Shown here in pieces: positions 1 to 60,569 of a stretch of DNA of 60,569 nucleotides. A program made the translations under genes and the position numbers. The notes under the pieces are model-generated. The model was not told the DNA's origin, made no database searches, and worked only from the letters and a program-made list of their open reading frames with translations. Origin of the DNA: a bacterium (lineage in GTDB: Bacteria; Myxococcota_A; UBA9160; SZUA-336); contig JAAELY010000316.1 in NCBI GenBank assembly GCA_024226335.1, positions 1 through 60,569 of the forward strand, read 5' to 3'. Position 1 is the first letter of the stretch; each line of letters starts with the position of its first letter.

Positions 1-1
1 A

Positions 2-143
2 GCGAGAAGCGGGAGTCGCCGCCTGAGCAAGAAGGGTGATCCGATCGCAGATCCGTAGATCTGCAGAGGGTCGCGCGACGCAGCGCAGGCGGATGCATCG
101 CGCTTCGCAGCCGCAGCCTCCCTGTGCAGAGGTTCCCTAGGGG
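2..143. repeat. 142-bp terminal inverted repeat, left copy
   Basis: Positions 2-143 are the reverse complement of 60428-60569, with a single mismatch at position 35 (G here, C expected). The inner edge is CCCTAGGGG, containing the palindrome CCCTAGGG, and it supplies the TAG stop of the neighbouring amidohydrolase gene. Inside lies a hairpin with arms GCAGATC (47-53) and GATCTGC (58-64) around a four-base loop. The copy runs off the window edge, so the full element length is unknown. It looks like the end of an insertion sequence or other dispersed repeat. No transposase frame can be confirmed in the part that is visible. Confidence 0.85.
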
Positions 144-1342
144 CTCAGGAGCAGATCTGCGTTCCCGCGCAGGATTGCCCGGCGCCAATCCGGCCGGTCC
201 TCGGTCACCATCAGAACCTTCGCCAAGCTCATGGCCAGGTGGTAAAACGGCCAGTCCGTGCCGAATAGCAGACGCTGGCCGTCGGCGCGCTCGACGATCT
301 GCCGCAGGACCGTCACGCCCTGGCCGTGGATCTCGAACCAGCAGTTCGGGTAGCGCTCCAGCAGGGGGATCGCCCCGGCCACATCTCGGGCACCGCCGTG
401 CCCGAGCACGAAGGGCAACCCGGGAAAGCGCTTCAACGCGGGCTCGTAGTGTCGGATCAGATTGAAGGGATGCGCGTATTCCGGCTCGATTCCCGCCCGG
501 CCACCGTGAAAGAACACGGCGATACCCAGATTCTGGCATTCCTCGTAGATCACCATAGCTTCGGGGGAGTCCGGGAAAAAGCGCTGACCGGCGGGATGCA
601 GCTTGATGATGCGGGCGCCGGCCGCGGCGTAGCGGCGCAGCTTCTCGATCGCTCCGTCATCTCGCGGGTGCACCGAGCAGCCCGGAATCAGGCGATCTCC
701 CACCCCCGCGGCTTTGATCGCCGCGCCGAACCGTTCGGTCAGGTCATCGCCGAAGGGAAGCCCGAATGCGATCGGGTGGATTACGGCCTGCGCAATGCGC
801 ATCGCGTCCAGTTCTTCTATTAGATTGGGAATCGTGTGTGTCGCAGCCGCCGAGCTTCCGATGCTCAGCTGCGCGACGGCTCCCCTGCGAAGCGCCCACA
901 GATCTGCAGCCGTGAAATTGGCGTTGGCATACACGTCCAGATCCAGCCGACAGCCGGGATCCTGGGCGTCGCAATCGAGGATGTGTCGAACGGGCGGTGT
1001 GGGGCTCAATAGATCGATCTCGGGCGCGAACAGCATGGACATTCCCAGATGAGCGTGCATGTCGATCACCGGTGGCAGGTCTTCGACCGTGCAGATCAGC
1101 CGGCCAGCGTCGTCGAGGTCGAACCACGGCATCTCCGCCAGGCCCCGGTAGCCGCGGTAGACTTGTGGCCCGTAGGGACCCGTCCCCGAAGCTTCCAACT
1201 CGTCTCGTCGATGCGCCTCGAGAGCCGCCGCGTCTGCTTCGCTATAGCGGTCGTCGTCGGCGCCGCATCCGGGGAACGCCAGGCCGATGGCCGCTGCGAG
1301 AATGGATTGATTGAAGGAACGCCGATCGAGTTCAGCAGCCAT
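137..1342 (-). CDS. Amidohydrolase (amidohydrolase_2 family), Tat-exported lipoprotein
   Basis: A 401-residue metal-dependent hydrolase of the amidohydrolase-2 (TIM-barrel) family, substrate unknown. The N-terminus has a twin-arginine motif (DRRSFNQ, residues 6-12), a hydrophobic stretch and a lipobox FPGC with Cys26, so it is probably folded in the cytoplasm, exported by Tat and lipid-anchored. Metal-site motifs are visible: VIDMHAH (His96, His98), KLHP, FFHGG, LGHGG and FGTDWPF. The ATG at 1342 is preceded by GGAGGAG about eleven bases upstream. The frame stays open further upstream, but that part reads as non-protein-like. The stop codon lies in the terminal repeat, and the last residues (GNADLLLSP) look like a nearly natural family C-terminus. 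Confidence 0.85.
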   Translation of the reverse strand: MAAELDRRSFNQSILAAAIGLAFPGCGADDDRYSEADAAALEAHRRDELEASGTGPYGPQVYRGYRGLAEMPWFDLDDAGRLICTVEDLPPVIDMHAHLGMSMLFAPEIDLLSPTPPVRHILDCDAQDPGCRLDLDVYANANFTAADLWALRRGAVAQLSIGSSAAATHTIPNLIEELDAMRIAQAVIHPIAFGLPFGDDLTERFGAAIKAAGVGDRLIPGCSVHPRDDGAIEKLRRYAAAGARIIKLHPAGQRFFPDSPEAMVIYEECQNLGIAVFFHGGRAGIEPEYAHPFNLIRHYEPALKRFPGLPFVLGHGGARDVAGAIPLLERYPNCWFEIHGQGVTVLRQIVERADGQRLLFGTDWPFYHLAMSLAKVLMVTEDRPDWRRAILRGNADLLLSP

Positions 1343-1508
1343 GGGGGTGCGATCTCCTCCGAGTATGCGCAGTCTGTATCGGTCCGTTTTATCGGTCAAG
1401 ATGGAAGCCCACGGCGAAGGCCCAGGGCTGATTGCGAGATCGTCGCGTTCGATATCCACCCGGCTCCGACGCGACGTGCTGCGACGACCGGTCCATACTG
1501 TGAATGTG

Positions 1509-2759
1509 ATGCAAGGTGAATTCCCGGCGCTCGCCTCGCTTCCCGAAGCGAACGAGCGCAACGTAACGGTCCGAGTCGATCGCAGCGGACAGCGCGCTCT
1601 GCGCAAACGTCATCCGTGGCTTTTTGAATCGGGTATTCGCGAACAGAGTCACGAGGGCCGGCCTGGAGATCTCGCGGTCGTATTCGATCGCGCGCGCAAG
1701 TTCCTGGCGATCGGTTTGTACGACCCGGGATCGCCGATTCGCGTGCGCGTTCTACACGCGGGCAAGCCCACTCCGATCGACGCTTCCTTCTTCTCGAGGC
1801 GCTTTGCCGAGCTGGCTGCCCGTCGCGCAGATCTCCAGCGACAGGGCACCGACGCCTACCGTCTGGTGAACGGGGACAATGAGGGCATGGCCGGTCTGGT
1901 CGTGGATCGCTACGCGCAGACCCTGGTCGTCAAGCTCTACACTCCTGCGTGGCTTCCGCATCTTCGCAGTGCTCTGCACGCACTCCTGCAGGTAACGGCG
2001 GCTGAACGCGTCGTGCTTCGACTCAGTCGGGACGTGAGTTCGCGGACGAGTGAACTCTACGGTCTGGCCGATGGCACCTTGATCTACGGTGCCGAGCTCG
2101 ACGGACCTTTGACCTTCCAGGAGAATGGGCTGCGTTTCGAGTGCGATCCGGTGCGCGGTCAGAAGACGGGGTTCTTCCTGGACCAACGGGACAATCGCAG
2201 TCGACTCGAAACTCTGGTTCGAGGAGGAGAGTTGCTGAACGCCTTCTCCTATACGGGTGGATTCTCGCTCTACGCCGCGCGCGGCGGGGCGCGAAACATC
2301 ATCAGCCTGGATCAGAGCGCTCCCGCCCTGGCGGCCTCCGAGCGGAACTTCGCACTCAATCGTTCAGATACGTCCATCGCGACGGCGAAACACCAGACGA
2401 TGGAGGCTGATGTATTCGAGGCCCTGCCGCAGATGCAAGACGCAGGGAGACGTTTCGATGCGCTGGTCATCGATCCACCGGCTTTGGCGAAGCGTCAGGA
2501 CGAGGTCGATCGTGCGCGCGCTGCCTATGCGCGTCTGGTCGCGAACGGAGTCGCTCTCCTGCGCCCGGGCGGCCTGCTGGTCATGGCTTCGTGCTCGGCG
2601 CGGATCGATCGCGAGAGCTTTTTTGAACTCGTGCACAGGGCTGCACACGATTCCGGCCGCCCAATCGATGAACTGGCGCGCGCGACCGAACCGATAGACC
2701 ATCCCGTCGGTTTCTCAGAGGGAGCCTATCTGAAATGCCTGTTTGCGCGGGTGCGCTGA
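1509..2759 (+). CDS. Class I SAM-dependent rRNA cytosine methyltransferase, RlmI-like
   Basis: A 416-residue member of the RlmI/YccW family, which methylates cytosine C5 in 23S rRNA. The N-terminal third is PUA-like (KRHPWLFESGI near residue 40). The C-terminal half is a Rossmann methyltransferase with SAM motif I in LLNAFSYTGGFSLYAA (about residue 240), motif IV in LVIDPPALAKR (about residue 318) and a cysteine in MASCSARID (about residue 361), the expected catalytic position. QKTGFFLDQRDNR just before motif I is typical of the family. ATG 1509 gives the normal length; upstream codons overlap the divergent promoter region. The ribosome-binding site is weak. The E. coli C1962 target is family knowledge, not shown here. 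Confidence 0.85.
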   Translation: MQGEFPALASLPEANERNVTVRVDRSGQRALRKRHPWLFESGIREQSHEGRPGDLAVVFDRARKFLAIGLYDPGSPIRVRVLHAGKPTPIDASFFSRRFAELAARRADLQRQGTDAYRLVNGDNEGMAGLVVDRYAQTLVVKLYTPAWLPHLRSALHALLQVTAAERVVLRLSRDVSSRTSELYGLADGTLIYGAELDGPLTFQENGLRFECDPVRGQKTGFFLDQRDNRSRLETLVRGGELLNAFSYTGGFSLYAARGGARNIISLDQSAPALAASERNFALNRSDTSIATAKHQTMEADVFEALPQMQDAGRRFDALVIDPPALAKRQDEVDRARAAYARLVANGVALLRPGGLLVMASCSARIDRESFFELVHRAAHDSGRPIDELARATEPIDHPVGFSEGAYLKCLFARVR

Positions 2760-2778
2760 TGAATGAACCTCTGGACAA

Positions 2779-3969
2779 ATGAACCCACTGGCCAAGCCAC
2801 TGCATCACGCCCTGTTCATCGCGAGTATCTCGCTAGTGGTACTGGCCGCTTCGAAGGACAGCCTGTTCCTTGCGGTGGACTCCGTGACGAAAGTGGCCTC
2901 GGGTACGGAACAGAACCTGCGTTTCCTGTCGGGTCGAGCGTTCACGAAGACCGGCGATGCCACGCGCTTCGACATCGTCTTTGCAATTGATGTTTCCGGC
3001 AGCACGGCCCGACAATCGGGTGCCGATATCGATGGAGACGGCAAGACCGGAGGCGGTTTCGGTATCGGGAGACTGCTCGGCGGCGATCGCGGTAGTGGTG
3101 ACAATATTCTCGCTGCGGAGGTCGCCGCCGTACGCGGGCTGCTGGGAACTTTCGACCCGCGCACCACACGCGTCGGAATCGTTGCCTTCGCCGGTAGTGA
3201 GAACCCGGGCGAGAACCACGCCTGGATCGAGGTGAGTCTGACGTCGGACTACGCGGAAGTGCGAAGATCGCTCGAAGCGGTTCAGCTGGCCGGCTCCTCC
3301 GGCGGAACCAATATGTACGCCGGACTGCGAGTTGCGGGAAAGGCACTGCTCGGTAGTCGCCTGAGTGCGAAGCGAAGTCGCGCACAGAAACACATGGTTC
3401 TGCTGACCGATGGAATCCCTACACTGCCCAAGCCTGGCCGCGGCGGATCGGCAGATGCGGCGGATCCTTCGGATCGGGCGATCGCCGCTGCACGCAGTCT
3501 CGCAAAGCGGGGGATTCGCATCCACACGTTTGCCATTGGCCGCGACGCCGTAGCCAATCCGCGCGCGGCCGCCGAGGTGGCAAAGGCGAGCGGAGGCTCC
3601 TACGAAGGTGTTGCCAATCCGGCTGAACTCGGGCGCCTGCTCGCCCAGATTCAGTTCGCTTCGCTGAAGGAACTGCACGTGAGGAACCTGACCACGGGAG
3701 CGCCCGCTCTCGAACTCGTGCGCAACGCCGACGGGAGTTTTGCTGCGTTGCTCGAGATGGCGCCCGGTGTCAATCGCATCGAAGTAGTGGCGCTGTCGAG
3801 CGATGGATCGAGAAAGCGAATCGAGGTGAGTCAGGAAGTGGGATCGGGATCACTTACGCTTCGTCAGCAAACCGATCGGGCGCGCCTGCTCGCCGCTGCG
3901 CGCGCCAGTCGCAAGCTCGGTCGCCGCCGCGAGTTGGAAATCGGCATCGACCCGAATTCCCCCGAATGA
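2779..3969 (+). CDS. von Willebrand factor type A domain protein
   Basis: A 396-residue protein with an N-terminal hydrophobic segment (about residues 10-26), probably an uncleaved anchor or signal peptide. A VWA domain follows, with MIDAS residues DVSGS (about 71-75), GGTNMYAGL and LLTDG. The stretch after DVSGS carries DIDGDGKTGGG, an Asp/Gly-rich loop resembling a calcium site. The last hundred residues form a second, probably beta-rich, domain without a recognised name. The gene starts 19 bases after the rRNA methyltransferase stop and may share its transcript. VWA proteins usually bind metals and protein partners; no partner is evident here. Confidence 0.8.
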   Translation: MNPLAKPLHHALFIASISLVVLAASKDSLFLAVDSVTKVASGTEQNLRFLSGRAFTKTGDATRFDIVFAIDVSGSTARQSGADIDGDGKTGGGFGIGRLLGGDRGSGDNILAAEVAAVRGLLGTFDPRTTRVGIVAFAGSENPGENHAWIEVSLTSDYAEVRRSLEAVQLAGSSGGTNMYAGLRVAGKALLGSRLSAKRSRAQKHMVLLTDGIPTLPKPGRGGSADAADPSDRAIAAARSLAKRGIRIHTFAIGRDAVANPRAAAEVAKASGGSYEGVANPAELGRLLAQIQFASLKELHVRNLTTGAPALELVRNADGSFAALLEMAPGVNRIEVVALSSDGSRKRIEVSQEVGSGSLTLRQQTDRARLLAAARASRKLGRRRELEIGIDPNSPE

Positions 3970-4035
3970 GTGCAGAGATGCCAGCTCAGCTATGAGACCA
4001 TGGAGACGTGTTCCCAACGTGACCGGGGAGGTCAG

Positions 4036-4782
4036 ATGCTCGACGGGTACGAAAAGTCCGAGTTCGCCGCACCGATCGCCAGCGGAGATATGGTTCACCA
4101 CGACGTATACACGCGGGGCAGCGGACCGGTCGTCGTCATTGTCCAGGAGTTGCCCGGGATCGGACCGGAAACCCTGAGTCTGGCCGACCGCTTCATCGAA
4201 TCGGGGTTTCGCGTCGCCCTCCCGCATCTCTTTGGGCCACTTGGAAAGGTCTCACTCGTTGGAAATATGCTGCGTGTCTTCTGTATCCGACGCGAGTTTC
4301 ATCTTTTCCAGAACAACGCCACGAGTCCGATCGTCGACTGGCTGAAGGCGTTGTGTCGGAAACTGCGAACGGACTACACCGTATCGGGCGTTGGCGTGAT
4401 CGGCATGTGTCTCACCGGAAACTTCGCGATTTCACTGATGGCCGACGATAGCGTTCTGGCCAGTGTTGCCTCGCAACCTTCGCTGCCGCTCATGAACAAG
4501 CACGCGCTACACATGTCTGAAGCTGAAGTCGATCAGGTTCGGACCAGGCTCGATGAACACGGCCCCATGCTCGCATACCGTTTCGAAGGCGACGTGCTCT
4601 GCAAAGCCGACAAATTCGACGCAATCGACAGTGCGTTCAACGACGATATCGAGCGAGTGCGCCTGACGACCCTGCCGGGCAAAGGACACTCCGTGTTCAC
4701 GCTCGACTTTGCCGACGCCGGGGAACCGACTCGCGTGGCACTCGAAGAGGTCCTGGCCTACTTCCGTGACAAGCTGGCCTGA
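4036..4782 (+). CDS. Dienelactone hydrolase family protein
   Basis: A 248-residue alpha/beta hydrolase of the dienelactone hydrolase family. The cysteine-nucleophile signature GMCLTG (Cys125) is present instead of a serine elbow. QELPGIGPE contains the conserved Glu38, and GKGHSVFT carries the catalytic His218. Family members open lactone rings or hydrolyse activated esters; the substrate cannot be named. ATG 4036 is chosen because GGGGAGG lies five bases upstream. An earlier in-frame start would overlap the preceding gene's end and lacks such a site. There is no signal peptide, so the enzyme is cytoplasmic. Confidence 0.85.
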   Translation: MLDGYEKSEFAAPIASGDMVHHDVYTRGSGPVVVIVQELPGIGPETLSLADRFIESGFRVALPHLFGPLGKVSLVGNMLRVFCIRREFHLFQNNATSPIVDWLKALCRKLRTDYTVSGVGVIGMCLTGNFAISLMADDSVLASVASQPSLPLMNKHALHMSEAEVDQVRTRLDEHGPMLAYRFEGDVLCKADKFDAIDSAFNDDIERVRLTTLPGKGHSVFTLDFADAGEPTRVALEEVLAYFRDKLA

Positions 4783-4873
4783 AGCCGGTCTTACGACAGC
4801 CCTGCCCGGAAGTTTGCGAGAGCCGTATAGCCCGCTACTACGACGGTGAGAATCCGGACGGCGGTCGGATGCC

Positions 4874-5314
4874 TCAGGGGTTCGTATCCATCCAATTGAG
4901 CAGCTCACGAGCTTCGATCATTGAGAGTTCGGGCTTGTTCATCAGTTCCCTGATGCGCGTCGAGGTTTCTCCTGAACTCCGAGGAGAATCGTAGTTTCGC
5001 CCCAGACTGCCCGGTGTAAAGATGTCGAGCCGGGAATCGCCCCAGCCCGCGCTCGTCAGAACTGCACTGGCCGCCTCGGCATCGGCTGCGATCACGCGAC
5101 CTTCGTGCAAGGCGATTCCCTGGGGGTAGTCGACGAGTACGCGTTTGTCGTCCAACAAGCTTCGGACCTGAGCGACTCTAGCGTCATCACCGACGATCAC
5201 GACCACAACGGAGTCCTCTTCTTCCTGGATCGATGAAGACAGAACCTTCGGTCCAAGTGCAGCCAATGAGCCCAACGCCGTCGCCAGCGCGAAACCCCAG
5301 AAGAAAACCGTCAT
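4874..5314 (-). CDS. Hypothetical membrane-anchored protein
   Basis: A 146-residue protein not recognised as a known family. From ATG 5314 it begins with one hydrophobic segment (about residues 2-20) followed by an acidic stretch (EEEDS). A small alpha/beta-like domain of about 80 residues then ends in a helical tail (ELMNKPELSMIEARELLNWMD). A TTG at 5395 could add 27 residues. No strong ribosome-binding site decides between the two starts. The 5' end faces the plus-strand exporter gene, so the two may share a divergent promoter region. Codon pattern and membrane topology make it a believable gene, but no function can be given. Confidence 0.6.
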   Translation of the reverse strand: MTVFFWGFALATALGSLAALGPKVLSSSIQEEEDSVVVVIVGDDARVAQVRSLLDDKRVLVDYPQGIALHEGRVIAADAEAASAVLTSAGWGDSRLDIFTPGSLGRNYDSPRSSGETSTRIRELMNKPELSMIEARELLNWMDTNP

Positions 5315-5475
5315 GCGACTGCGTGGGTGCACGACGAGGGGATCGGTCTGCCGACGATCAGACCTGAGAAGCGATGCAGCCGAGTTCGGAAGCAAGCCAG
5401 AGATTCTTTTCCATGCTTGGCTTGTACGCCCAAAACGCGCAGGAGGCTCGCAGACGGGCTACCATCCGGATCCCG

Positions 5476-7962
5476 ATGACAAAGGCGACGACTTCGATCT
5501 ATCGACGAGTTCTTCTGGACCACCCCAGGTCCGCGCTGACCGTACTGTGTTTGCTACTCGCCTTCTTTGCCTATCACGCCAAGGACTTCAAGCTCGATGC
5601 CTCGGCGGAGTCGCTACTGCTGGAAGACGATCGCGATCTGCAGCTCATGCGCGAGGTTGATGCGCGCTACGAGACGCAGGAATTGCTCATCGTCACGTTT
5701 ACGCCAGAGGGCGATCTGTTCAGTGACGCTTCTCTGGAACTCCTCCGCGAGTTGCGAGATGCTCTTCGCTCCGCGGATGGCGTCGATTCGGTCATGAGTA
5801 TCCTGGACGTACCACTGATCAACAGCTCCGACGTTCCGCTTCTCGAAATGGCCAAGAACGTGCCGACGCTGGAGTCTCCCACTATCGATCGGGCGCGTGC
5901 CAGATCGGAGTTGCACGACAGCCCGGTCTATCGCGAACTGATTCTCAGCCGAGATGGCAAGACCACGGCCCTGGCCCTCAATCTGGAGCGCGATCAGGAA
6001 TTCGTCCAATTGATGGCGGAGCGCAACCGGCTTCTGATTCGCCGCGGCGCCTCAGGATCGGACAGCGAAGGTCTGGAGGATCTTCCCGCGGTCTCGGTCG
6101 CCTACAATCAGGCCCGCGAACTTCTCGCCGAGAGGCGTCATCATCAGATCGCGAACCTGCGCGAGGTCATCGAGCCGTATCGCTCCAAGGCACAGGTGCA
6201 CCTCGGCGGCGTGGCCATGATCGCCGATGACATGATCACCTTCGTGCGCAATGACCTGATCGTCTTTGGCACAGGTGTATTCCTGTTCGTGATCGTCGTG
6301 CTGGCGGCGATCTTCCGAGAGGTCCGGTGGATCGTCCTGCCGCTGGTGAGTTGCGCCTACGCGGGCCTCGCCATGATCGGGATTCTCGGGCTTGCGGGCT
6401 GGCCGGTGACGGTGATCTCGTCGAATTTCCTCGCACTGATGCTCATCATCACCATCTCGATGAACATCCACCTTTGTGTGCGTTTCCGTCAACTCCAGTC
6501 CGAACAACCGGAGCGCGAGCACATCGATCTGGTTGCAGATACGATCACGCTCATCGTTTCTCCCTGTCTCTATACCGCGCTGACGACGATCATTGGTTTT
6601 GGCTCACTCGTATTGAGTCAGATCAAACCGGTGCAGGACTTCGGATGGATGATGAGTGCAGGGCTTGCCGTTTCGTTCATCACGTCGTTCACGCTCTTTC
6701 CCGCGCTGCTCGCCTTGATGCCCAAGGGCAAGACGGTGAAAGTCGATGACGAGCTTCCATTCACGGCAGCCTTTGCCCGCCTGGCGGAGCATCGCGGTGC
6801 GCTGATCTATTCGAGTACAGGTCTGCTCCTGCTGGTCAGCCTGCTAGGTGTATCGAAGCTGACCGTGGAGAACGCCTTCATCAGCTACTTTCGCAAGAGC
6901 ACCGAGATCTACCAGGGCATGGAGCTGATCGATCGCAAACTGGGCGGCACGACGCCTCTCGATATTCTGATCAGCTACGAATCCGGCGATACCGCAGAAG
7001 AGATTTTCGACGATGAGGAGGAAGATGACTTCGACGACTGGGACGTCGGTGCCGCCTCCGGACCGGAGAACTGGTTTACGCCGTTCAAGATCGACGTCGT
7101 CAAGCAAGCCCACGACTACCTGGACGATCAGCCTGAAGTTGGCAAGGTACTTTCCCTGGCCTCCGCGATCCGTGTTGCAGAAGAGGTCAACGATGGAGAA
7201 GAGTTCGACGGTGTCCAACTCGCGGTACTGTATCGCAAGCTCCCGGCCGAAGTGCGGGAGCCTCTGATCGATCCGTACTTCTCATTCGAGCACAATGAGG
7301 CGCGTATCCAGTTGCGAATCATCGACTCGCTCGACGGGCTTCGCAGAGTTGCACTATTGCAACGGATAACGGATGGCCTGATCGAGACGCTGGGTCTGCG
7401 CGAGGGAGCCGTCACCGTTAGCGGAACTCTCGTCCTCTACAACAATATGCTGCAAAGCCTCTATCAATCTCAGATCTCGACGCTGGGCGCGGTCCTGCTG
7501 GGGATCGCTCTGATGCTACTGGTCCTGTTTCGCTCGCTGAAACTCGCGCTGATTGGAATCATTCCGCAGATTCTCGCGGCGACGTTCGTGATGGGCGTCA
7601 TGGGCCTCGTCGGAATTCCGCTCGACATCATGACCATAACGATCGCCGCGATCACGATCGGCATCGCCGTCGACAATGCCATTCACTACATCTATCGCTT
7701 CCGGGAGGAGTTCGCGCGCTCTGGGGACTACTCCGAGACGCTGCGGATCTGCCACGCGACAATCGGCCGAGCTGTCTTCTACACCTCAGCGACCATCATC
7801 TTCGGATTCTCCATCCTCTCCTTTTCGAACTTTTGGCCCACGATCTATTTCGGCGTACTGACGGGTCTGGCGATGACCCTGGCGCTGGTCGGAGTTCTGA
7901 CGCTTCTGCCGCGGCTGATCCTGCTCGTGAAGCCCTTCGGTAACTCGGCAACTGTTTCCTGA
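5476..7962 (+). CDS. MMPL/RND-family membrane transporter
   Basis: An 828-residue protein with the duplicated RND plan: TM1, a large extracytoplasmic loop, TM2-6, then TM7, a second loop and TM8-12. The sterol-sensing/MMPL-type helices are visible (IVFGTGVFLFVIVVLAAIF in the first half; ITIAAITIGIAVDNAIHYIYRF in the second). The GxxxDN/DD motif after TM10 is present as IAVDNAIHY. An acidic segment (DDEEEDDFDDWD) sits in the second loop. Family members export lipids or hydrophobic compounds using proton flow. A second paralogue lies at 45639-48029. ATG 5476 begins MTKATTSIYRR just before TM1. No partner membrane-fusion protein is present, as is usual for MMPL proteins. Confidence 0.85.
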   Translation: MTKATTSIYRRVLLDHPRSALTVLCLLLAFFAYHAKDFKLDASAESLLLEDDRDLQLMREVDARYETQELLIVTFTPEGDLFSDASLELLRELRDALRSADGVDSVMSILDVPLINSSDVPLLEMAKNVPTLESPTIDRARARSELHDSPVYRELILSRDGKTTALALNLERDQEFVQLMAERNRLLIRRGASGSDSEGLEDLPAVSVAYNQARELLAERRHHQIANLREVIEPYRSKAQVHLGGVAMIADDMITFVRNDLIVFGTGVFLFVIVVLAAIFREVRWIVLPLVSCAYAGLAMIGILGLAGWPVTVISSNFLALMLIITISMNIHLCVRFRQLQSEQPEREHIDLVADTITLIVSPCLYTALTTIIGFGSLVLSQIKPVQDFGWMMSAGLAVSFITSFTLFPALLALMPKGKTVKVDDELPFTAAFARLAEHRGALIYSSTGLLLLVSLLGVSKLTVENAFISYFRKSTEIYQGMELIDRKLGGTTPLDILISYESGDTAEEIFDDEEEDDFDDWDVGAASGPENWFTPFKIDVVKQAHDYLDDQPEVGKVLSLASAIRVAEEVNDGEEFDGVQLAVLYRKLPAEVREPLIDPYFSFEHNEARIQLRIIDSLDGLRRVALLQRITDGLIETLGLREGAVTVSGTLVLYNNMLQSLYQSQISTLGAVLLGIALMLLVLFRSLKLALIGIIPQILAATFVMGVMGLVGIPLDIMTITIAAITIGIAVDNAIHYIYRFREEFARSGDYSETLRICHATIGRAVFYTSATIIFGFSILSFSNFWPTIYFGVLTGLAMTLALVGVLTLLPRLILLVKPFGNSATVS

Positions 7963-7964
7963 TT

Positions 7965-8984
7965 TCAGTCGAGTGCTGCGAACAGTAGACGTTCAACCAG
8001 CGCACCGCCGAGCCACGAAGTCAGGGGAATGGCCAGATACAGGCCGAAGCGGCGTATGGCGGGAGCGTCGAAGGGCCACTCGCGCACGGAGATGATGAAG
8101 TCTCGATAGGCGAGAAGGTCCGAGAGTGAAACGTCGCTGGCTCGTTCGCGAATCGCCGATTCGGATAACGCGTCACCGTTTCCTCTGATCGCCGCGTCCA
8201 CGCGTTCCAGTTCCGCTCGCTTGGCTTCTCGCAAGCGCTCGTGAATCCCGCGCACGGGAAGCATCAATGCGCTCGCTCCGAGCAGTAGCGCAAAGACACC
8301 AGTGGTAGCGAACCAGGCTACGTCGACTGCATTGAGCGTGATCGTACTCGCCAGCACGAGCCAGACCAGTGCAGAACGCAGACCGTGGCGTGAAAATGGC
8401 GACAGAGCTTGCAGATCGAACAGGTCGAGGCGTCGTAAGTGCGCGGCGAGTTCAGAGAAGCGATTCGAGAAGCTCAGCGTCGAGTAGATGAGGATTCCCA
8501 GGTTCCATGTGACCCAGCCCCCGACGAGCCAAGAGAAGATCTGTTCGCCATTCCAGTACTCGCTCTGCAAGTAGAGTCCGGGATCCCGATCGATGGCGAG
8601 CGCGGTGAGCGGTACGATCGCCAGACCGGCGCAGCCCGCAAGCTGAATCGAGCGGGTGTCGAGCAGACAGAAGCGCTCCACCGCCGAGGGGGTCAAATCG
8701 ATCTGGCCGCGCAAGGCATCGAAGTCGCGTTGTGCACCTTCCGCGAGCAGTTGTCGCGCGCCGGGAAGGAAGCCCGCCAGAACCGCGACCAGAATTCCAA
8801 TGCGGGCCTCTCGATACTCCCAGAGCCCGGCCTCGCCGTTCAGGAACATGTCCAGACTTCCCTGGATCCAGGCGATGGTTGCGAAGATTCCGAGCATGAG
8901 CGCTGCGATCAGGGCACCAGTCCAGACGGAACCAATGCCCGCTCTGGAGAACAGCGCCACGCTCTTGTTTCGAGTTCCGCTCAT
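7965..8984 (-). CDS. Polytopic membrane protein of unknown function
   Basis: A 339-residue integral membrane protein with about six to seven predicted helices (around residues 20-45, 65-85, 120-140, 165-185, 210-230, 235-255 and 310-330) and charged loops. No family is recognised. The ATG at 8984 overlaps the TGA of the upstream thioredoxin-like gene as ATGA, and GAAGGAG lies eight bases before it, inside that gene. The gene is therefore probably translationally coupled to full-length translation of the UGA-containing gene. The stop is two bases from the convergent MMPL gene's stop. It may work with the thioredoxin-like protein, by context only. Confidence 0.75.
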   Translation of the reverse strand: MSGTRNKSVALFSRAGIGSVWTGALIAALMLGIFATIAWIQGSLDMFLNGEAGLWEYREARIGILVAVLAGFLPGARQLLAEGAQRDFDALRGQIDLTPSAVERFCLLDTRSIQLAGCAGLAIVPLTALAIDRDPGLYLQSEYWNGEQIFSWLVGGWVTWNLGILIYSTLSFSNRFSELAAHLRRLDLFDLQALSPFSRHGLRSALVWLVLASTITLNAVDVAWFATTGVFALLLGASALMLPVRGIHERLREAKRAELERVDAAIRGNGDALSESAIRERASDVSLSDLLAYRDFIISVREWPFDAPAIRRFGLYLAIPLTSWLGGALVERLLFAALD

Positions 8985-9400
8985 TCCATTGCTCCTTCGA
9001 TCATCCAACGCAGTCGGGGCTCCAGAAGCCAGCCAATGGCGATCAATGTTATGCGATCGACCTCTACTCCGTTACGGAAGACGATGTAGTCAGGGACTCC
9101 TGAAGAACCGAAGGCTTTTGAGAGCGTGCCTTCTCGGTCGAGGTGTACCATGACGAAGCGCGCCCGCCCCGAAAACTCCTCGGCCAGGGATTCGATGACC
9201 GGCAACTGCCGGCGGCATTTCCCTCACCACTCAGCGTAGAGATCGACGAAGACGATGCCCTCGCTGGCACGGATATCCGCAACCGCGGTCTCGGAAGGCA
9301 ACGTCTCGAGTTCCTTCGCATTGGGAGTGCCGTTCGGAAAAGCCAGCGCAAGACAAACCAGAGCGATGTTGAGCAGCGTCAAACGGATGGGCGACCTCAT
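8981..9400 (-). CDS. Thioredoxin-like selenoprotein (UGKC motif), exported; contains in-frame UGA
   Basis: A 139-residue thioredoxin-fold protein read through an in-frame TGA at 9224-9226 (residue 59). Upstream residues are VFVDLYAEW and downstream residues GKCRRQLPVIESLAEEF, so the TGA sits exactly where the first Cys of the WCGxC active site belongs, giving U59-G-K-C62. The cis-proline loop SSGVPDYIV and RNGVEVD follow as in thioredoxins. The N-terminus has a hydrophobic signal (about residues 5-24), so it acts outside the cytoplasm. ATG 9400 overlaps the permease fragment's TGA, and its own stop overlaps the next start, both as ATGA. A hairpin fitting bacterial SECIS rules follows the TGA. 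The alternative is a nonsense mutation in a Cys codon. Confidence 0.82.
9199..9212 (-). promoter_or_regulatory. Candidate bacterial SECIS hairpin of the thioredoxin-like selenoprotein
   Basis: Reading the minus strand, the UGA (9226-9224) is followed by 16 bases up to an apical loop AGUU (9207-9204). The loop is closed by CCGGC (9212-9208) pairing with GCCGG (9203-9199), and a G-U pair can extend the stem. A loop with G among its first two bases at 16-37 bases from the UGA is the published consensus pattern for bacterial SECIS elements. The stem is short, so support is moderate. Confidence 0.6.
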
Positions 9401-10204
9401 GTTCTCACCGTGGCCGCCGCCGAAAGGCCGAGCAGGAATCCGACGAAGCCCAGCAGTTGGGCGAGATCGCTGAGCCACAAGACGACGATCGCAAACCCGG
9501 CTTGTAGCACGACGGCCCCATGAGGAACTTCATCTCCGCTTCCGATCCAGCGCGGCAAAAGGCCGTCGTCCGCCATGCGCGCATACACGCGCGGTCCCGT
9601 CAGGACCATGCTCGAGATCGACGTGAATAGCGCGAGCGCCATGACCAGCGACAGCGCGCGCTGTAGCGGGATTCCGGACCTGTCCTGTGACGGCAACGTT
9701 TTGGAGTCGGAGTCCTTCCCTGAGGGAAATCCCATGTACCAGGGCCGCAGCACCGATGGCCATCGTGCCGATCCACTCTGGTCGCAGCGTTGTTTCGAAG
9801 GAACTCGCGAGATACGCTTGAAGCCCCAGTCCTGCTGCCGCGATGGGTGCCGTGAAACCACCGAGTAGCGAAACCCAACCCGCGAGAAAGCCCGCCAGTG
9901 GGTGCACCGTGACCGAGAGGAAGGTGTACTCACCACCGGACTCCGGCAGGCGCCGCGCAAACGCGCCGTAGCAGAGCGCCCCGGCCATCGCGAGTCCTCC
10001 ACCCAGGACCCACGCCAGAAGCACGGCTTCGCGACTCCCGAGGTCGGCAAGCGCGAAGCCCGAAGTCGTGAACACACCCACACCGATCATGTTGGCGATG
10101 ACGATTCCGCCCGCGCTCAGTGGCGAGATCTGAAAGTCGACCTGATCCTCTTCAGTCGTTCTCGGTCTTTCGGCTCTTGCAAGCGATTCGTTCAGGGCAA
10201 TCAC
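9397..10204 (-). pseudogene. APC-family amino acid permease, internal deletion and frameshift
   Basis: Two out-of-frame parts of one amino acid/polyamine/organocation permease. The first, starting at GTG 10204 and overlapping the TetR stop as GTGA, holds the typical N-terminus (GGIVIANMIGVGVFTTSG) and about five helices down to LRLQNVAVTGQ near position 9695. The second, in another frame, resumes with IPLQRALSLVMALALFTSIS and VLTGPRVYARMADDGLLPRWIG and stops at 9397. Roughly a hundred or more residues of the middle helices are missing at the junction, and the C-terminal helices are absent as well. It cannot make a working transporter. The overlaps with both neighbours are intact, so the operon's coupling was partly preserved. 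Confidence 0.8.
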
Positions 10205-10905
10205 GGGCTGGCCTGTACTGGATTGAGCAACCCCTCGATCGCGAACTCGATCACGGTGCCTTTCGTACGGATCGGATCGAAGCTCTGCGGGTTGCGATCC
10301 CACTTGATGTGAACTGCCCAGGTCGTGCAGATCTCGAGCGAAATGCGCATCGACAAGCCCGGGTCGGTATGCCTGGGGATCTGTCCGGCGGCGATTCTGG
10401 ATTCCAGGTAGGCGACCAGGTGATCGTTGTAGGCCCGGCGGCCGAGAACATTCCAGGCCCCGTCGACTTCGGGATGATCTGAGCAACGGTCCAGGAGCTT
10501 GATTCCACGGCAGTTGCGTTCCAGGGTCTCGTAGAGTTCGCGGAAGATGACATCGAGTTCTCTGTGGATGTCATCAGCACGAGGTTTCTCGAGTGCATCC
10601 ATGAGCGACTTTTGCGTCTCGCGCGCGACTGCATTCTTCAGGAAGGTGGAGAGATCCCCCTGTCTGGGTGTCGAGATCGGGAGTTCGCTCGGAACCGCAA
10701 CCGGGCGGGTGCGGGAGGATTGGAGCAGGCAGAGCGCGAACAGCGCTTCCTTGCTTTCGACGTACACATACAGTGTTCCTTTGGATACGCCGACGGCTTC
10801 GGCGATCTCGGCCATCTGGGTGTGCCGGAAACCGCGCGCAATGAACACCTCAGTCGCGTGCTCGACTAGCTTCTCGAAGCGATCTTCTGGGATCTGCCTG
10901 GCCAC
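10201..10905 (-). CDS. TetR/AcrR-family transcriptional regulator
   Basis: A 234-residue regulator with a classic N-terminal TetR helix-turn-helix (residues 8-55: FIARGFRHTQMAEIAEAVGV then SKGTLYVYVESKEALF). A C-terminal helical ligand-binding domain follows, with no subfamily that I can name. It starts with GTG one base after the stop of the methyltransferase gene, and its TGA overlaps the permease GTG. It is the second gene of a minus-strand operon headed by a palindrome at 11618-11632, which is a good candidate for its own operator. The ligand is unknown; the permease and redox genes downstream suggest a small-molecule stress response. Confidence 0.88.
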   Translation of the reverse strand: MARQIPEDRFEKLVEHATEVFIARGFRHTQMAEIAEAVGVSKGTLYVYVESKEALFALCLLQSSRTRPVAVPSELPISTPRQGDLSTFLKNAVARETQKSLMDALEKPRADDIHRELDVIFRELYETLERNCRGIKLLDRCSDHPEVDGAWNVLGRRAYNDHLVAYLESRIAAGQIPRHTDPGLSMRISLEICTTWAVHIKWDRNPQSFDPIRTKGTVIEFAIEGLLNPVQASP

Positions 10906-10906
10906 G

Positions 10907-11584
10907 TCAGTCTTGTCCTGGGTCGACTGCGGACGTCAGGTCTTCCGCATCGGGAGAAAAGACTTGCAAGCTCTCCATGGGCAGGAAATCAAACGAGGTT
11001 ACGCGCTGGTAACCCGCGGATCGCATCTCGTTGTTCATCGCGTCGATGTTGGACCAGTGGCCTTTCGAGGCGAGCCAGCGAAATGGAATGGGAAGATCAT
11101 CGCGCCCATCGAGGTGCACGACCCGCCCTCGAGGTGAGAGATCCTGGTGCAGGGCCGTAAAGTATTCGGGTCGGTCTTCGATGTGATGATAGGTCAGGGA
11201 AGTCATCGCCACGTCGATTGATGCATCCGGCAACAACGGATCCTCGTAGCGACCCAGGACGACTACGATGTTCGACAGCTCCCGCTCGGCGACAAAGGAG
11301 CGCAACTCTTCGACGAGTTCGTTTTCGACCTCGACTGCGTAGACGCGGCCGTGCTCTCCGACGGCTTCTGATAGCCGGACCAACCAGTAGCCGCTCCCCG
11401 CCCCGATTTCCGCGACCGTATCTCCGGGTTTCAAGCCGATCGCCTCGACAACACGATCGGGGTGTTGCCAACCATCGCGTCCCGACGTCACCACGCGCAG
11501 GATGTCGATTTTCGAGAGCGTTCCGCAGCCGCTCGTGAGCGAGGCCAGTACGAGGAGTAGAACGAAATCCCGGGGCGTGTTCAT
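10907..11584 (-). CDS. SAM-dependent methyltransferase, lipoprotein
   Basis: A 225-residue protein that combines a lipoprotein signal (hydrophobic FVLLLVLASL then lipobox TSGC, about Cys20) with a class I methyltransferase fold. SAM motif I is VAEIGAGSGYW, an acidic strand end is YAVEVENELVEEL, and TYHHIEDRPEYF follows. ATG 11584 is preceded by GGAGAT nine bases upstream. Methyltransferases exported as lipoproteins are unusual because SAM is cytoplasmic, but this type occurs in proteobacterial genomes, where it is annotated only generally. It is the first gene of the operon that contains TetR and the thioredoxin-like selenoprotein. The substrate is not identifiable. Confidence 0.78.
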   Translation of the reverse strand: MNTPRDFVLLLVLASLTSGCGTLSKIDILRVVTSGRDGWQHPDRVVEAIGLKPGDTVAEIGAGSGYWLVRLSEAVGEHGRVYAVEVENELVEELRSFVAERELSNIVVVLGRYEDPLLPDASIDVAMTSLTYHHIEDRPEYFTALHQDLSPRGRVVHLDGRDDLPIPFRWLASKGHWSNIDAMNNEMRSAGYQRVTSFDFLPMESLQVFSPDAEDLTSAVDPGQD

Positions 11585-11617
11585 CAATGGATCTCCTGTG
11601 ATTCTCTCTGAATCATA

Positions 11618-11632
11618 ACTGACCTGGTCAGT
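11618..11632. promoter_or_regulatory. Palindromic operator candidate for the TetR regulator
   Basis: A perfect inverted repeat ACTGACC-T-GGTCAGT lies 34 bases upstream of the methyltransferase start and just before the divergent adenylate cyclase region. Its length and symmetry are typical of TetR-family operators, and the TetR gene is second in the operon that begins here. Autoregulation is therefore likely, by inference. Confidence 0.6.
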
Positions 11633-11649
11633 CATTTACAGAGGAGATC

Positions 11650-11757
11650 ATGGAATTGAATATAGATGAGCAAAATCAGCTATTTGGAAGATTCGTCGGG
11701 TCATCCGAGCGATGCGCAGCGCGGATCGGTAGCATGTGGACCGGGAGTTCCCTCTGA
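11650..11757 (+). CDS. Possible 35-residue leader peptide before the adenylate cyclase gene
   Basis: A short frame starts at ATG 11650 with GAGGAG three bases upstream and ends at TGA 11755-11757, overlapping the cyclase start by 22 bases. Its first third is unusually AT-rich for this window (bases 11650-11690). The product (beginning MELNIDEQNQLFGRF) resembles nothing known to me. It may be a leader peptide that couples translation, or simply promoter DNA that happens to be open. Confidence is low. Confidence 0.25.
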   Translation: MELNIDEQNQLFGRFVGSSERCAARIGSMWTGSSL

Positions 11758-13517
11758 AATCCGTTGAACGCAGACTCGCGGCGATCCTCAGCGCCGATGC
11801 CGTGGGCTACACGCGCCTGATGGCCGATGACGACGAGGCCACGGTCCGTGCGATCACGAGTTCGCGGGCGCTGATCTCCGAGTGTGTCGAGCGTTACGGG
11901 GGGCGCGTGGTCGATGCGACGGGGGACAATCTGCTGGCGGAGTTTCCCAGCGCGCTCGACGCCGTGCACAGCGCCATCGATATCCAGAAGAGGATCGCAG
12001 GGCGTGACGATGGGGTTTCACCGGAGCGCCGCATGCCTTTTCGCATCGGCCTGCACATGGGCGACGTGATGGTCGACGGTGAGCGCGTTTACGGCGACGG
12101 TGTGAACATCGCAGCTCGGCTCGAGAGCCTGGCCAACCCCGGTGGCTTGTGTCTTTCGTCCACTGTGTACGAGCAGGTCCGCGGTCGACTTGCTCACGAA
12201 TTCGATGATCTTGGACTGCGGGAATTCAAGAACGTTCCGCATCCCGTGCACGTGTTCCGCGCCCAGATCGGTCCCCATGAAGCAGATGGAGCCTCGAGTG
12301 CGTACGAGCTTCCGGCGATCGCGGTGCTGCCTTTCGACAATCTGTCTTCGGCCAGCGATCAGGAGTTTCTGGGAGATGCGATTGCTGCGGACTTGATCGC
12401 GTTGCTGTCCGCATGGCGCTCATTTCCGATCATTGCCCGCAACTCCAGCTTTACTTACGGAGGTCGATCGGTCGATCTGAAGCAGGTGAGTCGAGAACTC
12501 GGTGCCCGCTACGTCGTTTCGGGGAGTGTTCGCGCCGCCGGGAACCGCGTACGCATCAGCGCGGAGGTTGCAGATGCGACCACTTCGCAGACGGTCTGGG
12601 CGGAAAAATTCGATCGCCTGCTCGAAGAGATCTTCGAACTCCAGGACGAGGTTACCGAGGCGATCGTCACCGCACTGAAGCCCGCGCTGCGCATGGCGGA
12701 AGCGGAGCGAGCCCGTCGTCAACCGACAGAGGACCTGGAAGCCTGGGCGCTGGTAAACCGCGCGTGGACCGAGTTGCAACGCGATATCTCGAATCGCGAC
12801 GTGGCGCGCACCGCGCGTGATGCGACCGAACGCGCACTCGAGATCGATCCCGAATACGCACTGGGGCACGCAGTGCACGCATTCGCACACTCGTTGCTGA
12901 TATTCGATTCACTGGGACCCGATTCCGGCGAAACCAACGAGAAGATTCTCGCGTCGATTCTCGCGTCGATTCGACGCGCGACTTCGATCGCGCCCGACGA
13001 TCCACAACTCTGGCAGGTCCAGGGTGCCATCATGGGTAATCTGGGTCGCACCCGCGACGCGATTCGCGCGCACACTCGCAGCCTGGAACTCGATCCGAAT
13101 AATGCCCAGGCGCTTGCGTGCCTCGGCGTCGCGTTGATTTTCGATCAACGCTCAGAGGAGGGCCTGCCTCACATCGAACGCGCGATGCGCTTGTCTCCCC
13201 GGGATCCGCTCTTGTACAGCTGGCTCGCCTATCGCGGGTTGCTCTGCATGGTCCTGGGACGTTTCGAGGAAGCGGCCTCCGACGCGCAGAACTCCGTCGA
13301 CAGAACACCGAGTGCGACGGCCTGGATGACCCTGGCCACTTCGCTCGCAATTCTCGGACGGGTCGAAGAGGGTCGCGTCGCCCGGATCGCCTATGAGGAG
13401 ATCGCTTCCAATCCGTCGGTCCGTATTCTGGAGCCGCAGATCCGTCTGCTCGCCCGCTCAGAGGAGGAGGCCGAGCGCCTCATCGAGGCCATGCACAAGG
13501 TCGGATTTCACGATTGA
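11736..13517 (+). CDS. Class III adenylate/guanylate cyclase with TolB-like and TPR domains
   Basis: A 593-residue soluble protein. Residues 8-175 form a class III cyclase domain. AILSADAVGYTRLM has the first metal Asp, VVDATGDNLLAEF the second, and YGDGVNIAARLE the Asn and Arg that stabilise the transition state. The usual adenine-binding Lys before the second Asp is Asp here, as in a large subgroup of this family. Residues 190-310 are the TolB-like nucleotide-free domain (AIAVLPFDNLS, ELGARYVVSGSVR), and residues 330-590 are TPR repeats (ALEIDPEYALGHAVHA, SLELDPNNAQALACLG). A 12-base tandem duplication encodes ILASILASI. GTG 11736 is the only good start. It probably makes cAMP; the stop abuts the convergent gene. 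Confidence 0.85.
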   Translation: MDREFPLKSVERRLAAILSADAVGYTRLMADDDEATVRAITSSRALISECVERYGGRVVDATGDNLLAEFPSALDAVHSAIDIQKRIAGRDDGVSPERRMPFRIGLHMGDVMVDGERVYGDGVNIAARLESLANPGGLCLSSTVYEQVRGRLAHEFDDLGLREFKNVPHPVHVFRAQIGPHEADGASSAYELPAIAVLPFDNLSSASDQEFLGDAIAADLIALLSAWRSFPIIARNSSFTYGGRSVDLKQVSRELGARYVVSGSVRAAGNRVRISAEVADATTSQTVWAEKFDRLLEEIFELQDEVTEAIVTALKPALRMAEAERARRQPTEDLEAWALVNRAWTELQRDISNRDVARTARDATERALEIDPEYALGHAVHAFAHSLLIFDSLGPDSGETNEKILASILASIRRATSIAPDDPQLWQVQGAIMGNLGRTRDAIRAHTRSLELDPNNAQALACLGVALIFDQRSEEGLPHIERAMRLSPRDPLLYSWLAYRGLLCMVLGRFEEAASDAQNSVDRTPSATAWMTLATSLAILGRVEEGRVARIAYEEIASNPSVRILEPQIRLLARSEEEAERLIEAMHKVGFHD

Positions 13518-15236
13518 TCACTCGTCGAGTGTCTCCAGGAGCGCCAGTCGGGCGCGTACCTGGGCGACCTGACGCGCAAACTCGTGTCCGGTGGGCTCGA
13601 ATCCGGCCACTTCGATAAAGCGGCGATAAGCGGGTGCCGCCTTGTCCAGGTGCCCCAGTTGATCGAACAGGAAGCCCAGGTTGAACAGAGCTTCTGCGTT
13701 GGTCGTGTCGGCCTGAACGGCGCGTTGCAGATAGTCGAGTGCTCTCGCGTGGTCCCGGATCGCCAGTGCCGCCGCACCCGCTTGCCCGAGTGCGCGAGAG
13801 TCGGAATTGCGGATTGCGATGGCCCGTTCCAATGGAGCCAGCGCTTCAGCAAACATCCCCTGCTTGCCCAGATTCGCTCCGTATTCGTAGTGGGCTCGAT
13901 AGCTCTCCGGGGATTTCGCCGCCGCGTCCCGATAGAAGGCGACCGGGTCCACCCACACTTCGTTGCGAGCGTTTGCTGCAAACGCCAGGGGGAAGGTCAG
14001 TGCGATCAACCCGAAGCACCCTCCCCAGCGGATTCGCGGAGGTGCTTCTGCGATGACCATTGCCACCAGCAGCACAAGGAAGGCCATGGACGGATAGAAG
14101 CGATGTTCGAAAGTGAGTTCGATCGGCAAAGGGCCGGATTCCACGATGTTGAACAAGAAGAAGCCGAGCGCAGCGAAGCCGTGGCGAGGCCTCTTCCAGG
14201 CAAGCACCATGGCCAGGGTGAGCAGGACGAGCCAGCCCGCGCTGGCCAGCAGGGTCGAGACTGGATCGAGCAGGCCTCGCGAAGGTTCGAACACGTGCTC
14301 GAGGTTCAAGCGCGACGGCGCAGGCCAGAGGAAAAGGGAAACGTAAAAGAAAACGACGCGCGTCTCCGTGAGGATTCGTTCGAACGGTCCGAAGTCCCTG
14401 TCTGGAATCCGGTAGTACTGGATCCGCTCGAACGCGGTTTCGAGCACGGGCAGTGCCAGTATTCCCAGTATCAGCGTTCCCAGCATCAGACCGATCCAGA
14501 CCGGCGGTTGCCTCAAGCGTTCAAAAAGGGGCGCCAAACTCTCGTGCCAGGACTTCTGGTGAAAACACGCTTCGTACAACAGGATGGCCGGCGGGAGCAT
14601 GACCGCGATCTCCTTGGTGCCGACGGCCAATAGTCCGAATACGAAGCTCAGCAGAAACCACGCCCTGTGCCCACGACCCTCCGGCGGGCGCGCATTTGCG
14701 TAGGCCGCCAGCGAAAGCAGAATAAGCAGTGTTGCTAGAGAGGCCATGCGTTGAACGACGTAGGTGACGGCCTGAGTCGCGAGTGGATGAGTCAGGAAGA
14801 CCGCAACTGCCGAACCTGCGATCGCGGCCCGAGTGACTCGATCGCGCTCACGCCCAAGGAGTGTGAAGATCAGCCAGTAGAGAGCCATTCCGTTGCCCAG
14901 GTGCACGATCAGATTCGTCCGGTGGTAGCCACGTGCCTTCAGACCGGAGTGGAGATGATCCAGAGCAAAAGTCAGGTTGGCGACGGGGCGAGGCTTCAAA
15001 TGGCCTTCCAGCAACGCTCGCCAAACGCTCTCGCTCGAGAGTTCGGTCATGTGCACGCCCGTGGCATGGACGATGTTAGGTGCATCGTCCATGTAGAAAG
15101 GCGCACGCAGCGCGGGTTCGTAGGCAAGTACGGTCAAAACGAGGCCGAGTACGGGCGCGAGCCCGGCTACGAGCCAGATGGACCGTCTGCCGGTCACCTG
15201 TGTTGGAGTCGAAAGCGGATGATCCACTTCAGGCAA
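13518..15236 (-). CDS. GT-C-type membrane protein with C-terminal TPR repeats
   Basis: A 572-residue protein with about eleven predicted transmembrane helices over residues 20-430 followed by TPR repeats over about 440-560. The first extracytoplasmic loop has the acidic pair FYMDDAPNIVHA, matching the DD/ExD site of GT-C glycosyltransferases that use lipid-linked sugars. Layout and motif resemble the TMTC/O-mannosyltransferase-like group common in deltaproteobacteria. The TTG start at 15236 has GGAGAG a few bases upstream. A protein- or lipid-glycosylation role is inferred from the family; no substrate or partner is visible. Confidence 0.75.
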   Translation of the reverse strand: MPEVDHPLSTPTQVTGRRSIWLVAGLAPVLGLVLTVLAYEPALRAPFYMDDAPNIVHATGVHMTELSSESVWRALLEGHLKPRPVANLTFALDHLHSGLKARGYHRTNLIVHLGNGMALYWLIFTLLGRERDRVTRAAIAGSAVAVFLTHPLATQAVTYVVQRMASLATLLILLSLAAYANARPPEGRGHRAWFLLSFVFGLLAVGTKEIAVMLPPAILLYEACFHQKSWHESLAPLFERLRQPPVWIGLMLGTLILGILALPVLETAFERIQYYRIPDRDFGPFERILTETRVVFFYVSLFLWPAPSRLNLEHVFEPSRGLLDPVSTLLASAGWLVLLTLAMVLAWKRPRHGFAALGFFLFNIVESGPLPIELTFEHRFYPSMAFLVLLVAMVIAEAPPRIRWGGCFGLIALTFPLAFAANARNEVWVDPVAFYRDAAAKSPESYRAHYEYGANLGKQGMFAEALAPLERAIAIRNSDSRALGQAGAAALAIRDHARALDYLQRAVQADTTNAEALFNLGFLFDQLGHLDKAAPAYRRFIEVAGFEPTGHEFARQVAQVRARLALLETLDE

Positions 15237-15308
15237 GGATCTCTCCGCACGGACCGGGTTTCAAGTCCAGAAGTCAGGTGACGGGCCGCGCTGCCCAGCA
15301 CTCGGGTT

Positions 15309-16430
15309 TCAGTCCCCGAGGCAGGTGCCGACGTCGCGCGCGGCCTGGACCCAGGCGTGATCAGTGGGTACGAGCTTCTTGACTCCCGCCACCTTGCTCA
15401 ACGCGATGGGTCGCAGTTCATCGCCCAAGACCGCGAGCATGACGCCTGTCTCGCCATTGGCTGCCATCTTCGCGGCTGTCGTGCCCAGTCGCGTCCCCAG
15501 AACGCGATCCGTCGCGGAAGGAGTCCCTCCGCGCTGAAGATGTCCCAGTATCGTGAGCCGAGACTCCTGACCGGTCTGCTCCTCGAGTTGATGGGTGAGC
15601 CGAAGTGTGTGATCGGTGTGGTCGCGGTGGAACGCTTCGAGTTTTGCGCTGAGCTTCTGGCGGTCCCGCTTGCTCTCCGCCGTGCGTCTTGCCTCGATCA
15701 GTCCCGTGATTTCCTCGGACTGGTCCGCGTTCATGGCTCCTTCGGCGATCGCCACGATGCTGTAGCGTTTTCCAGCGCGAGCCCGTTCGCGCACTGCCGC
15801 GGCCACCTTGCCCACGTCGTAGGGGATCTCCGGGATCAAGATGACATCGGCGCCTCCCGCCAGGCCCGAGGCCAGTGCGAGCCAGCCCGCACGATGCCCC
15901 ATCACTTCGACCACGATGATGCGTTGGTGACTGGTGGCCGTCGAATGCAGGCGGTCGATCGCCTCGGCTGCGATCTGTCGCGCGGTATCGAATCCGATGC
16001 TTGCTTCGGTGAATGCGATGTCGTTGTCGATGGTTTTGGGAAGAGTCAGGATATTGAGTCCGGCTTCCTGAAGCCGTAAGGCGTTCTTCTGGGTGCCACC
16101 GCCGCCGATGCAAACCAGACAGTCGAGTCCGTGTCTTTGGTAGGTGTTGACCGCATCACCGGTTCGGTCTTCGCTTCGACCGTTTGTCGGCATCTTGTGT
16201 GGCTTGTCGCGGCCGGTCCCCAGGATCGTTCCACCGTCCGTCAGGATTCCCGACAATTCATCCGACTCGAGCCGTACGAAGCGGTTTTCGACCAGACCTC
16301 GGAAGCCGTCCAGGAAACCGAGGGTCTCGATCCCGTGCGTGCCAAGCGCAGCCTTGCCGAAGCCGCGGATCGCAGCGTTCAAACCCGGGCAATCACCCCC
16401 GCTCGTCAACAGACCGACACGTCTGGCCAT
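15309..16430 (-). CDS. pfk: 6-phosphofructokinase, phosphoryl donor uncertain
   Basis: A 373-residue phosphofructokinase that phosphorylates fructose 6-phosphate. Motifs seen: [13 protein letters not shown] at the N-terminus, [41 protein letters not shown] and [15 protein letters not shown] has Lys where ATP-dependent enzymes have Gly, a feature of pyrophosphate-type and group III enzymes. GGGGT lacks the Asp of the usual GGDGS/GGDDS metal loop. The donor (ATP or PPi) therefore cannot be decided by motif. ATG 16430 has a G-rich site before it. It is the only glycolytic gene in the window and appears to stand alone. Confidence 0.87.
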
Positions 16431-16557
16431 CGAAACCCCCAGGAATCAGTTTGCAGTGACTCGAGGTTTCGCGCCAGGGGTGGTGGGCGGAAGCGTCGCG
16501 GCTTTCCGGGCCTGACGGGACCTGGCCGCATTCGGGCCGACCCAATACGCGTCTGTT

Positions 16558-17160
16558 CTACTCCGCTCCGTCTTCTGAGGTATCGCCGCTGCCGTAGGTT
16601 CCCAGGTAGTGGGTTGAGAGTGGCGGGTTTTCGTCGAGCCTACGACTCGACTCGTAGATGCGCCGGTACTGTGTGTCCTTGACCTGCCAGCGCCCGTCGC
16701 GTTTCAGGTAGCGGTCGTAGTAAAGGGCCGTTCCGGTCGTGTGGAAGTTGTGCTCCAGGATCCACATATGATCGGCCAGATACCAGATACCGGTCGCTTC
16801 ATTCTGGTTGAGAATCTGGATCTCTGGATGATGGCCGTTGTGATGCCCAATGGCCTGTTTGGTAAACGCCTTTGAGACGGCTTCGATGTACTCGGCTCTG
16901 CCCTGCAATTTCCACTCGTACGCGCCGCCAATGAAGTGAACCGAAACGTCCTCGTGGAACAAGTCGGCCATTTCCTCGAAGTTCGCTGTGTCCAGACAGC
17001 GGAAGTAGGCGTGCTTGAGCTGTTTGATGGCCTCGATATCCATCAAGGTCTGGATGCCGCGTCGCAGGTCTTCGATGCCATCACCAGAGAGATTCAGGGG
17101 CAGTCCTTTGGCTATTCCCATGGTCTCGCGGGTCAGCGGGGTGTCGGGTCGTTTGCTCAT
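16558..17160 (-). CDS. SnoaL-like (NTF2-fold) protein
   Basis: A 200-residue protein whose residues 40-175 form a SnoaL-like NTF2 fold. DIEAIKQLKHAYFRCLDTAN, LFHEDVSVHFI and DGRWQVKDTQYRRIY are typical of the polyketide-cyclase/dehydratase-like group often found next to aromatic or steroid catabolism genes. Residue pairs such as HHNGHH line the likely cavity. The start ATG 17160 is preceded by GGAGGAG, which lies inside the 3' end of the upstream VOC gene, so the two are an operon. No export signal. The exact reaction, isomerase or dehydratase or binding only, is not known. Confidence 0.8.
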   Translation of the reverse strand: MSKRPDTPLTRETMGIAKGLPLNLSGDGIEDLRRGIQTLMDIEAIKQLKHAYFRCLDTANFEEMADLFHEDVSVHFIGGAYEWKLQGRAEYIEAVSKAFTKQAIGHHNGHHPEIQILNQNEATGIWYLADHMWILEHNFHTTGTALYYDRYLKRDGRWQVKDTQYRRIYESSRRLDENPPLSTHYLGTYGSGDTSEDGAE

Positions 17161-17163
17161 GGT

Positions 17164-17622
17164 CTACTCCTCCGGGCACTCGAGCAGTTCGATCACGCTC
17201 TTGCCCATTTCGGCGGGTGATTCGAGATAGGCGAATGCGATCGTGGGTCCGAAACGCTTGAAGAAGATCTTCTCGAAGCCGGCAGATTCGAGTTCCTTCA
17301 ACTTCGCGTCGATCTGCGCAACACGGAAACGCACGTGATGAAGCCCTTCGCCGTGCTTCTTCAGGTGCTCGCTATGCGTGGTCTGCCCCGCGAGGACCTG
17401 GATCAATTCGATTTCCAGCGGGCCAGAGGAATTGACTGCGATCTTGAGCTTCACATCTGCCTGCACCCGGCGAACCGTGCAATCCGGCAGCGGTGTCTCG
17501 CCAATCTTGAAGGGACCGAAAAGGGCTTCGTATCTGGGTAGGGACTCCGCCATATCGGTGACCACATAGGAGACCTGATCAATCGCTCCCAGGCCGAAGT
17601 GATGTGCCGTACCCGCGTCCAT
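17164..17622 (-). CDS. VOC/glyoxalase-fold protein, methylmalonyl-CoA epimerase-like
   Basis: About 152 residues making two beta-alpha-beta-beta-beta modules of the vicinal oxygen chelate fold. Metal-site positions seen are Gln in GAIDQVSYVV (usually His), Glu/Gln in LEIELIQ, His in GLHHVRFRV and Glu in SVIELLE. The layout is nearest to methylmalonyl-CoA epimerase or glyoxalase proteins, with the first ligand substituted. ATG 17622 has GGGAG eight bases upstream; in-frame ATGs at 17637 and 17664 are alternatives. It is cotranscribed with the SnoaL-like gene three bases downstream. A small cofactor-free or metal isomerase acting on a catabolic intermediate is the likely role. Confidence 0.75.
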   Translation of the reverse strand: MDAGTAHHFGLGAIDQVSYVVTDMAESLPRYEALFGPFKIGETPLPDCTVRRVQADVKLKIAVNSSGPLEIELIQVLAGQTTHSEHLKKHGEGLHHVRFRVAQIDAKLKELESAGFEKIFFKRFGPTIAFAYLESPAEMGKSVIELLECPEE

Positions 17623-17735
17623 TCCGACTTCTCCCATCGGGATTCTTCCCATCGCGCCGAGCATACTGCATTGCGCAGAAATCGATCGCCTCTGCGCGGA
17701 TTCGGGCTTCTTGCACTGTGGGGTCGCGCTCGGGA

Positions 17736-18422
17736 TCAGGCGTTGCGCGGGCGAGTGTCCAGGATGTATCCCATTCCCTTGACGGTGTGCAGGAGCTTCG
17801 GCTCGAAGTCGCGGTCGATCTTCTTGCGCAGATGCGCAATGTGCACGTCGATGACGTTCGAGTACGAATCGAAGCTATAACCCCAGACCTTCTCGATGAT
17901 CATCGTGCGCGAAAGGACCTGGCCGGGGCTTCGCATCAGGTATTCGAGAAGTGCGAACTCCTTGCGCGTCAGTTCGATGATCTGGTCGGCCCGACGTACG
18001 ATGTGACGACTCAGGTCAAGCTCCAGATCGGCCATCTGCAGTACTTCGCCGACGGGTGTCACCTGTGTCCGTCTCGAGATCGCATCGATCCGGGCCAGGA
18101 GTTCGGCGAATGCAAACGGCTTGGCCAGATAGTCGTCTGCGCCGAGATTGAGGCCGCGAATCCGTTCCGAGACTTCCGTACGGGCCGACAGGAAGAGCAC
18201 GGGAGTGGGAATGCGGTCATCGCGAAGTCGAGTCAGTACTTCGAAACCGTCTATTCCGGGAAGCCCGACATCGAGGATGATCAGGTCGTAATTCCCGCTC
18301 AGGCCGCGCTCGAGTCCTGTTTCTCCATCCGCGGCGGTGTCGACGACATGGCCGTGTTCCTGCAGGCCCTTGTGAATGAACTCGCGAGCCGTCGCGTCGT
18401 CTTCCACATAGAGAACCTTCAC
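17736..18422 (-). CDS. OmpR/PhoB-family response regulator
   Basis: A 228-residue response regulator. The receiver domain (1-115) has the acidic pair VEDD, phospho-acceptor Asp51 in LIILDVGLPG, the switch Ser in LFLSAR and Lys in DDYLAKPF. The winged-helix DNA-binding domain (130-225) ends VHIAHLRKKI and HTVKGMGYIL, closest to the CusR/QseB branch. Its GTG start overlaps the stop of the sensor kinase gene as GTGA. The order here, kinase first, is reversed from many CusRS operons. A natural target is the divergent porin and PstS-like pair next to the kinase. Confidence 0.92.
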   Translation of the reverse strand: MKVLYVEDDATAREFIHKGLQEHGHVVDTAADGETGLERGLSGNYDLIILDVGLPGIDGFEVLTRLRDDRIPTPVLFLSARTEVSERIRGLNLGADDYLAKPFAFAELLARIDAISRRTQVTPVGEVLQMADLELDLSRHIVRRADQIIELTRKEFALLEYLMRSPGQVLSRTMIIEKVWGYSFDSYSNVIDVHIAHLRKKIDRDFEPKLLHTVKGMGYILDTRPRNA

Positions 18423-19837
18423 ACTCCAACCTCCGCGCTGCGTGGCAGCCAGACTGAGAGTGAGGTTCCCTCGCCCCGTACACTCGCAATCTCGAGCCGA
18501 CCTCCATGGGCGACGGCGATTGCCCGCGCAATCGCCAGGCCCAGGCCGAACCCCGTTGAACTCGCCACGGAGTCCGCGCGTTCGAAACGATCGAAGATCC
18601 CCTCGATTCGTTCTGGCGCAATCCCCGGTCCCGTATCCGAAACCACGACGACCAACCAGTCGTTTTCGAGATGGCCTTCGATCTTCACCAGGTCCCCGCT
18701 CGAAGAATACTGAACGGCATTGGACACCAGGTTCGAGAATAGCTGGTGAAGCCAGGAAGCGTCCGCAAGAATCGGCTCGGCGGGGAGTGCAATGGTGTTG
18801 AGATGCACGCCCTTTTCTTCGGCGACGGGTTCGAAGAACTCTCGAACCGTTTCGACGATTTCCGTGATGAGCGTCGGCTCGCGACTGCCCGCATCCAACC
18901 CTGCCTCGAAGTGTGCCAGGCGCAGCATTGCGTCCACACCGGTGGATAGCTGCTGGACTCCGGAAAGGACTTGCTGGAAGACTCGGCGGTACTCCTGTGG
19001 TTCGCGTTCCTTTTCCAACGTGACTTCCAACTGACTCGACATGGCCGTCAGTGGCGTGCGTAGCTGGTGCGCGGCATTGGCATTGAAGCGGCGCATTTCG
19101 ACCAGCGTGTTCTGGATTCTGCCGAGCATGTCGTTGAGTGTGGCCGCCAGCTGGTCCAATTCGTCTCCCGACCCGGATTCGGGTACGGATTCGTGAAGGC
19201 GTGTACCGCTGATGCGCCGCGCGGTATCGGTGATCTCCGCAAGGGGCCTCAGGCTTCCGCGCGCGAGCAGCCAGCCAATCGCAGCCGTCGTTGCCAGTAC
19301 GATCGGGAGCGACCAGAGGAACACGTCGCGGATATTGCGCACATTGTTTGCGTAGCGTTCGGTGTTCATCAGGACCCGCACCGCTCCGCCCGGGACCCTG
19401 GCGGCCATCGACAGATACGGTCGCGACTCTCCGATGTTCACCGCCCGGAGCAGAGTCTGGCGGCGACCGTCGAGAACGGCCTGAGAGACCGGAGGCGTCC
19501 GGAGATCGATGGATCCCGCGAATACGAGTCGCTTCCCGCGATCCGAAACCAGCTCTACACCGAGAGCGAGTTCGGGGTCGGTATTTCTCGCCAACTGTCG
19601 CGCGCGCTCATTCATCCACCGGGTTGCCGATTCGAAGTCGCCCGCGACGACCTGGGAGGTGAAGTCCTGGGCCAGTTCGGTCGTCTGTACCTCTATGAGT
19701 AGCTTCGCTTCGCGGTTGACCCTCTGCGCGACCTGCGCGTAGACGAAAAGAGCCACAGCACTCAACGTCACCGAAACCGCTGCGGTGTACCGAAGCGTCA
19801 GCTTTGCACCGATCGAGAGTCGTCTGAAGCCGGGCAC
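18419..19837 (-). CDS. Sensor histidine kinase, CusS/QseC-like
   Basis: A 472-residue inner-membrane kinase with TM1 at about residues 12-35, a periplasmic sensor of about 130 residues and TM2 at about 170-190. A HAMP segment follows (ARGSLRPLAEITDTARRIS). The HisKA site is NANAAHQLRTPLTAM (phospho-His near residue 260). N, G1 and G2 boxes are visible: LVSNAVQYS, VSDTGPGIAPE and GFGLGLAIARAIA. It is the first gene of the two-component operon and diverges from the porin gene 138 bases away. The sensor domain has no recognised ligand motif, so the signal is unknown. Confidence 0.92.
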   Translation of the reverse strand: MPGFRRLSIGAKLTLRYTAAVSVTLSAVALFVYAQVAQRVNREAKLLIEVQTTELAQDFTSQVVAGDFESATRWMNERARQLARNTDPELALGVELVSDRGKRLVFAGSIDLRTPPVSQAVLDGRRQTLLRAVNIGESRPYLSMAARVPGGAVRVLMNTERYANNVRNIRDVFLWSLPIVLATTAAIGWLLARGSLRPLAEITDTARRISGTRLHESVPESGSGDELDQLAATLNDMLGRIQNTLVEMRRFNANAAHQLRTPLTAMSSQLEVTLEKEREPQEYRRVFQQVLSGVQQLSTGVDAMLRLAHFEAGLDAGSREPTLITEIVETVREFFEPVAEEKGVHLNTIALPAEPILADASWLHQLFSNLVSNAVQYSSSGDLVKIEGHLENDWLVVVVSDTGPGIAPERIEGIFDRFERADSVASSTGFGLGLAIARAIAVAHGGRLEIASVRGEGTSLSVWLPRSAEVGV

Positions 19838-19975
19838 GGACTCAGACTAGCGAAACGGGCATGAAGCGCAGATGAAAAAGGCTCGACAAGGTCTGGATCC
19901 GGAAGCCCGGGCGACCGAGACTGTGTTTCCGTCCGAAACCGCAGAATCCCGCCACATCCAGAACAGAGGCATGCC

Positions 19976-21049
19976 TTGCCAAGACGCGCATACTTGCTCC
20001 TACTGGTCTGCTGGCTGCTATTTGCACCCGCGACCGCCGGCGCAATCGATTGGAAGATCGGTCGGACCCCTGATGTGTTTCGAACCCATCCGGATTCGAT
20101 CACAACCCGGGTCGGCGGATGGATGGACGCTTCCTATGAGGACAATGACAGTCCCGGTTCGGCACGTTCCATCAACGTCAATCACCTGAATATCTTCCTG
20201 GACACTCGCTACGGCGAGGAGTGGCAGGTATTTGTCGAAGCGGAGTTCGAGCACGAAAGCGATCTGATCGGCTTTCCGCTGGAACGCGAGTACGAACTCG
20301 AGCAGGGGTATGTGCGCTACCGCCTCGGCGATGCACTCGAGGTCCGGCTCGGCCAGTTCAACACACCGTTTGGCTACTGGACCCCGGTCCACTGGACCAT
20401 CGTGATGGAGACGATCCGCCCCCCACTGCACGAACAAGAGAGGATCACGCCCGAACAGCAACAAGGGCTGGGGCTGATCGGGCGTTGGTTCCCCCGGGAT
20501 CCCGCCCCAACGGATCTCGAGATTCGCTACGCGGCCTATACCAGCTACGGAAACAGCTCTTCCTTGCTCCAGGAGTCGAAGACTGACGGCTGGTCCCTTG
20601 GTGGCGATTTGCGTCTGGGAATTCGCGAAGAGCATTTCGCTGGCGTGTCCTACTTCCAGCGACAACGCGAACTGCCAAAGGATCGCTCCGAACGCAGCAT
20701 CGCGTTTTACGGTCAGACGCAGTTGACTTCCACGCTCCTGCTCAGAGCCGAGTACGTTCGCCAGCAACGCGATAGCAACACGGTTCCGGAGTTGTCGCGT
20801 GATATCAACATCGCCTATGCGAAGCTGCGCTGGCGTTTTCATTCGCGCTTCTATCTGAACTATCGTTTCAACTGGGGGGACGACGACTCGACGGGAATCG
20901 CCTTCCAGCGCAGGGTCAATACCTTCACTCTGGGCTATCAGCCGAAACCGTGGCTCCGGCTCAAGGCTGAGTATTCAGATCACGATTTTGACGACGCCCC
21001 GCGTCGTGATTTTCGCTACTGGGGCCTGTCGATCGGGACCTTGTTCTGA
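19976..21049 (+). CDS. Outer-membrane beta-barrel (porin-like) protein
   Basis: A 357-residue protein with a Sec signal peptide (LLLLVCWLLFAPATAGA) and a mature part built of amphipathic strands with alternating residues, ending in a C-terminal phenylalanine (LSIGTLF) as outer-membrane proteins do. Segments such as VEAEFEHESD, LEVRLGQFNTPFGYW and RFYLNYRFNWG resemble phosphate-selective or phosphoporin-like barrels. The TTG at 19976 gives the full signal peptide. A PstS-like protein gene follows two bases after the stop, suggesting joint work in solute capture. The gene diverges from the kinase operon, which probably controls it. Confidence 0.8.
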   Translation: MPRRAYLLLLVCWLLFAPATAGAIDWKIGRTPDVFRTHPDSITTRVGGWMDASYEDNDSPGSARSINVNHLNIFLDTRYGEEWQVFVEAEFEHESDLIGFPLEREYELEQGYVRYRLGDALEVRLGQFNTPFGYWTPVHWTIVMETIRPPLHEQERITPEQQQGLGLIGRWFPRDPAPTDLEIRYAAYTSYGNSSSLLQESKTDGWSLGGDLRLGIREEHFAGVSYFQRQRELPKDRSERSIAFYGQTQLTSTLLLRAEYVRQQRDSNTVPELSRDINIAYAKLRWRFHSRFYLNYRFNWGDDDSTGIAFQRRVNTFTLGYQPKPWLRLKAEYSDHDFDDAPRRDFRYWGLSIGTLF

Positions 21050-21051
21050 GC

Positions 21052-21579
21052 ATGGTGAGCCTTCTTCACTTCGTGCGCTGCCTGCTCGTCGGGTCGATGC
21101 TCGCACTACCAGGTGCGGCCCACGCGGACGATGCGCTTGCGTTGATCATCCACTCAGAAGGCGCGGTGATCTCAGAGATCTCGTTACCTGCACTTCGTCG
21201 AGTCTATCTGGGAAAAACGACTCGGCATGCGGGATCTCGCATCGAGCCGCTCCATCTGCGCTCGGGTAGTTCGGCTCGTCAGGTTTTCACCCGCGCCGTC
21301 TTCGGCAAGTCGGAGCAGGAGATGCAGGACTACTGGATTCAACAAGCGCTGTCCGGCGGAGATCTTCCGCCTCGCGAGTTTGGATCTCCGGAGTCGGTCA
21401 TCGAAGCGGTCTCACAGAAACCCGGTGTGTTGGGATACGTGCCTCTGAAGGCCTTGAATCCGCAGGCTCTAGAACGCGTGCGGGTATTGCGCGTGGGGAA
21501 GGGTGAGGCCGCCCCATTGCCGGGCGAGAACCGCTATCCAATCCGTATCGTCGAGCGTGACGCGCGCCCCCAACCCTGA
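21052..21579 (+). CDS. Small PstS-like periplasmic phosphate-binding-type protein
   Basis: A 175-residue secreted protein with signal peptide (FVRCLLVGSMLALPGAAHA) and a single-lobe version of the PstS/PBP fold. ISLPALRRVYLGKTTRHAG, RSGSSARQVFTRAVFGKS and VIEAVSQKPGVLGYVPLKAL match short phosphate ABC transporter substrate-binding homologues found beside porins. It is about half the length of a true PstS, so it probably assists or senses rather than feeds an ABC transporter, and no ABC genes are nearby. It is in one operon with the porin. A phosphate ligand is inferred from the family only. Confidence 0.78.
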   Translation: MVSLLHFVRCLLVGSMLALPGAAHADDALALIIHSEGAVISEISLPALRRVYLGKTTRHAGSRIEPLHLRSGSSARQVFTRAVFGKSEQEMQDYWIQQALSGGDLPPREFGSPESVIEAVSQKPGVLGYVPLKALNPQALERVRVLRVGKGEAAPLPGENRYPIRIVERDARPQP

Positions 21580-21611
21580 CCGGGCTTCTCCCTACCGACG
21601 TTGACTACGAG

Positions 21612-22676
21612 CTATCGCGCCAGTTCTTCGTCGATCGTTTCCACGAAAGCCTCGAACGGCTTGGCGCCACCCAGGAAGCGTCCGTTGATGAAGAAGGCCG
21701 GCGTTCCGGTTACACCTAGCGCCTGCCCGCTGCGCGCGCTGGCCTGCACCTGTTCAGCGAACTCATTCGAATCGAGGCATTGGGCGAACGGATCGGCGTC
21801 CAGTCCCAGTTCCGCGGCGAATCCCTTGAGCTGATCCGCGTCCAGCGACCCTCGGAGGTTCTCGAAGATCTTGTCGTGATAAGCCCAGAACTTCCCCTGT
21901 GCGTGTGCGCATCGGGCTGCTTCGGCGGCGGCTTGCGCCCGCCCATGGCTTGGAAGTGGATAGTCCCGATAGATGATGCGCACCTTGTCGCCGTACTTCT
22001 CGACCACCTGCTTGAGGGTCGGACCGACCCTCGCGCAGTAGGGTCACTGAAAGTCTGAATACTCGACGATCGTCACCGCAGCGGTCACGGGTCCGATGGC
22101 CGGCTCTGTCGGTGAGACGGGAACATCGGCGCGCGGCGGATCGAGGGAGATTTCCAGCTTCGCCTTCGCGCTCAGTCCGGCCAGAATTTCGTCTCGTCGC
22201 TCGACGACCCGATTGCGGAGCAAGAAGGCTTCGATGCGTCCGGCTACGTCTTCGAACTCGCGGCCTTCACCCGGTTTGAAGTTGGCATCGTAGAAAGTCC
22301 TTACCTCAGCTCCGGTCACTGGTGCGACGTGAGCCTCGATCTTTCGTTCGAAGAACTCGTCCGAAGTCACGCCTTCCTGGGCGGCGGCGGATTCGATCAA
22401 GCGTTCATTGATCAACTGCTCCAGAGCGCCCCGCCTGGCGTCGTACAAGCCTTGGTAAGCTTCCCTGTTGGTAGGGCTCGCGAATGCATCGAGTTCCTGC
22501 AGGGTGATCGGATTGCCGTTGAGGGTCGCCACGACAGCTCCCGAGGCCCGGGAATCCGCAGGACCGGACGATGGTGGTTTGCAGCCGCTGGCGGCCAGAA
22601 GGGCCACGGCAACCAGCGAGATCCCTCTCGCTGTAAGACCTGCAGAACGTTTGAGAATCGCCTGATCCAAATGCAT
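21612..22676 (-). CDS. DsbA-like selenoprotein (UPYC) fused to a SurA-N-like domain, lipoprotein; contains in-frame UGA
   Basis: A 354-residue protein read through an in-frame TGA at 22044-22046 (residue 211). A lipoprotein signal with lipobox AASGC (Cys32) is followed by a SurA/PpiC-type N-terminal helical domain (about 45-165: ATLNGNPITLQELD, ALEQLINERLI). A DsbA-like thioredoxin domain begins VTIVEYSDFQ, then U211-P-Y-C214, ARVGPTLKQVVEKYGDK and YRDYPLPSH, with the cis-Pro loop GVTGTPAFFING. The TGA stands exactly at the first Cys of the FxCPYC motif. An eight-pair hairpin fitting the SECIS rules lies just after it. The start is ATG 22676, or TTG 22703. A thiol oxidase, reductase or isomerase in the periplasm is likely. 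Confidence 0.88.
22014..22032 (-). promoter_or_regulatory. Bacterial SECIS hairpin of the DsbA-like selenoprotein
   Basis: On the minus strand the UGA (22046-22044) is followed by eleven bases, then a perfect eight-pair stem GAGGGUCG (22032-22025) / CGACCCUC (22021-22014) closing a three-base loop GUC (22024-22022). The loop begins with G-U and lies 19 bases after the UGA, within the 16-37 base window for bacterial SECIS elements. The hairpin is inside the coding region, as required in bacteria. Confidence 0.82.
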
Positions 22677-22831
22677 CTCCTGCGCCGAGTCCGGCTCCGG
22701 CAATCTTAGCCGACGCTCACGGAGGCGCTAATGCGGGCCCGCCGCCTACCTTCGCGATCTCGTCGAGCGCGGACTCCGGATCGCAGTCGCACACGATTGC
22801 GTCGGATTGTCGGTGAGAGGCGCAGCGCCCG

Positions 22832-22871
22832 ATCGGGATTCCCTAAATGAACCCTGTAGAATCGGGATTCC
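22832..22871. promoter_or_regulatory. Direct repeat upstream of the thiolase gene
   Basis: The 11-base word ATCGGGATTCC occurs at 22832-22842 and again at 22861-22871, 29 bases apart start to start, directly before the ribosome-binding site of the thiolase gene. It may be a pair of regulator half-sites or a chance duplication. No promoter boxes can be assigned with confidence. Confidence 0.35.
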
Positions 22872-22888
22872 ACTCTCAGGGAGGTACC

Positions 22889-24118
22889 ATGCCAGAAGCC
22901 TGGATCATCGATGGAGTTCGTTCGCCACGCGGCCGCGGAAAACCCGGCAAAGGTGGCCTGTCTCATATCCATCCCCAGCAGGCGATGGCTCAGGTACTCA
23001 ACGCATTGCGCGATCGCGTCGGTTTCGACGAAAAAGACGTCGAAGACGTGGTCGTCGGCTGTGGTTCCGGTAGTGGAGATCACGCACACGACATCGCACG
23101 CATGTCGGTGCTCGATGCCGGTTGGTCGACCAATGCGCCCGGCGTCACGATCCACCGCTTCTGTGGTTCGGGCCAACAGGCCGTCACGTTTGCGGGTACG
23201 GGGATCATGGCCGGGCAACAGGATCTGGTGATCGGCGGTGGTGTCGAGTTCATGTCGCGCTACGCCCCGATCCATGCACACGGTTTCCATGCGAATAACG
23301 AGCATCTCTTTGAGCAGCATCCGCAGGTGCCTCAGGGGATTTCCGCAGATCTGATCGCGACGATCGAAGGATTTTCGCGCGAAGACTGTGACTCGTACGC
23401 GGTGCAGAGCCAGGAGCGCGCGGCCGCGGCGATCGCCGATAAGCGCTTCGACCGCAGTCTGGTGCCGATCGTCAATCTGGATGGCACGCCTGCACTCGAT
23501 CACGATGAGCATCCCCGTCCGGGCACGACCCTGGAATCTCTATCTAAACTGCCCGCGTCGTTCGAAGAGCTCGCTTCCAAGGTGCACAAGGGCTACGCGA
23601 AGAGCTTCGATGATTATTGCAAGCAGGTGTACCCGCAGGTCGACAAGGTGGAGCACGTGCACCACGCCGGGAACTCATCGGGTGTGGTTGATGGAGCCAG
23701 CGCAATTCTGCTGTCTTCACCGGAATACGCAAAGGCCAACGGATTGAAGCCTCGAGCGCGCATTCGCATGACCGCCGTCGCGGGAACCGAACCGGTCATC
23801 ATGCTGACGGCTCCAGGCCCTGCCACGGAGAAGGTCTTGAAGAAGGCCGGAATGAGCGCCAGTGATATCGATCTTTTCGAAGTCAACGAAGCGTTTGCAT
23901 CCGTAGTCCTCAAGTTTGCGAAGGATCTCGAAGTCGATCAGGACAAGCTCAACGTGAACGGCGGTGCGATTGCCTTGGGACATCCGATCGGCGGAACCGG
24001 TCCCATGCTGATCCAGACAGTGCTCGACGAGTTGGAGCGCCGAGATCTCAATATCGGGTTGGTGGCCATGTGCACGGGCGGTGGAATGGGAACCGCCACG
24101 ATCATCGAACGCATCTGA
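22889..24118 (+). CDS. Acetyl-CoA C-acyltransferase (thiolase)
   Basis: A 409-residue thiolase that cleaves or forms 3-ketoacyl-CoA. The active-site residues are all visible: nucleophile Cys in HRFCGSGQQA (about residue 93), FEVNEAFA, His in LGHPIGGTG, and the second Cys in MCTGGGMG at the C-terminus. The length is normal. ATG 22889 follows AGGGAGGT. It heads an operon with a short-chain dehydrogenase (28 bases later) and a GPH transporter, and shares the window with two acyl-CoA dehydrogenases and an acyl-CoA synthetase, which points to beta-oxidation of a fatty, branched or sterol side-chain substrate. Confidence 0.92.
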   Translation: MPEAWIIDGVRSPRGRGKPGKGGLSHIHPQQAMAQVLNALRDRVGFDEKDVEDVVVGCGSGSGDHAHDIARMSVLDAGWSTNAPGVTIHRFCGSGQQAVTFAGTGIMAGQQDLVIGGGVEFMSRYAPIHAHGFHANNEHLFEQHPQVPQGISADLIATIEGFSREDCDSYAVQSQERAAAAIADKRFDRSLVPIVNLDGTPALDHDEHPRPGTTLESLSKLPASFEELASKVHKGYAKSFDDYCKQVYPQVDKVEHVHHAGNSSGVVDGASAILLSSPEYAKANGLKPRARIRMTAVAGTEPVIMLTAPGPATEKVLKKAGMSASDIDLFEVNEAFASVVLKFAKDLEVDQDKLNVNGGAIALGHPIGGTGPMLIQTVLDELERRDLNIGLVAMCTGGGMGTATIIERI

Positions 24119-24146
24119 CTCTCAACGGGAGTCAGGAGGAGAGACC

Positions 24147-25127
24147 GTGAAGAACTTCCGAGACAAGATCGCAGTCATTACAGGCGCTGGAACCGGAATG
24201 GGGCGGCAGCTCGCGCTGCAACTCGTGGCCGAAGGCTGTCACGTTGCGCTCTGCGACGTGATCGTCGAGAACCTGGAGGAGACTCAGCGTCTGTGCGAGA
24301 AATCGGCGCTCGATGGAGTTCGCGTCAGCATTCACGAATGTGATGTCTCCGACGAGTCCCAGATGCAGAAGTTCCGCGACGGCGTGCTGGAACGGCACGA
24401 CACCGACCATATCAATCTGCTCTTCAACAACGCCGGAATTTCAGGCGGAGGCAGTTTTCTCAATGACGACAGGGCGGACTGGGATCGCGCTTTCGGGGTC
24501 TGCTGGAACGGCGTCTATTTCGGTTCTCGCGCTTTTCTTCCGCTCCTGGTCGCCAGTAGCGAAGGACACATCATCAACACCAGTAGCGTCAACGGTTTCT
24601 GGGCTTCGCTCGGACCCGGGATCCCGCATACGGCCTACAGCGCTGCAAAGTTCGCGGTCAAGGGGTTTACCGAGGCGCTATTGACCGATCTGAAGCTCAA
24701 TGCGCCGCATGTGAAGGCGTCCCTGGTCATTCCCGGTCACATCGGTACCTCGATCGCGATCAACAGTGGTCGCGTGCTCGGAAAGCCCGGTGCGCTGGAG
24801 ATGGAGAGCGAAGATCTGGACGTCGTCCGTGAGCGCATGAAACAACGAGGAATCTCTCCGGATGCGTTTTCTGACGAGCAATTGCGCCAGCTTGCTCACC
24901 AGATGACGATTGATTTCCGCGACAACGCGCCGGTGTCGGCGGCCGAAGCCGCGACGATCATCCTCGACGGAGTGCGTGCCGAGAAGTGGCGGATCCTGGT
25001 CGGAGAGGACGCCCACGCGCTGGATCGCATCGTTCGCGAGGATCCCGAGGGCGCATATGACGGTTCCCTGTGGGACCGGATACAGGAAGAAGGCCATTTG
25101 AAGATCGATCTGGAAACGGGAGAGTAG
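24147..25127 (+). CDS. Short-chain dehydrogenase/reductase
   Basis: A 326-residue SDR. NAD(P)-binding motif TGAGTGMGRQLA is near the N-terminus, NNAGIS follows, the catalytic Ser is in INTSSVNGFW, and Tyr and Lys are in HTAYSAAKFAVKGF. The protein is some 60 residues longer than a minimal SDR, with a C-terminal extension (AAEAATIILDGVRAEKWRILVGEDAHALDRIVRE) typical of a subgroup linked to lipid and aromatic catabolism. The GTG start at 24147 has AGGAGGAG upstream. Position just after the thiolase suggests oxidation of a hydroxyacyl or hydroxysteroid intermediate. Confidence 0.88.
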   Translation: MKNFRDKIAVITGAGTGMGRQLALQLVAEGCHVALCDVIVENLEETQRLCEKSALDGVRVSIHECDVSDESQMQKFRDGVLERHDTDHINLLFNNAGISGGGSFLNDDRADWDRAFGVCWNGVYFGSRAFLPLLVASSEGHIINTSSVNGFWASLGPGIPHTAYSAAKFAVKGFTEALLTDLKLNAPHVKASLVIPGHIGTSIAINSGRVLGKPGALEMESEDLDVVRERMKQRGISPDAFSDEQLRQLAHQMTIDFRDNAPVSAAEAATIILDGVRAEKWRILVGEDAHALDRIVREDPEGAYDGSLWDRIQEEGHLKIDLETGE

Positions 25128-25161
25128 GCCGCGGCTGCGCCGAGGCGGAAGCCGAATCAAG

Positions 25162-26646
25162 ATGGATCCGCTCGACGAGCCAACCGGTACCCTCGGAGTG
25201 GACAGGGTCGCCTTGTCGGCCAAGCTCTTCTACGGCTTCGGGTCGATCGCCGAAGGTACAAAGAACACTTCGTTCAACGTCTTCCTGCTCTTCTACTACA
25301 ACCAGGTGCTCGGACTCTCGGGCACCCTGGCCGGTTCGGCGATCTTCATTGCGCTGTGTTTCGATGCAATTACCGACCCTCTGATCGGTTCGATCTCCGA
25401 CAACACGCGCAGCCGTTGGGGACGTCGACACCCGTTCATGTACGCATCTGCGCTACCTCTGGCGAGCTTCCTGTTCATGTTGTTCAACCCGCCGGAGCTC
25501 GGCTCCAGTGGGCTCTTCGCCTGGCTCTGCGTTTGTGCCGTCGGTGTGCGCGCTTCGATCACGCTCTATCAGGTGCCCAGTTCTGCGATGCTCCCCGAGA
25601 TGACTCCGAACTACGACGAGCGCACCACACTGGTCAGCTATCGCTTCCTTTTTGGCTGGACCGGAGGGCTCGTAGCTTCGCTCCTGGGCTATCTCGTGTT
25701 TTTCGCGGCGACCGAGGAGTTTCCCGAAGGCCAGCTCAACCCGGCGGCCTACCCCGGCTACGGGCTGGCGATCGCGTTGATGGTATTTGTTGCGGTTCTG
25801 GTGTGTGCTCTGGGAACTCATCGCTTGATTCACACCTTCAAGGAACAACCCGAACGAACGCCATTTAGCCTGCGTCGTTTCGCCAGGGAGTTCCGGCAGG
25901 CGTTTTCGAATCGCTCCTACCTGATGCTGGTCATCGGATCTCTCTTTGCATCGGTAGCGGGCGGCTTCAATGACGTGGTCGGGCTCTACATGAACACCTA
26001 CTTCTGGGAGTTCACGTCTGCTCAGATCGCAACCCTGGTTTCGTTCCTGTTCGTGTCGGTCGTCATCGCCTTTTCGACGACCCGTCCTCTGAGTGAGCGC
26101 TACGACAAGAAGAGCATGCTGATGAGCCTGGCCTCGTTCGCGATTCTCTTTGGGCCGACCACGGTCATCTTGCGACTGCTCGGCTGGTTCCCGGAGAACG
26201 GAGATCCGATTCTGCTGCCGATTGTCATCGCACACGCCGTCATCCTGGTCAGTGCCGTGGTCTCGATCGGCATCCTGCTCTCGTCGATGATTGCGGACAC
26301 GGTCGACGAGAACGAGCTCGACACAGGCGATCGACAAGAGGGAATCTTCTTTTCGGCGATCACGTTTACTGCAAAAGCGACTTCCGGACTCGGAGGCCTG
26401 GTCGCGGGCATCGCACTGGATCTGATCGCGTTTCCCACCCAGGCGGCCGCCGGAGCCGTTCCGGCCGAGAAGGTCTTTTCACTGGGCCTCGTGGTGGGGC
26501 CGGGTACCAGCGTGTTTTTCCTGATTACGCTGGTCTTCATTGCGCGTTACAAGATCACCCGCCAACGCCACATCGAGATCCTCGCCGAACTCGAAAGGCG
26601 CGCGCAGGATTCTCGGCGAAGCGACGACACTCCTCTGGCCTCGTGA
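25162..26646 (+). CDS. GPH-family (glycoside-pentoside-hexuronide:cation) MFS transporter
   Basis: A 494-residue inner-membrane symporter with about twelve helices. The GPH signature is clear: ALCFDAITDPLIGSISDNTRS after helix 2 and RSRWGRRHPFMYASALPL, then YQVPSSAMLPEMTPNYDERT. MELIB-type proteins usually import sugars with H+ or Na+, but in deltaproteobacteria-like genomes such genes often sit in lipid operons and their substrate is not certain. It is third in the operon after thiolase and SDR, which argues for import of a catabolic substrate. The L-fucose and arabinose genes at 41-45.5 kb are an alternative customer. Confidence 0.87.
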   Translation: MDPLDEPTGTLGVDRVALSAKLFYGFGSIAEGTKNTSFNVFLLFYYNQVLGLSGTLAGSAIFIALCFDAITDPLIGSISDNTRSRWGRRHPFMYASALPLASFLFMLFNPPELGSSGLFAWLCVCAVGVRASITLYQVPSSAMLPEMTPNYDERTTLVSYRFLFGWTGGLVASLLGYLVFFAATEEFPEGQLNPAAYPGYGLAIALMVFVAVLVCALGTHRLIHTFKEQPERTPFSLRRFAREFRQAFSNRSYLMLVIGSLFASVAGGFNDVVGLYMNTYFWEFTSAQIATLVSFLFVSVVIAFSTTRPLSERYDKKSMLMSLASFAILFGPTTVILRLLGWFPENGDPILLPIVIAHAVILVSAVVSIGILLSSMIADTVDENELDTGDRQEGIFFSAITFTAKATSGLGGLVAGIALDLIAFPTQAAAGAVPAEKVFSLGLVVGPGTSVFFLITLVFIARYKITRQRHIEILAELERRAQDSRRSDDTPLAS

Positions 26647-26682
26647 CCTCCCCGCTGAGCTTGGGCGGCTGGTTTCGAGTTC

Positions 26683-27207
26683 TCAGACACCGCCTTCTTC
26701 GGCCTGCGCCCGCGCGAATGCCAGGATACGCAGTCGGATCCAGCCACTGAACGGTCGGATCACGCGCCAGTAGTAGCCGAAGCGCCGCCGGCTCGCGGCA
26801 TCCGTACACGCAACCCGCGTCTCGGTCGAAAGACGCGCCCCGGTGCCCTCGGGCTCCGTGCGGAAATTCCAGGCGATCTTGGTGAAGTACGGTTCGTGGA
26901 AGTCTTCGAACTCGTGGGCTTTGAAGGGACGCGGTCCACTGCCCAGATTCCAGGGCTGGGCCAGCAGACCCAGCACGACCTCGCGTCCCGGTTCCTCGTC
27001 GAGTAGGACGAAACCCATTCCGACAAGACCGTTGATGCGCAAGGCCTGGGCTGGAAGGCCCCGTAACCGGAACAACGCCCGCACTGTGAATGAACGCGAC
27101 AGATCCAGATCCCGTGTCGCTTCGAGCGCAGCTTCGGGTGTGGCCCCGACATGCGTCGAGTGGAACTCGGAAAAATCCGCCTCCGGGACAAACCGATCGA
27201 TCAACAC
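26683..27207 (-). CDS. Hypothetical protein, SRPBCC-like
   Basis: A 174-residue cytoplasmic protein that I cannot place precisely. HSTHVGATPEAALEATRDLDL, RALFRLRGLP, EDFHEPYFTKIAWNFRTEPEGTGARLSTETRVAC and FGYYWRVIRPFSGWIRLRIL form alternating strands with a long C-terminal helix, like START/SRPBCC hydrophobic-ligand proteins. The start is GTG 27207. It is convergent with the GPH transporter gene and shares the strand of the serine hydrolase upstream. Binding or carrying a hydrophobic molecule is a guess from the fold. Confidence 0.7.
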   Translation of the reverse strand: MLIDRFVPEADFSEFHSTHVGATPEAALEATRDLDLSRSFTVRALFRLRGLPAQALRINGLVGMGFVLLDEEPGREVVLGLLAQPWNLGSGPRPFKAHEFEDFHEPYFTKIAWNFRTEPEGTGARLSTETRVACTDAASRRRFGYYWRVIRPFSGWIRLRILAFARAQAEEGGV

Positions 27208-27321
27208 GAGGTAGAGCTCTCCGGCTTTCGCGCAACGAGTTTGTTGATCGGATGGCGATGGGGCTCGGAGTGCTGCTTCATCGAGACTCCCGTGTTTGTC
27301 GGGATACCCACTCGGGTGGCT

Positions 27322-28674
27322 TCATTGTGCGCTGGCTGTTTCGCTCGCGTCGAGGGAGTCGGATATCGCGGCAGAGGTTTGCCTCTGGCGCTGGCTGGCA
27401 CGATAGCGCCGATTGGCGGCAGCGAGGGCAGTTCCGCTCAATCGCGCGACGCGCGTATCTCCAAACGGAGTTCCCATTCCGCAGTTGACGATCATCGCGA
27501 CGGCCAGATCGCGCTGGGGATCCGCCCAGGCCCCCGAACCGCCGAAGCCGAAGTGGCCGAAGGCGCGGCGCGGAATGCCTCGCGTCGTGAAGATGCCGTG
27601 GTAACCGAGACGCCAGCGCATGTCGAAGGGAAGTACCGAGCGTCCGGCCGCTTCCAGCTGGGGCTCAGAAGCGCAATCCAGAGTTGCGGGCGAGAGCAGG
27701 CGAACGCCGTCGATCTCGCCGCCGCCTGCGAGGGCCGCGTACATGCGGGCCAGCGAGCGAGCGGTGAACAGGCCATTGCCCGCCGGAATTGCCACGCGAA
27801 GAGTCTCGGTTGCACCGAAGTCGAAAGTGCGGATTCCGCGCGGTGCGAGTGCGTCGAAGATGCTGTCGACGTCGAAATCGATACCGACGAGTCCCGCCAA
27901 GGGTCGCACTGCGTTCCAGCCGAGGCGCGCGGCGCTGCTCATTGCAGACAGAGTTGCGGCCACTTCCGGGCGCTCCAGGAATTCCCGGTTCGGTGGCCAG
28001 AGAAGCTGGGCCGCACGTTCCAAGGCGTCTTCGGGTGCACCGATGTACATCCCGTCGAGCGCGAGTGGGGTGGCGAGTTCATCGCGCACCAGATCGGAGA
28101 ACGCACATCCCGTTATGCGCTGCAGGATCTCGCCCACCAGGAATCCGTACGTCAGGCCGTGGTATCCGGTTCGCGTTCCCGGCTTGTGGATGGGTGGTGT
28201 CTGCTCGATTGCGTTCACCATGTAGTCCCAGTCCAGCATTCGGCCCGCGTGATCGATCATCTGGCGGATGTGGTACAGGCCGCTTTGATGGGAAAGTACG
28301 TGTCGCACGGTAATGTCCCGCTTTCCCGACTGAGCGAACTCAGGCCAGTAATGCGAGACGCGCTGGTCGTAGTCGAGCAGACCGCGATCGACCATGATGT
28401 GGATCAGTGTCGAAGCGACACCCTTGGTCGTAGAGAAACTGGGGGAGAGCGTGTCCTGTCGCCACGGATTTCCCTGCTCGTCGCGTGTACCGCCCCAGAG
28501 ATCGGCCACGCATTCGCCGCGATGGTACACGCAGACAGCAGCACCGCCCGCGTGGCTGCTCAGTTGCCCGCGCAGGGCCTCCGCGACGGGAGCGAAATCG
28601 GGATGAACGAACCCGTCTATCGCAACGGATCCGTTGCCCTCGAATATTGGCGCTAGCGTCGAAAACCAAGACAC
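27322..28674 (-). CDS. Serine hydrolase, beta-lactamase/esterase class C-like
   Basis: A 450-residue member of the class C beta-lactamase/esterase (EstB) family. The nucleophile motif SxxK is SFSTTKG (about residue 80), the Tyr site is TGYHGLTYGFL, and the KTG-like site is HFGFGGSG. No signal peptide is seen, which favours a cytoplasmic carboxylesterase over a periplasmic lactamase. The GTG start at 28674 gives a normal length. It diverges from the molybdoenzyme operon, whose first gene begins 208 bases away. Ester hydrolysis in catabolism is the most likely role. Confidence 0.87.
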   Translation of the reverse strand: MSWFSTLAPIFEGNGSVAIDGFVHPDFAPVAEALRGQLSSHAGGAAVCVYHRGECVADLWGGTRDEQGNPWRQDTLSPSFSTTKGVASTLIHIMVDRGLLDYDQRVSHYWPEFAQSGKRDITVRHVLSHQSGLYHIRQMIDHAGRMLDWDYMVNAIEQTPPIHKPGTRTGYHGLTYGFLVGEILQRITGCAFSDLVRDELATPLALDGMYIGAPEDALERAAQLLWPPNREFLERPEVAATLSAMSSAARLGWNAVRPLAGLVGIDFDVDSIFDALAPRGIRTFDFGATETLRVAIPAGNGLFTARSLARMYAALAGGGEIDGVRLLSPATLDCASEPQLEAAGRSVLPFDMRWRLGYHGIFTTRGIPRRAFGHFGFGGSGAWADPQRDLAVAMIVNCGMGTPFGDTRVARLSGTALAAANRRYRASQRQRQTSAAISDSLDASETASAQ

Positions 28675-28745
28675 AGCATCGGTAGCCTACCGCGTGCGCG
28701 AGCAGAGTTCATCCCTTATCCGACTTCATCCTGCGATGCTGAGAC

Positions 28746-28755
28746 GAGACGTCTC
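28746..28755. promoter_or_regulatory. Palindrome in the molybdoenzyme upstream region
   Basis: The 208-base gap between the serine hydrolase and molybdoenzyme genes holds a perfect palindrome GAGACGTCTC, preceded by another GAGAC five bases before it. It is a possible operator for either divergent gene. I see no convincing sigma-70 or sigma-54 boxes, FNR box or terminator in the rest of the gap. Confidence 0.3.
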
Positions 28756-28882
28756 ATGTGAGCCCAGGGTTCTTCTGAAGTCATGCAGAGGGCTCGATTT
28801 GACCCGAATTCTCATGCGCTCGGATCTGCAGTATCATCAGTGGCTCGGTAAGAAGCGGTGAAACATCAGGCAGGGGGAAGTG

Positions 28883-31873
28883 ATGGAGGAACGGGGCGCG
28901 CCGATGCTCGACGTCGAAGAGGGTGACCTCGAGGAGGCTTCTGCTTCTGGTGTAAGTCGCCGTCGCTTTCTCCACCTCAGCGGCTTGACGGTGGCTGCAT
29001 TGCCCTTGCTCCACTTCGAGAATCCGGTCGCGGCGGCGACACCCGGCTCGTCTGGCGCAATCAAGGCAAAACTTTCGACCTGGGAGGATCTGTATCGCGA
29101 ACGTTGGACCTGGGATCGCATCGCCAGGGGTTCACACGGCTGGTTGAATTGCCGTAGCGCCTGCAACTGGAATCTGTACGTCAAGGACGGCATCGTCGTT
29201 CGCGAGGAGCAGGCGGCCAACTACGAAGCCTCCGAGCCCGGCATTCCCGACTTCAATCCGCGCGGCTGCCAGAAAGGCGCTTGTTACACCGAGGTGATGT
29301 ACGGCGCGAGCCGGCTGACCGTGCCACTCAAGCGCGCGGGTGAGCGCGGCGAGGGCAAGTGGAAGCAGATCAGCTGGGACCAGGCGCTGAGCGAGATTGC
29401 CGAGAAGCTCATCGACATCTGTCAGCGTTACGGGGGCGAGGCGCTGGTTCAGGATCTCGGCCCGCACTTCGACCTGGGCGCGACCAATGCGGCCCGCAAT
29501 CGCTTCTTCGCAATGTTAGGCGCTTCTCTTCCCGACGATTGGGCAGAGATCGGGGATCTGAACGTGGGGGCGACGCTATCCCTGGGCATTCCCCACATCG
29601 GGGGTTCTTCCGACGAGTGGTTTCTCTCGGATTTCCTCGTGGTATGGATGATGAATCCCTCTGTCACCCAGATGTCCGATGCACACTTCCTGTACGAGGC
29701 GAAGTACAACGGCGCCGATCTGATGGTGATCGATCCCGTCTATAGCGCGACCGCGATGCGCGCGGATCACTGGCTTCCGATCGAGCCCGGTACGGACGCC
29801 GCTCTGGGGCTCGCGACGGCACGCCACATCTGGGAGACCGGTCGTATTGATCTCGACTACGTGCGTGAGCAGACGGATCTGCCGATCCTGGTCCGTCTGG
29901 ACACCGGTCGCTTCCTGCGCGACGTGGATCTTCGCGCCGGAGGTGCAGACGATCTTCTCTTTATGTGGGATCAGAAGACGAATGCCATCGCTGCTGCTCC
30001 CGGGTGTCAGGGCAACGACGATCGCACCAAGCTCTATCTGGAGGAGATCGAGCCGGTCATCGAAGGCCGCTTCGAAGTGGAACTCGCCGACGGCCGCAAG
30101 CAGGCGGTAGCACCCGTGGGCTCGCTGCTGCGCGAGCACCTCGCCCCCTGGACGCTCGAGCGCGCGGCGGCGGTGACCGGCCTCGACATCGAAGTCGTCA
30201 GGAATTTTGCAGAGGGTTTCGCGGCAGCCGAGCGTCCGATGGTTCTGTCGAGCTGGGGCTCCAACCGCTACCTGAACTCGGATCTCATCAACCGCACCAA
30301 GATTCTCTGTCTCTCGCTCAAGGGCGCAATCGGGAAGAAGGGCGCGGGCTATCACTCCACGGGCTGGGTCGGGATCGACGGCTTCGGCATGGTGGCGCAG
30401 GACCCCGGCGAGGGTTTTCTCGGCACGCTTCGCGGCATGGTGAAGATCTTCGGGAACGCGAAGGTGATCGGAATGCTGGTCGACCGGATCGCCGGCAAGA
30501 AGTCGCAAGCGCAGTTCACGCACCAGATCACACGTCACCTGACCACCGGTGAGGACTCCTGTCTGACCAACTCGGCGAGTCAGAACTACAAGTTCCAGGG
30601 GCTGGCGGACGACCTGGCGCGCGAAGAGGACCACCTCTACCCGCAGCCGCTCGCCGCTTACGTAGCCGAGTCCGAGGAGAAGGGCTGGATGCCCACTCAT
30701 CCGGCGAATACCCAGCCGCGTTGCTGGGTCTCGGGCGGGAGCAACGTCCTGCGCCGTTCGAACCTGCCCCAGCGCATGCTCGAAAACCTCTGGCCGAAGC
30801 TCGAACTGGTGATCGACGTCAACCAGAAGCACACCTTCACGGGACTTCACGCCGACTATCTACTGCCCGCAGCGGGTTACTACGAAAAGCCGGGCATCAA
30901 GTACTCGGTCGCCTATGTCCCCTATCTGCATTATTGCGACCGCGCGGTGAAGCCGGTCGGTGAAGCGAAGGATGAGTGGGAACTCTACTCACTGCTCGCG
31001 CAGGAGATCCAGAAGATTGCGCTCGAACGCGATCTAGAGGCGACCCGGGGCTGTGGCAAGAAGATGGTTGATCTCAAGACTTTTGCCGATCGCTTCTCGT
31101 TTGACGGAGAGTACGGTCCCGACGACGTGGAAGCGGTCAATCAACGCATCATCGAGAAGAGCCCATCGGCCGAGGGGATGACGGTCGAGAGCTTGAAAAA
31201 GACCGGCATCGCCAAGTACCGCAGCGTCGGCGGGCAGGGGATTCAGGAGAATCTGTTCAACTCCGACTGGGCGGGTGAGGGCGTGATGCGTTCCCTCACG
31301 GATATGAGCGAACTGCGCTGGCCCTGGCCGACCTTGAGCGGACGACAGCAGTGCTACATCGATCACCCCTGGTTCATCGATGCGGGTGAGAGCTTGCCCG
31401 ACCACAAGGAGAGTCCCAAGGCCGGTGGCGATCACCCCTTCCAGTTCATCTCCTGCCATTCGCGCTGGAGTGTCCACAGCGTGTGGCGCGATACCTCGAT
31501 GCTCCTGCGTCTTCAGCGCGGGGAGCCGGTCGTCTATTTGAATCCGGCTGAAGCCCAGAAGCTCGGCATCGAGGACGGCGCCTGGGCGAAGATCCGAAAC
31601 GACTACGGATCGATTCACATGCGCGCCAAGTATTCTTCGATGGTGCGTCCCAAGGTCGCCTACTACTTCCACGCCTGGGAGCCACATCAGTTCCCCGAGC
31701 ACAAAAGCTACAAGTGGTTGATCCCGGGCTTGATGAAGCCGCTCCACTTCGCCGGTGGTGAGGGACACCTGGGCTGGTTCTTTGGTCACTTCGAACCCGG
31801 GACCCATGTCCAGGACACGCGCGTTGCCATCGAGACGTCGCCTGGGCCCGAAGAGAGCACGGTGGCGGTATGA
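28883..31873 (+). CDS. Molybdoenzyme alpha subunit, type II DMSO reductase family (ethylbenzene/steroid-C25 dehydrogenase-like)
   Basis: A 996-residue catalytic subunit with a twin-arginine signal (SRRRFLHLSG, residues 25-34). The FS0 iron-sulfur ligands are His85, Cys90, Cys94 and Cys129 (HGWLNCRSAC ... RGCQKGAC), and Asp225 in EIGDLNVG is the expected molybdenum ligand of type II enzymes. The molybdopterin-binding C-terminal domain begins near HPFQFISCHSRWSVHSVW. Relatives oxidise ethylbenzene, dimethyl sulfide or sterol side chains, or reduce selenate or chlorate; the sequence alone does not choose. GTG 28880 is just upstream; ATG 28883 follows AGGGGGAA. It is first of four genes matching the usual alpha-beta-gamma-delta order. 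Confidence 0.9.
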   Translation: MEERGAPMLDVEEGDLEEASASGVSRRRFLHLSGLTVAALPLLHFENPVAAATPGSSGAIKAKLSTWEDLYRERWTWDRIARGSHGWLNCRSACNWNLYVKDGIVVREEQAANYEASEPGIPDFNPRGCQKGACYTEVMYGASRLTVPLKRAGERGEGKWKQISWDQALSEIAEKLIDICQRYGGEALVQDLGPHFDLGATNAARNRFFAMLGASLPDDWAEIGDLNVGATLSLGIPHIGGSSDEWFLSDFLVVWMMNPSVTQMSDAHFLYEAKYNGADLMVIDPVYSATAMRADHWLPIEPGTDAALGLATARHIWETGRIDLDYVREQTDLPILVRLDTGRFLRDVDLRAGGADDLLFMWDQKTNAIAAAPGCQGNDDRTKLYLEEIEPVIEGRFEVELADGRKQAVAPVGSLLREHLAPWTLERAAAVTGLDIEVVRNFAEGFAAAERPMVLSSWGSNRYLNSDLINRTKILCLSLKGAIGKKGAGYHSTGWVGIDGFGMVAQDPGEGFLGTLRGMVKIFGNAKVIGMLVDRIAGKKSQAQFTHQITRHLTTGEDSCLTNSASQNYKFQGLADDLAREEDHLYPQPLAAYVAESEEKGWMPTHPANTQPRCWVSGGSNVLRRSNLPQRMLENLWPKLELVIDVNQKHTFTGLHADYLLPAAGYYEKPGIKYSVAYVPYLHYCDRAVKPVGEAKDEWELYSLLAQEIQKIALERDLEATRGCGKKMVDLKTFADRFSFDGEYGPDDVEAVNQRIIEKSPSAEGMTVESLKKTGIAKYRSVGGQGIQENLFNSDWAGEGVMRSLTDMSELRWPWPTLSGRQQCYIDHPWFIDAGESLPDHKESPKAGGDHPFQFISCHSRWSVHSVWRDTSMLLRLQRGEPVVYLNPAEAQKLGIEDGAWAKIRNDYGSIHMRAKYSSMVRPKVAYYFHAWEPHQFPEHKSYKWLIPGLMKPLHFAGGEGHLGWFFGHFEPGTHVQDTRVAIETSPGPEESTVAV

Positions 31874-31922
31874 GTCGCGAGCGATCAAATGGGCCACGTG
31901 TCGATGAGCGGGGAGACAAGCG

Positions 31923-32960
31923 ATGAGCAAGACCGCAAAAACGCGGCAGGTTGCGATGGTGATGGACCTGAACAAATGCCTGGGGTGTCAGACCTGCACG
32001 GTCGCCTGCAAGAAGCTCTGGAATCGCGATACCGGCGCTGACTACGCCTACTGGAACAGCGTCGAAACCTTGCCGGGACAGGGCTATCCAAGTCGCTGGC
32101 AGGAAACCGGTGGTCGCGATGCGAGTGGCGCGGTCAAGCGCGGCGAGGTTCCGAATCTCGAAACGGGCTACGGACGGGCGTGGAAGTTCGATCAGAAGGC
32201 CGTGGTCAATTCTGATTCCAAACGCGGAGATGTCTGGTTGCGACCGGAGGGTGCGCCGAAGTGGGGGCCGAACTGGGACGAAGATCGTGGAGCTGGAAAC
32301 TATCCCCAGGACAACCACTATTTCTACCTTCCCCGCATCTGCAATCACTGCACTCATCCGGCCTGTCTCGATGCCTGTCCGCGCGAGGCGATCCAGAAGC
32401 GCGAAGAGGACGGCATCGTGCTGGTCGATCAGGACCGCTGCCACGGCTACCGCTTCTGCGTCGAAGCTTGTCCCTACAAGAAGGTCTATTTCGACACCGA
32501 ACGACAGGTCGCAAACAAGTGCATCTTCTGCATGCCCCGCGTGGAAGAGGGAGTGGCACCGGCCTGTGCGCGTCAGTGTCCGGGAAGATTGCGCTTCGTC
32601 GGCTACCTGGACGACGAAAAGGGTCCGATCCACAAGCTAGTCCGGCAGTGGAAGGTCGCCTTACCGTTGCATCCCGAGTACGGGCTCGAGCCCAATGTCT
32701 TCTACGTTCCACCCATGAGCCCGAGTGCCATGGACGCCAACGGCCGGCCGACCGGTGAACCGCGTATCCCTACGAAGACGCTCGAGGGATTGTTCGGACC
32801 CCGTGTGCGAGAAGCGCTGGCCACCGTCGAAGCCGAACGAGCCAAGCGCAAGCGCGGCGAGCCGAGTGAGTTGATGGACATCTTGATCGCTTACGACTGG
32901 AACGAGAGCTTCCAACTCGGCGCGGGTGGGGCGGCCTGGCCGGACGAGGGGAAAGCCTGA
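31923..32960 (+). CDS. Molybdoenzyme beta subunit, four-cluster iron-sulfur protein
   Basis: A 345-residue electron-transfer subunit, the usual size for EbdB/DdhB/SerB proteins. Four cysteine groups are visible: CLGCQTCTVAC, CNHCTHPACLDACP, CHGYRFCVEACPYKK and CIFCMPRVEEG with PACARQCP. In the third group a Tyr replaces one Cys (C-x2-Y-x2-C), matching the [3Fe-4S] site of NarH-type subunits. It lacks its own signal and should be exported together with the alpha subunit by Tat. The stop overlaps the gamma ATG (A of TGA shared), so translation is coupled. It passes electrons from the molybdenum centre to the heme subunit. Confidence 0.93.
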   Translation: MSKTAKTRQVAMVMDLNKCLGCQTCTVACKKLWNRDTGADYAYWNSVETLPGQGYPSRWQETGGRDASGAVKRGEVPNLETGYGRAWKFDQKAVVNSDSKRGDVWLRPEGAPKWGPNWDEDRGAGNYPQDNHYFYLPRICNHCTHPACLDACPREAIQKREEDGIVLVDQDRCHGYRFCVEACPYKKVYFDTERQVANKCIFCMPRVEEGVAPACARQCPGRLRFVGYLDDEKGPIHKLVRQWKVALPLHPEYGLEPNVFYVPPMSPSAMDANGRPTGEPRIPTKTLEGLFGPRVREALATVEAERAKRKRGEPSELMDILIAYDWNESFQLGAGGAAWPDEGKA

Positions 32961-33517
32961 TGGCCAGCAAGTCGCAGAAACTCGAATTGATTGCGGCCCC
33001 CACAGGCATACAGCCCGGTGGTTATGTGGCGAAGGCCTATGCCGGCCGGGATGCCGCGCCGATCACGCCCCACCTCGACCTGGAAGTGGCGCGTCCGCCG
33101 GGAACCTGGCGCCTGCGCCTGCGCTGGCCCTGTCCGGAGCCCGTGCGCGACGTGAGTGCGGACCCTTCGCTCTTTCCGGACGCGGCCGCGGTTTTCGCGC
33201 CGCAGCACGAAGACTCGGCGTGGGTCACGATGGGTGCGCCGGGCAAGGGAGTCGACGGAGTGTTGTGGCGCGCCGACGGCCAGAACCTGCATGCGATCCG
33301 TGCCGAAGGGCTGGGGAGCATGAAGCGCGACGCCGCACCGGAAGGCTGGCGTTTCGCTGCGAAACACGAACGCGGCTTCTGGCAGCTCGAGCTCACGTTG
33401 CCTGGCTGGGCAACACTCGACGGATCCGGTCGTCTCGCCGCGGCCATCTGGCGCGGCTCGGCACAGGATCGAGGCGGGTTGAAGTCGGTTACGCCGGGCT
33501 GGACGGAAGTGGGCTGA
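32960..33517 (+). CDS. Molybdoenzyme gamma subunit, heme b-binding (EbdC/DdhC-like)
   Basis: A 185-residue subunit of the ethylbenzene dehydrogenase gamma family. Candidate axial heme b ligands are Met91 in WVTMGAPG and Lys175 in GGLKSVTPGW, matching the Met/Lys pair known in ethylbenzene dehydrogenase. GVLWRADGQ and GFWQLELT are conserved family segments. The start has no signal peptide, unlike DdhC, so it must travel with the alpha-beta complex or stay inside. The ATG is coupled to the beta stop, and a chaperone gene follows directly. Presence of this subunit points to an electron acceptor such as a periplasmic cytochrome c. Confidence 0.85.
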   Translation: MASKSQKLELIAAPTGIQPGGYVAKAYAGRDAAPITPHLDLEVARPPGTWRLRLRWPCPEPVRDVSADPSLFPDAAAVFAPQHEDSAWVTMGAPGKGVDGVLWRADGQNLHAIRAEGLGSMKRDAAPEGWRFAAKHERGFWQLELTLPGWATLDGSGRLAAAIWRGSAQDRGGLKSVTPGWTEVG

Positions 33518-33519
33518 AG

Positions 33520-34002
33520 GTGGAGCCCGGCCGCGAAGCGGCACTACCCTTCGTTGCGTGGGCGCGCATCTGGAGCCCGCTGGCCAGTGCGGAATACCGC
33601 GAGGAAGCCTGGCAGGCCCTGTCCCTGCCCGGGAGGTTTGCGGACTCCGAGAGTGCTTTCCTGAGCGCCTTCTTGATTGGGTTGCCCGCTCCCGATGTGC
33701 CGCTCCTATTGCACGCCGCGCTGGGTCGCGAGGGCGGAACCGTTCGAGAGGACTGGATGCGCGTCATCCACCACCTGGAACTCCGCTGGAACGAAAAAGC
33801 CTTGCCGCCGGATCATCTAGGCGCCGCCTGTGATGTACTGGCCTGTGCGATCGAGCGCGGGGAAGACGTCCTGGTTCGCGAGTTGCGCGAGCGCTATCTC
33901 GAGCCCTGGTGCGCAATCGCGAGTGAACGCCTGATCGGGAAGGACCCGAGCATCGCCGGTCTACCAGAGGTCTTCGCGAGTTATCTGCGCTCAACCGAAT
34001 AA
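33520..34002 (+). CDS. Molybdoenzyme maturation chaperone, TorD/EbdD-like delta subunit
   Basis: A 160-residue all-helical protein. The frame is open far upstream because it overlaps the gamma gene, but GTG 33520, two bases after the gamma stop, gives a sensible start (MEPGREAALPFVAWARIW). Sequence features fit the TorD family: LSAFLIGLPAPDVPLLLHAAL, LPPDHLGAACDVLA and YLEPWCAIASERL. Such proteins bind the alpha subunit's Tat signal and hold it until the molybdenum cofactor is in place. It is the last gene of the operon. The site before GTG is weak, so translation is probably coupled to gamma. Confidence 0.8.
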   Translation: MEPGREAALPFVAWARIWSPLASAEYREEAWQALSLPGRFADSESAFLSAFLIGLPAPDVPLLLHAALGREGGTVREDWMRVIHHLELRWNEKALPPDHLGAACDVLACAIERGEDVLVRELRERYLEPWCAIASERLIGKDPSIAGLPEVFASYLRSTE

Positions 34003-34029
34003 CGCAGGTTCGCTATTTGTTATGTCTAC

Positions 34030-34467
34030 TCATTGCGCCGATGACTCGCTCTCTTCGGCGTCAGGAACGCCCTTGAGCAGGGTCGGCAGCTTTGCGTCGA
34101 TCTCGTACCAGGGAGCTTTGAGTTCTGTCCAGATGTGCACGACGGGTTTCGATCCCGGATCCGTATCGAGACTGCCAAGGCGAAGGATGATCTCCGAAGC
34201 ATCGTCCCGGGTCGCCACGAGTTGCGAGCCGCAGCGCGGACAGAAGAAGCGCCGCTTGCCCGGAGACGACTCGTAGGATGCGAGCAGGTCTTCACCTCGT
34301 ATCCAGCGAAATCCCTCCCGTGGAACCCGCGCGGTCGTCGAGAATGCGGCACCATGAGCCTTGCGACAGGTCGGGCAGTGGCAGTTCCCGAGCGGACCGA
34401 TCGGGCCATCGGAGGCGTAGCCAATCTGGCCACACAGGCAGCTGCCTTCGAGTCGCCCGCCTTTCAA
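34030..34467 (-). CDS. GFA-family (glutathione-dependent formaldehyde-activating-like) zinc protein
   Basis: A 145-residue protein of the GFA/CENP-V fold with the zinc cysteine sets GSCLCGQIGY, NCHCPTCRKAHG and FFCPRCGSQL, plus the family aromatic segments WIRGEDLLASYESS and VHIWTELKAPWYEI. Gfa was named for glutathione-formaldehyde condensation, but most members have no proven activity. The TTG start overlaps the upstream GH172-type gene's TGA as TTGA, making a two-gene operon. It is convergent with the molybdoenzyme operon. Confidence 0.87.
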   Translation of the reverse strand: MKGGRLEGSCLCGQIGYASDGPIGPLGNCHCPTCRKAHGAAFSTTARVPREGFRWIRGEDLLASYESSPGKRRFFCPRCGSQLVATRDDASEIILRLGSLDTDPGSKPVVHIWTELKAPWYEIDAKLPTLLKGVPDAEESESSAQ

Positions 34468-35579
34468 CTAGGATCCTCGCGCGGTAGACGCTGCTCGACC
34501 GCCAGTAGCGGCGGTAACGGTTCGCTGCGCCCGGATTGATACCAGTACGCAGTGCTCGAGTAGTCATTGGCCAGCGCGTTGTCGTGGCCGGTCTCGATCG
34601 TCACACGAATCGATTTTTCGAACGCGATCGGGTCTTCCACGTGAAAACGGTACATCGAGTTTTTGCCGCCCCAGGGCCAGGCTTCGTCGCCGCTGTACAC
34701 GGTGATGCCGTGGTAGGGGGCGCTAAATTCCTGTTTCGGACAAAAAGCGGTGTTGAAGTAGTCCTCGGTTCCGGTCCCGTGCAGGCGGGGCGGCCAGGGT
34801 TCATCGTCGATGAAGATCATGTCATCGCCCTCGCCGTACCAGTCGTTGACCTGTCGTTCGAATACGTCGATGTTCATGACACAGCCGACGTAATGCCCGC
34901 GTCCGCGCACGTCGAGGATCGTGTAGTTCTGCTCACCCGTCAGATTGCCGTCGCGCCAGGGACCCATCAGTCCGAAGCCCGCACCGACCGGGCGTTCATC
35001 ACTATAGCCGTAGTCGCTGCGCGTGTAGCTCCTCTGAACCGAAGTGCCCGCACTCGGATTGGAACGCGTCCAGATGGCGTGAAAACGCGCAAGATCGTCG
35101 TCGATCTCGTCGTAGGATTCGTAGTCGATGTAGTAGTAGAAGATCAGCAGGTTCTCGCCCTGGTACTCGACTTCGAAACGCGCGCCTTCTGCAAACGGCA
35201 TCGGGAACCAGCAGTTCATCGACTTTCCGTCCTGAGGACTCATCTGTAGTGGAAGCGAACAGAAATTGCGGCGCAGCCCGAAACCTACGCCAAAGAAGTC
35301 ACCCAGTGGCACCTCGATACTCGGCGTACTCTCTCCGTCCCAGTACATGCGCAGAATTGCGCGGCACAGATCATGGGGTTCCGTGGGGAAGGTCATCATC
35401 GTTACCCAGATGTGCTTGACGCATCCCGCACCGGAGATCTCTCCCAGTTCGCGTGTCTCCCCACCCTTCAAGCGGATATTGTCGGCGTTTCCTCCGGTGC
35501 GATCCCAGGAAGACAGGCGACCGCGGCGATAGCGCCGCATCCGCGCAAGATTGGCGAGCGAACCAGATCCCAGATCCAT
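34464..35579 (-). CDS. DUF2961 / GH172-type glycoside hydrolase
   Basis: A 371-residue protein of the DUF2961 family, now glycoside hydrolase family 172. The core (LGDFFGVGFGLRRNFCSLPLQM, FEVEYQGENLLIFYYYIDYESYD, FIDDEPWPPRLHGTGTEDYFN, FSAPYHGITVYSGD) is typical of the single-domain form. Characterised members act on alpha-D-fructofuranosides and alpha-D-arabinofuranosides, often as trimers. No signal peptide, so it would work on imported sugar in the cytoplasm. ATG 35579 has GGAGGC upstream. With the GH51 enzyme at 44038-45516 it suggests use of furanosyl sugars. The precise bond cleaved is unknown. Confidence 0.85.
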   Translation of the reverse strand: MDLGSGSLANLARMRRYRRGRLSSWDRTGGNADNIRLKGGETRELGEISGAGCVKHIWVTMMTFPTEPHDLCRAILRMYWDGESTPSIEVPLGDFFGVGFGLRRNFCSLPLQMSPQDGKSMNCWFPMPFAEGARFEVEYQGENLLIFYYYIDYESYDEIDDDLARFHAIWTRSNPSAGTSVQRSYTRSDYGYSDERPVGAGFGLMGPWRDGNLTGEQNYTILDVRGRGHYVGCVMNIDVFERQVNDWYGEGDDMIFIDDEPWPPRLHGTGTEDYFNTAFCPKQEFSAPYHGITVYSGDEAWPWGGKNSMYRFHVEDPIAFEKSIRVTIETGHDNALANDYSSTAYWYQSGRSEPLPPLLAVEQRLPREDPS

Positions 35580-35655
35580 CAGATGCCTCCGGTAGAGAGT
35601 TTCAGTTTCGGATGATGCCGCATCTGCGAGCGCTTGCGGTTTCGGGCGCCGCGCA

Positions 35656-36564
35656 TCAATCGCTGCTGTCCATTTCCATGAACGACCAGCCGAGCCCCGG
35701 CACCTCCGCCTTCAGCCTCGCTTCCAGCGCGTTGATGTGACGTACGGCTTCGCCCAGTGGAAGCGAGCTGTCGAGTCGCACCTTGGCGGCCAGCATGAAC
35801 TGCGAACCGACCTGGAGTGTGATCACGTTGAAGACTTCGAGGATCTGCGGATCGTCAGCAATTCCCTTCGAGATGGCCGCTGTGACTTCGGGGTCGGCCG
35901 AGCGACCGATCAGAAGTTTGGCGACCAGGGATCCGATGAAGGCGGCGACCAGCACCAGCAAGGCGCCGATCGCTAGCGAGCCGTACGCATCGTAGACGGG
36001 ATTGCCGGTGATGGCGGCCAGAGCCACGAAACTGAAAGCGACGACCAGACCGAGCAGCGCCGCGAAGTCTTCGCCGAAGACCACGACCAGTTCCGAACTG
36101 CGCGAAGATTTCAGCCAGCGCCACACACTCATCGATCCGCGGATCGCGTTCACTTCGCGCATGCAACCGGCCATGCTCACGGATTCCAACGCGATCGATA
36201 CGCCGAGTACCAGAAGTGCGATCCAGGCCTGCGAGATCGGCTCCGGTTCGTGCAGCTTGTGCCAGCCTTCGTATAGAGAAAACAAGCCACCTATGCTGAA
36301 CAGCAAGAGCGCAACGATGAAGCTCCAGAAGTAGGTGACCTTGCCGTAACCCAGAGGGTGCTCTTCATCGGGTGGTTTCTGGGCGTGCCGCAAGCCTAGA
36401 AGCAGAAGAAGCTGGTTGCCGGTATCGGCAAAGGAATGGATGGCCTCTGCCAGCATTGCGCTTGAGGCCGTGTAGAAGGCTGCGACCGATTTGGCCAACG
36501 CGATTCCGAAGTTCGCGAGCAACGCGAAGAAGATCGCGCGAACCGGGTTCCCACCACCCGCCAT
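35656..36564 (-). CDS. Cation diffusion facilitator family transporter
   Basis: A 302-residue inner-membrane efflux protein with six predicted helices. The metal site residues are in helix 2 (AIHSFADTGNQ; His and Asp) and helix 5 (FGEDFAALLG; Glu and Asp). The Ser after His and the long middle region fit the branch without a known single metal; zinc, iron or manganese are possible. A short cytoplasmic domain (about 215-300) carries the usual ferredoxin-like fold. ATG 36564 has GGGAGG upstream. An in-frame start eleven codons earlier is less likely. It diverges from the PanE-like gene. Confidence 0.88.
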   Translation of the reverse strand: MAGGGNPVRAIFFALLANFGIALAKSVAAFYTASSAMLAEAIHSFADTGNQLLLLLGLRHAQKPPDEEHPLGYGKVTYFWSFIVALLLFSIGGLFSLYEGWHKLHEPEPISQAWIALLVLGVSIALESVSMAGCMREVNAIRGSMSVWRWLKSSRSSELVVVFGEDFAALLGLVVAFSFVALAAITGNPVYDAYGSLAIGALLVLVAAFIGSLVAKLLIGRSADPEVTAAISKGIADDPQILEVFNVITLQVGSQFMLAAKVRLDSSLPLGEAVRHINALEARLKAEVPGLGWSFMEMDSSD

Positions 36565-36640
36565 GAACGCCTCCCGAAGTAATCTGGCGCGCTGCACTGT
36601 AGCAACTCGCGCACGGATTATGGGCTAGTCTTCGCACTGC

Positions 36641-37621
36641 GTGATAGAGCAAGACGATATTCAGGAACCCTATCGGCCCAGACGGATTGCCGTCGTCGGT
36701 GCCGGTCCCATGGGTGCGTCTTTTGCGGCTCTCGTGAGTCCGCACTGTCCCACGGTGCTGGTGGTTCGGGATGAATCCCGGGCCAGGCAGATTCGCAGCG
36801 ACGGTATCGCGCTCGAGGGGGCCCTCGAAGCCCGGGGACACCCGGACGTCGTCGCTTCAATTGCCGATCTGGCGGACATCCATCCGATCGATCTCGTGTT
36901 CATCGCGACCAAGACCACGGCGATTCAGGCGGTGTGCGAGAGCTTGCGTCCGCATCTCGCGGAGTTGCCGTTTCTGATCTCGTATCAGAACGGTATCGAG
37001 TCGGGGCGTACGATCATGCAGCTATTGGGCACGCCGCGCGTGTTGCGGATGGTGTTGCGCTACGGCGCCGTACTCGAGGATCCCGACGCGAAAAGCGGTC
37101 CTTTGCGCGTGCGCGTCGGTCTGCACAAGCCGCCGCACTTCATCGGCGGCGAAGGGGAGAGCCTGAGCTTCGCGCGCAAGCTCGCTCCCTGGATCGATTC
37201 GACCGGACTCCCGATCCGCTTCACCGAAGACATCGAGCGCGAAGCCTGGCTCAAGGGTATCGAGAACGCCGCAGGCAATCCCGTATCAGCGCTCCTGCGC
37301 GCCTCGCTCGGAGAATTGCTCGAAGCGCCGGCGCGCGGATTGGTCGAACGCCTGCTCGAAGAGGGCGTGGCCGTGGCGCGTGCGGCGGGTCTCTCGATCG
37401 AAAGGGGCTATATCGAAAAGGTATTGCAAGTGATGGCCCACGGCGGGACGCACCTGCCGAGCATGGCCCAGGACGTACTCGCGGGCCGAGCGACCGAACT
37501 CACCCAGTTGAACGAACAGATCGCACGTCGAGGTCGAGAACTCGGCATAGCCACGCCCGCCCACGATGCGATCGTCGATCTGATCGGCACATTCGACTGG
37601 CGTGTGGCGCGACGGGCTTGA
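36641..37621 (+). CDS. panE: 2-dehydropantoate 2-reductase family protein
   Basis: A 326-residue protein of the ketopantoate reductase (PanE/ApbA) family. The NADPH Rossmann motif is VVGAGPMGASFA, then TKTTAIQAV and ISYQNGIESGRTI. The C-terminal domain has WLKGIENAAGNPVSALL with the conserved Lys and Asn, and HLPSMAQDVLAGRATELTQLN, the classic PanE end segment. It would reduce ketopantoate to pantoate for coenzyme A synthesis, although paralogues of this family act on other 2-oxo acids. The GTG start is at 36641. No other pantothenate gene is near, so the assignment is by motif only. Confidence 0.83.
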   Translation: MIEQDDIQEPYRPRRIAVVGAGPMGASFAALVSPHCPTVLVVRDESRARQIRSDGIALEGALEARGHPDVVASIADLADIHPIDLVFIATKTTAIQAVCESLRPHLAELPFLISYQNGIESGRTIMQLLGTPRVLRMVLRYGAVLEDPDAKSGPLRVRVGLHKPPHFIGGEGESLSFARKLAPWIDSTGLPIRFTEDIEREAWLKGIENAAGNPVSALLRASLGELLEAPARGLVERLLEEGVAVARAAGLSIERGYIEKVLQVMAHGGTHLPSMAQDVLAGRATELTQLNEQIARRGRELGIATPAHDAIVDLIGTFDWRVARRA

Positions 37622-37631
37622 GAAGCGCGGA

Positions 37632-38801
37632 TCAGCTTGCGATGGGCCCGATCAAATCTACGGCGAGCTTGCGCCGCTGGTGCACGCCGTCACCGTAGAG
37701 CGCCTGATTGTGCATGCTGCGCTTGAAGAAGAGATGGACGTCGCATTCCCAGGTGAAGCCGATACCGCCGTGTAGCTGCACCGAGCGATCTGAGATGAAT
37801 GCGCCCGCATCCGAGGCGGCGCTCTTGGCCATGCGCGCCGCTGATTCGGCGCTATCGGCTCCGATATCGACGCAACACGCTGCGTTGTACAGAAGCGAGC
37901 GGGCTCGATCGATCGAGACCATGGCATTGACGAGCGGGTGCTTCACCGCCTGAAAGAAACCGAGCTGATGATCGAATTGCTTGCGGTTCTTCGCGTACTC
38001 GACGGTCGTCTGCAACTGCCACTCGTTGGTACCGCAGAGATCGGCACTCACGACCACCAGGATGGCCGGCCAGGCGGCGCGAAGAGCGGCAAGCCCGTCG
38101 CGGCTGATCACGTCTTGCGCGGAGACGCGCACGTCTTGAAACTGGACGCTCGCCTGATCGCGGGTCAGGTCGTGAATCTGATCGCGTTCCAGCGTCACGC
38201 CTGATGCATCTTTCGAAACGACGCACAGAACCAGACGCTCTCCGAGACGTGCACTGGTCAGCAGCACATCGGCCTTGAAAGCGTCCTGCACGAAACAAGC
38301 GCTGCCGTCGAGCACGAGTTGATCGCCTTGTTCGCGCGCGCTGACGCCACAATCGGCCAATTCCCAGCTGCCCGACGCGTCGCTGATAGCCAGTGATGCG
38401 CTTGCCCCATCGGCGATCCGGCCGAGCCAGACGCTCGCCTCTTTGGTTTCCGAAGTGCGCAATGCGAAGCTCGCGTTCAACGTCGCAACCAACGGAGATG
38501 GAAGCGCGTGCCGGCCGACTTCCTCGACCAGGCCCGCGATACCGGCGAGCGAGAAACCCACGCCACCGTCGGCCTCGGAAACGGCCAGCCCTGTCCAACC
38601 GAGTTCGACGATCTGTTTCCAGAGGCCTTCGTCCCACTGTGTGGGCTCACCCCTCTCGTAGACTTCTTCCGGGTCGCTGGCCACCAGTGTGCGCAGTCTG
38701 TCGATCGGTAGATGCTCGTCGAGAAAACTGCGCGCCAGGTCTCGCAACATCTCCTCTTCTTCGCCGAAACCGAAGTTCTTGGGAGCTTCTCTGTGCGCCA
38801 T
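37632..38801 (-). CDS. Acyl-CoA dehydrogenase, FadE-like
   Basis: A 389-residue flavoprotein of the acyl-CoA dehydrogenase family. It has the N-terminal helical domain (AVSEADGGVGFSLAGIAGLVEE), a beta domain and a C-terminal helical bundle (YAKNRKQFDHQLGFFQAVKH, RSVQLHGGIGFTWECDVHLFFKR). The usual substrate-binding motif is only partly kept, as in the shorter members that pair with another subunit in steroid and branched-chain oxidation. The gene follows another acyl-CoA dehydrogenase 14 bases downstream of that stop, so the two may form a heteromeric enzyme. FAD-dependent alpha,beta-desaturation of an acyl-CoA is the expected reaction. Confidence 0.87.
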   Translation of the reverse strand: MAHREAPKNFGFGEEEEMLRDLARSFLDEHLPIDRLRTLVASDPEEVYERGEPTQWDEGLWKQIVELGWTGLAVSEADGGVGFSLAGIAGLVEEVGRHALPSPLVATLNASFALRTSETKEASVWLGRIADGASASLAISDASGSWELADCGVSAREQGDQLVLDGSACFVQDAFKADVLLTSARLGERLVLCVVSKDASGVTLERDQIHDLTRDQASVQFQDVRVSAQDVISRDGLAALRAAWPAILVVVSADLCGTNEWQLQTTVEYAKNRKQFDHQLGFFQAVKHPLVNAMVSIDRARSLLYNAACCVDIGADSAESAARMAKSAASDAGAFISDRSVQLHGGIGFTWECDVHLFFKRSMHNQALYGDGVHQRRKLAVDLIGPIAS

Positions 38802-38815
38802 CGGATCGATCCCTT

Positions 38816-40024
38816 CTACTTCGATTTCGCCAGGCCGAGCACGCGCTCACCCAGGATGTTGCGCTGGATCTCGTTGGATCCGGCCGCGATCGTGTGTCCG
38901 AATGAGTTCATGTACGCGAGCGGCCAGTGACCGCCGTTCGGCGCTTTCTCATCCAGCTTGTACAATGTGGATTGAGCACCTGCGATATCGACACCGATCC
39001 GCGCGATGTTCTGGACCAGTTCGCTACTGACTAGTTTCTGTTGCATCGGAATCCGCATCGGATGATCCGTGAGCGCCGGAACGCGTGCGCGCCGATTGCC
39101 CTGCCGGAGGCCTTCCGAGACGATCGCCTGTTGAACGATTGCGTCACGCGTCATCGGGTCGTCAGCGGCACAGACGCCGTCGCGGCGACTTTTCCTGGCG
39201 AGATCGATCAGCTGTTCGAGTGGGTGTGTGGAGCCACCGCCCCCGCCTCCACCGGCGCCTTCGGCGGCACCTCGCTCGTGGGTCAGAGTGGTCATGGCGA
39301 CGGTCCAGCCCTTGCCCTCCTCATCGAGGCGATTGGAGTCGGGAATGGCCGCGTCCTCGAAGAGCACTTCGTTGAAGCCGCTCTCGCCGGTCATCTTGAT
39401 CAGCGGGCGTACGGTCACACCTTTGTGTCCTTCGATCGGACACAGGAAATAGCTCAACCCGTCGTACTTGTGATGCCGACTCGTGCGCGCGATCAGGATC
39501 ATCCACTTCGCGAAGTGTCCGAGGCTAGTCCAGACCTTGTGACCATTCACGATCCACTCGTCGCCGCGTTTTTCCGCAAACGTCTGCTGGTTGGCCATAT
39601 CGGATCCTGCGCCCGGTTCGCTGAAACCCTGGCACCAGATCTCTTCACCACTGAGCGCGCCCGGAATGAACTTGCGTTTCTGTTCCTCGGTGCCGTGAGC
39701 CAGGATCGTCGGCGCGGCCATGCTCAAACCGACGATGTTGATGAAGTACGGTGCGCCCGCGCGCCCCAGTTCCTGATTCGCGAGGCGCTGGCAGTCCGTG
39801 CGCCCGGCTCCGCCGTACTCGGTGGGGTAGTCACAACCGATCAGGCCGGCGCGATAACACGAAAGCTGCCACTCCTGTAGGTAACCGAGCTGCTCGACGG
39901 CCGACACTTCGATCGGGGAGATCGGCAGTCGCACGGGCGGCGGCGGCGGCATGTTCTTGCTCAGCCAGTTTCGTGCGTATTCCTGGAACTCGTTTTGCTC
40001 GTCGCTCAGCTTCTTGGAACTCAT
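38816..40024 (-). CDS. Acyl-CoA dehydrogenase
   Basis: A 402-residue acyl-CoA dehydrogenase. GFSEPGAGSDMANQQTFAEKRGD, WIVNGHKVWTSLGHFAKWMILIARTS, AGSNEIQRNILGERVLGL and the flavin loop IGCDYPTEYGGAGRTD are diagnostic. A glycine run (EGAGGGGGGGS, about residue 265) is inserted before THPLEQL. The start is ATG 40024, which overlaps the dehalogenase stop as ATGA; the longer open frame upstream is the dehalogenase on another frame. With the gene at 37632-38801 it probably makes one alpha-beta dehydrogenase acting on bulky acyl-CoAs. Confidence 0.9.
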   Translation of the reverse strand: MSSKKLSDEQNEFQEYARNWLSKNMPPPPPVRLPISPIEVSAVEQLGYLQEWQLSCYRAGLIGCDYPTEYGGAGRTDCQRLANQELGRAGAPYFINIVGLSMAAPTILAHGTEEQKRKFIPGALSGEEIWCQGFSEPGAGSDMANQQTFAEKRGDEWIVNGHKVWTSLGHFAKWMILIARTSRHHKYDGLSYFLCPIEGHKGVTVRPLIKMTGESGFNEVLFEDAAIPDSNRLDEEGKGWTVAMTTLTHERGAAEGAGGGGGGGSTHPLEQLIDLARKSRRDGVCAADDPMTRDAIVQQAIVSEGLRQGNRRARVPALTDHPMRIPMQQKLVSSELVQNIARIGVDIAGAQSTLYKLDEKAPNGGHWPLAYMNSFGHTIAAGSNEIQRNILGERVLGLAKSK

Positions 40025-40977
40025 GAGTTCTCCTCTTCGATGCGGCGCAACAGGATCTCGACGATTTCTGGACCGTGGGATTCCTGCAGAAAGTGACCGG
40101 CATCGAGGCCGTCGAAACTGGCCTGCGGATAGAAGCTCGCCCATTTCCGGCCCCACTCCTCGGTGAACACTTCGTCGGCTGCTCCCCAGATGAAGTGCAC
40201 GGGCTTGCTCCAGCTGCGCAAGGCTTCGAAGCAACGCGTCTGCTCGTCGGCATTGCCGCCTTCCGGATCGTCGAATGGCAGCGAAAGCGGAAAGCGCCGC
40301 GGTCCGGCTTTCGACGCGCGATCCGGAAACGGTGCTTCGTACATCGAAAACGCGTCCTCTGGACTCAGTGAACTCGAACCGGTGGGAGCATTGTTGCGGA
40401 AATGCTGGAGGACGAAACCGCAGCCCTGAATCTGGTCCATCCGGCCGCCTTCGTGCCAGAGCGCGTTCCAATTGCGAAGTGCAGCGCTGTATTCGTGCTC
40501 GGGTCCGTGGAGCCATGTGTTCATGATGGTGAGTCGCCTCAGGCGCTCGGGCATGTCGACGGCCTGGCGCAGTCCGATCGGTCCACCCCAGTCCTGGACG
40601 AAGATCGTGATGTCGGTCAGATCGAGACTGCGAATCAGGTGGCCCAATGCCTGACTGTGGCGTTCGATCGAATACCAGTCGTCATCGAGGACTTTGTCGC
40701 TCTTGCCGAACCCGATGTGGTCGGGAGCCACACAGCGAAAGCCCGCTTCTACCAGGGGTCCGATCATGCGGCGGTATAGATAGGACCACGTGGGCATGCC
40801 GTGTACGAGAAGCGCGACCGGACGGGGGTCGTTGCCTTCGTCCGCTCTTCCCTCATCCACTCTTCCCTCATCCAGATAGTGCATGCGCAGGCCTTCCCAC
40901 TCCAGGTAGTGGGACTCGAAGGGATAGTCCTTCAATACGTCAAAGCGCTCTTCGGGGGTGCGAAATGATTCCGGCAT
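40021..40977 (-). CDS. Haloalkane dehalogenase-like alpha/beta hydrolase
   Basis: A 318-residue alpha/beta hydrolase of the haloalkane dehalogenase family, nearest to the DhlA-type subgroup. LVHGMPTWSYLYRRM has the oxyanion loop (HGMPTW), FVQDWGGPIGL holds the aspartate nucleophile with Trp, and DAGHFLQE holds the catalytic His. A tandem duplication near residue 40 encodes GRVDEGRADEG. The enzyme would cleave carbon-halogen bonds, though many such proteins are untested or act as epoxide hydrolases. It is translated in overlap with an acyl-CoA dehydrogenase, which suggests a shared catabolic route. Confidence 0.82.
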   Translation of the reverse strand: MPESFRTPEERFDVLKDYPFESHYLEWEGLRMHYLDEGRVDEGRADEGNDPRPVALLVHGMPTWSYLYRRMIGPLVEAGFRCVAPDHIGFGKSDKVLDDDWYSIERHSQALGHLIRSLDLTDITIFVQDWGGPIGLRQAVDMPERLRRLTIMNTWLHGPEHEYSAALRNWNALWHEGGRMDQIQGCGFVLQHFRNNAPTGSSSLSPEDAFSMYEAPFPDRASKAGPRRFPLSLPFDDPEGGNADEQTRCFEALRSWSKPVHFIWGAADEVFTEEWGRKWASFYPQASFDGLDAGHFLQESHGPEIVEILLRRIEEENS

Positions 40978-41114
40978 TGTCCGGGCACTATATCCCTCGA
41001 GGGGATGGGCGTCAGAGTGGCTCGGATTTCGCGAGGCCGATCTCTATCCGCGTTCAGCGCGCACGACGCCTCCCGCAAGCGCAGTCGCAACCAGTACCGA
41101 GAACAGCAATCTGA

Positions 41115-42727
<1,613 letters not shown>

Positions 42728-42738
42728 ATACTTCGCGC

Positions 42739-44052
42739 ATGGCCACGACGATCAGCGCGTTACGCGCCCTGGATGTGCGCTTTCCCACGTCTGATTTTCT
42801 GGACGGGTCCGATGCAATGAACCCGGATCCCGACTACTCAGCCGCCTGCGCGATTCTGGAAACGGATGACGCGACGCTGCGTGGTCACGGCCACACATTC
42901 ACGATCGGCCGCGGAAACGAGGTCTGCGTCGCCGCGATCGAGGCGCTGCGGCCGCTGGTCGTCGGCTTGACGCTAGAGGAGATTGCCGAGCACCCGGGCC
43001 GGTTCTGGCGGCGCGTGACCGGCGACAGTCAGCTGCGCTGGCTCGGTCCCGAAAAGGGCGTGATCCACCTCGCGACCTCCGCCGTCGTGAATGCAGCCTG
43101 GGATCTGATCGCCAGGAGGGCCGGAAAACCACTGTGGAAGCTGCTCGTCGATCTGACTCCCGAGCAAATCGTGGAGGCGATCGACTTTCGCTATATCAGC
43201 GACGCACTCAATCGCGAAGAAGCACTCGAGATCCTGTATCGCGCGGCGGATACGAAAGCGGAACGCGAGGCGGAGTTGCTTCGCGATGGTTATCCCGCGT
43301 ACACGACCTCGGCCGGTTGGTTGGGTTATGACGACGAGAAGATCCGCCGCTTGAGCCGCGAAGCCGTGGCGAATTCCTGGACGCATATCAAGATCAAGGT
43401 AGGCTCGGATCTGGAAGACGATGTGCGCCGGGCGCGCATCATCCGAGAAGAGATTGGCCCAGACTGCCGACTGATGGTCGATGCGAATCAGGTCTGGGAC
43501 GTGGAGCAGGCGATCACCTGGATGCAGCGCCTCGCCGAGTTCGATCCCTGGTGGATCGAAGAACCCACCAGCCCCGACGATGTCCTGGGGCACGCGCGCA
43601 TTCGCCGAGAACTGGCACCGATCGGCGTGGCTACGGGTGAGCACTGCCACAATCGCGTGATGTTCAAACAGCTTCTACAGGCCGAAGCAATCGATTTCTG
43701 TCAGATCGACGGCTGTCGACTGGGCGGACTGAACGAAGTCCTGGCCGTACTGTTACTGGCTGCGAAGTTCGGCGTTCCGGTCTGTCCGCATGCGGGTGGG
43801 GTAGGGCTGTGTGAGTACGTGCAGCACTTCTCGATCTTCGACTACATCTGCGTCAGCGCGAGTCTGGAAAATCGGGTGATCGAATACGCGGATCACCTTC
43901 ACGAGCACTTCCAGGATCCAGTGATCATTCGCAATGGCCGCTACGTTCCACCCGAAGCACCTGGATTCAGCGTTGCATTCAAGAAACCTTCACTCGAAGA
44001 GTACCGCTTCCCCGACGGAAGATTCTGGACCCGTCGGTTAGCTGCCGAGTGA
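42739..44052 (+). CDS. L-fuconate dehydratase, enolase superfamily
   Basis: A 437-residue enolase-superfamily enzyme of the usual L-fuconate dehydratase length. The N-terminus [25 protein letters not shown] is characteristic, and KIKVGSD (Lys base), [10 protein letters not shown] (Asp), EEPTSPDD (Glu), ATGEHCHN (Glu/His) and [13 protein letters not shown] (His) are the metal and catalytic sites. It dehydrates L-fuconate to 2-keto-3-deoxy-L-fuconate. The neighbouring lactonase and SDR supply the steps before and after. The gene ends overlapping the convergent GH51 gene by 15 bases. No separate L-fucose dehydrogenase or FAH-type hydrolase is in the window. Confidence 0.93.
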
Positions 44053-45516
44053 GTAGGTCGCGATCTGAAGTGAGCACGGCTTCAGCTGCAATCTGCCATC
44101 ATTCGTTCCTTCGCATTCATGCGGAACGATGCGCTCCGGGTGTTCGGCCGTGTTGGTCGTCCGGGGATCCTCGGCGCAGAGTTCCACGATCTGCGGTGCG
44201 GGGAGGGGAGTCGTGCCCGCGAGTTCGATGGTCAGGCAACGCTCGCGTTCGAGGTCGCGGGACAGGGCGGCCACGGTCAACTGGCTGCCGTCCTCGGAGA
44301 TCGTCGCCACAGCGTCGACCAGGGGAATATCCCGCGGGATCTGAGCCCGGGGGACGCCGATCCTCTGGTTGACTACCGCAGAGTACGTTTCGGATTCCAG
44401 CGCCGCGTCGAGCACGACGGGCTGTAGCCCGAAGCGCAACTGCTTGAAGGCGTGGAAGATCGTCTGACGCACGAGCCCGTCGGGGTGAGTCAGGATCGGA
44501 GCAATCACGTTTACCGCCTGTGCCAGGCTTGCGAGTTTGACGCTCTGTGGGCGACGCAGCATCGAGAACAGAAGGCTTGCAACGACCACAGCGTCCGACT
44601 GGTCATAGACTTCTTCGATATTGGGAAACGCGAGATCCTTGTACCAGACGTTCCATTCATCGACCGCGATCGCCATGCGACGGCCGCCGATGCGGCCGTG
44701 GTATGCCAGGGAAATCGCCGCTTCGGCTTCGTCGAGTACCTCGTCCAGGAGCAACGAACTTCCGAGATGTCCCGCCAGGTCTTCGTGTCCCACGTACAAG
44801 TGAACCGCAAGAAAGTCGACGGAATCCCGCAGGGCGGAGCAGACTTCGAAGTTCCAGCGCGGGTCGGCGCCCACCGATCCGCTCGCGATCAACTGGATCG
44901 AGTCGTCGACCAGACGCATGTGCTTGGCGGTCTCGCGCGCCACGTCGATATACTGTTGGGGCGTCTTCGTCCCGATGTTCCAGGGACCATCGACCTCGTT
45001 TCCCAGCCCCCAGAGGGTCACGCCCCAGGGTTCGGCAAAGCCGTGGGAGCGACGCAGATTGGCGAAGTGCGTATCGCGATCGGTGTTGGCGTATTCGAGC
45101 CAGGCCGCAGCCTCGGTCGAGCCGCCCGTTCCGAGGTTCACACACAGATACGGTTCGGTGTTCAATTCGGCGCACAGGGGTAGAAATTCATCGGTGCCGA
45201 CTTCATTGGACTCGACCTGTTTCCATGCGGGGGCGAAACGCCGTCGACGTTCCTTGGTCGGCCCGATGCCATCCTGCCAGTCATAGGTGCAGTTGAAGTT
45301 CCCGCCCGGATAGCGAAGCCCCGTGAAGCCGATCTCGCGCACCGCATCGAGCACGTCCTGTCGGAAACCATCGGCGCGGGCGAAACGGGATTCTGGGTCG
45401 TAGAAGCCACCGTAGACGTTGCGCCCCATGTGTTCGACGAACCCGCCCCAGACACGCGGGTCGGTCTGACCGAGTCTGCGCTGGCTGTCGAGTCGCAAAA
45501 CAGCATCATCGCCCAT
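44038..45516 (-). CDS. GH51 alpha-L-arabinofuranosidase
   Basis: A 492-residue glycosidase of family 51. [12 protein letters not shown] carries the acid/base Glu and [13 protein letters not shown] the nucleophile Glu. [20 protein letters not shown] is the family start of the TIM barrel, and the C-terminal beta-sandwich covers about residues 390-490. ATG 45516 has AGGAGGGAG upstream. No signal peptide, so short arabino-oligosaccharides would be cleaved inside the cell. It removes terminal alpha-L-arabinofuranose. The neighbours suggest that arabinose and fucose come from one plant or algal polymer, by inference. Confidence 0.9.
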
Positions 45517-45638
45517 CGCGGAACTCCCTCCTGCTGAATGCCCCGCCAAGAGAATACCCCATGCTGGGCGTCGCATCGTTGCAGGCTCTGGCGCCGATCC
45601 TGCTCCTCTCTACTATAGGCATCCACGGAGGTAGGAGC

Positions 45639-48029
45639 GTGCGGGATCGAATCGAGGGTTTCTTCGAATCCTGGGGCTATTTCATCATCCGATTCCGCTG
45701 GTTGGCGATCGCCGTGGTGGTCGGATTGACGGCGTTTCTCGCCTCGTATCTTCCCTCGCTGACGGTCGACAACTCCACGGAGAGTTTCCTGCGCCCGGAT
45801 GATCCCTCCGTCGTCCTCTACAACGATTTCCGTGATCAGTTCGCGCGCGACGATCGTATTCTCGTGGCGATTGTCACCCCCGATGTCTTCAAACTCGAAT
45901 TTCTCGAGAAACTCCGCGCACTGCATCGGGATATCGAAAACGAGATCCCCTACCTGCAGGAAGTTACGAGCCTGCTCAACGCACGCTCGACACGCGGAGA
46001 ACACGACGCGCTGATCGTCGGCGATCTGGTCGAGGTGTGGCCGGAAAATCGGGCCGAGGTGCTCGCTCTGCGCGAACGGGTGCGCGCTAATCCCCTGTAT
46101 CGCGACGTCCTGATCTCCGCAGATGAAACTCTCACGGTCATCTCGATCAAGCCGTTCACCTACTCGACCCTGGGAGAAGAGGACGCGCTCGCAGGTTTCG
46201 ATGAACCCGAGTTCTCAGAAACTCCCGCCGAACCCCAGTACCTGAGTTCGGCGGAGAACCGAGCTATCTACGATTCGTTGATGGAAGTCGCGGAGCGTCA
46301 TCGGAGCGCCGAGTTTCCGATCCATCTCGGCGGTGCCCTGCCCATGACCGAGAATATCAACGAGCATATGGGGCAGGACGTATTGCTCTACGTGAGCCTG
46401 GGGCTTCTTGCGATCTTCCTGCTTCTGATGGTCTTGTTCCGACGGGTCATGGGTGTCGTGAGCCCTCTGATCGTCGTGGGACTGTCGCTGAGTTCGTCCC
46501 TGGGTTTCATGGTGATGCTGGGAATTCCCGGTTCGAGCGCGGTGCAGATGCTGCCGATGTTCTTGCTCGCGGTCGGGGTCTGTGATTCGGTCCACATCCT
46601 GACCATCGTCTACCAGGAGTTGCATTCCGGGAGCAGCAAGGAAGACGCGATCGCCTTCGCAATGGGGCACTCCGGGCTCGCCGTCCTGATGACCAGTGTG
46701 ACCACGGCGGCTGGGATGGTGTCCTTTGTTACTGCGGAACTGGCACCGGTCGCTCATCTGGGCGTTATTGCGCCGATCGGTGTAATGCTCGCTCTCGCCT
46801 ACACATTGGTGCTGCTTCCCGCGCTGCTCGCGATCGCGCCGAGTCGGAGGACACGGAAGACGACCGGAAGGGGAACGGGAGAAGTCCTCAATCTCTTTCT
46901 GACCAGGACAGGTGGAGTGGCCACCCGCAACCCATGGAGAGTACTGGGCTTCGCTGCTGCACTCATGGTCTTGTGTTTCGTCGGAGTTGCGAAGCTGCGT
47001 TTTTCGCATAACTCGATCGAGTGGTTCCCTCCCGGGGATCCGCTGCGCGAGGCGATGCTGATCATCGACGGAGCCCTCGATGGCACCATTACACTCGAGG
47101 TCATCATCGATAGCGGCAAGGAGAACGGACTGCACGAACCCCGGACCCTGAAGCGGATCGAGTACGCCATGCGCTACGCGCAGGCGCTGGAACGCGGTGA
47201 AATCTCGGTTGGAAAAGTGACCTCAATCGTCGACGTGGTCAAGGAGACGCATCAAGCGCTCAACGAGAACCGATCGGAATTCTACGTGGTTCCCGAAGCG
47301 CGGGACGTGATCGCACAGGAACTCCTGCTATTTGAAAACAGCGGGACCGACGATCTCGTGGAGCTCGTGGACACCGAGTTTCGCACGGCCCGCGTAACAG
47401 TGCGAGTTCCCTGGGCCGACGCCATGCTCTACCCGGTATTCATGAACGAGCTCGAGGTGGAATTCAAGAACATCCTGGGCGGTCTGAGTTTCGAGATGAC
47501 CGGGTTGATGGCCCTGATGTCGACGATTTTTCGCGGTTTGATGATCAGCATGGCGCGGTCTTATGCCTTTGCCCTGGCGATCATCGTTCCCATCATGATG
47601 TTGCTTCTGGGCAGTGTGCGCATGGGAATGCTGAGCATGATTCCCAATTTGATGCCCGTCGTTGCCACGATCGGCCTGATGGGCTGGCTCGACATGCCGC
47701 TGGATGCGTCCACGATCATGATCGGTGCGATCATCATCGGACTTGCCGTGGATGACACGATCCACTTCATGCACAAGTTTCAGCGCTACTACGCAGAAAG
47801 CGGAGATGCCTCGCTTGCGGTGCAGAAGACCCTTTCGACCACCGGCGCCGCTCTGCTCTTTACGACGCTGGTGCTGAGTGCAGGTTTTCTGATCATGTCC
47901 CTGTCGTACCTGGTGAACATGACGAACTTCGGGATTCTGCTGGCGTTTGCGACCGTAGTGGCCTTCCTGGCCGACATCATCGTGGCGCCTTCCCTGATGG
48001 TGCTCGCAGCGCGCTGGAAAGAAGCGTGA
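45639..48029 (+). CDS. MMPL/RND-family membrane transporter (second copy)
   Basis: A 796-residue RND-type protein with twelve helices and two large loops. TM1 is at about residues 17-40, and LLAIFLLLMVLFRRVMGVVSP and VGVCDSVHILTIVYQE belong to the first half. The second half repeats the plan with LGLAVDDTIHFMHKFQRYY-type sequence (IIGLAVDDTIHFMHKF). The acidic DD after TM10 replaces the DN of the copy at 5476-7962. GTG 45639 follows GGAGGTAGGAGC. A lipid or hydrophobic solute is the likely cargo. It diverges from the GH51 gene and may share a promoter region. Confidence 0.87.
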   Translation: MRDRIEGFFESWGYFIIRFRWLAIAVVVGLTAFLASYLPSLTVDNSTESFLRPDDPSVVLYNDFRDQFARDDRILVAIVTPDVFKLEFLEKLRALHRDIENEIPYLQEVTSLLNARSTRGEHDALIVGDLVEVWPENRAEVLALRERVRANPLYRDVLISADETLTVISIKPFTYSTLGEEDALAGFDEPEFSETPAEPQYLSSAENRAIYDSLMEVAERHRSAEFPIHLGGALPMTENINEHMGQDVLLYVSLGLLAIFLLLMVLFRRVMGVVSPLIVVGLSLSSSLGFMVMLGIPGSSAVQMLPMFLLAVGVCDSVHILTIVYQELHSGSSKEDAIAFAMGHSGLAVLMTSVTTAAGMVSFVTAELAPVAHLGVIAPIGVMLALAYTLVLLPALLAIAPSRRTRKTTGRGTGEVLNLFLTRTGGVATRNPWRVLGFAAALMVLCFVGVAKLRFSHNSIEWFPPGDPLREAMLIIDGALDGTITLEVIIDSGKENGLHEPRTLKRIEYAMRYAQALERGEISVGKVTSIVDVVKETHQALNENRSEFYVVPEARDVIAQELLLFENSGTDDLVELVDTEFRTARVTVRVPWADAMLYPVFMNELEVEFKNILGGLSFEMTGLMALMSTIFRGLMISMARSYAFALAIIVPIMMLLLGSVRMGMLSMIPNLMPVVATIGLMGWLDMPLDASTIMIGAIIIGLAVDDTIHFMHKFQRYYAESGDASLAVQKTLSTTGAALLFTTLVLSAGFLIMSLSYLVNMTNFGILLAFATVVAFLADIIVAPSLMVLAARWKEA

Positions 48030-48060
48030 ACGCTTCTGGCGCTGCGCGAGGCCCCCGCCC

Positions 48061-48936
48061 TCAGTCGCCTTCTTCCTGGAGCTGAGACAGCATTGCAGTT
48101 CCGGGATTGCGCTGCTCCACGACGTCGCGCATGCGTTCCTCGATACCGGCGACGAGTTCGGGCTGTGAGGGGATCACGTAGAATTTCTCGGTGCGGATCG
48201 CTTCGACGATTGCTTCGGCGACCTTGGAGGGCGGATAGCCATCGTCGATTCCGGCCTTCAGGAATTGCTCGATCAGTGCGCCGCCCGGCGTAGCCTCGGA
48301 TTTTTCCGGATCGCGTCCCTTGTCTCCGGGCTGGTTCCGACCTGCATCCATGATGCGCGTCTGGATCAAGCCCGGACACACGACCGACACCTTCAATTTG
48401 GAACCGAGGGAATCGAGTTCCTTGTGCAGACCTTCCGAGAGCGTCACGACTGCGTGCTTGGTGGCGTTGTAGATGGCGAGAAAGGGAGCGGATGTGAGCC
48501 CGGCCATCGAAGCGGTGCTCAGGATGTGTCCTTCGTCGCCCTGTTTCTGCATCAACGGAACGAAGCTGCGAACGCCGTGGATTACGCCGAGCAGATTCAC
48601 GTTGAGCACCCAGTGCAGCTCTTCGAGTGAGTTGTCCCAGAGCGAACCGGTCACGATCACGCCCGCGTTATTGAACACGACGTGCACGCCACCAAAATGC
48701 TCGAATGACTTCTGGGCCAGGGCTTCGACCGCACTGGCATCGGAGACATCGGTGATCATCGCCAGGGTTTCGATCCCCGCACCCCTGAGTTCGGCTTCTG
48801 CCTCTTCCAGCGCCGCGGCTTCGACATCGGCAAGTACGATCTTCATGCCTTCGGCTCCCAGAGCCTGCGCAGTTGCGAAACCGATTCCACTGGCGCCGCC
48901 GGTGATTACTGCAATGCGGTCGCGGAGTTGCTTCAC
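48061..48936 (-). CDS. Short-chain dehydrogenase/reductase
   Basis: A 291-residue SDR with TGGASGIGFATA (cofactor site), VVFNNAGVIV, Ser in ILSTASMAGL, and Tyr and Lys in AIYNATKHAVVTLSEGL. The C-terminal extension (PPSKVAEAIVEAIRTEKFYVIPSQPELVAGIEERM) is shared with the subgroup found in lipid-degrading deltaproteobacteria-like genomes. GTG 48936 is selected because GAGGAG is nine bases upstream; ATG 48963 is the alternative. It is convergent with the MMPL gene and diverges from the Lys-rich secreted protein gene. The substrate is unknown. Confidence 0.88.
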   Translation of the reverse strand: MKQLRDRIAVITGGASGIGFATAQALGAEGMKIVLADVEAAALEEAEAELRGAGIETLAMITDVSDASAVEALAQKSFEHFGGVHVVFNNAGVIVTGSLWDNSLEELHWVLNVNLLGVIHGVRSFVPLMQKQGDEGHILSTASMAGLTSAPFLAIYNATKHAVVTLSEGLHKELDSLGSKLKVSVVCPGLIQTRIMDAGRNQPGDKGRDPEKSEATPGGALIEQFLKAGIDDGYPPSKVAEAIVEAIRTEKFYVIPSQPELVAGIEERMRDVVEQRNPGTAMLSQLQEEGD

Positions 48937-49162
48937 CTCAATTTCTCCTCTAGGGGTACTCATTTTCCCGTGCAAATTCGCCGAACAATACCAGAATTCA
49001 AGGAATTCGAAAAAGGGAAGAGAACTCCACCGCCCCGAGAACCAACCGGAGCCTCTTGCACCGCACTTGCACACAAGCTGCGCATTAGCTCGAAAATGCC
49101 GTGGCATCGAGACGATGCCTCTGGCAACCAGAGGACTGTCACGACTTTCCGAGGAGACGTTC

Positions 49163-49933
49163 ATGAGAGACATGCCTAGACTTCGAACCCATTTCTACCG
49201 AGTGGCCATCGCCGCACTCCTGGTCGTACCGGTTGCTGCAATCAGTCTTGACACGCAGTCGGCTGAGCCCGGCCGGGTCTCATTGGGAGCGTTGTTGCGC
49301 GTGGATCCCGGATCCACTCCCCATGCCTATATCGAGGTTGATCCAGGCGTTCCGATCATCAGCATCGCCGTCGAAGGCGATGGCGTCGTCTACGGTCCCG
49401 TGGAAGAGATCGGACCCAACTACTACTGGGCGGAAGCTCTCGATGCACCGGCTGAAAGCTGTTACGAGGTTCGGGCAAGCATCGTGTTTGGCAGCCCGCC
49501 TGTCGTGGATGACAACGTCTGTCTGTCTTCGCTGACGGTCAAGCACGTTGGAACCGGTGAGGTCTTTGTCGAGGACTTCGCAGATGGCAAGAACACGTGG
49601 ACGTCTTTCGAAGCTTCCGATGGCTCGATCGGGGAGTTCCATACCTCTTGCTCCCAGTGTCTGCTGGTCGACCAGTTCGATGAGAGCGGTGAGTTCCAGA
49701 TTCTCGACCTGACTGCAGGTGGCAAGATGATCGCCAAATGCAGTGGCGGCAGTTCCAAGGGCAAGAAGGGCAAGGGCAAGAAGGGCAAGAAGAGCAAGGG
49801 CAAGAAGGGCGAGGGCAAGAAGAGCAAGGGCAAGAAGAGTTCCCCACCCGCGCCCATCGATGTCGAGCTGAACCTGACTTCGACTCACTGCAACGACACC
49901 TGCCAGCCGCCGGGTGGTGAGTGGGATTTCTAG
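49163..49933 (+). CDS. Secreted protein with a Lys/Gly/Ser-rich low-complexity segment
   Basis: A 256-residue protein without recognised family. A signal peptide (VAIAALLVVPVAAISL) is followed by a beta-rich region (VSLGALLRVDPGSTPHAYIEV, IAVEGDGVVYGPVEEI), then a segment of about 28 residues (near 197-225) made almost only of Lys, Gly and Ser in short KGKK units. A C-terminal part holds Cys in SCSQC and CNDTC. The cysteines suggest disulfides outside the cell. The basic tract is repetitive at DNA level (AAGGGCAAG-type units) and could vary in length. GAGGAG precedes ATG 49163, and a strong terminator follows the gene. Confidence 0.75.
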   Translation: MRDMPRLRTHFYRVAIAALLVVPVAAISLDTQSAEPGRVSLGALLRVDPGSTPHAYIEVDPGVPIISIAVEGDGVVYGPVEEIGPNYYWAEALDAPAESCYEVRASIVFGSPPVVDDNVCLSSLTVKHVGTGEVFVEDFADGKNTWTSFEASDGSIGEFHTSCSQCLLVDQFDESGEFQILDLTAGGKMIAKCSGGSSKGKKGKGKKGKKSKGKKGEGKKSKGKKSSPPAPIDVELNLTSTHCNDTCQPPGGEWDF

Positions 49934-49985
49934 GAGTCTATCGGAGCCGCTGATCTCGGGAAGCCGAGTTCAGGGCTGATTCGAC

Positions 49986-50036
49986 AACGCCGCTGCGGAT
50001 GCGAGGCACGTCCACGCACACCGCAGCGGCGTTTTC
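49986..50036 (+). terminator. Rho-independent-type terminator after the Lys-rich protein gene
   Basis: A perfect 13-base inverted repeat AACGCCGCTGCGG (49986-49998) / CCGCAGCGGCGTT (50021-50033) encloses a 22-base loop and runs into TTTTCC. It lies 53 bases after the stop of the secreted-protein gene and 42 bases before the YgiQ gene. The long loop is a little unusual but the stem is strong. Confidence 0.75.
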
Positions 50037-50077
50037 CGTTTCTGGTTCCAGCTAGGCGGCTATAGTCTCTGCCGCAA

Positions 50078-52045
50078 ATGTCCCGAAAAGCTGCAGCCCC
50101 CACATCGGCTTTTCTGCCGACAACGGCGGAAGAGATTCGCGCACGAGGATGGGACGCACCCGATGTGGTGCTCGTCTCGGGCGACGCTTACGTCGATCAC
50201 CCGTCGTTCGCCGCGGCCATTCTTGGGCGCTGGCTCGAGGCCAACGGGTATCGCGTGGCAATCCTGGCGCAACCCGACTGGAGAAGTGCAGAAGCCTGGC
50301 GCACGCTCGGTCGACCGCGGTTGTTCTACGGCGTGTCCGCGGGCAATATGGACTCGCTCGTCAATCACTACACCGCCAATCGCAAACGGCGCAACTCCGA
50401 TGCCTATTCTCCCGGCGGAGAGGCGGCGCTGCGCCCAGACCGCGCGACCGCGGTCTACTCGCAGCGCTGTAGAGAAGCTTTCCGCGGAGTACCGGTGATT
50501 GCGGGGGGTGTCGAAGCTTCGCTGCGGCGCATTGCTCACTACGACTACTGGTCCGACAAGGTCTGGCCGAGCATCCTCGCCACCTCGAAGGCGCACCTGC
50601 TCGTATATGGCATGGGCGAGGAGCCGATATTGGAGATCGCACGGCGCCTGGAGCGGGGCGGAGATGTCACCTCATTGCGTGATCTGCGCGGTGTTGCCTA
50701 TCTGCTCGGCAAGAACGAAGCACTGCCGGCCCATCGCTGGGACGACGCCAGGTGCCCCAATGAAGATGTGCGGCTTCCCGCCTTCGAGACGGTCCGCGAT
50801 GACAAGCGGGCTTTTGCGCAGGCGACGCGCAAGATGCATCGCGAGACGAATCCACTCAACGCACGCCGACTCCTCCAGTCGCACGGTGAGCGTACGCTCG
50901 TGGTCAATCCGCCCTCGCTCCCGCTCAGCGAAGCCCAGATGGATGCACTCTACGGTCTTCCGTACACGCGCCAGTTGCATCCGCAATACCGGGCTGAAGT
51001 ACCGGCGTGGCAGACGATCAAGGAATCGCTGCAGATCATGCGCGGTTGCTTTGGAGGCTGCACGTTCTGCTCGATCACTCTACATCAGGGGCGAACGGTC
51101 CAGAGTCGCAGCGAACGCTCGATCGTTAGTGAGGTGGAGAAACTCGTCGCTTCACCCGGCTTCTCGGGGCATGTGAGCGACCTCGGTGGTCCGACTGCCA
51201 ACATGTATCAGATGGGCTGTACGCAGCCGGAGGCCCAGGCCATGTGTCGGCGCCCCTCGTGCGTTCATCCAACGGTCTGCAAGCTTCTCGAAACTTCGCA
51301 CGAACCCACGAAGAAGCTGATGAAGGCAGCGCGGGAGACTCCAGGGGTCAAGAAAGTGCACATCGCATCGGGCATCCGCATGGACCTGGCCCGCGAAGAT
51401 CCCGAATACCTGGAAGATCTGGCCAGACATCACGTCGGAGGTCATCTGAAGGTGGCTCCCGAACACGTCTCTGCTCGCGTGCTCTCTTTGATGAAGAAGC
51501 CGACCGTGGACAGTTTCGCGCAGTTCGCGGAAGGTTTTGAATCGGCTTCAAAGCGGGCCGGAAAGCAGCAGTATCTGGTGCCTTACTTCATTTCCAGCCA
51601 CCCGGGTTCCGGCGTCGACGATATGATTGAACTCGCGATCTTCCTGAAACAGCACGGCTACAAACCGCTTCAAGTTCAGGACTTCATCCCGGCACCGATG
51701 GATATTGCAACTTGTATGTACTGGACGGGCATCAATCCGTTTTCGATGAAGCCGGTCGAGACGGCCCGCAATCTGCGCGACCGCAAGGTGCAGCGCGCAT
51801 TGCTGCAGTTCTTCGCTCCCGAGAACTACTTTGTGGTGCGCAAGGCTCTCGAAGATGCCGGACGCCACGATCTGATCGGCGGGGGGCCGGAGTGCTTGAT
51901 CTCGCCCAATGCACCCCGGGAGGCTCTCGAAGGGCGTCATCGCTCGGCAAGTGGAGACGAGCGCAGGCCACGCGAGACGCGACCGGGTTATCGTCGCACT
52001 TCCCGCGAGGCCGGTCGTCGCTCGCGCAAGCCCGACGGAAACTAG
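50078..52045 (+). CDS. ygiQ: YgiQ-family radical SAM protein
   Basis: A 655-residue radical SAM protein of the YgiQ family. The N-terminal SFLPTT-type start ([18 protein letters not shown]) is followed by an ATP-cone-like or B12-like region. The cluster site is [13 protein letters not shown] (CxxxCxxC, about residue 335), preceded by [12 protein letters not shown] second cysteine set ([23 protein letters not shown]) and [10 protein letters not shown] are also diagnostic. The last 40 residues are Arg-rich and poorly conserved. No pathway is known for most members. It stands alone behind a terminator and was probably moved or kept as an isolated gene. Confidence 0.92.
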
Positions 52046-52068
52046 TCGTCCATGCAGAGCTCGCGCAG

Positions 52069-52457
52069 ATGAGTTCTTCAGATCCGAATCGATCGGGCAC
52101 CCGGGATGTCACAGCCTTGCGCAGGGGTTACGACGCGGTTTCGGGGGAATACGCGGCGCGCTTTGCCGATGAGCTGGCGCACAAGCCGTTCGATCGCATA
52201 TTGCTGGAGCACTGGCTACGGCAGCTTCCAACAGACGGTCCCGTAATCGACATCGGTTGTGGACCGGGTCAGATCACGCGCTTCCTCTGGCAATCTACTC
52301 GATCATCCACATACCTCGCGAGTTGGTGCGGGATGCTCTGCGCGAGTTCCGCCGCATCCTCGCACCCGGTGGCCGACTTCTGTTGAGCTTTCACCTGGGA
52401 GACGACACGACACATCTGGAAGAGTGGATGGGGTTGAGCGCCGACCTGTACCACTAA
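52069..52457 (+). pseudogene. Class I SAM methyltransferase, internal deletion
   Basis: A broken methyltransferase. ATG 52069 begins a normal N-terminus (LRRGYDAVSGEYAARFADEL) and motif I (VIDIGCGPGQITRFL). At about 52290 the reading shifts by one frame to LAIYSIIHIPRELVRDALREF and RRILAPGGRLLLSFHLGDD, which is the later half of the same fold. The 40-50 residues expected between motif I and this part are gone, and the protein stops early at LYH, before the usual last strands. It has no intact copy in the window. The deletion is not a multiple of three. Confidence 0.82.
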
Positions 52458-52465
52458 CCAGTATT

Positions 52466-52484
52466 ATGACACGTCCTGTGTCAT
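52466..52484. promoter_or_regulatory. Inverted-repeat operator candidate before the GST remnant
   Basis: ATGACAC (52466-52472) and GTGTCAT (52478-52484) are perfect arms around a five-base spacer GTCCT, placed 27 bases before the former start of the glutathione S-transferase gene. The size and symmetry suit a TetR or MarR-type operator that outlived the gene it controlled. Confidence 0.5.
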
Positions 52485-52510
52485 GATGTGGGACCCACGA
52501 GGAGGTTCCC

Positions 52511-52828
52511 ACGAGTCTGGTCCTTTACGGCGTGCCGCTTTCCCCCTTCGTCCGCAAGGCGGAATTCGGGAGCGGCGTTTTCCGGGTCGGGGATTCACTA
52601 TCGATCGCGGATATCGCAGTCGCGGTGCAGCTTACGCAACTCGAACTGGTGGTTGGTAGACCAGACGCGAAGCGCTGGCCCAAGATGGTGTCTCATCTCG
52701 AACGAGTCAGCGGCCGTCCCAGCTTCGGACCGAATCTGGAAATTTGTCGCAAGATCGTGAAGGATCCGATCGCTCTTACTAGCGACACGACAGGCGACGG
52801 GCAGCGTGCCAGGCAGAGCAACTTCTGA
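52511..52828 (+). pseudogene. Glutathione S-transferase, start lost and internal deletion
   Basis: A GST remnant of 105 codons. GGAGG is followed five bases later by ACG where an ATG belongs, and the next residues (SLVLYGVPLSPFVRKAE) are a perfect GST N-terminus. The frame then continues directly into FRVGDSLSIADIAVAVQLTQLELV, the C-terminal helix region, so about a hundred and ten residues in the middle are missing. The tail SGRPSFGPNLEICRKI is normal. A GTG at 52532 could start only a fragment. Loss of both start and middle shows decay, and no function is expected. Confidence 0.8.
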
Positions 52829-53235
52829 GCAGCGGCTCAGGGTGTATTGCAGCCTGCTCGCGCGGTGTATTGGAGTCTGCTGGTCGGCACTGGGCCTTGC
52901 ACTCGGCCTGCGTTTTGAAGTTGTTTCCGTTGACGTCCCACTACGTCATAGGTATGTGGAGCCTGGAAGCGCTCGATCCAGTCACGCAACAAGGGTGAGC
53001 AACATCGGTCTCAAGCCATCTATCTTGCGGAGTTCCGGGTTCTCGAACGTGAGCGGGATCTGCGCTCAGGGTCGAGCATTCAGGACGCAGGTCTTCCGGG
53101 CCACACCGCCATCCTTGTTTGGATCTCCAGGATGCCCGTGTCGAGGGCGAGCATGTACAATCCGGGAAGCAGAGGGCTGCCGATGAGTTCACGACTCAGT
53201 TCACAACTGGGTGCGGTCGAGGAGGGCATTGAGGG
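52829..53235. other. 407-base gap with no convincing gene
   Basis: Between the GST remnant and the acyl-CoA synthetase no frame reads like a real protein on either strand. A short inverted repeat TGACGT/ACGTCA (52931-52936 and 52943-52948) is present. The stretch continues the decayed region that starts at 52069 and may be remains of further deleted genes plus the promoter of the next gene. Confidence 0.6.
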
Positions 53236-54924
53236 TTGAGTGAATCAGTAGCGAACTGGGATAGCGCGATTGCTGATGTGACGGGTCCGGGCGGGCAATT
53301 TGAGATTGTCGAGTCAGAGATCCGCGGAGTGCCGGTCAAGGTGTTCAAGAACACCCCGACTTCCCTGAGAGATGCCTTTCAGGTCGCACGCTCGCGTTCG
53401 GATGAAATCTTTCTGGTCTACGAGGAAGAGCGAATCACGTTCGGTCAGGTGATGAAGGCGATCGACGAGCTTGCGGCGGGACTCGTCGAGAACTTCGAAG
53501 TGAAACGAGGGGATCGAGTCGCGATCGCCATGCGAAACTACCCGGAATGGATCATCGCTTTTGCGGCGATCACATCCGTCGGCGGGATTGCGGTCTGTCT
53601 CAACGCCTGGTGGACTGCGGAAGAGATGGCCTACGGGCTCGAGGATTCGGGTTCAAAGGTACTGGTCGCCGATCAAGAGCGATTGCAACGGGCGGAAGCC
53701 GCGCTGGAAAAGTTCGGTGTTCAGGCCATTGGCGTCCGCACCTCGGGAGATCTGCCCTCCGGCGTCACTCGGTACGAAGACGCCGTGGTCAAGGGAGCGT
53801 CGCTACCCGAAGTGAAGATCGAGCCGGACGACGATGTGACGATCCTCTACACGTCGGGGACCACCGGTTTCCCCAAGGGTGCCGTCTCTAGTCAGTTCGC
53901 GGTCATGAGCGCACTTTCCGCATTCAGTTGCCGGGCGATGACGAACCTGACGATCAGTCCGCCCAAGGAGAAACATCCCTATCCCACGAGTTTCATTTTG
54001 TGCGTACCGTTGTTTCACGTGACCGGTTTGATACCGGTGATGCTCAGCTGTTTTCTGGGTGGCTTCAAGCTGGTGATCATGTACAAGTGGGATCCCGAGC
54101 GGGCTCTCGAACACATCGAGGACGAGCGTATCACCACGTTTGTAGGCGTGCCGACGATGTCCTGGGATCTACTCGAATCACCGGAGTTCGAGAGCCGGGA
54201 TACGAGCAGTCTTCTCAGCGTCGGCGGTGGGGGAGCGCCTGCGCCACCCGAACTCGTGAATCGCATCGATCGCGGATTCGCGAAGGGACGCCCCGGCATG
54301 GGCTACGGGATGACCGAGACCAACGCCTACGGTCCTCAGAATTCGGGGGACGACATCATACGCAAGCCGCGAAGTGCGGGGCGCACGGTACCCGTCATGC
54401 AAGTGAAAGTTGCAGATCCGGCCGGCCAGGAGGTCGCGCGGGGTGAAGTCGGCGAGATCATGTTCAAGGGGCCTAATCTCATCCGAGGCTACTGGAACAA
54501 GCCCGAGGCTACAGCCGAGACCTTCATCGACGGCTGGTTGCGCAGCGGAGACATCGGCCGGATGGACGAAGAAGGCTTCGTCTACGTCGAAGATCGGGCC
54601 AAGGACATGGTGATCCGGGCCGGCGAGAACATCTACTGCGCGGAGGTCGAGGCCGCGATCTACGACTACCCGGGAATCTACGAAGCTGCCGTGTTTGGAG
54701 TGCCTCACGAACGCCTCGGTGAGGAACTCGCCGTGGCGATCGTACTCAAGAAGGGAGTCGCTCTCGATCCCGAGGATCTACGGACGCATCTGGCGCAGCA
54801 CATAGCGAGCTTCAAGATTCCGAGCATCGTCGAGATCAAGAAGGAACAGCTTCCCCGCAACGCGTCAGGCAAGATCCTGAAGCGAACCCTGCGCGACGAC
54901 TGGGTGAGCCGCCAGTCGGCTTGA
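53236..54924 (+). CDS. Acyl-CoA synthetase (AMP-forming)
   Basis: A 562-residue ANL-superfamily ligase that activates a carboxylic acid with ATP and CoA. Motifs: A3 in ILYTSGTTGFPKGAVSS, VPLFHVTG, A5 in MGYGMTETNAYGP, A7 in WLRSGDIGRMDEEGF, hinge DRAKDMVIRAGENIY and A10 Lys in LPRNASGKILKR. The N-terminal half has the fatty acyl-type pattern MRNYPEWIIAFAAITSVGGIAVCLNAWWTAEE. The TTG start at 53236 has GAGGAGGG upstream. It probably feeds the beta-oxidation-like genes elsewhere in the window; fatty, cyclic or steroid acids are possible. Confidence 0.92.
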   Translation: MSESVANWDSAIADVTGPGGQFEIVESEIRGVPVKVFKNTPTSLRDAFQVARSRSDEIFLVYEEERITFGQVMKAIDELAAGLVENFEVKRGDRVAIAMRNYPEWIIAFAAITSVGGIAVCLNAWWTAEEMAYGLEDSGSKVLVADQERLQRAEAALEKFGVQAIGVRTSGDLPSGVTRYEDAVVKGASLPEVKIEPDDDVTILYTSGTTGFPKGAVSSQFAVMSALSAFSCRAMTNLTISPPKEKHPYPTSFILCVPLFHVTGLIPVMLSCFLGGFKLVIMYKWDPERALEHIEDERITTFVGVPTMSWDLLESPEFESRDTSSLLSVGGGGAPAPPELVNRIDRGFAKGRPGMGYGMTETNAYGPQNSGDDIIRKPRSAGRTVPVMQVKVADPAGQEVARGEVGEIMFKGPNLIRGYWNKPEATAETFIDGWLRSGDIGRMDEEGFVYVEDRAKDMVIRAGENIYCAEVEAAIYDYPGIYEAAVFGVPHERLGEELAVAIVLKKGVALDPEDLRTHLAQHIASFKIPSIVEIKKEQLPRNASGKILKRTLRDDWVSRQSA

Positions 54925-55028
54925 AACACATCCCACTATCCCGGGCTCACCTCCGGCCTTCTCGTCGGGCGAACCCGATGGGTTTCAGTTGCAAGACCAC
55001 CAGCAGAAGCTGTTCCCGAAAGCGACGA

Positions 55029-56414
55029 TCAGATGACTGGATCGATCGGGGTGGGTCGGTCGACTCCAGATTCGATCGTCTCGGCGGCCGACAAGCACAG
55101 ATCTTCGCGCCACATGTCCGCATACACCTGAACACCCGTGGGCAGACCGTCCTTGACACCGGTGGGCAACGCCACCGAAGGCAATCCCAATACATTGCCC
55201 GGAGTGATGAATCGGACCGTGTCCAGCAATAGTTGCAGGCCCGTTTCCGGTTCGAGGTCCGCATCGACGGGCCACGGCAGTTGAGTCCAGGTCGGTCCAA
55301 CCACAACCGGGTAGTCGACGAAGAACTCCGACCAGAGACGCGTAAGGCGGGAGCGCGTAGCGTGGATCTCGCCATTGGGTATGTGGCGACTATCGTAGCG
55401 CTGGCACAGGCTCATCAGACTTTCATACAAGGGCTTTGTGACGATCGGATGGATGATCGGCACAAGCGCCGAGAAATCGATCGCGAGGGTTCGGGCCCAG
55501 GTTTCGCTCACGAGTTCCAGTTCTGGCGGCTCGGCTTCCTCGACTTGCCAGCCCGCATCGGCCAGTACGCGTCCGGCTCGTTGGACCTCGGCAATCGTAA
55601 CCGCCGGGATCTCACCGCCTTCAATCTTCGTGACCAGGGCCGCCTTGCGCACGGGCGGTTCGGGACCTTCCAAAGGTACATCGACCGATCGCGGGTCGCG
55701 GATGCTGCGCCCCGCGAGGATAGACAGGCCGAGTCGCAGATCCGCTACCGTCCGCGCCATCGGTCCCTCTACCAGCATGGCTTGCGCCGCCATCCCGGAA
55801 TCCATGGGTTCAATCGAACCCGCGTGCGGAATCCGGCCCGTCGTCGGCTTGAGCGAAGTGATGCCGCAACAATAGGCGGGGTTGCGCAGCGAGCCTCCGA
55901 TATCATTGCCGAGCCCGATGGGCGTCATTCCTGTGGCGAGCGCTGCCGCTTCACCGCCACTCGATCCGCCCGGCGTCAGTCCGGCGTTCCAGGGATTGAG
56001 CGTTGCTCCGCGCAACGGGTTGTCTGTAGACAACCTCAAGCCGAACTCCGGAAGATTGGTTCGCCCGAGCGGAATTGCACCCGCGGCCTTCATACGCGCG
56101 ACGATCGGCGCATCGAACATCGGGAACGCGTTCTCGAACGCCGGTACACCGTTGGTGGTCGCCGAATCCAGACAGTCGATGTTCTCCTTGATCGTAAAAG
56201 GAACGCCGTGCAACGGACCATTGGCGGTACTTGCGTCCGCCCGGTCGGCTGCGGCGAGTGCGGATTCCCTCAGCACAACCGTTACCGCATTGACGTGAGG
56301 ATTCACGTCGTCGATGCGCTCCAGGTGGGCCTCGACGACTTCCCGACTCGACACGTCGCCCGAGGCGATCATGCCCGCTAGTTCACTTGCGTTTCGCTCG
56401 TAGAGTTTGGCCAC
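55029..56414 (-). CDS. Amidase (amidase signature family)
   Basis: A 461-residue amidase-signature hydrolase. The catalytic Lys is in GVPFTIKENIDCL, the cis-Ser in LTPGGSSGGEAAALA and the nucleophile Ser in LGNDIGGSLRNPA. ALPTGVKDGLPTGVQVYAD is the normal C-terminal signature. No signal peptide, so it is cytoplasmic. It would hydrolyse an amide or nitrile-derived amide; relatives act on indoleacetamide, nylon oligomers or fatty amides and the target cannot be chosen. It is not part of a GatCAB set, as no gatC or gatB is nearby. Confidence 0.92.
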   Translation of the reverse strand: MAKLYERNASELAGMIASGDVSSREVVEAHLERIDDVNPHVNAVTVVLRESALAAADRADASTANGPLHGVPFTIKENIDCLDSATTNGVPAFENAFPMFDAPIVARMKAAGAIPLGRTNLPEFGLRLSTDNPLRGATLNPWNAGLTPGGSSGGEAAALATGMTPIGLGNDIGGSLRNPAYCCGITSLKPTTGRIPHAGSIEPMDSGMAAQAMLVEGPMARTVADLRLGLSILAGRSIRDPRSVDVPLEGPEPPVRKAALVTKIEGGEIPAVTIAEVQRAGRVLADAGWQVEEAEPPELELVSETWARTLAIDFSALVPIIHPIVTKPLYESLMSLCQRYDSRHIPNGEIHATRSRLTRLWSEFFVDYPVVVGPTWTQLPWPVDADLEPETGLQLLLDTVRFITPGNVLGLPSVALPTGVKDGLPTGVQVYADMWREDLCLSAAETIESGVDRPTPIDPVI

Positions 56415-56566
56415 GAAAAGTCCTCCTCCGATCGATTTCCCGACGATCAGAGTCGATTAGAAGGCAAACCTGCGGGAATGTAAAACACCCACTCCGCCCC
56501 GCTCGACGAATCGTCCCCGAGCGTCAACGGGCTTCGGGATACTCCGGTTGTCGCCAAATCCGCGTT

Positions 56567-57544
56567 TCAGTTCAGTGCGGGCAGCACTTCTTCGGCGATC
56601 AAGCGCAGGCTTTCCCAGGCCAATTCGGGCGGACAGCCTCCGCACAGTGGTTGGAGAGCCAGCGGCTTGCCTGTTCGAATCTGCTGGACGGCCGCGTCTG
56701 GAGTCACGATTCGGTAGGCGCCGTTCTCTTCACGCAGTTCCTCTACGGAACTGGCGTCTGACTTGCTGATCGATGGACTCTTCGAGCCCATCCAGTCGGA
56801 GTACATCTGCGCGTCGTGGAGCAGGAATGGGCCGATCTGCTGCCACGCAGCATCGACGTCGCGCGCAACGAAGAGACTCGTGGCCATGCTGCGATCCGGG
56901 ATGATAACCATGCCCGGTTCGTGGCCTGCACTCACGGCCGCGTCCCGATAGACCTGTGCGAGACCGGGAGCTCCGCCCTCGGCCATGAAGCCCAGACCGA
57001 AGCGGCCTGCGCGGCGCGCGGCCGCCTCGCTACCGCCCCCGTAGAGCAGCCTGGGTCCCGTCGGGGTGTACGAGCCAGGCGTTACGTGTACGGGCCGCCC
57101 CTGATATTCGAAGCGTTCCCCCGCGAGTGCGCGCTTGAGCGCGTCCAGCTTTTCGTCCATCAGCTTGCCGCGCCTCCTCATCTCGACGCCGAACATGGCG
57201 TACTCCTCTGCGCGATAGCCGAGACCGATGGTGTACTGCACGCGACCCCGACTCACGATGTCCAGAACGACCATGTCTTCGGCGAGTTTGATCGGGTCGT
57301 ACAGGTTCAAGAGCACGGCGCCTACCATGATGGGAGCAGAAGTCGTTCGCGCCGCAATCGCAGCGGCGAGGATCAGCGGGGAGGGCAGGAAGCCGTCGGG
57401 TGACGCGTGGTGTTCGGAAACCTGTATCAACAGGCAACCGTGCTGCTCTCCCCATTCGGCCATCTCGAGGGCGGTCTGGTACAGATCGGCAGTTGTTGCC
57501 GGCCCATCAATCGGTGCCCGCATATCGAAGCGCAGGATCAGCAT
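56567..57544 (-). CDS. LLM-class flavin-dependent oxidoreductase
   Basis: A 325-residue TIM-barrel protein of the bacterial luciferase-like family. VSEHHASPDGFLPSPLILAAAIAART, VGAVLLNLYDPIKLAEDMVVLDIVSRGR and GLGYRAEEYAMFGVEM form the typical FMN/F420-binding side. GPRLLYGGGSEAAARRAGRFG is another family mark. Such enzymes are monooxygenases or F420-dependent dehydrogenases. It forms an operon with the MAPEG gene just upstream (21 bases), and another LLM protein is coded at 58082-59122. Cofactor and substrate cannot be told apart by these motifs. Confidence 0.87.
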   Translation of the reverse strand: MLILRFDMRAPIDGPATTADLYQTALEMAEWGEQHGCLLIQVSEHHASPDGFLPSPLILAAAIAARTTSAPIMVGAVLLNLYDPIKLAEDMVVLDIVSRGRVQYTIGLGYRAEEYAMFGVEMRRRGKLMDEKLDALKRALAGERFEYQGRPVHVTPGSYTPTGPRLLYGGGSEAAARRAGRFGLGFMAEGGAPGLAQVYRDAAVSAGHEPGMVIIPDRSMATSLFVARDVDAAWQQIGPFLLHDAQMYSDWMGSKSPSISKSDASSVEELREENGAYRIVTPDAAVQQIRTGKPLALQPLCGGCPPELAWESLRLIAEEVLPALN

Positions 57545-57565
57545 GAAGTTCTCGGAGAAGCGGGC

Positions 57566-57958
57566 TCAGGCTGTGGCAGCGAGCCCGAACAATGCGAGAC
57601 AACAGATGAACCCCGCACCGAAGCTCAGCGAGCGCATGGGTGCGTTGTCCTGGATATAGAAGATCGGATGCAGGATGCGCGCGACGACCCAGATTCCAGC
57701 CACGGTCGATGACCAGCCCGGGTCGGCGCCCGCGATATTTGCGACCAGCACCGCCGGAGTGAACATTGCCAGCGCCTCCCAGGCGTTGGCCTGTGCCGCG
57801 ACGGCCCGCCCACCGGCTCCCGTGAGCTTTGCGCTCTGCGCCCGTGGCTCGTTCTGGTCGACCGTTCCGAACTGTTGCGTCTTGTGTGGGTAAGCTGCGA
57901 ACGCAACGCCAAGTGGCATCAGCGCACCTACCAGGAGACACCAGAAAGGGATTGTCAT
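57566..57958 (-). CDS. MAPEG-family membrane protein
   Basis: A 130-residue integral membrane protein with four predicted helices. AVAAQANAWEALAMFTPAVLVA carries the Asn and Glu of the MAPEG glutathione site, and RILHPIFYIQDNAPMRSLSF is the typical fourth-helix end. The family includes microsomal glutathione transferases and prostaglandin synthases; bacterial members are mostly unassigned. ATG 57958 has AAGGAGG upstream; an earlier in-frame ATG is less likely. It precedes the LLM flavoprotein gene in the same operon. Confidence 0.85.
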   Translation of the reverse strand: MTIPFWCLLVGALMPLGVAFAAYPHKTQQFGTVDQNEPRAQSAKLTGAGGRAVAAQANAWEALAMFTPAVLVANIAGADPGWSSTVAGIWVVARILHPIFYIQDNAPMRSLSFGAGFICCLALFGLAATA

Positions 57959-58081
57959 CGGGATCCTCCTTGCTTGCATCTGGACCCTACTACAACCCGC
58001 TGCCGATCGGGTTTGCGACTGAACCCGGTACCGCCGGGATTCTGATAGTCTGGGCTTTCGAATCCACCAGGAGTGAAGTGC

Positions 58082-59122
58082 ATGAAGCTCGGCATCATGG
58101 CCGCCGCGTTCGGTCCGAAAGCAAGCGTCAATCTCGATCTCGTCAAACGGGCGGAGTCATTCGGCTTCGACACGGCTTGGACCGCAGAGGCTTATGGCTG
58201 TGATGCAGTCACGACCGCAACCTGGGTACTCGCGAATACGACGAAGTTGAAAGTCGGTACGGCCATCATGCAGATGCCCGCACGCACACCGGCAATGGCG
58301 GCCATGACCGCGATGACGCTCGACCATCTGTCTGGGGGTCGTTTCATTCTGGGTCTGGGACCTTCCGGGCCGCAGGTCGCCGAAGGCTGGCACGGTATGC
58401 CTTACGGCAAGCCCCTGACGCGGACCAAGGAGTACATCTCGATCATCCGCAAGATCCTGGCTCGTGAAGCACCGCTAGAGCATACCGGTGCGCACTACAC
58501 GATTCCGAATACGGGTCCGGGGACGACCGGACTCGGCAAACCGCTCAAGAGTATTCTGCACGGCAATCCCGATATCCCGATCTACACGGCATCGATCAGT
58601 CCCAATGGATTGCGCTGCTCGGGTGAAGTCGCGGACGGCGTGTTTCCGCTCTGGATGAATCCCGAGCGCGGCGAACTGGTCACGGAATTCCTGGAAGAGG
58701 GTTTCGAAAAAGCCGGTGGGGGCAAGAGCCTGAAGGATTTCGCGATCTGCCCGACCGTCACAGTCGTGATTTCCGACGATGTGGAGAAGGCGCGTATGCC
58801 CGCCAAGATGAACCTCGCGCTGTACATCGGGGGTATGGGGGCGCGAGACAAGAACTTCTACAACGACTACTGCAAGCGGCTCGGCTACGAAGAGGCGGCC
58901 GTAAAGATCCAGGATGCGTTCCTAGCGGGAGATCGCGCAACCGCGGTCGCGTCCGTACCCGATGAGTTGGTCGACGATATGTCCCTGATCGGCCCGGCCG
59001 AGCGCATCCGAGATCGGCTCGCCGCCTGGAAGGAAGCCGGAAACAAAGGGCATGTCCATTCGATGTTGATTGGCACCGGGCAACCCGAAGCGCTCGAGCT
59101 ACTGGCCAAGGAGATTCTCTAG
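58082..59122 (+). CDS. LLM-class flavin/F420-dependent oxidoreductase
   Basis: A 346-residue luciferase-like protein, closer to the F420-dependent group. MKLGIMAAAFGPKASVNLDLVK, TAWTAEAYGCDAVTTATWVLA, KVGTAIMQMPARTPAMAAMTA, LGLGPSGPQVAEGWHGMPYGKP and YTASISPNGLRCSGEVADGVFPLW are family segments. ATG 58082 has AGGAG eight bases upstream; GTG 58073 is an alternative. The gene diverges from the MAPEG operon. It may hydroxylate or dehydrogenate a lipid-like substrate. F420 synthesis genes are not in the window, so FMN cannot be ruled out. Confidence 0.88.
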   Translation: MKLGIMAAAFGPKASVNLDLVKRAESFGFDTAWTAEAYGCDAVTTATWVLANTTKLKVGTAIMQMPARTPAMAAMTAMTLDHLSGGRFILGLGPSGPQVAEGWHGMPYGKPLTRTKEYISIIRKILAREAPLEHTGAHYTIPNTGPGTTGLGKPLKSILHGNPDIPIYTASISPNGLRCSGEVADGVFPLWMNPERGELVTEFLEEGFEKAGGGKSLKDFAICPTVTVVISDDVEKARMPAKMNLALYIGGMGARDKNFYNDYCKRLGYEEAAVKIQDAFLAGDRATAVASVPDELVDDMSLIGPAERIRDRLAAWKEAGNKGHVHSMLIGTGQPEALELLAKEIL

Positions 59123-59173
59123 TCCGCATTTTCCGGCGCACTGTTTTGAGAAATCCGGGCTGGCCCCCGGTTT

Positions 59174-59872
59174 CTACCAGGCCTCTCCGTCGGGTCGGAT
59201 CATCACGTCAAACGTCCACGCCGAGCGTGGCTGATGAACGAGATGCCAGCACTCACCGGCAATCTCGTCGGGCTTGCAGAAAAACGAGTCCGGCTTGTCC
59301 GCGTGCATCTTGCGCGTCCACTTCAGGTCGATCACGGCATCGATGGCCAGATACGCGACGTGGATGCCCTGCGGTCCCAGGGTTCTCGCCATTGATTCCG
59401 CCAGGATGCGCTGCGCCGCCTTGGTGGGAGCAAACCCCGCGAAGAACGCCTTGCCCCGGTAGGTCGAGGTGTTCCCTGTGCACAGGATCGCGCCCTTTCC
59501 GGCTTCGATCATCGCGGGGGCGGCCATGCGCGCCAGGTTCAGCAACGACATCGTGTTGACTTCGAAGTTCTCGCGCAGGGTCTCGGGTTTGATCGACATG
59601 AAGTCGCCGAAGGCGCCGCCGACCGCGTTGTGCAGCACGACTTCAGGGGCACCGAGTTCATTCACGACCCGTCCAAACGTGTCTTTGAGTTGCTGCTCGT
59701 CGGAGACATCGCACCCGTAGGCCTTGGTGTTGGGGATCTCGCTTTCGAACTGAGCGAGCCGTTCTGCCTTGCGCGCCAGCATGGCGACGCGATACCCCTG
59801 GGAAAAGCGTCGCGCCAGAGCGGCGCCGGTGCCCGGACCCACGCCGGTAATCAAGCAGACTTTCTCGCTCAT
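59174..59872 (-). CDS. Short-chain dehydrogenase/reductase with Phe at the catalytic Tyr position
   Basis: A 232-residue SDR. The cofactor motif is ITGVGPGTGAALA and LHNAVGGAFGDF is the NNAG equivalent. The expected Tyr-x-x-x-Lys is Phe-x-x-x-Lys (AGFAPTKAAQRIL), and the Ser region is LCTGNTSTYRGKAF. A nearby Tyr in TSTYRG might take part instead. ATG 59872 has GGGAGG upstream. The substitution could lower or alter catalysis, or the protein may be one of the SDR-like proteins that bind ligands. It is convergent with the LLM gene. Confidence 0.83.
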   Translation of the reverse strand: MSEKVCLITGVGPGTGAALARRFSQGYRVAMLARKAERLAQFESEIPNTKAYGCDVSDEQQLKDTFGRVVNELGAPEVVLHNAVGGAFGDFMSIKPETLRENFEVNTMSLLNLARMAAPAMIEAGKGAILCTGNTSTYRGKAFFAGFAPTKAAQRILAESMARTLGPQGIHVAYLAIDAVIDLKWTRKMHADKPDSFFCKPDEIAGECWHLVHQPRSAWTFDVMIRPDGEAW

Positions 59873-59984
59873 GGAACCTCCCTGGCTACTCGGATCCACC
59901 CTATCACGAGTCCCGGTCTTCGAACGGGACTCGCCCGCTGTCCTCTCTCCGGAATGCTAGGCTGATCGCGCGAGGAGACTTCAG

Positions 59985-60434
59985 ATGATCCAGTTTGCGG
60001 AATCCGTCCAGATCGATGTGGAGCCCGCACGGGTCTGGCGAGCGCTCACGGTTCCCGACGAGGTCGTGTGCTGGGATACGGGCATCATCGAGCCGATCGA
60101 CGCTCCGCTGGACTACCCCTGCGCCGGTCAACACGTGCGCTGGCGCTATCGCTTCGGCCCGCTGCCGCTCATCTTGCACGATCGCCCCAGTCGGGTTGAA
60201 GCCCTTTCGATCCTGCGATCTTCGATCCGTCTGGGTCCCTTTGATTTCGATGAGACCTACACGCTTGTTTCTGACAGCTCTTCCTCTACTCGTCTCACCG
60301 CGGCGATGTCTGTGTCCAGTACCATCCCGGTGATCGGGGGCCTGCTCGAACGCGTCGTCGGGGGGCCGCTCGCGAGTTCGACGGTCCGAACTTCACTAGC
60401 GGCCATCAAGGTGCACTGCGAGGAAACCCCCTAG
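59985..60434 (+). CDS. SRPBCC-family protein
   Basis: A 149-residue single-domain protein of the SRPBCC/START fold: IQFAESVQIDVEPARVWRAL at the N-terminus, GQHVRWRYRFGPLPLILHDR, FDFDETYTLVSD, a Ser-rich loop, and the long C-terminal helix ASSTVRTSLAAIKVHCEE. A coenzyme Q-binding-like or lipid-binding role is usual for the fold. GAGGAG precedes ATG 59985. Its last residue and TAG stop come from the terminal repeat (CCCCTAG), so a short native C-terminus may have been replaced. Confidence 0.8.
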   Translation: MIQFAESVQIDVEPARVWRALTVPDEVVCWDTGIIEPIDAPLDYPCAGQHVRWRYRFGPLPLILHDRPSRVEALSILRSSIRLGPFDFDETYTLVSDSSSSTRLTAAMSVSSTIPVIGGLLERVVGGPLASSTVRTSLAAIKVHCEETP

Positions 60435-60569
60435 GGAACCTCTGCACAGGGAGGCTGCGGCTGCGAAGCGCGATGCATCCGCCTGCGCTGCGTCGCGCGA
60501 CCCTCTGCAGATCTACGGATCTGCGATCGGATCACGCTTCTTGCTCAGGCGGCGACTCCCGCTTCTCGC
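60428..60569. repeat. 142-bp terminal inverted repeat, right copy
   Basis: Inverted copy of 2-143 with one mismatch (position 60536 facing 35). The inner edge CCCCTAGGG contains the stop of the SRPBCC gene, and the text GGGAACCTCTGCACAGGG that follows looks like an insertion-sequence end. The hairpin GCAGATC/GATCTGC is at 60507-60524. The window stops inside the element, so any transposase lies outside. Confidence 0.85.

Follow-up and report, generated by a model that had tools for sequence, protein, structure and literature searches.

The gene and its reading frame

We analysed a stretch of bacterial DNA of 60,569 nucleotides, here called the window, and found that one of its genes very probably (about 0.95) encodes a true selenoprotein, in which selenocysteine (Sec) would occupy the first active-site position of a U-P-Y-C motif. 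The initial annotation named no strand; the gene is on the minus strand, and the active-site context in its translation is YSDFQ-U-PYC. Under the standard stop reading, the gene breaks into two open reading frames of 219 and 131 amino acids and the catalytic selenoprotein is missed. The features of the gene and its predicted product are listed in Table 1.

Table 1. Coordinates of the predicted selenoprotein gene and of its features in the window.
Feature	Position	Strand	Basis or remark
Predicted selenoprotein gene, whole	22676-21612	minus	Translation with TGA read as U, Pfam; 354 residues including Sec211
Start codon ATG	22676	minus
Stop codon TAG	21614-21612	minus
Alternative start TTG	22670	minus	AGGAG six bases upstream
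In-frame UGA predicted to be read as selenocysteine	22046-22044	minus	Sec211, numbered from the ATG at 22676
Putative signal peptide with lipobox AASG-C	22676-22581	minus	Pattern visible in translation (LLAASGC)
Cys predicted to carry lipid, residue 32	22583-22581	minus	Lipobox pattern
SurA/PrsA-type N-domain-like region, without PPIase domain	22565-22134	minus	About residues 38-181; Pfam, model, Foldseek
DsbA/Thioredoxin_4 domain, active site U-P-Y-C, Thr-cisPro loop GVTGTPAFF	22112-21627	minus	Pfam PF13462, PF01323; PDB DsbA matches
Bacterial SECIS hairpin	22032-22014	minus	5' arm 22032-22025, loop GUC 22024-22022, 3' arm 22021-22014
SECIS lower stem	Hairpin extended to 22038 and 22008	minus

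The initial annotation had placed the UGA precisely where a DsbA-type CPYC motif has its first Cys, with protein similarity continuing in frame on both sides, and both statements were confirmed. Pfam matches to Thioredoxin_4 (PF13462; 115.6 bits, E 3e-33) and to DSBA (PF01323; 91.5 bits against a cut-off of 25.6, E about 7e-26 to 8e-26) each span the UGA. The residue aligned to the UGA is Cys in Corynebacterium diphtheriae DsbA (PDB 4pwp) and, encoded by TGC or TGT, in 41 of 41 Cys-containing homologues, and UGA stands there at no fewer than 125 other sites. With a DSBA score above the Pfam cut-off and a UxxC site in the form U-P-Y-C, the protein falls among the DsbA-like selenoproteins.

If the UGA acted mainly as a stop, a SurA-N-like domain would be made alone and the DsbA part would arise only by occasional readthrough. 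The part upstream of the UGA does amount to a complete SurA_N-like domain, and Sec insertion generally competes with termination; however, the UGA lies about 20 codons inside the DsbA domain, so that termination there would leave a useless stub, it sits at the catalytic residue itself, and Cys forms extend over the full length without any stop. We consider this reading very improbable.

The assignment of the region ahead of the DsbA domain draws on profile and structural comparisons. The SurA_N Pfam score of the window protein alone (19.8 bits) is below the cut-off of 27.2 bits, and SurA_N_3 matches it at E 7e-4; across eight fused Sec proteins, seven match SurA_N_3 at E<0.01, the best at E 2.5e-7. 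In an AlphaFold model built from eight sequences, the N-terminal region is predicted to be mostly helical (pLDDT about 65-93); the model is good for this helical domain only, the DsbA half being poor (mean pLDDT 67.8). Foldseek matched this region to BAM-bound SurA (8pz2_F; TM 0.55 of target, E 0.014), and the region also gave a weak match to the HP_0175 PPIase (E 0.13); Pfam returned no match to a parvulin PPIase domain in the window protein. The N termini of the Cys relatives are likewise lipobox-like.

Within their DsbA domain, the fused Sec proteins have two further invariant Cys (residues 256 and 300 of the window protein; alignment A2), which perhaps form a second structural disulfide. 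On the plus strand, an open reading frame at 21052-21579 converges with the selenoprotein gene; its C terminus (21300-21579) looks parvulin-like by eye and had no Pfam match.

The SECIS hairpin

The hairpin reported in the initial annotation, with eight base pairs and a GUC loop 19 nt downstream of the UGA, proved exact: GAGGGUCG-GUC-CGACCCUC. The published bSECIS model specifies a loop of 3-9 nt, a stem of 4-16 bp and a UGA spacing of 16-37 nt, with a G within the first two nucleotides of the loop and an energy of <= -7.5 kcal/mol (PMC13188914). A check against these constraints placed the window hairpin within all of them, with a 3-nt loop, 8 bp, G first, 19 nt and -20.2 kcal/mol. The latter value is that of a 39-nt fold (z -3.6), which 1 of 200 dinucleotide shuffles equalled; a 57-nt fold reached -27.9 kcal/mol (z -3.2, dinucleotide shuffles).

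Synonymous recoding, with the protein fixed and codons drawn according to the window's codon use, yielded no sequence among 5000 that folds as well as the native one, in agreement with the earlier argument that a random nonsense mutation would not create such a hairpin; an equally strong hairpin in the allowed range arose in 5 of 5000 recodings. A chance hairpin was ruled out by this comparison. Among synonymous choices, the joint probability of the stem-loop codons AGG GTC GGT CCG ACC CTC is about 2e-4; AGG, which lies in the stem, accounts for only 4% of Arg codons. The window contains 109 TGAs preceded by at least 80 open codons and followed by at least 50; of these, the TGA of Sec211 had the best SECIS score.

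Selenocysteine machinery in the genome

The genome (G000) is a metagenome-assembled genome of 5.75 Mb (97% complete, 3.7% contaminated, 556 contigs). The sel genes, for which the initial annotation had advised a search, were all found in it: selA (514 bits), selB (276 bits, or 301 counting a second piece), tRNA-Sec with anticodon TCA (UCA) (72.7 bits) and selD (336 bits). They lie on contigs other than that of the window, and the GC and tetranucleotide make-up of these contigs agrees with it. The selD gene (L018, G000:C545:82897-83823, minus) contains an in-frame TGA (LVPAGG-U-ARK) and is, by its sequence, itself a predicted selenoprotein gene.

The window holds a second selenoprotein candidate, which we counted in favour of the selenoprotein reading of the DsbA gene. 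This candidate is an exported thioredoxin on the minus strand (9400-8981), in which a TGA at 9226-9224 gives W-U-G-K-C in place of WCxxC and across which the Pfam Thioredoxin match extends (E 1.4e-14). Its hairpin, GCCGGC-AGUU-GCCGGU, with the loop 16 nt after the UGA, fits the bSECIS rules, and its fold is unexceptional (z -1.2; -0.8 against recodings).

Related UGA-containing genes

GTDB genomes were scanned with a DNA pattern encoding [FY]-x-D-F-[QE]-U-P-[YF]-C, which returned at least 120 stretches with at least 125 UGA sites. All 125 sites listed continue into DsbA-like sequence, and the phyla among them are Chloroflexota, Desulfobacterota, Acidobacteriota, Myxococcota and Planctomycetota. 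Since a single DNA pattern gave this many sites, overlooked UGA-DsbA genes must be numerous. In the phylum sample, the pattern occurred in 16 of 379 genomes, and a reversed control pattern had no match in the same 379. The window's protein is the only Sec DsbA of these 379 genomes with a SurA-N-like domain; the N terminus of the others is of a membrane-anchor type, or they contain multiple DsbA domains. Eight further Sec-containing SurA_N-DsbA fusions were present among the matches listed, in Acidobacteriota and Planctomycetota.

An RVGPTL-type peptide together with the window's hairpin type is common to 32 distinct Sec sequences among the matches listed. All 32 RVGPTL-type hairpins have GGU as the loop codon, and the residue matching it varies in the Cys forms (V, N, E, L, A and others); the invariant GGU codon indicates that an RNA element fixes some of the protein residues adjoining the active site. 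In a gap-free alignment of 30 of these hairpins, pairing is kept in 97.1% of stem cells, and shifting the stem partner by one base lowers pairing to 36-59%. Double-changed stem cells (G-C to A-U) number 4 in these 30 hairpins versus 0.7 in shuffles, in a hairpin that is little varied, with four of the eight pairs constant and double changes at one pair only. Hairpin scores are higher in the Sec set than in the Cys set (Mann-Whitney p 2e-15), and the Cys homologues as a group lack the window's hairpin type. Sec DsbAs from other groups carry different hairpins at different spacings.

The UGA-DsbA genes fall into at least five groups that differ in hairpin and peptide. One has RVGPTL at a spacing of 19 nt, and one, from Desulfobacterota, has EQVLEK with an AGGU loop at 34 nt. 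Two are mostly from Chloroflexota, with A-D/G-AGRQI at 28-29 nt and APVLAQL at 23 nt, and another has VRET with a CGUGA loop at 21 nt. Tandem proteins with multiple DsbA domains were also seen (L145, L148, L198, L199, L200, L202 and L213), some having UGA at two or more active sites and others mixing Sec and Cys domains.

These comparisons bear on whether the gene is an ordinary Cys gene that suffered a nonsense mutation, or a sequencing or assembly error, at its Cys codon. The codon TGC is one base from TGA, and relatives in the same family have Cys; nevertheless, such an event would leave the SECIS hairpin without a reason, the same UGA and hairpin recur in dozens of other genomes, and the Sec machinery of this genome is complete. 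On the hairpin, its recurrence and the machinery, we rejected this explanation as extremely improbable.

Cys forms and evolutionary history

The initial annotation had called the fusion of the two domains unusual, a view that was not borne out. Besides the further Sec fusions, a Cys SurA_N-DsbA lipoprotein is widespread in the phylum, which is probably Myxococcota, judging from four DsbA domains in the sampled genomes that have identical counterparts in named Myxococcota records. A match at E<=1e-40 is present in 312 of 379 genomes, and most of the matches listed span nearly the whole protein with no stop, indicating that the fusion is common. Full-length Cys homologues of the same lipoprotein-SurA_N-DsbA architecture occur in three members of the same family (G008-G010). 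The form in G008 (L021) shares 50% identity with the window's protein and has TGC in place of TGA and no comparable hairpin. A search for selB gave no match in G008, a genome that is only 73% complete; G009, which also has the Cys form, does have selB.

In L021, 14 of 18 bases match the SECIS, as a fossil element might. However, L171, with the peptide RVNPTL, also matches at 14 of 18, and the L021 hairpin region folds no better than its recodings; for these two reasons the match was discounted.

In a tree of the DsbA domain with the SECIS columns left out, the fused Sec and Cys proteins stand apart from the unfused Sec proteins with moderate support. In the full-length tree, the sister of the window's protein is the Cys form of G008, from the same family (support 97/87), and a topology uniting the fused Sec forms in one clade is not rejected (p-AU 0.10). 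As the fused Sec forms have nearly identical hairpins, a single old origin of Sec with losses to Cys, or transfer, appears likelier than repeated gain. The Sec state is probably old within the lineage, with Cys forms such as that of G008 representing losses. Given how little the 19-nt hairpin differs from those of Acidobacteriota, we regard loss in G008 as more probable than convergent gain of Sec from a Cys form in the window. No convincing synteny was found with G008-G010 or with the Sec loci, and thus no partner gene can be read from the context.

Relation to known proteins

That DsbA-like selenoproteins are known from surveys, as the initial annotation stated, is correct: UxxC members were reported from the Sargasso Sea in 2005 (PMC1088965), and the GOS survey of 2008 counted 63 sequences of 'DsbA 1' (PMC2398784). 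The name 'DsbA-like protein form 1' is used in PMC13188914. The GOS study gave fusions for Prx, Prx-like and UGSC selenoproteins and none for DsbA (PMC2398784). The window protein shares with the DsbA-like selenoproteins (PF01323, UxxC) the DsbA fold, the UxxC site with Sec at the first catalytic Cys and a SECIS directly downstream; in the window protein, a putative lipid anchor and a SurA-N-like domain stand ahead of these.

The Rcas_1661 family thioredoxin-like (seleno)lipoproteins (NF041057; DsbG-like, UxxC) are likewise Sec- or Cys-containing lipoproteins of DsbA fold, but the match to this model reaches 115.4 bits against a cut-off of 190 and covers the DsbA half only (residues 203-359 of P0001). 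The Cys SurA_N-DsbA lipoproteins of the phylum, such as L021, share the full-length architecture. The foldases SurA, PrsA and PpiD have an N-terminal helical domain, as is predicted for the window protein, which lacks their parvulin PPIase and carries a DsbA domain instead. In the open-access literature, we found no paper tying SurA, DsbA and selenocysteine together or describing the Sec fusion. The DsbA-like UxxC kind is therefore already known, and the SurA_N-DsbA combination in Sec form is apparently undescribed.

Proposed mechanism and redox direction

In the mechanism we propose, SelB carrying Sec-tRNA(UCA) would bind the hairpin just 3' of the UGA at its GGU(C) apical loop and, as sequence and comparison indicate, selenocysteine would be inserted at the first position of the U-P-Y-C active site. 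The product is predicted to be exported and lipid-anchored, probably in the periplasm, and would join a SurA-N-like chaperone-type domain without PPIase to a DsbA-type thiol-disulfide oxidoreductase domain. The SurA-N-like domain may hold unfolded envelope proteins, and fast thiol-disulfide exchange on these held clients, with the selenolate as the attacking group, would be the likely job of the protein.

DsbG and ScsC resemble the window protein in having a CPYC-type site, a Thr-cisPro and a non-catalytic N-terminal domain; unlike it, they use Cys and have an N-terminal domain that forms oligomers and does not resemble SurA. Because UPYC with Thr-cisPro is closer to DsbG/ScsC than to classical DsbA, we slightly favour a reductase or isomerase role fed by DsbD, a role that has roughly an even chance of being correct. 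The protein may instead be a real selenoprotein that works as an oxidase, adding disulfides and being re-oxidised by DsbB and not reduced by DsbD, a prospect that we rate somewhat short of even. The DsbA-family fold, the presence of DsbB in the genome and the several DsbA oxidants among the nearest solved relatives speak for oxidation; yet DsbB adjoins another, Cys-type DsbA-like gene (L041) and not the Sec gene, the active-site features are DsbG/ScsC-like, DsbD is encoded as well, and NF041057, the closest NCBIfam model, carries a DsbG-like label. VKOR was ruled out as a partner, none having been found in the genome.

Significance

The same architecture exists with Sec and with Cys, in one pair within a single family, and offers a natural comparison of the benefit of selenium to an envelope oxidoreductase. 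As a tentative proposal, to which we give rather less than an even chance, the SurA_N-fused Sec-DsbA lipoproteins of Myxococcota, Acidobacteriota and Planctomycetota may form a separate, undescribed subfamily in which Sec is ancestral and the SECIS dictates the RVGPTL peptide adjoining the active site. If true, this subfamily would link chaperone-type binding of clients with disulfide reduction based on selenium at the envelope.
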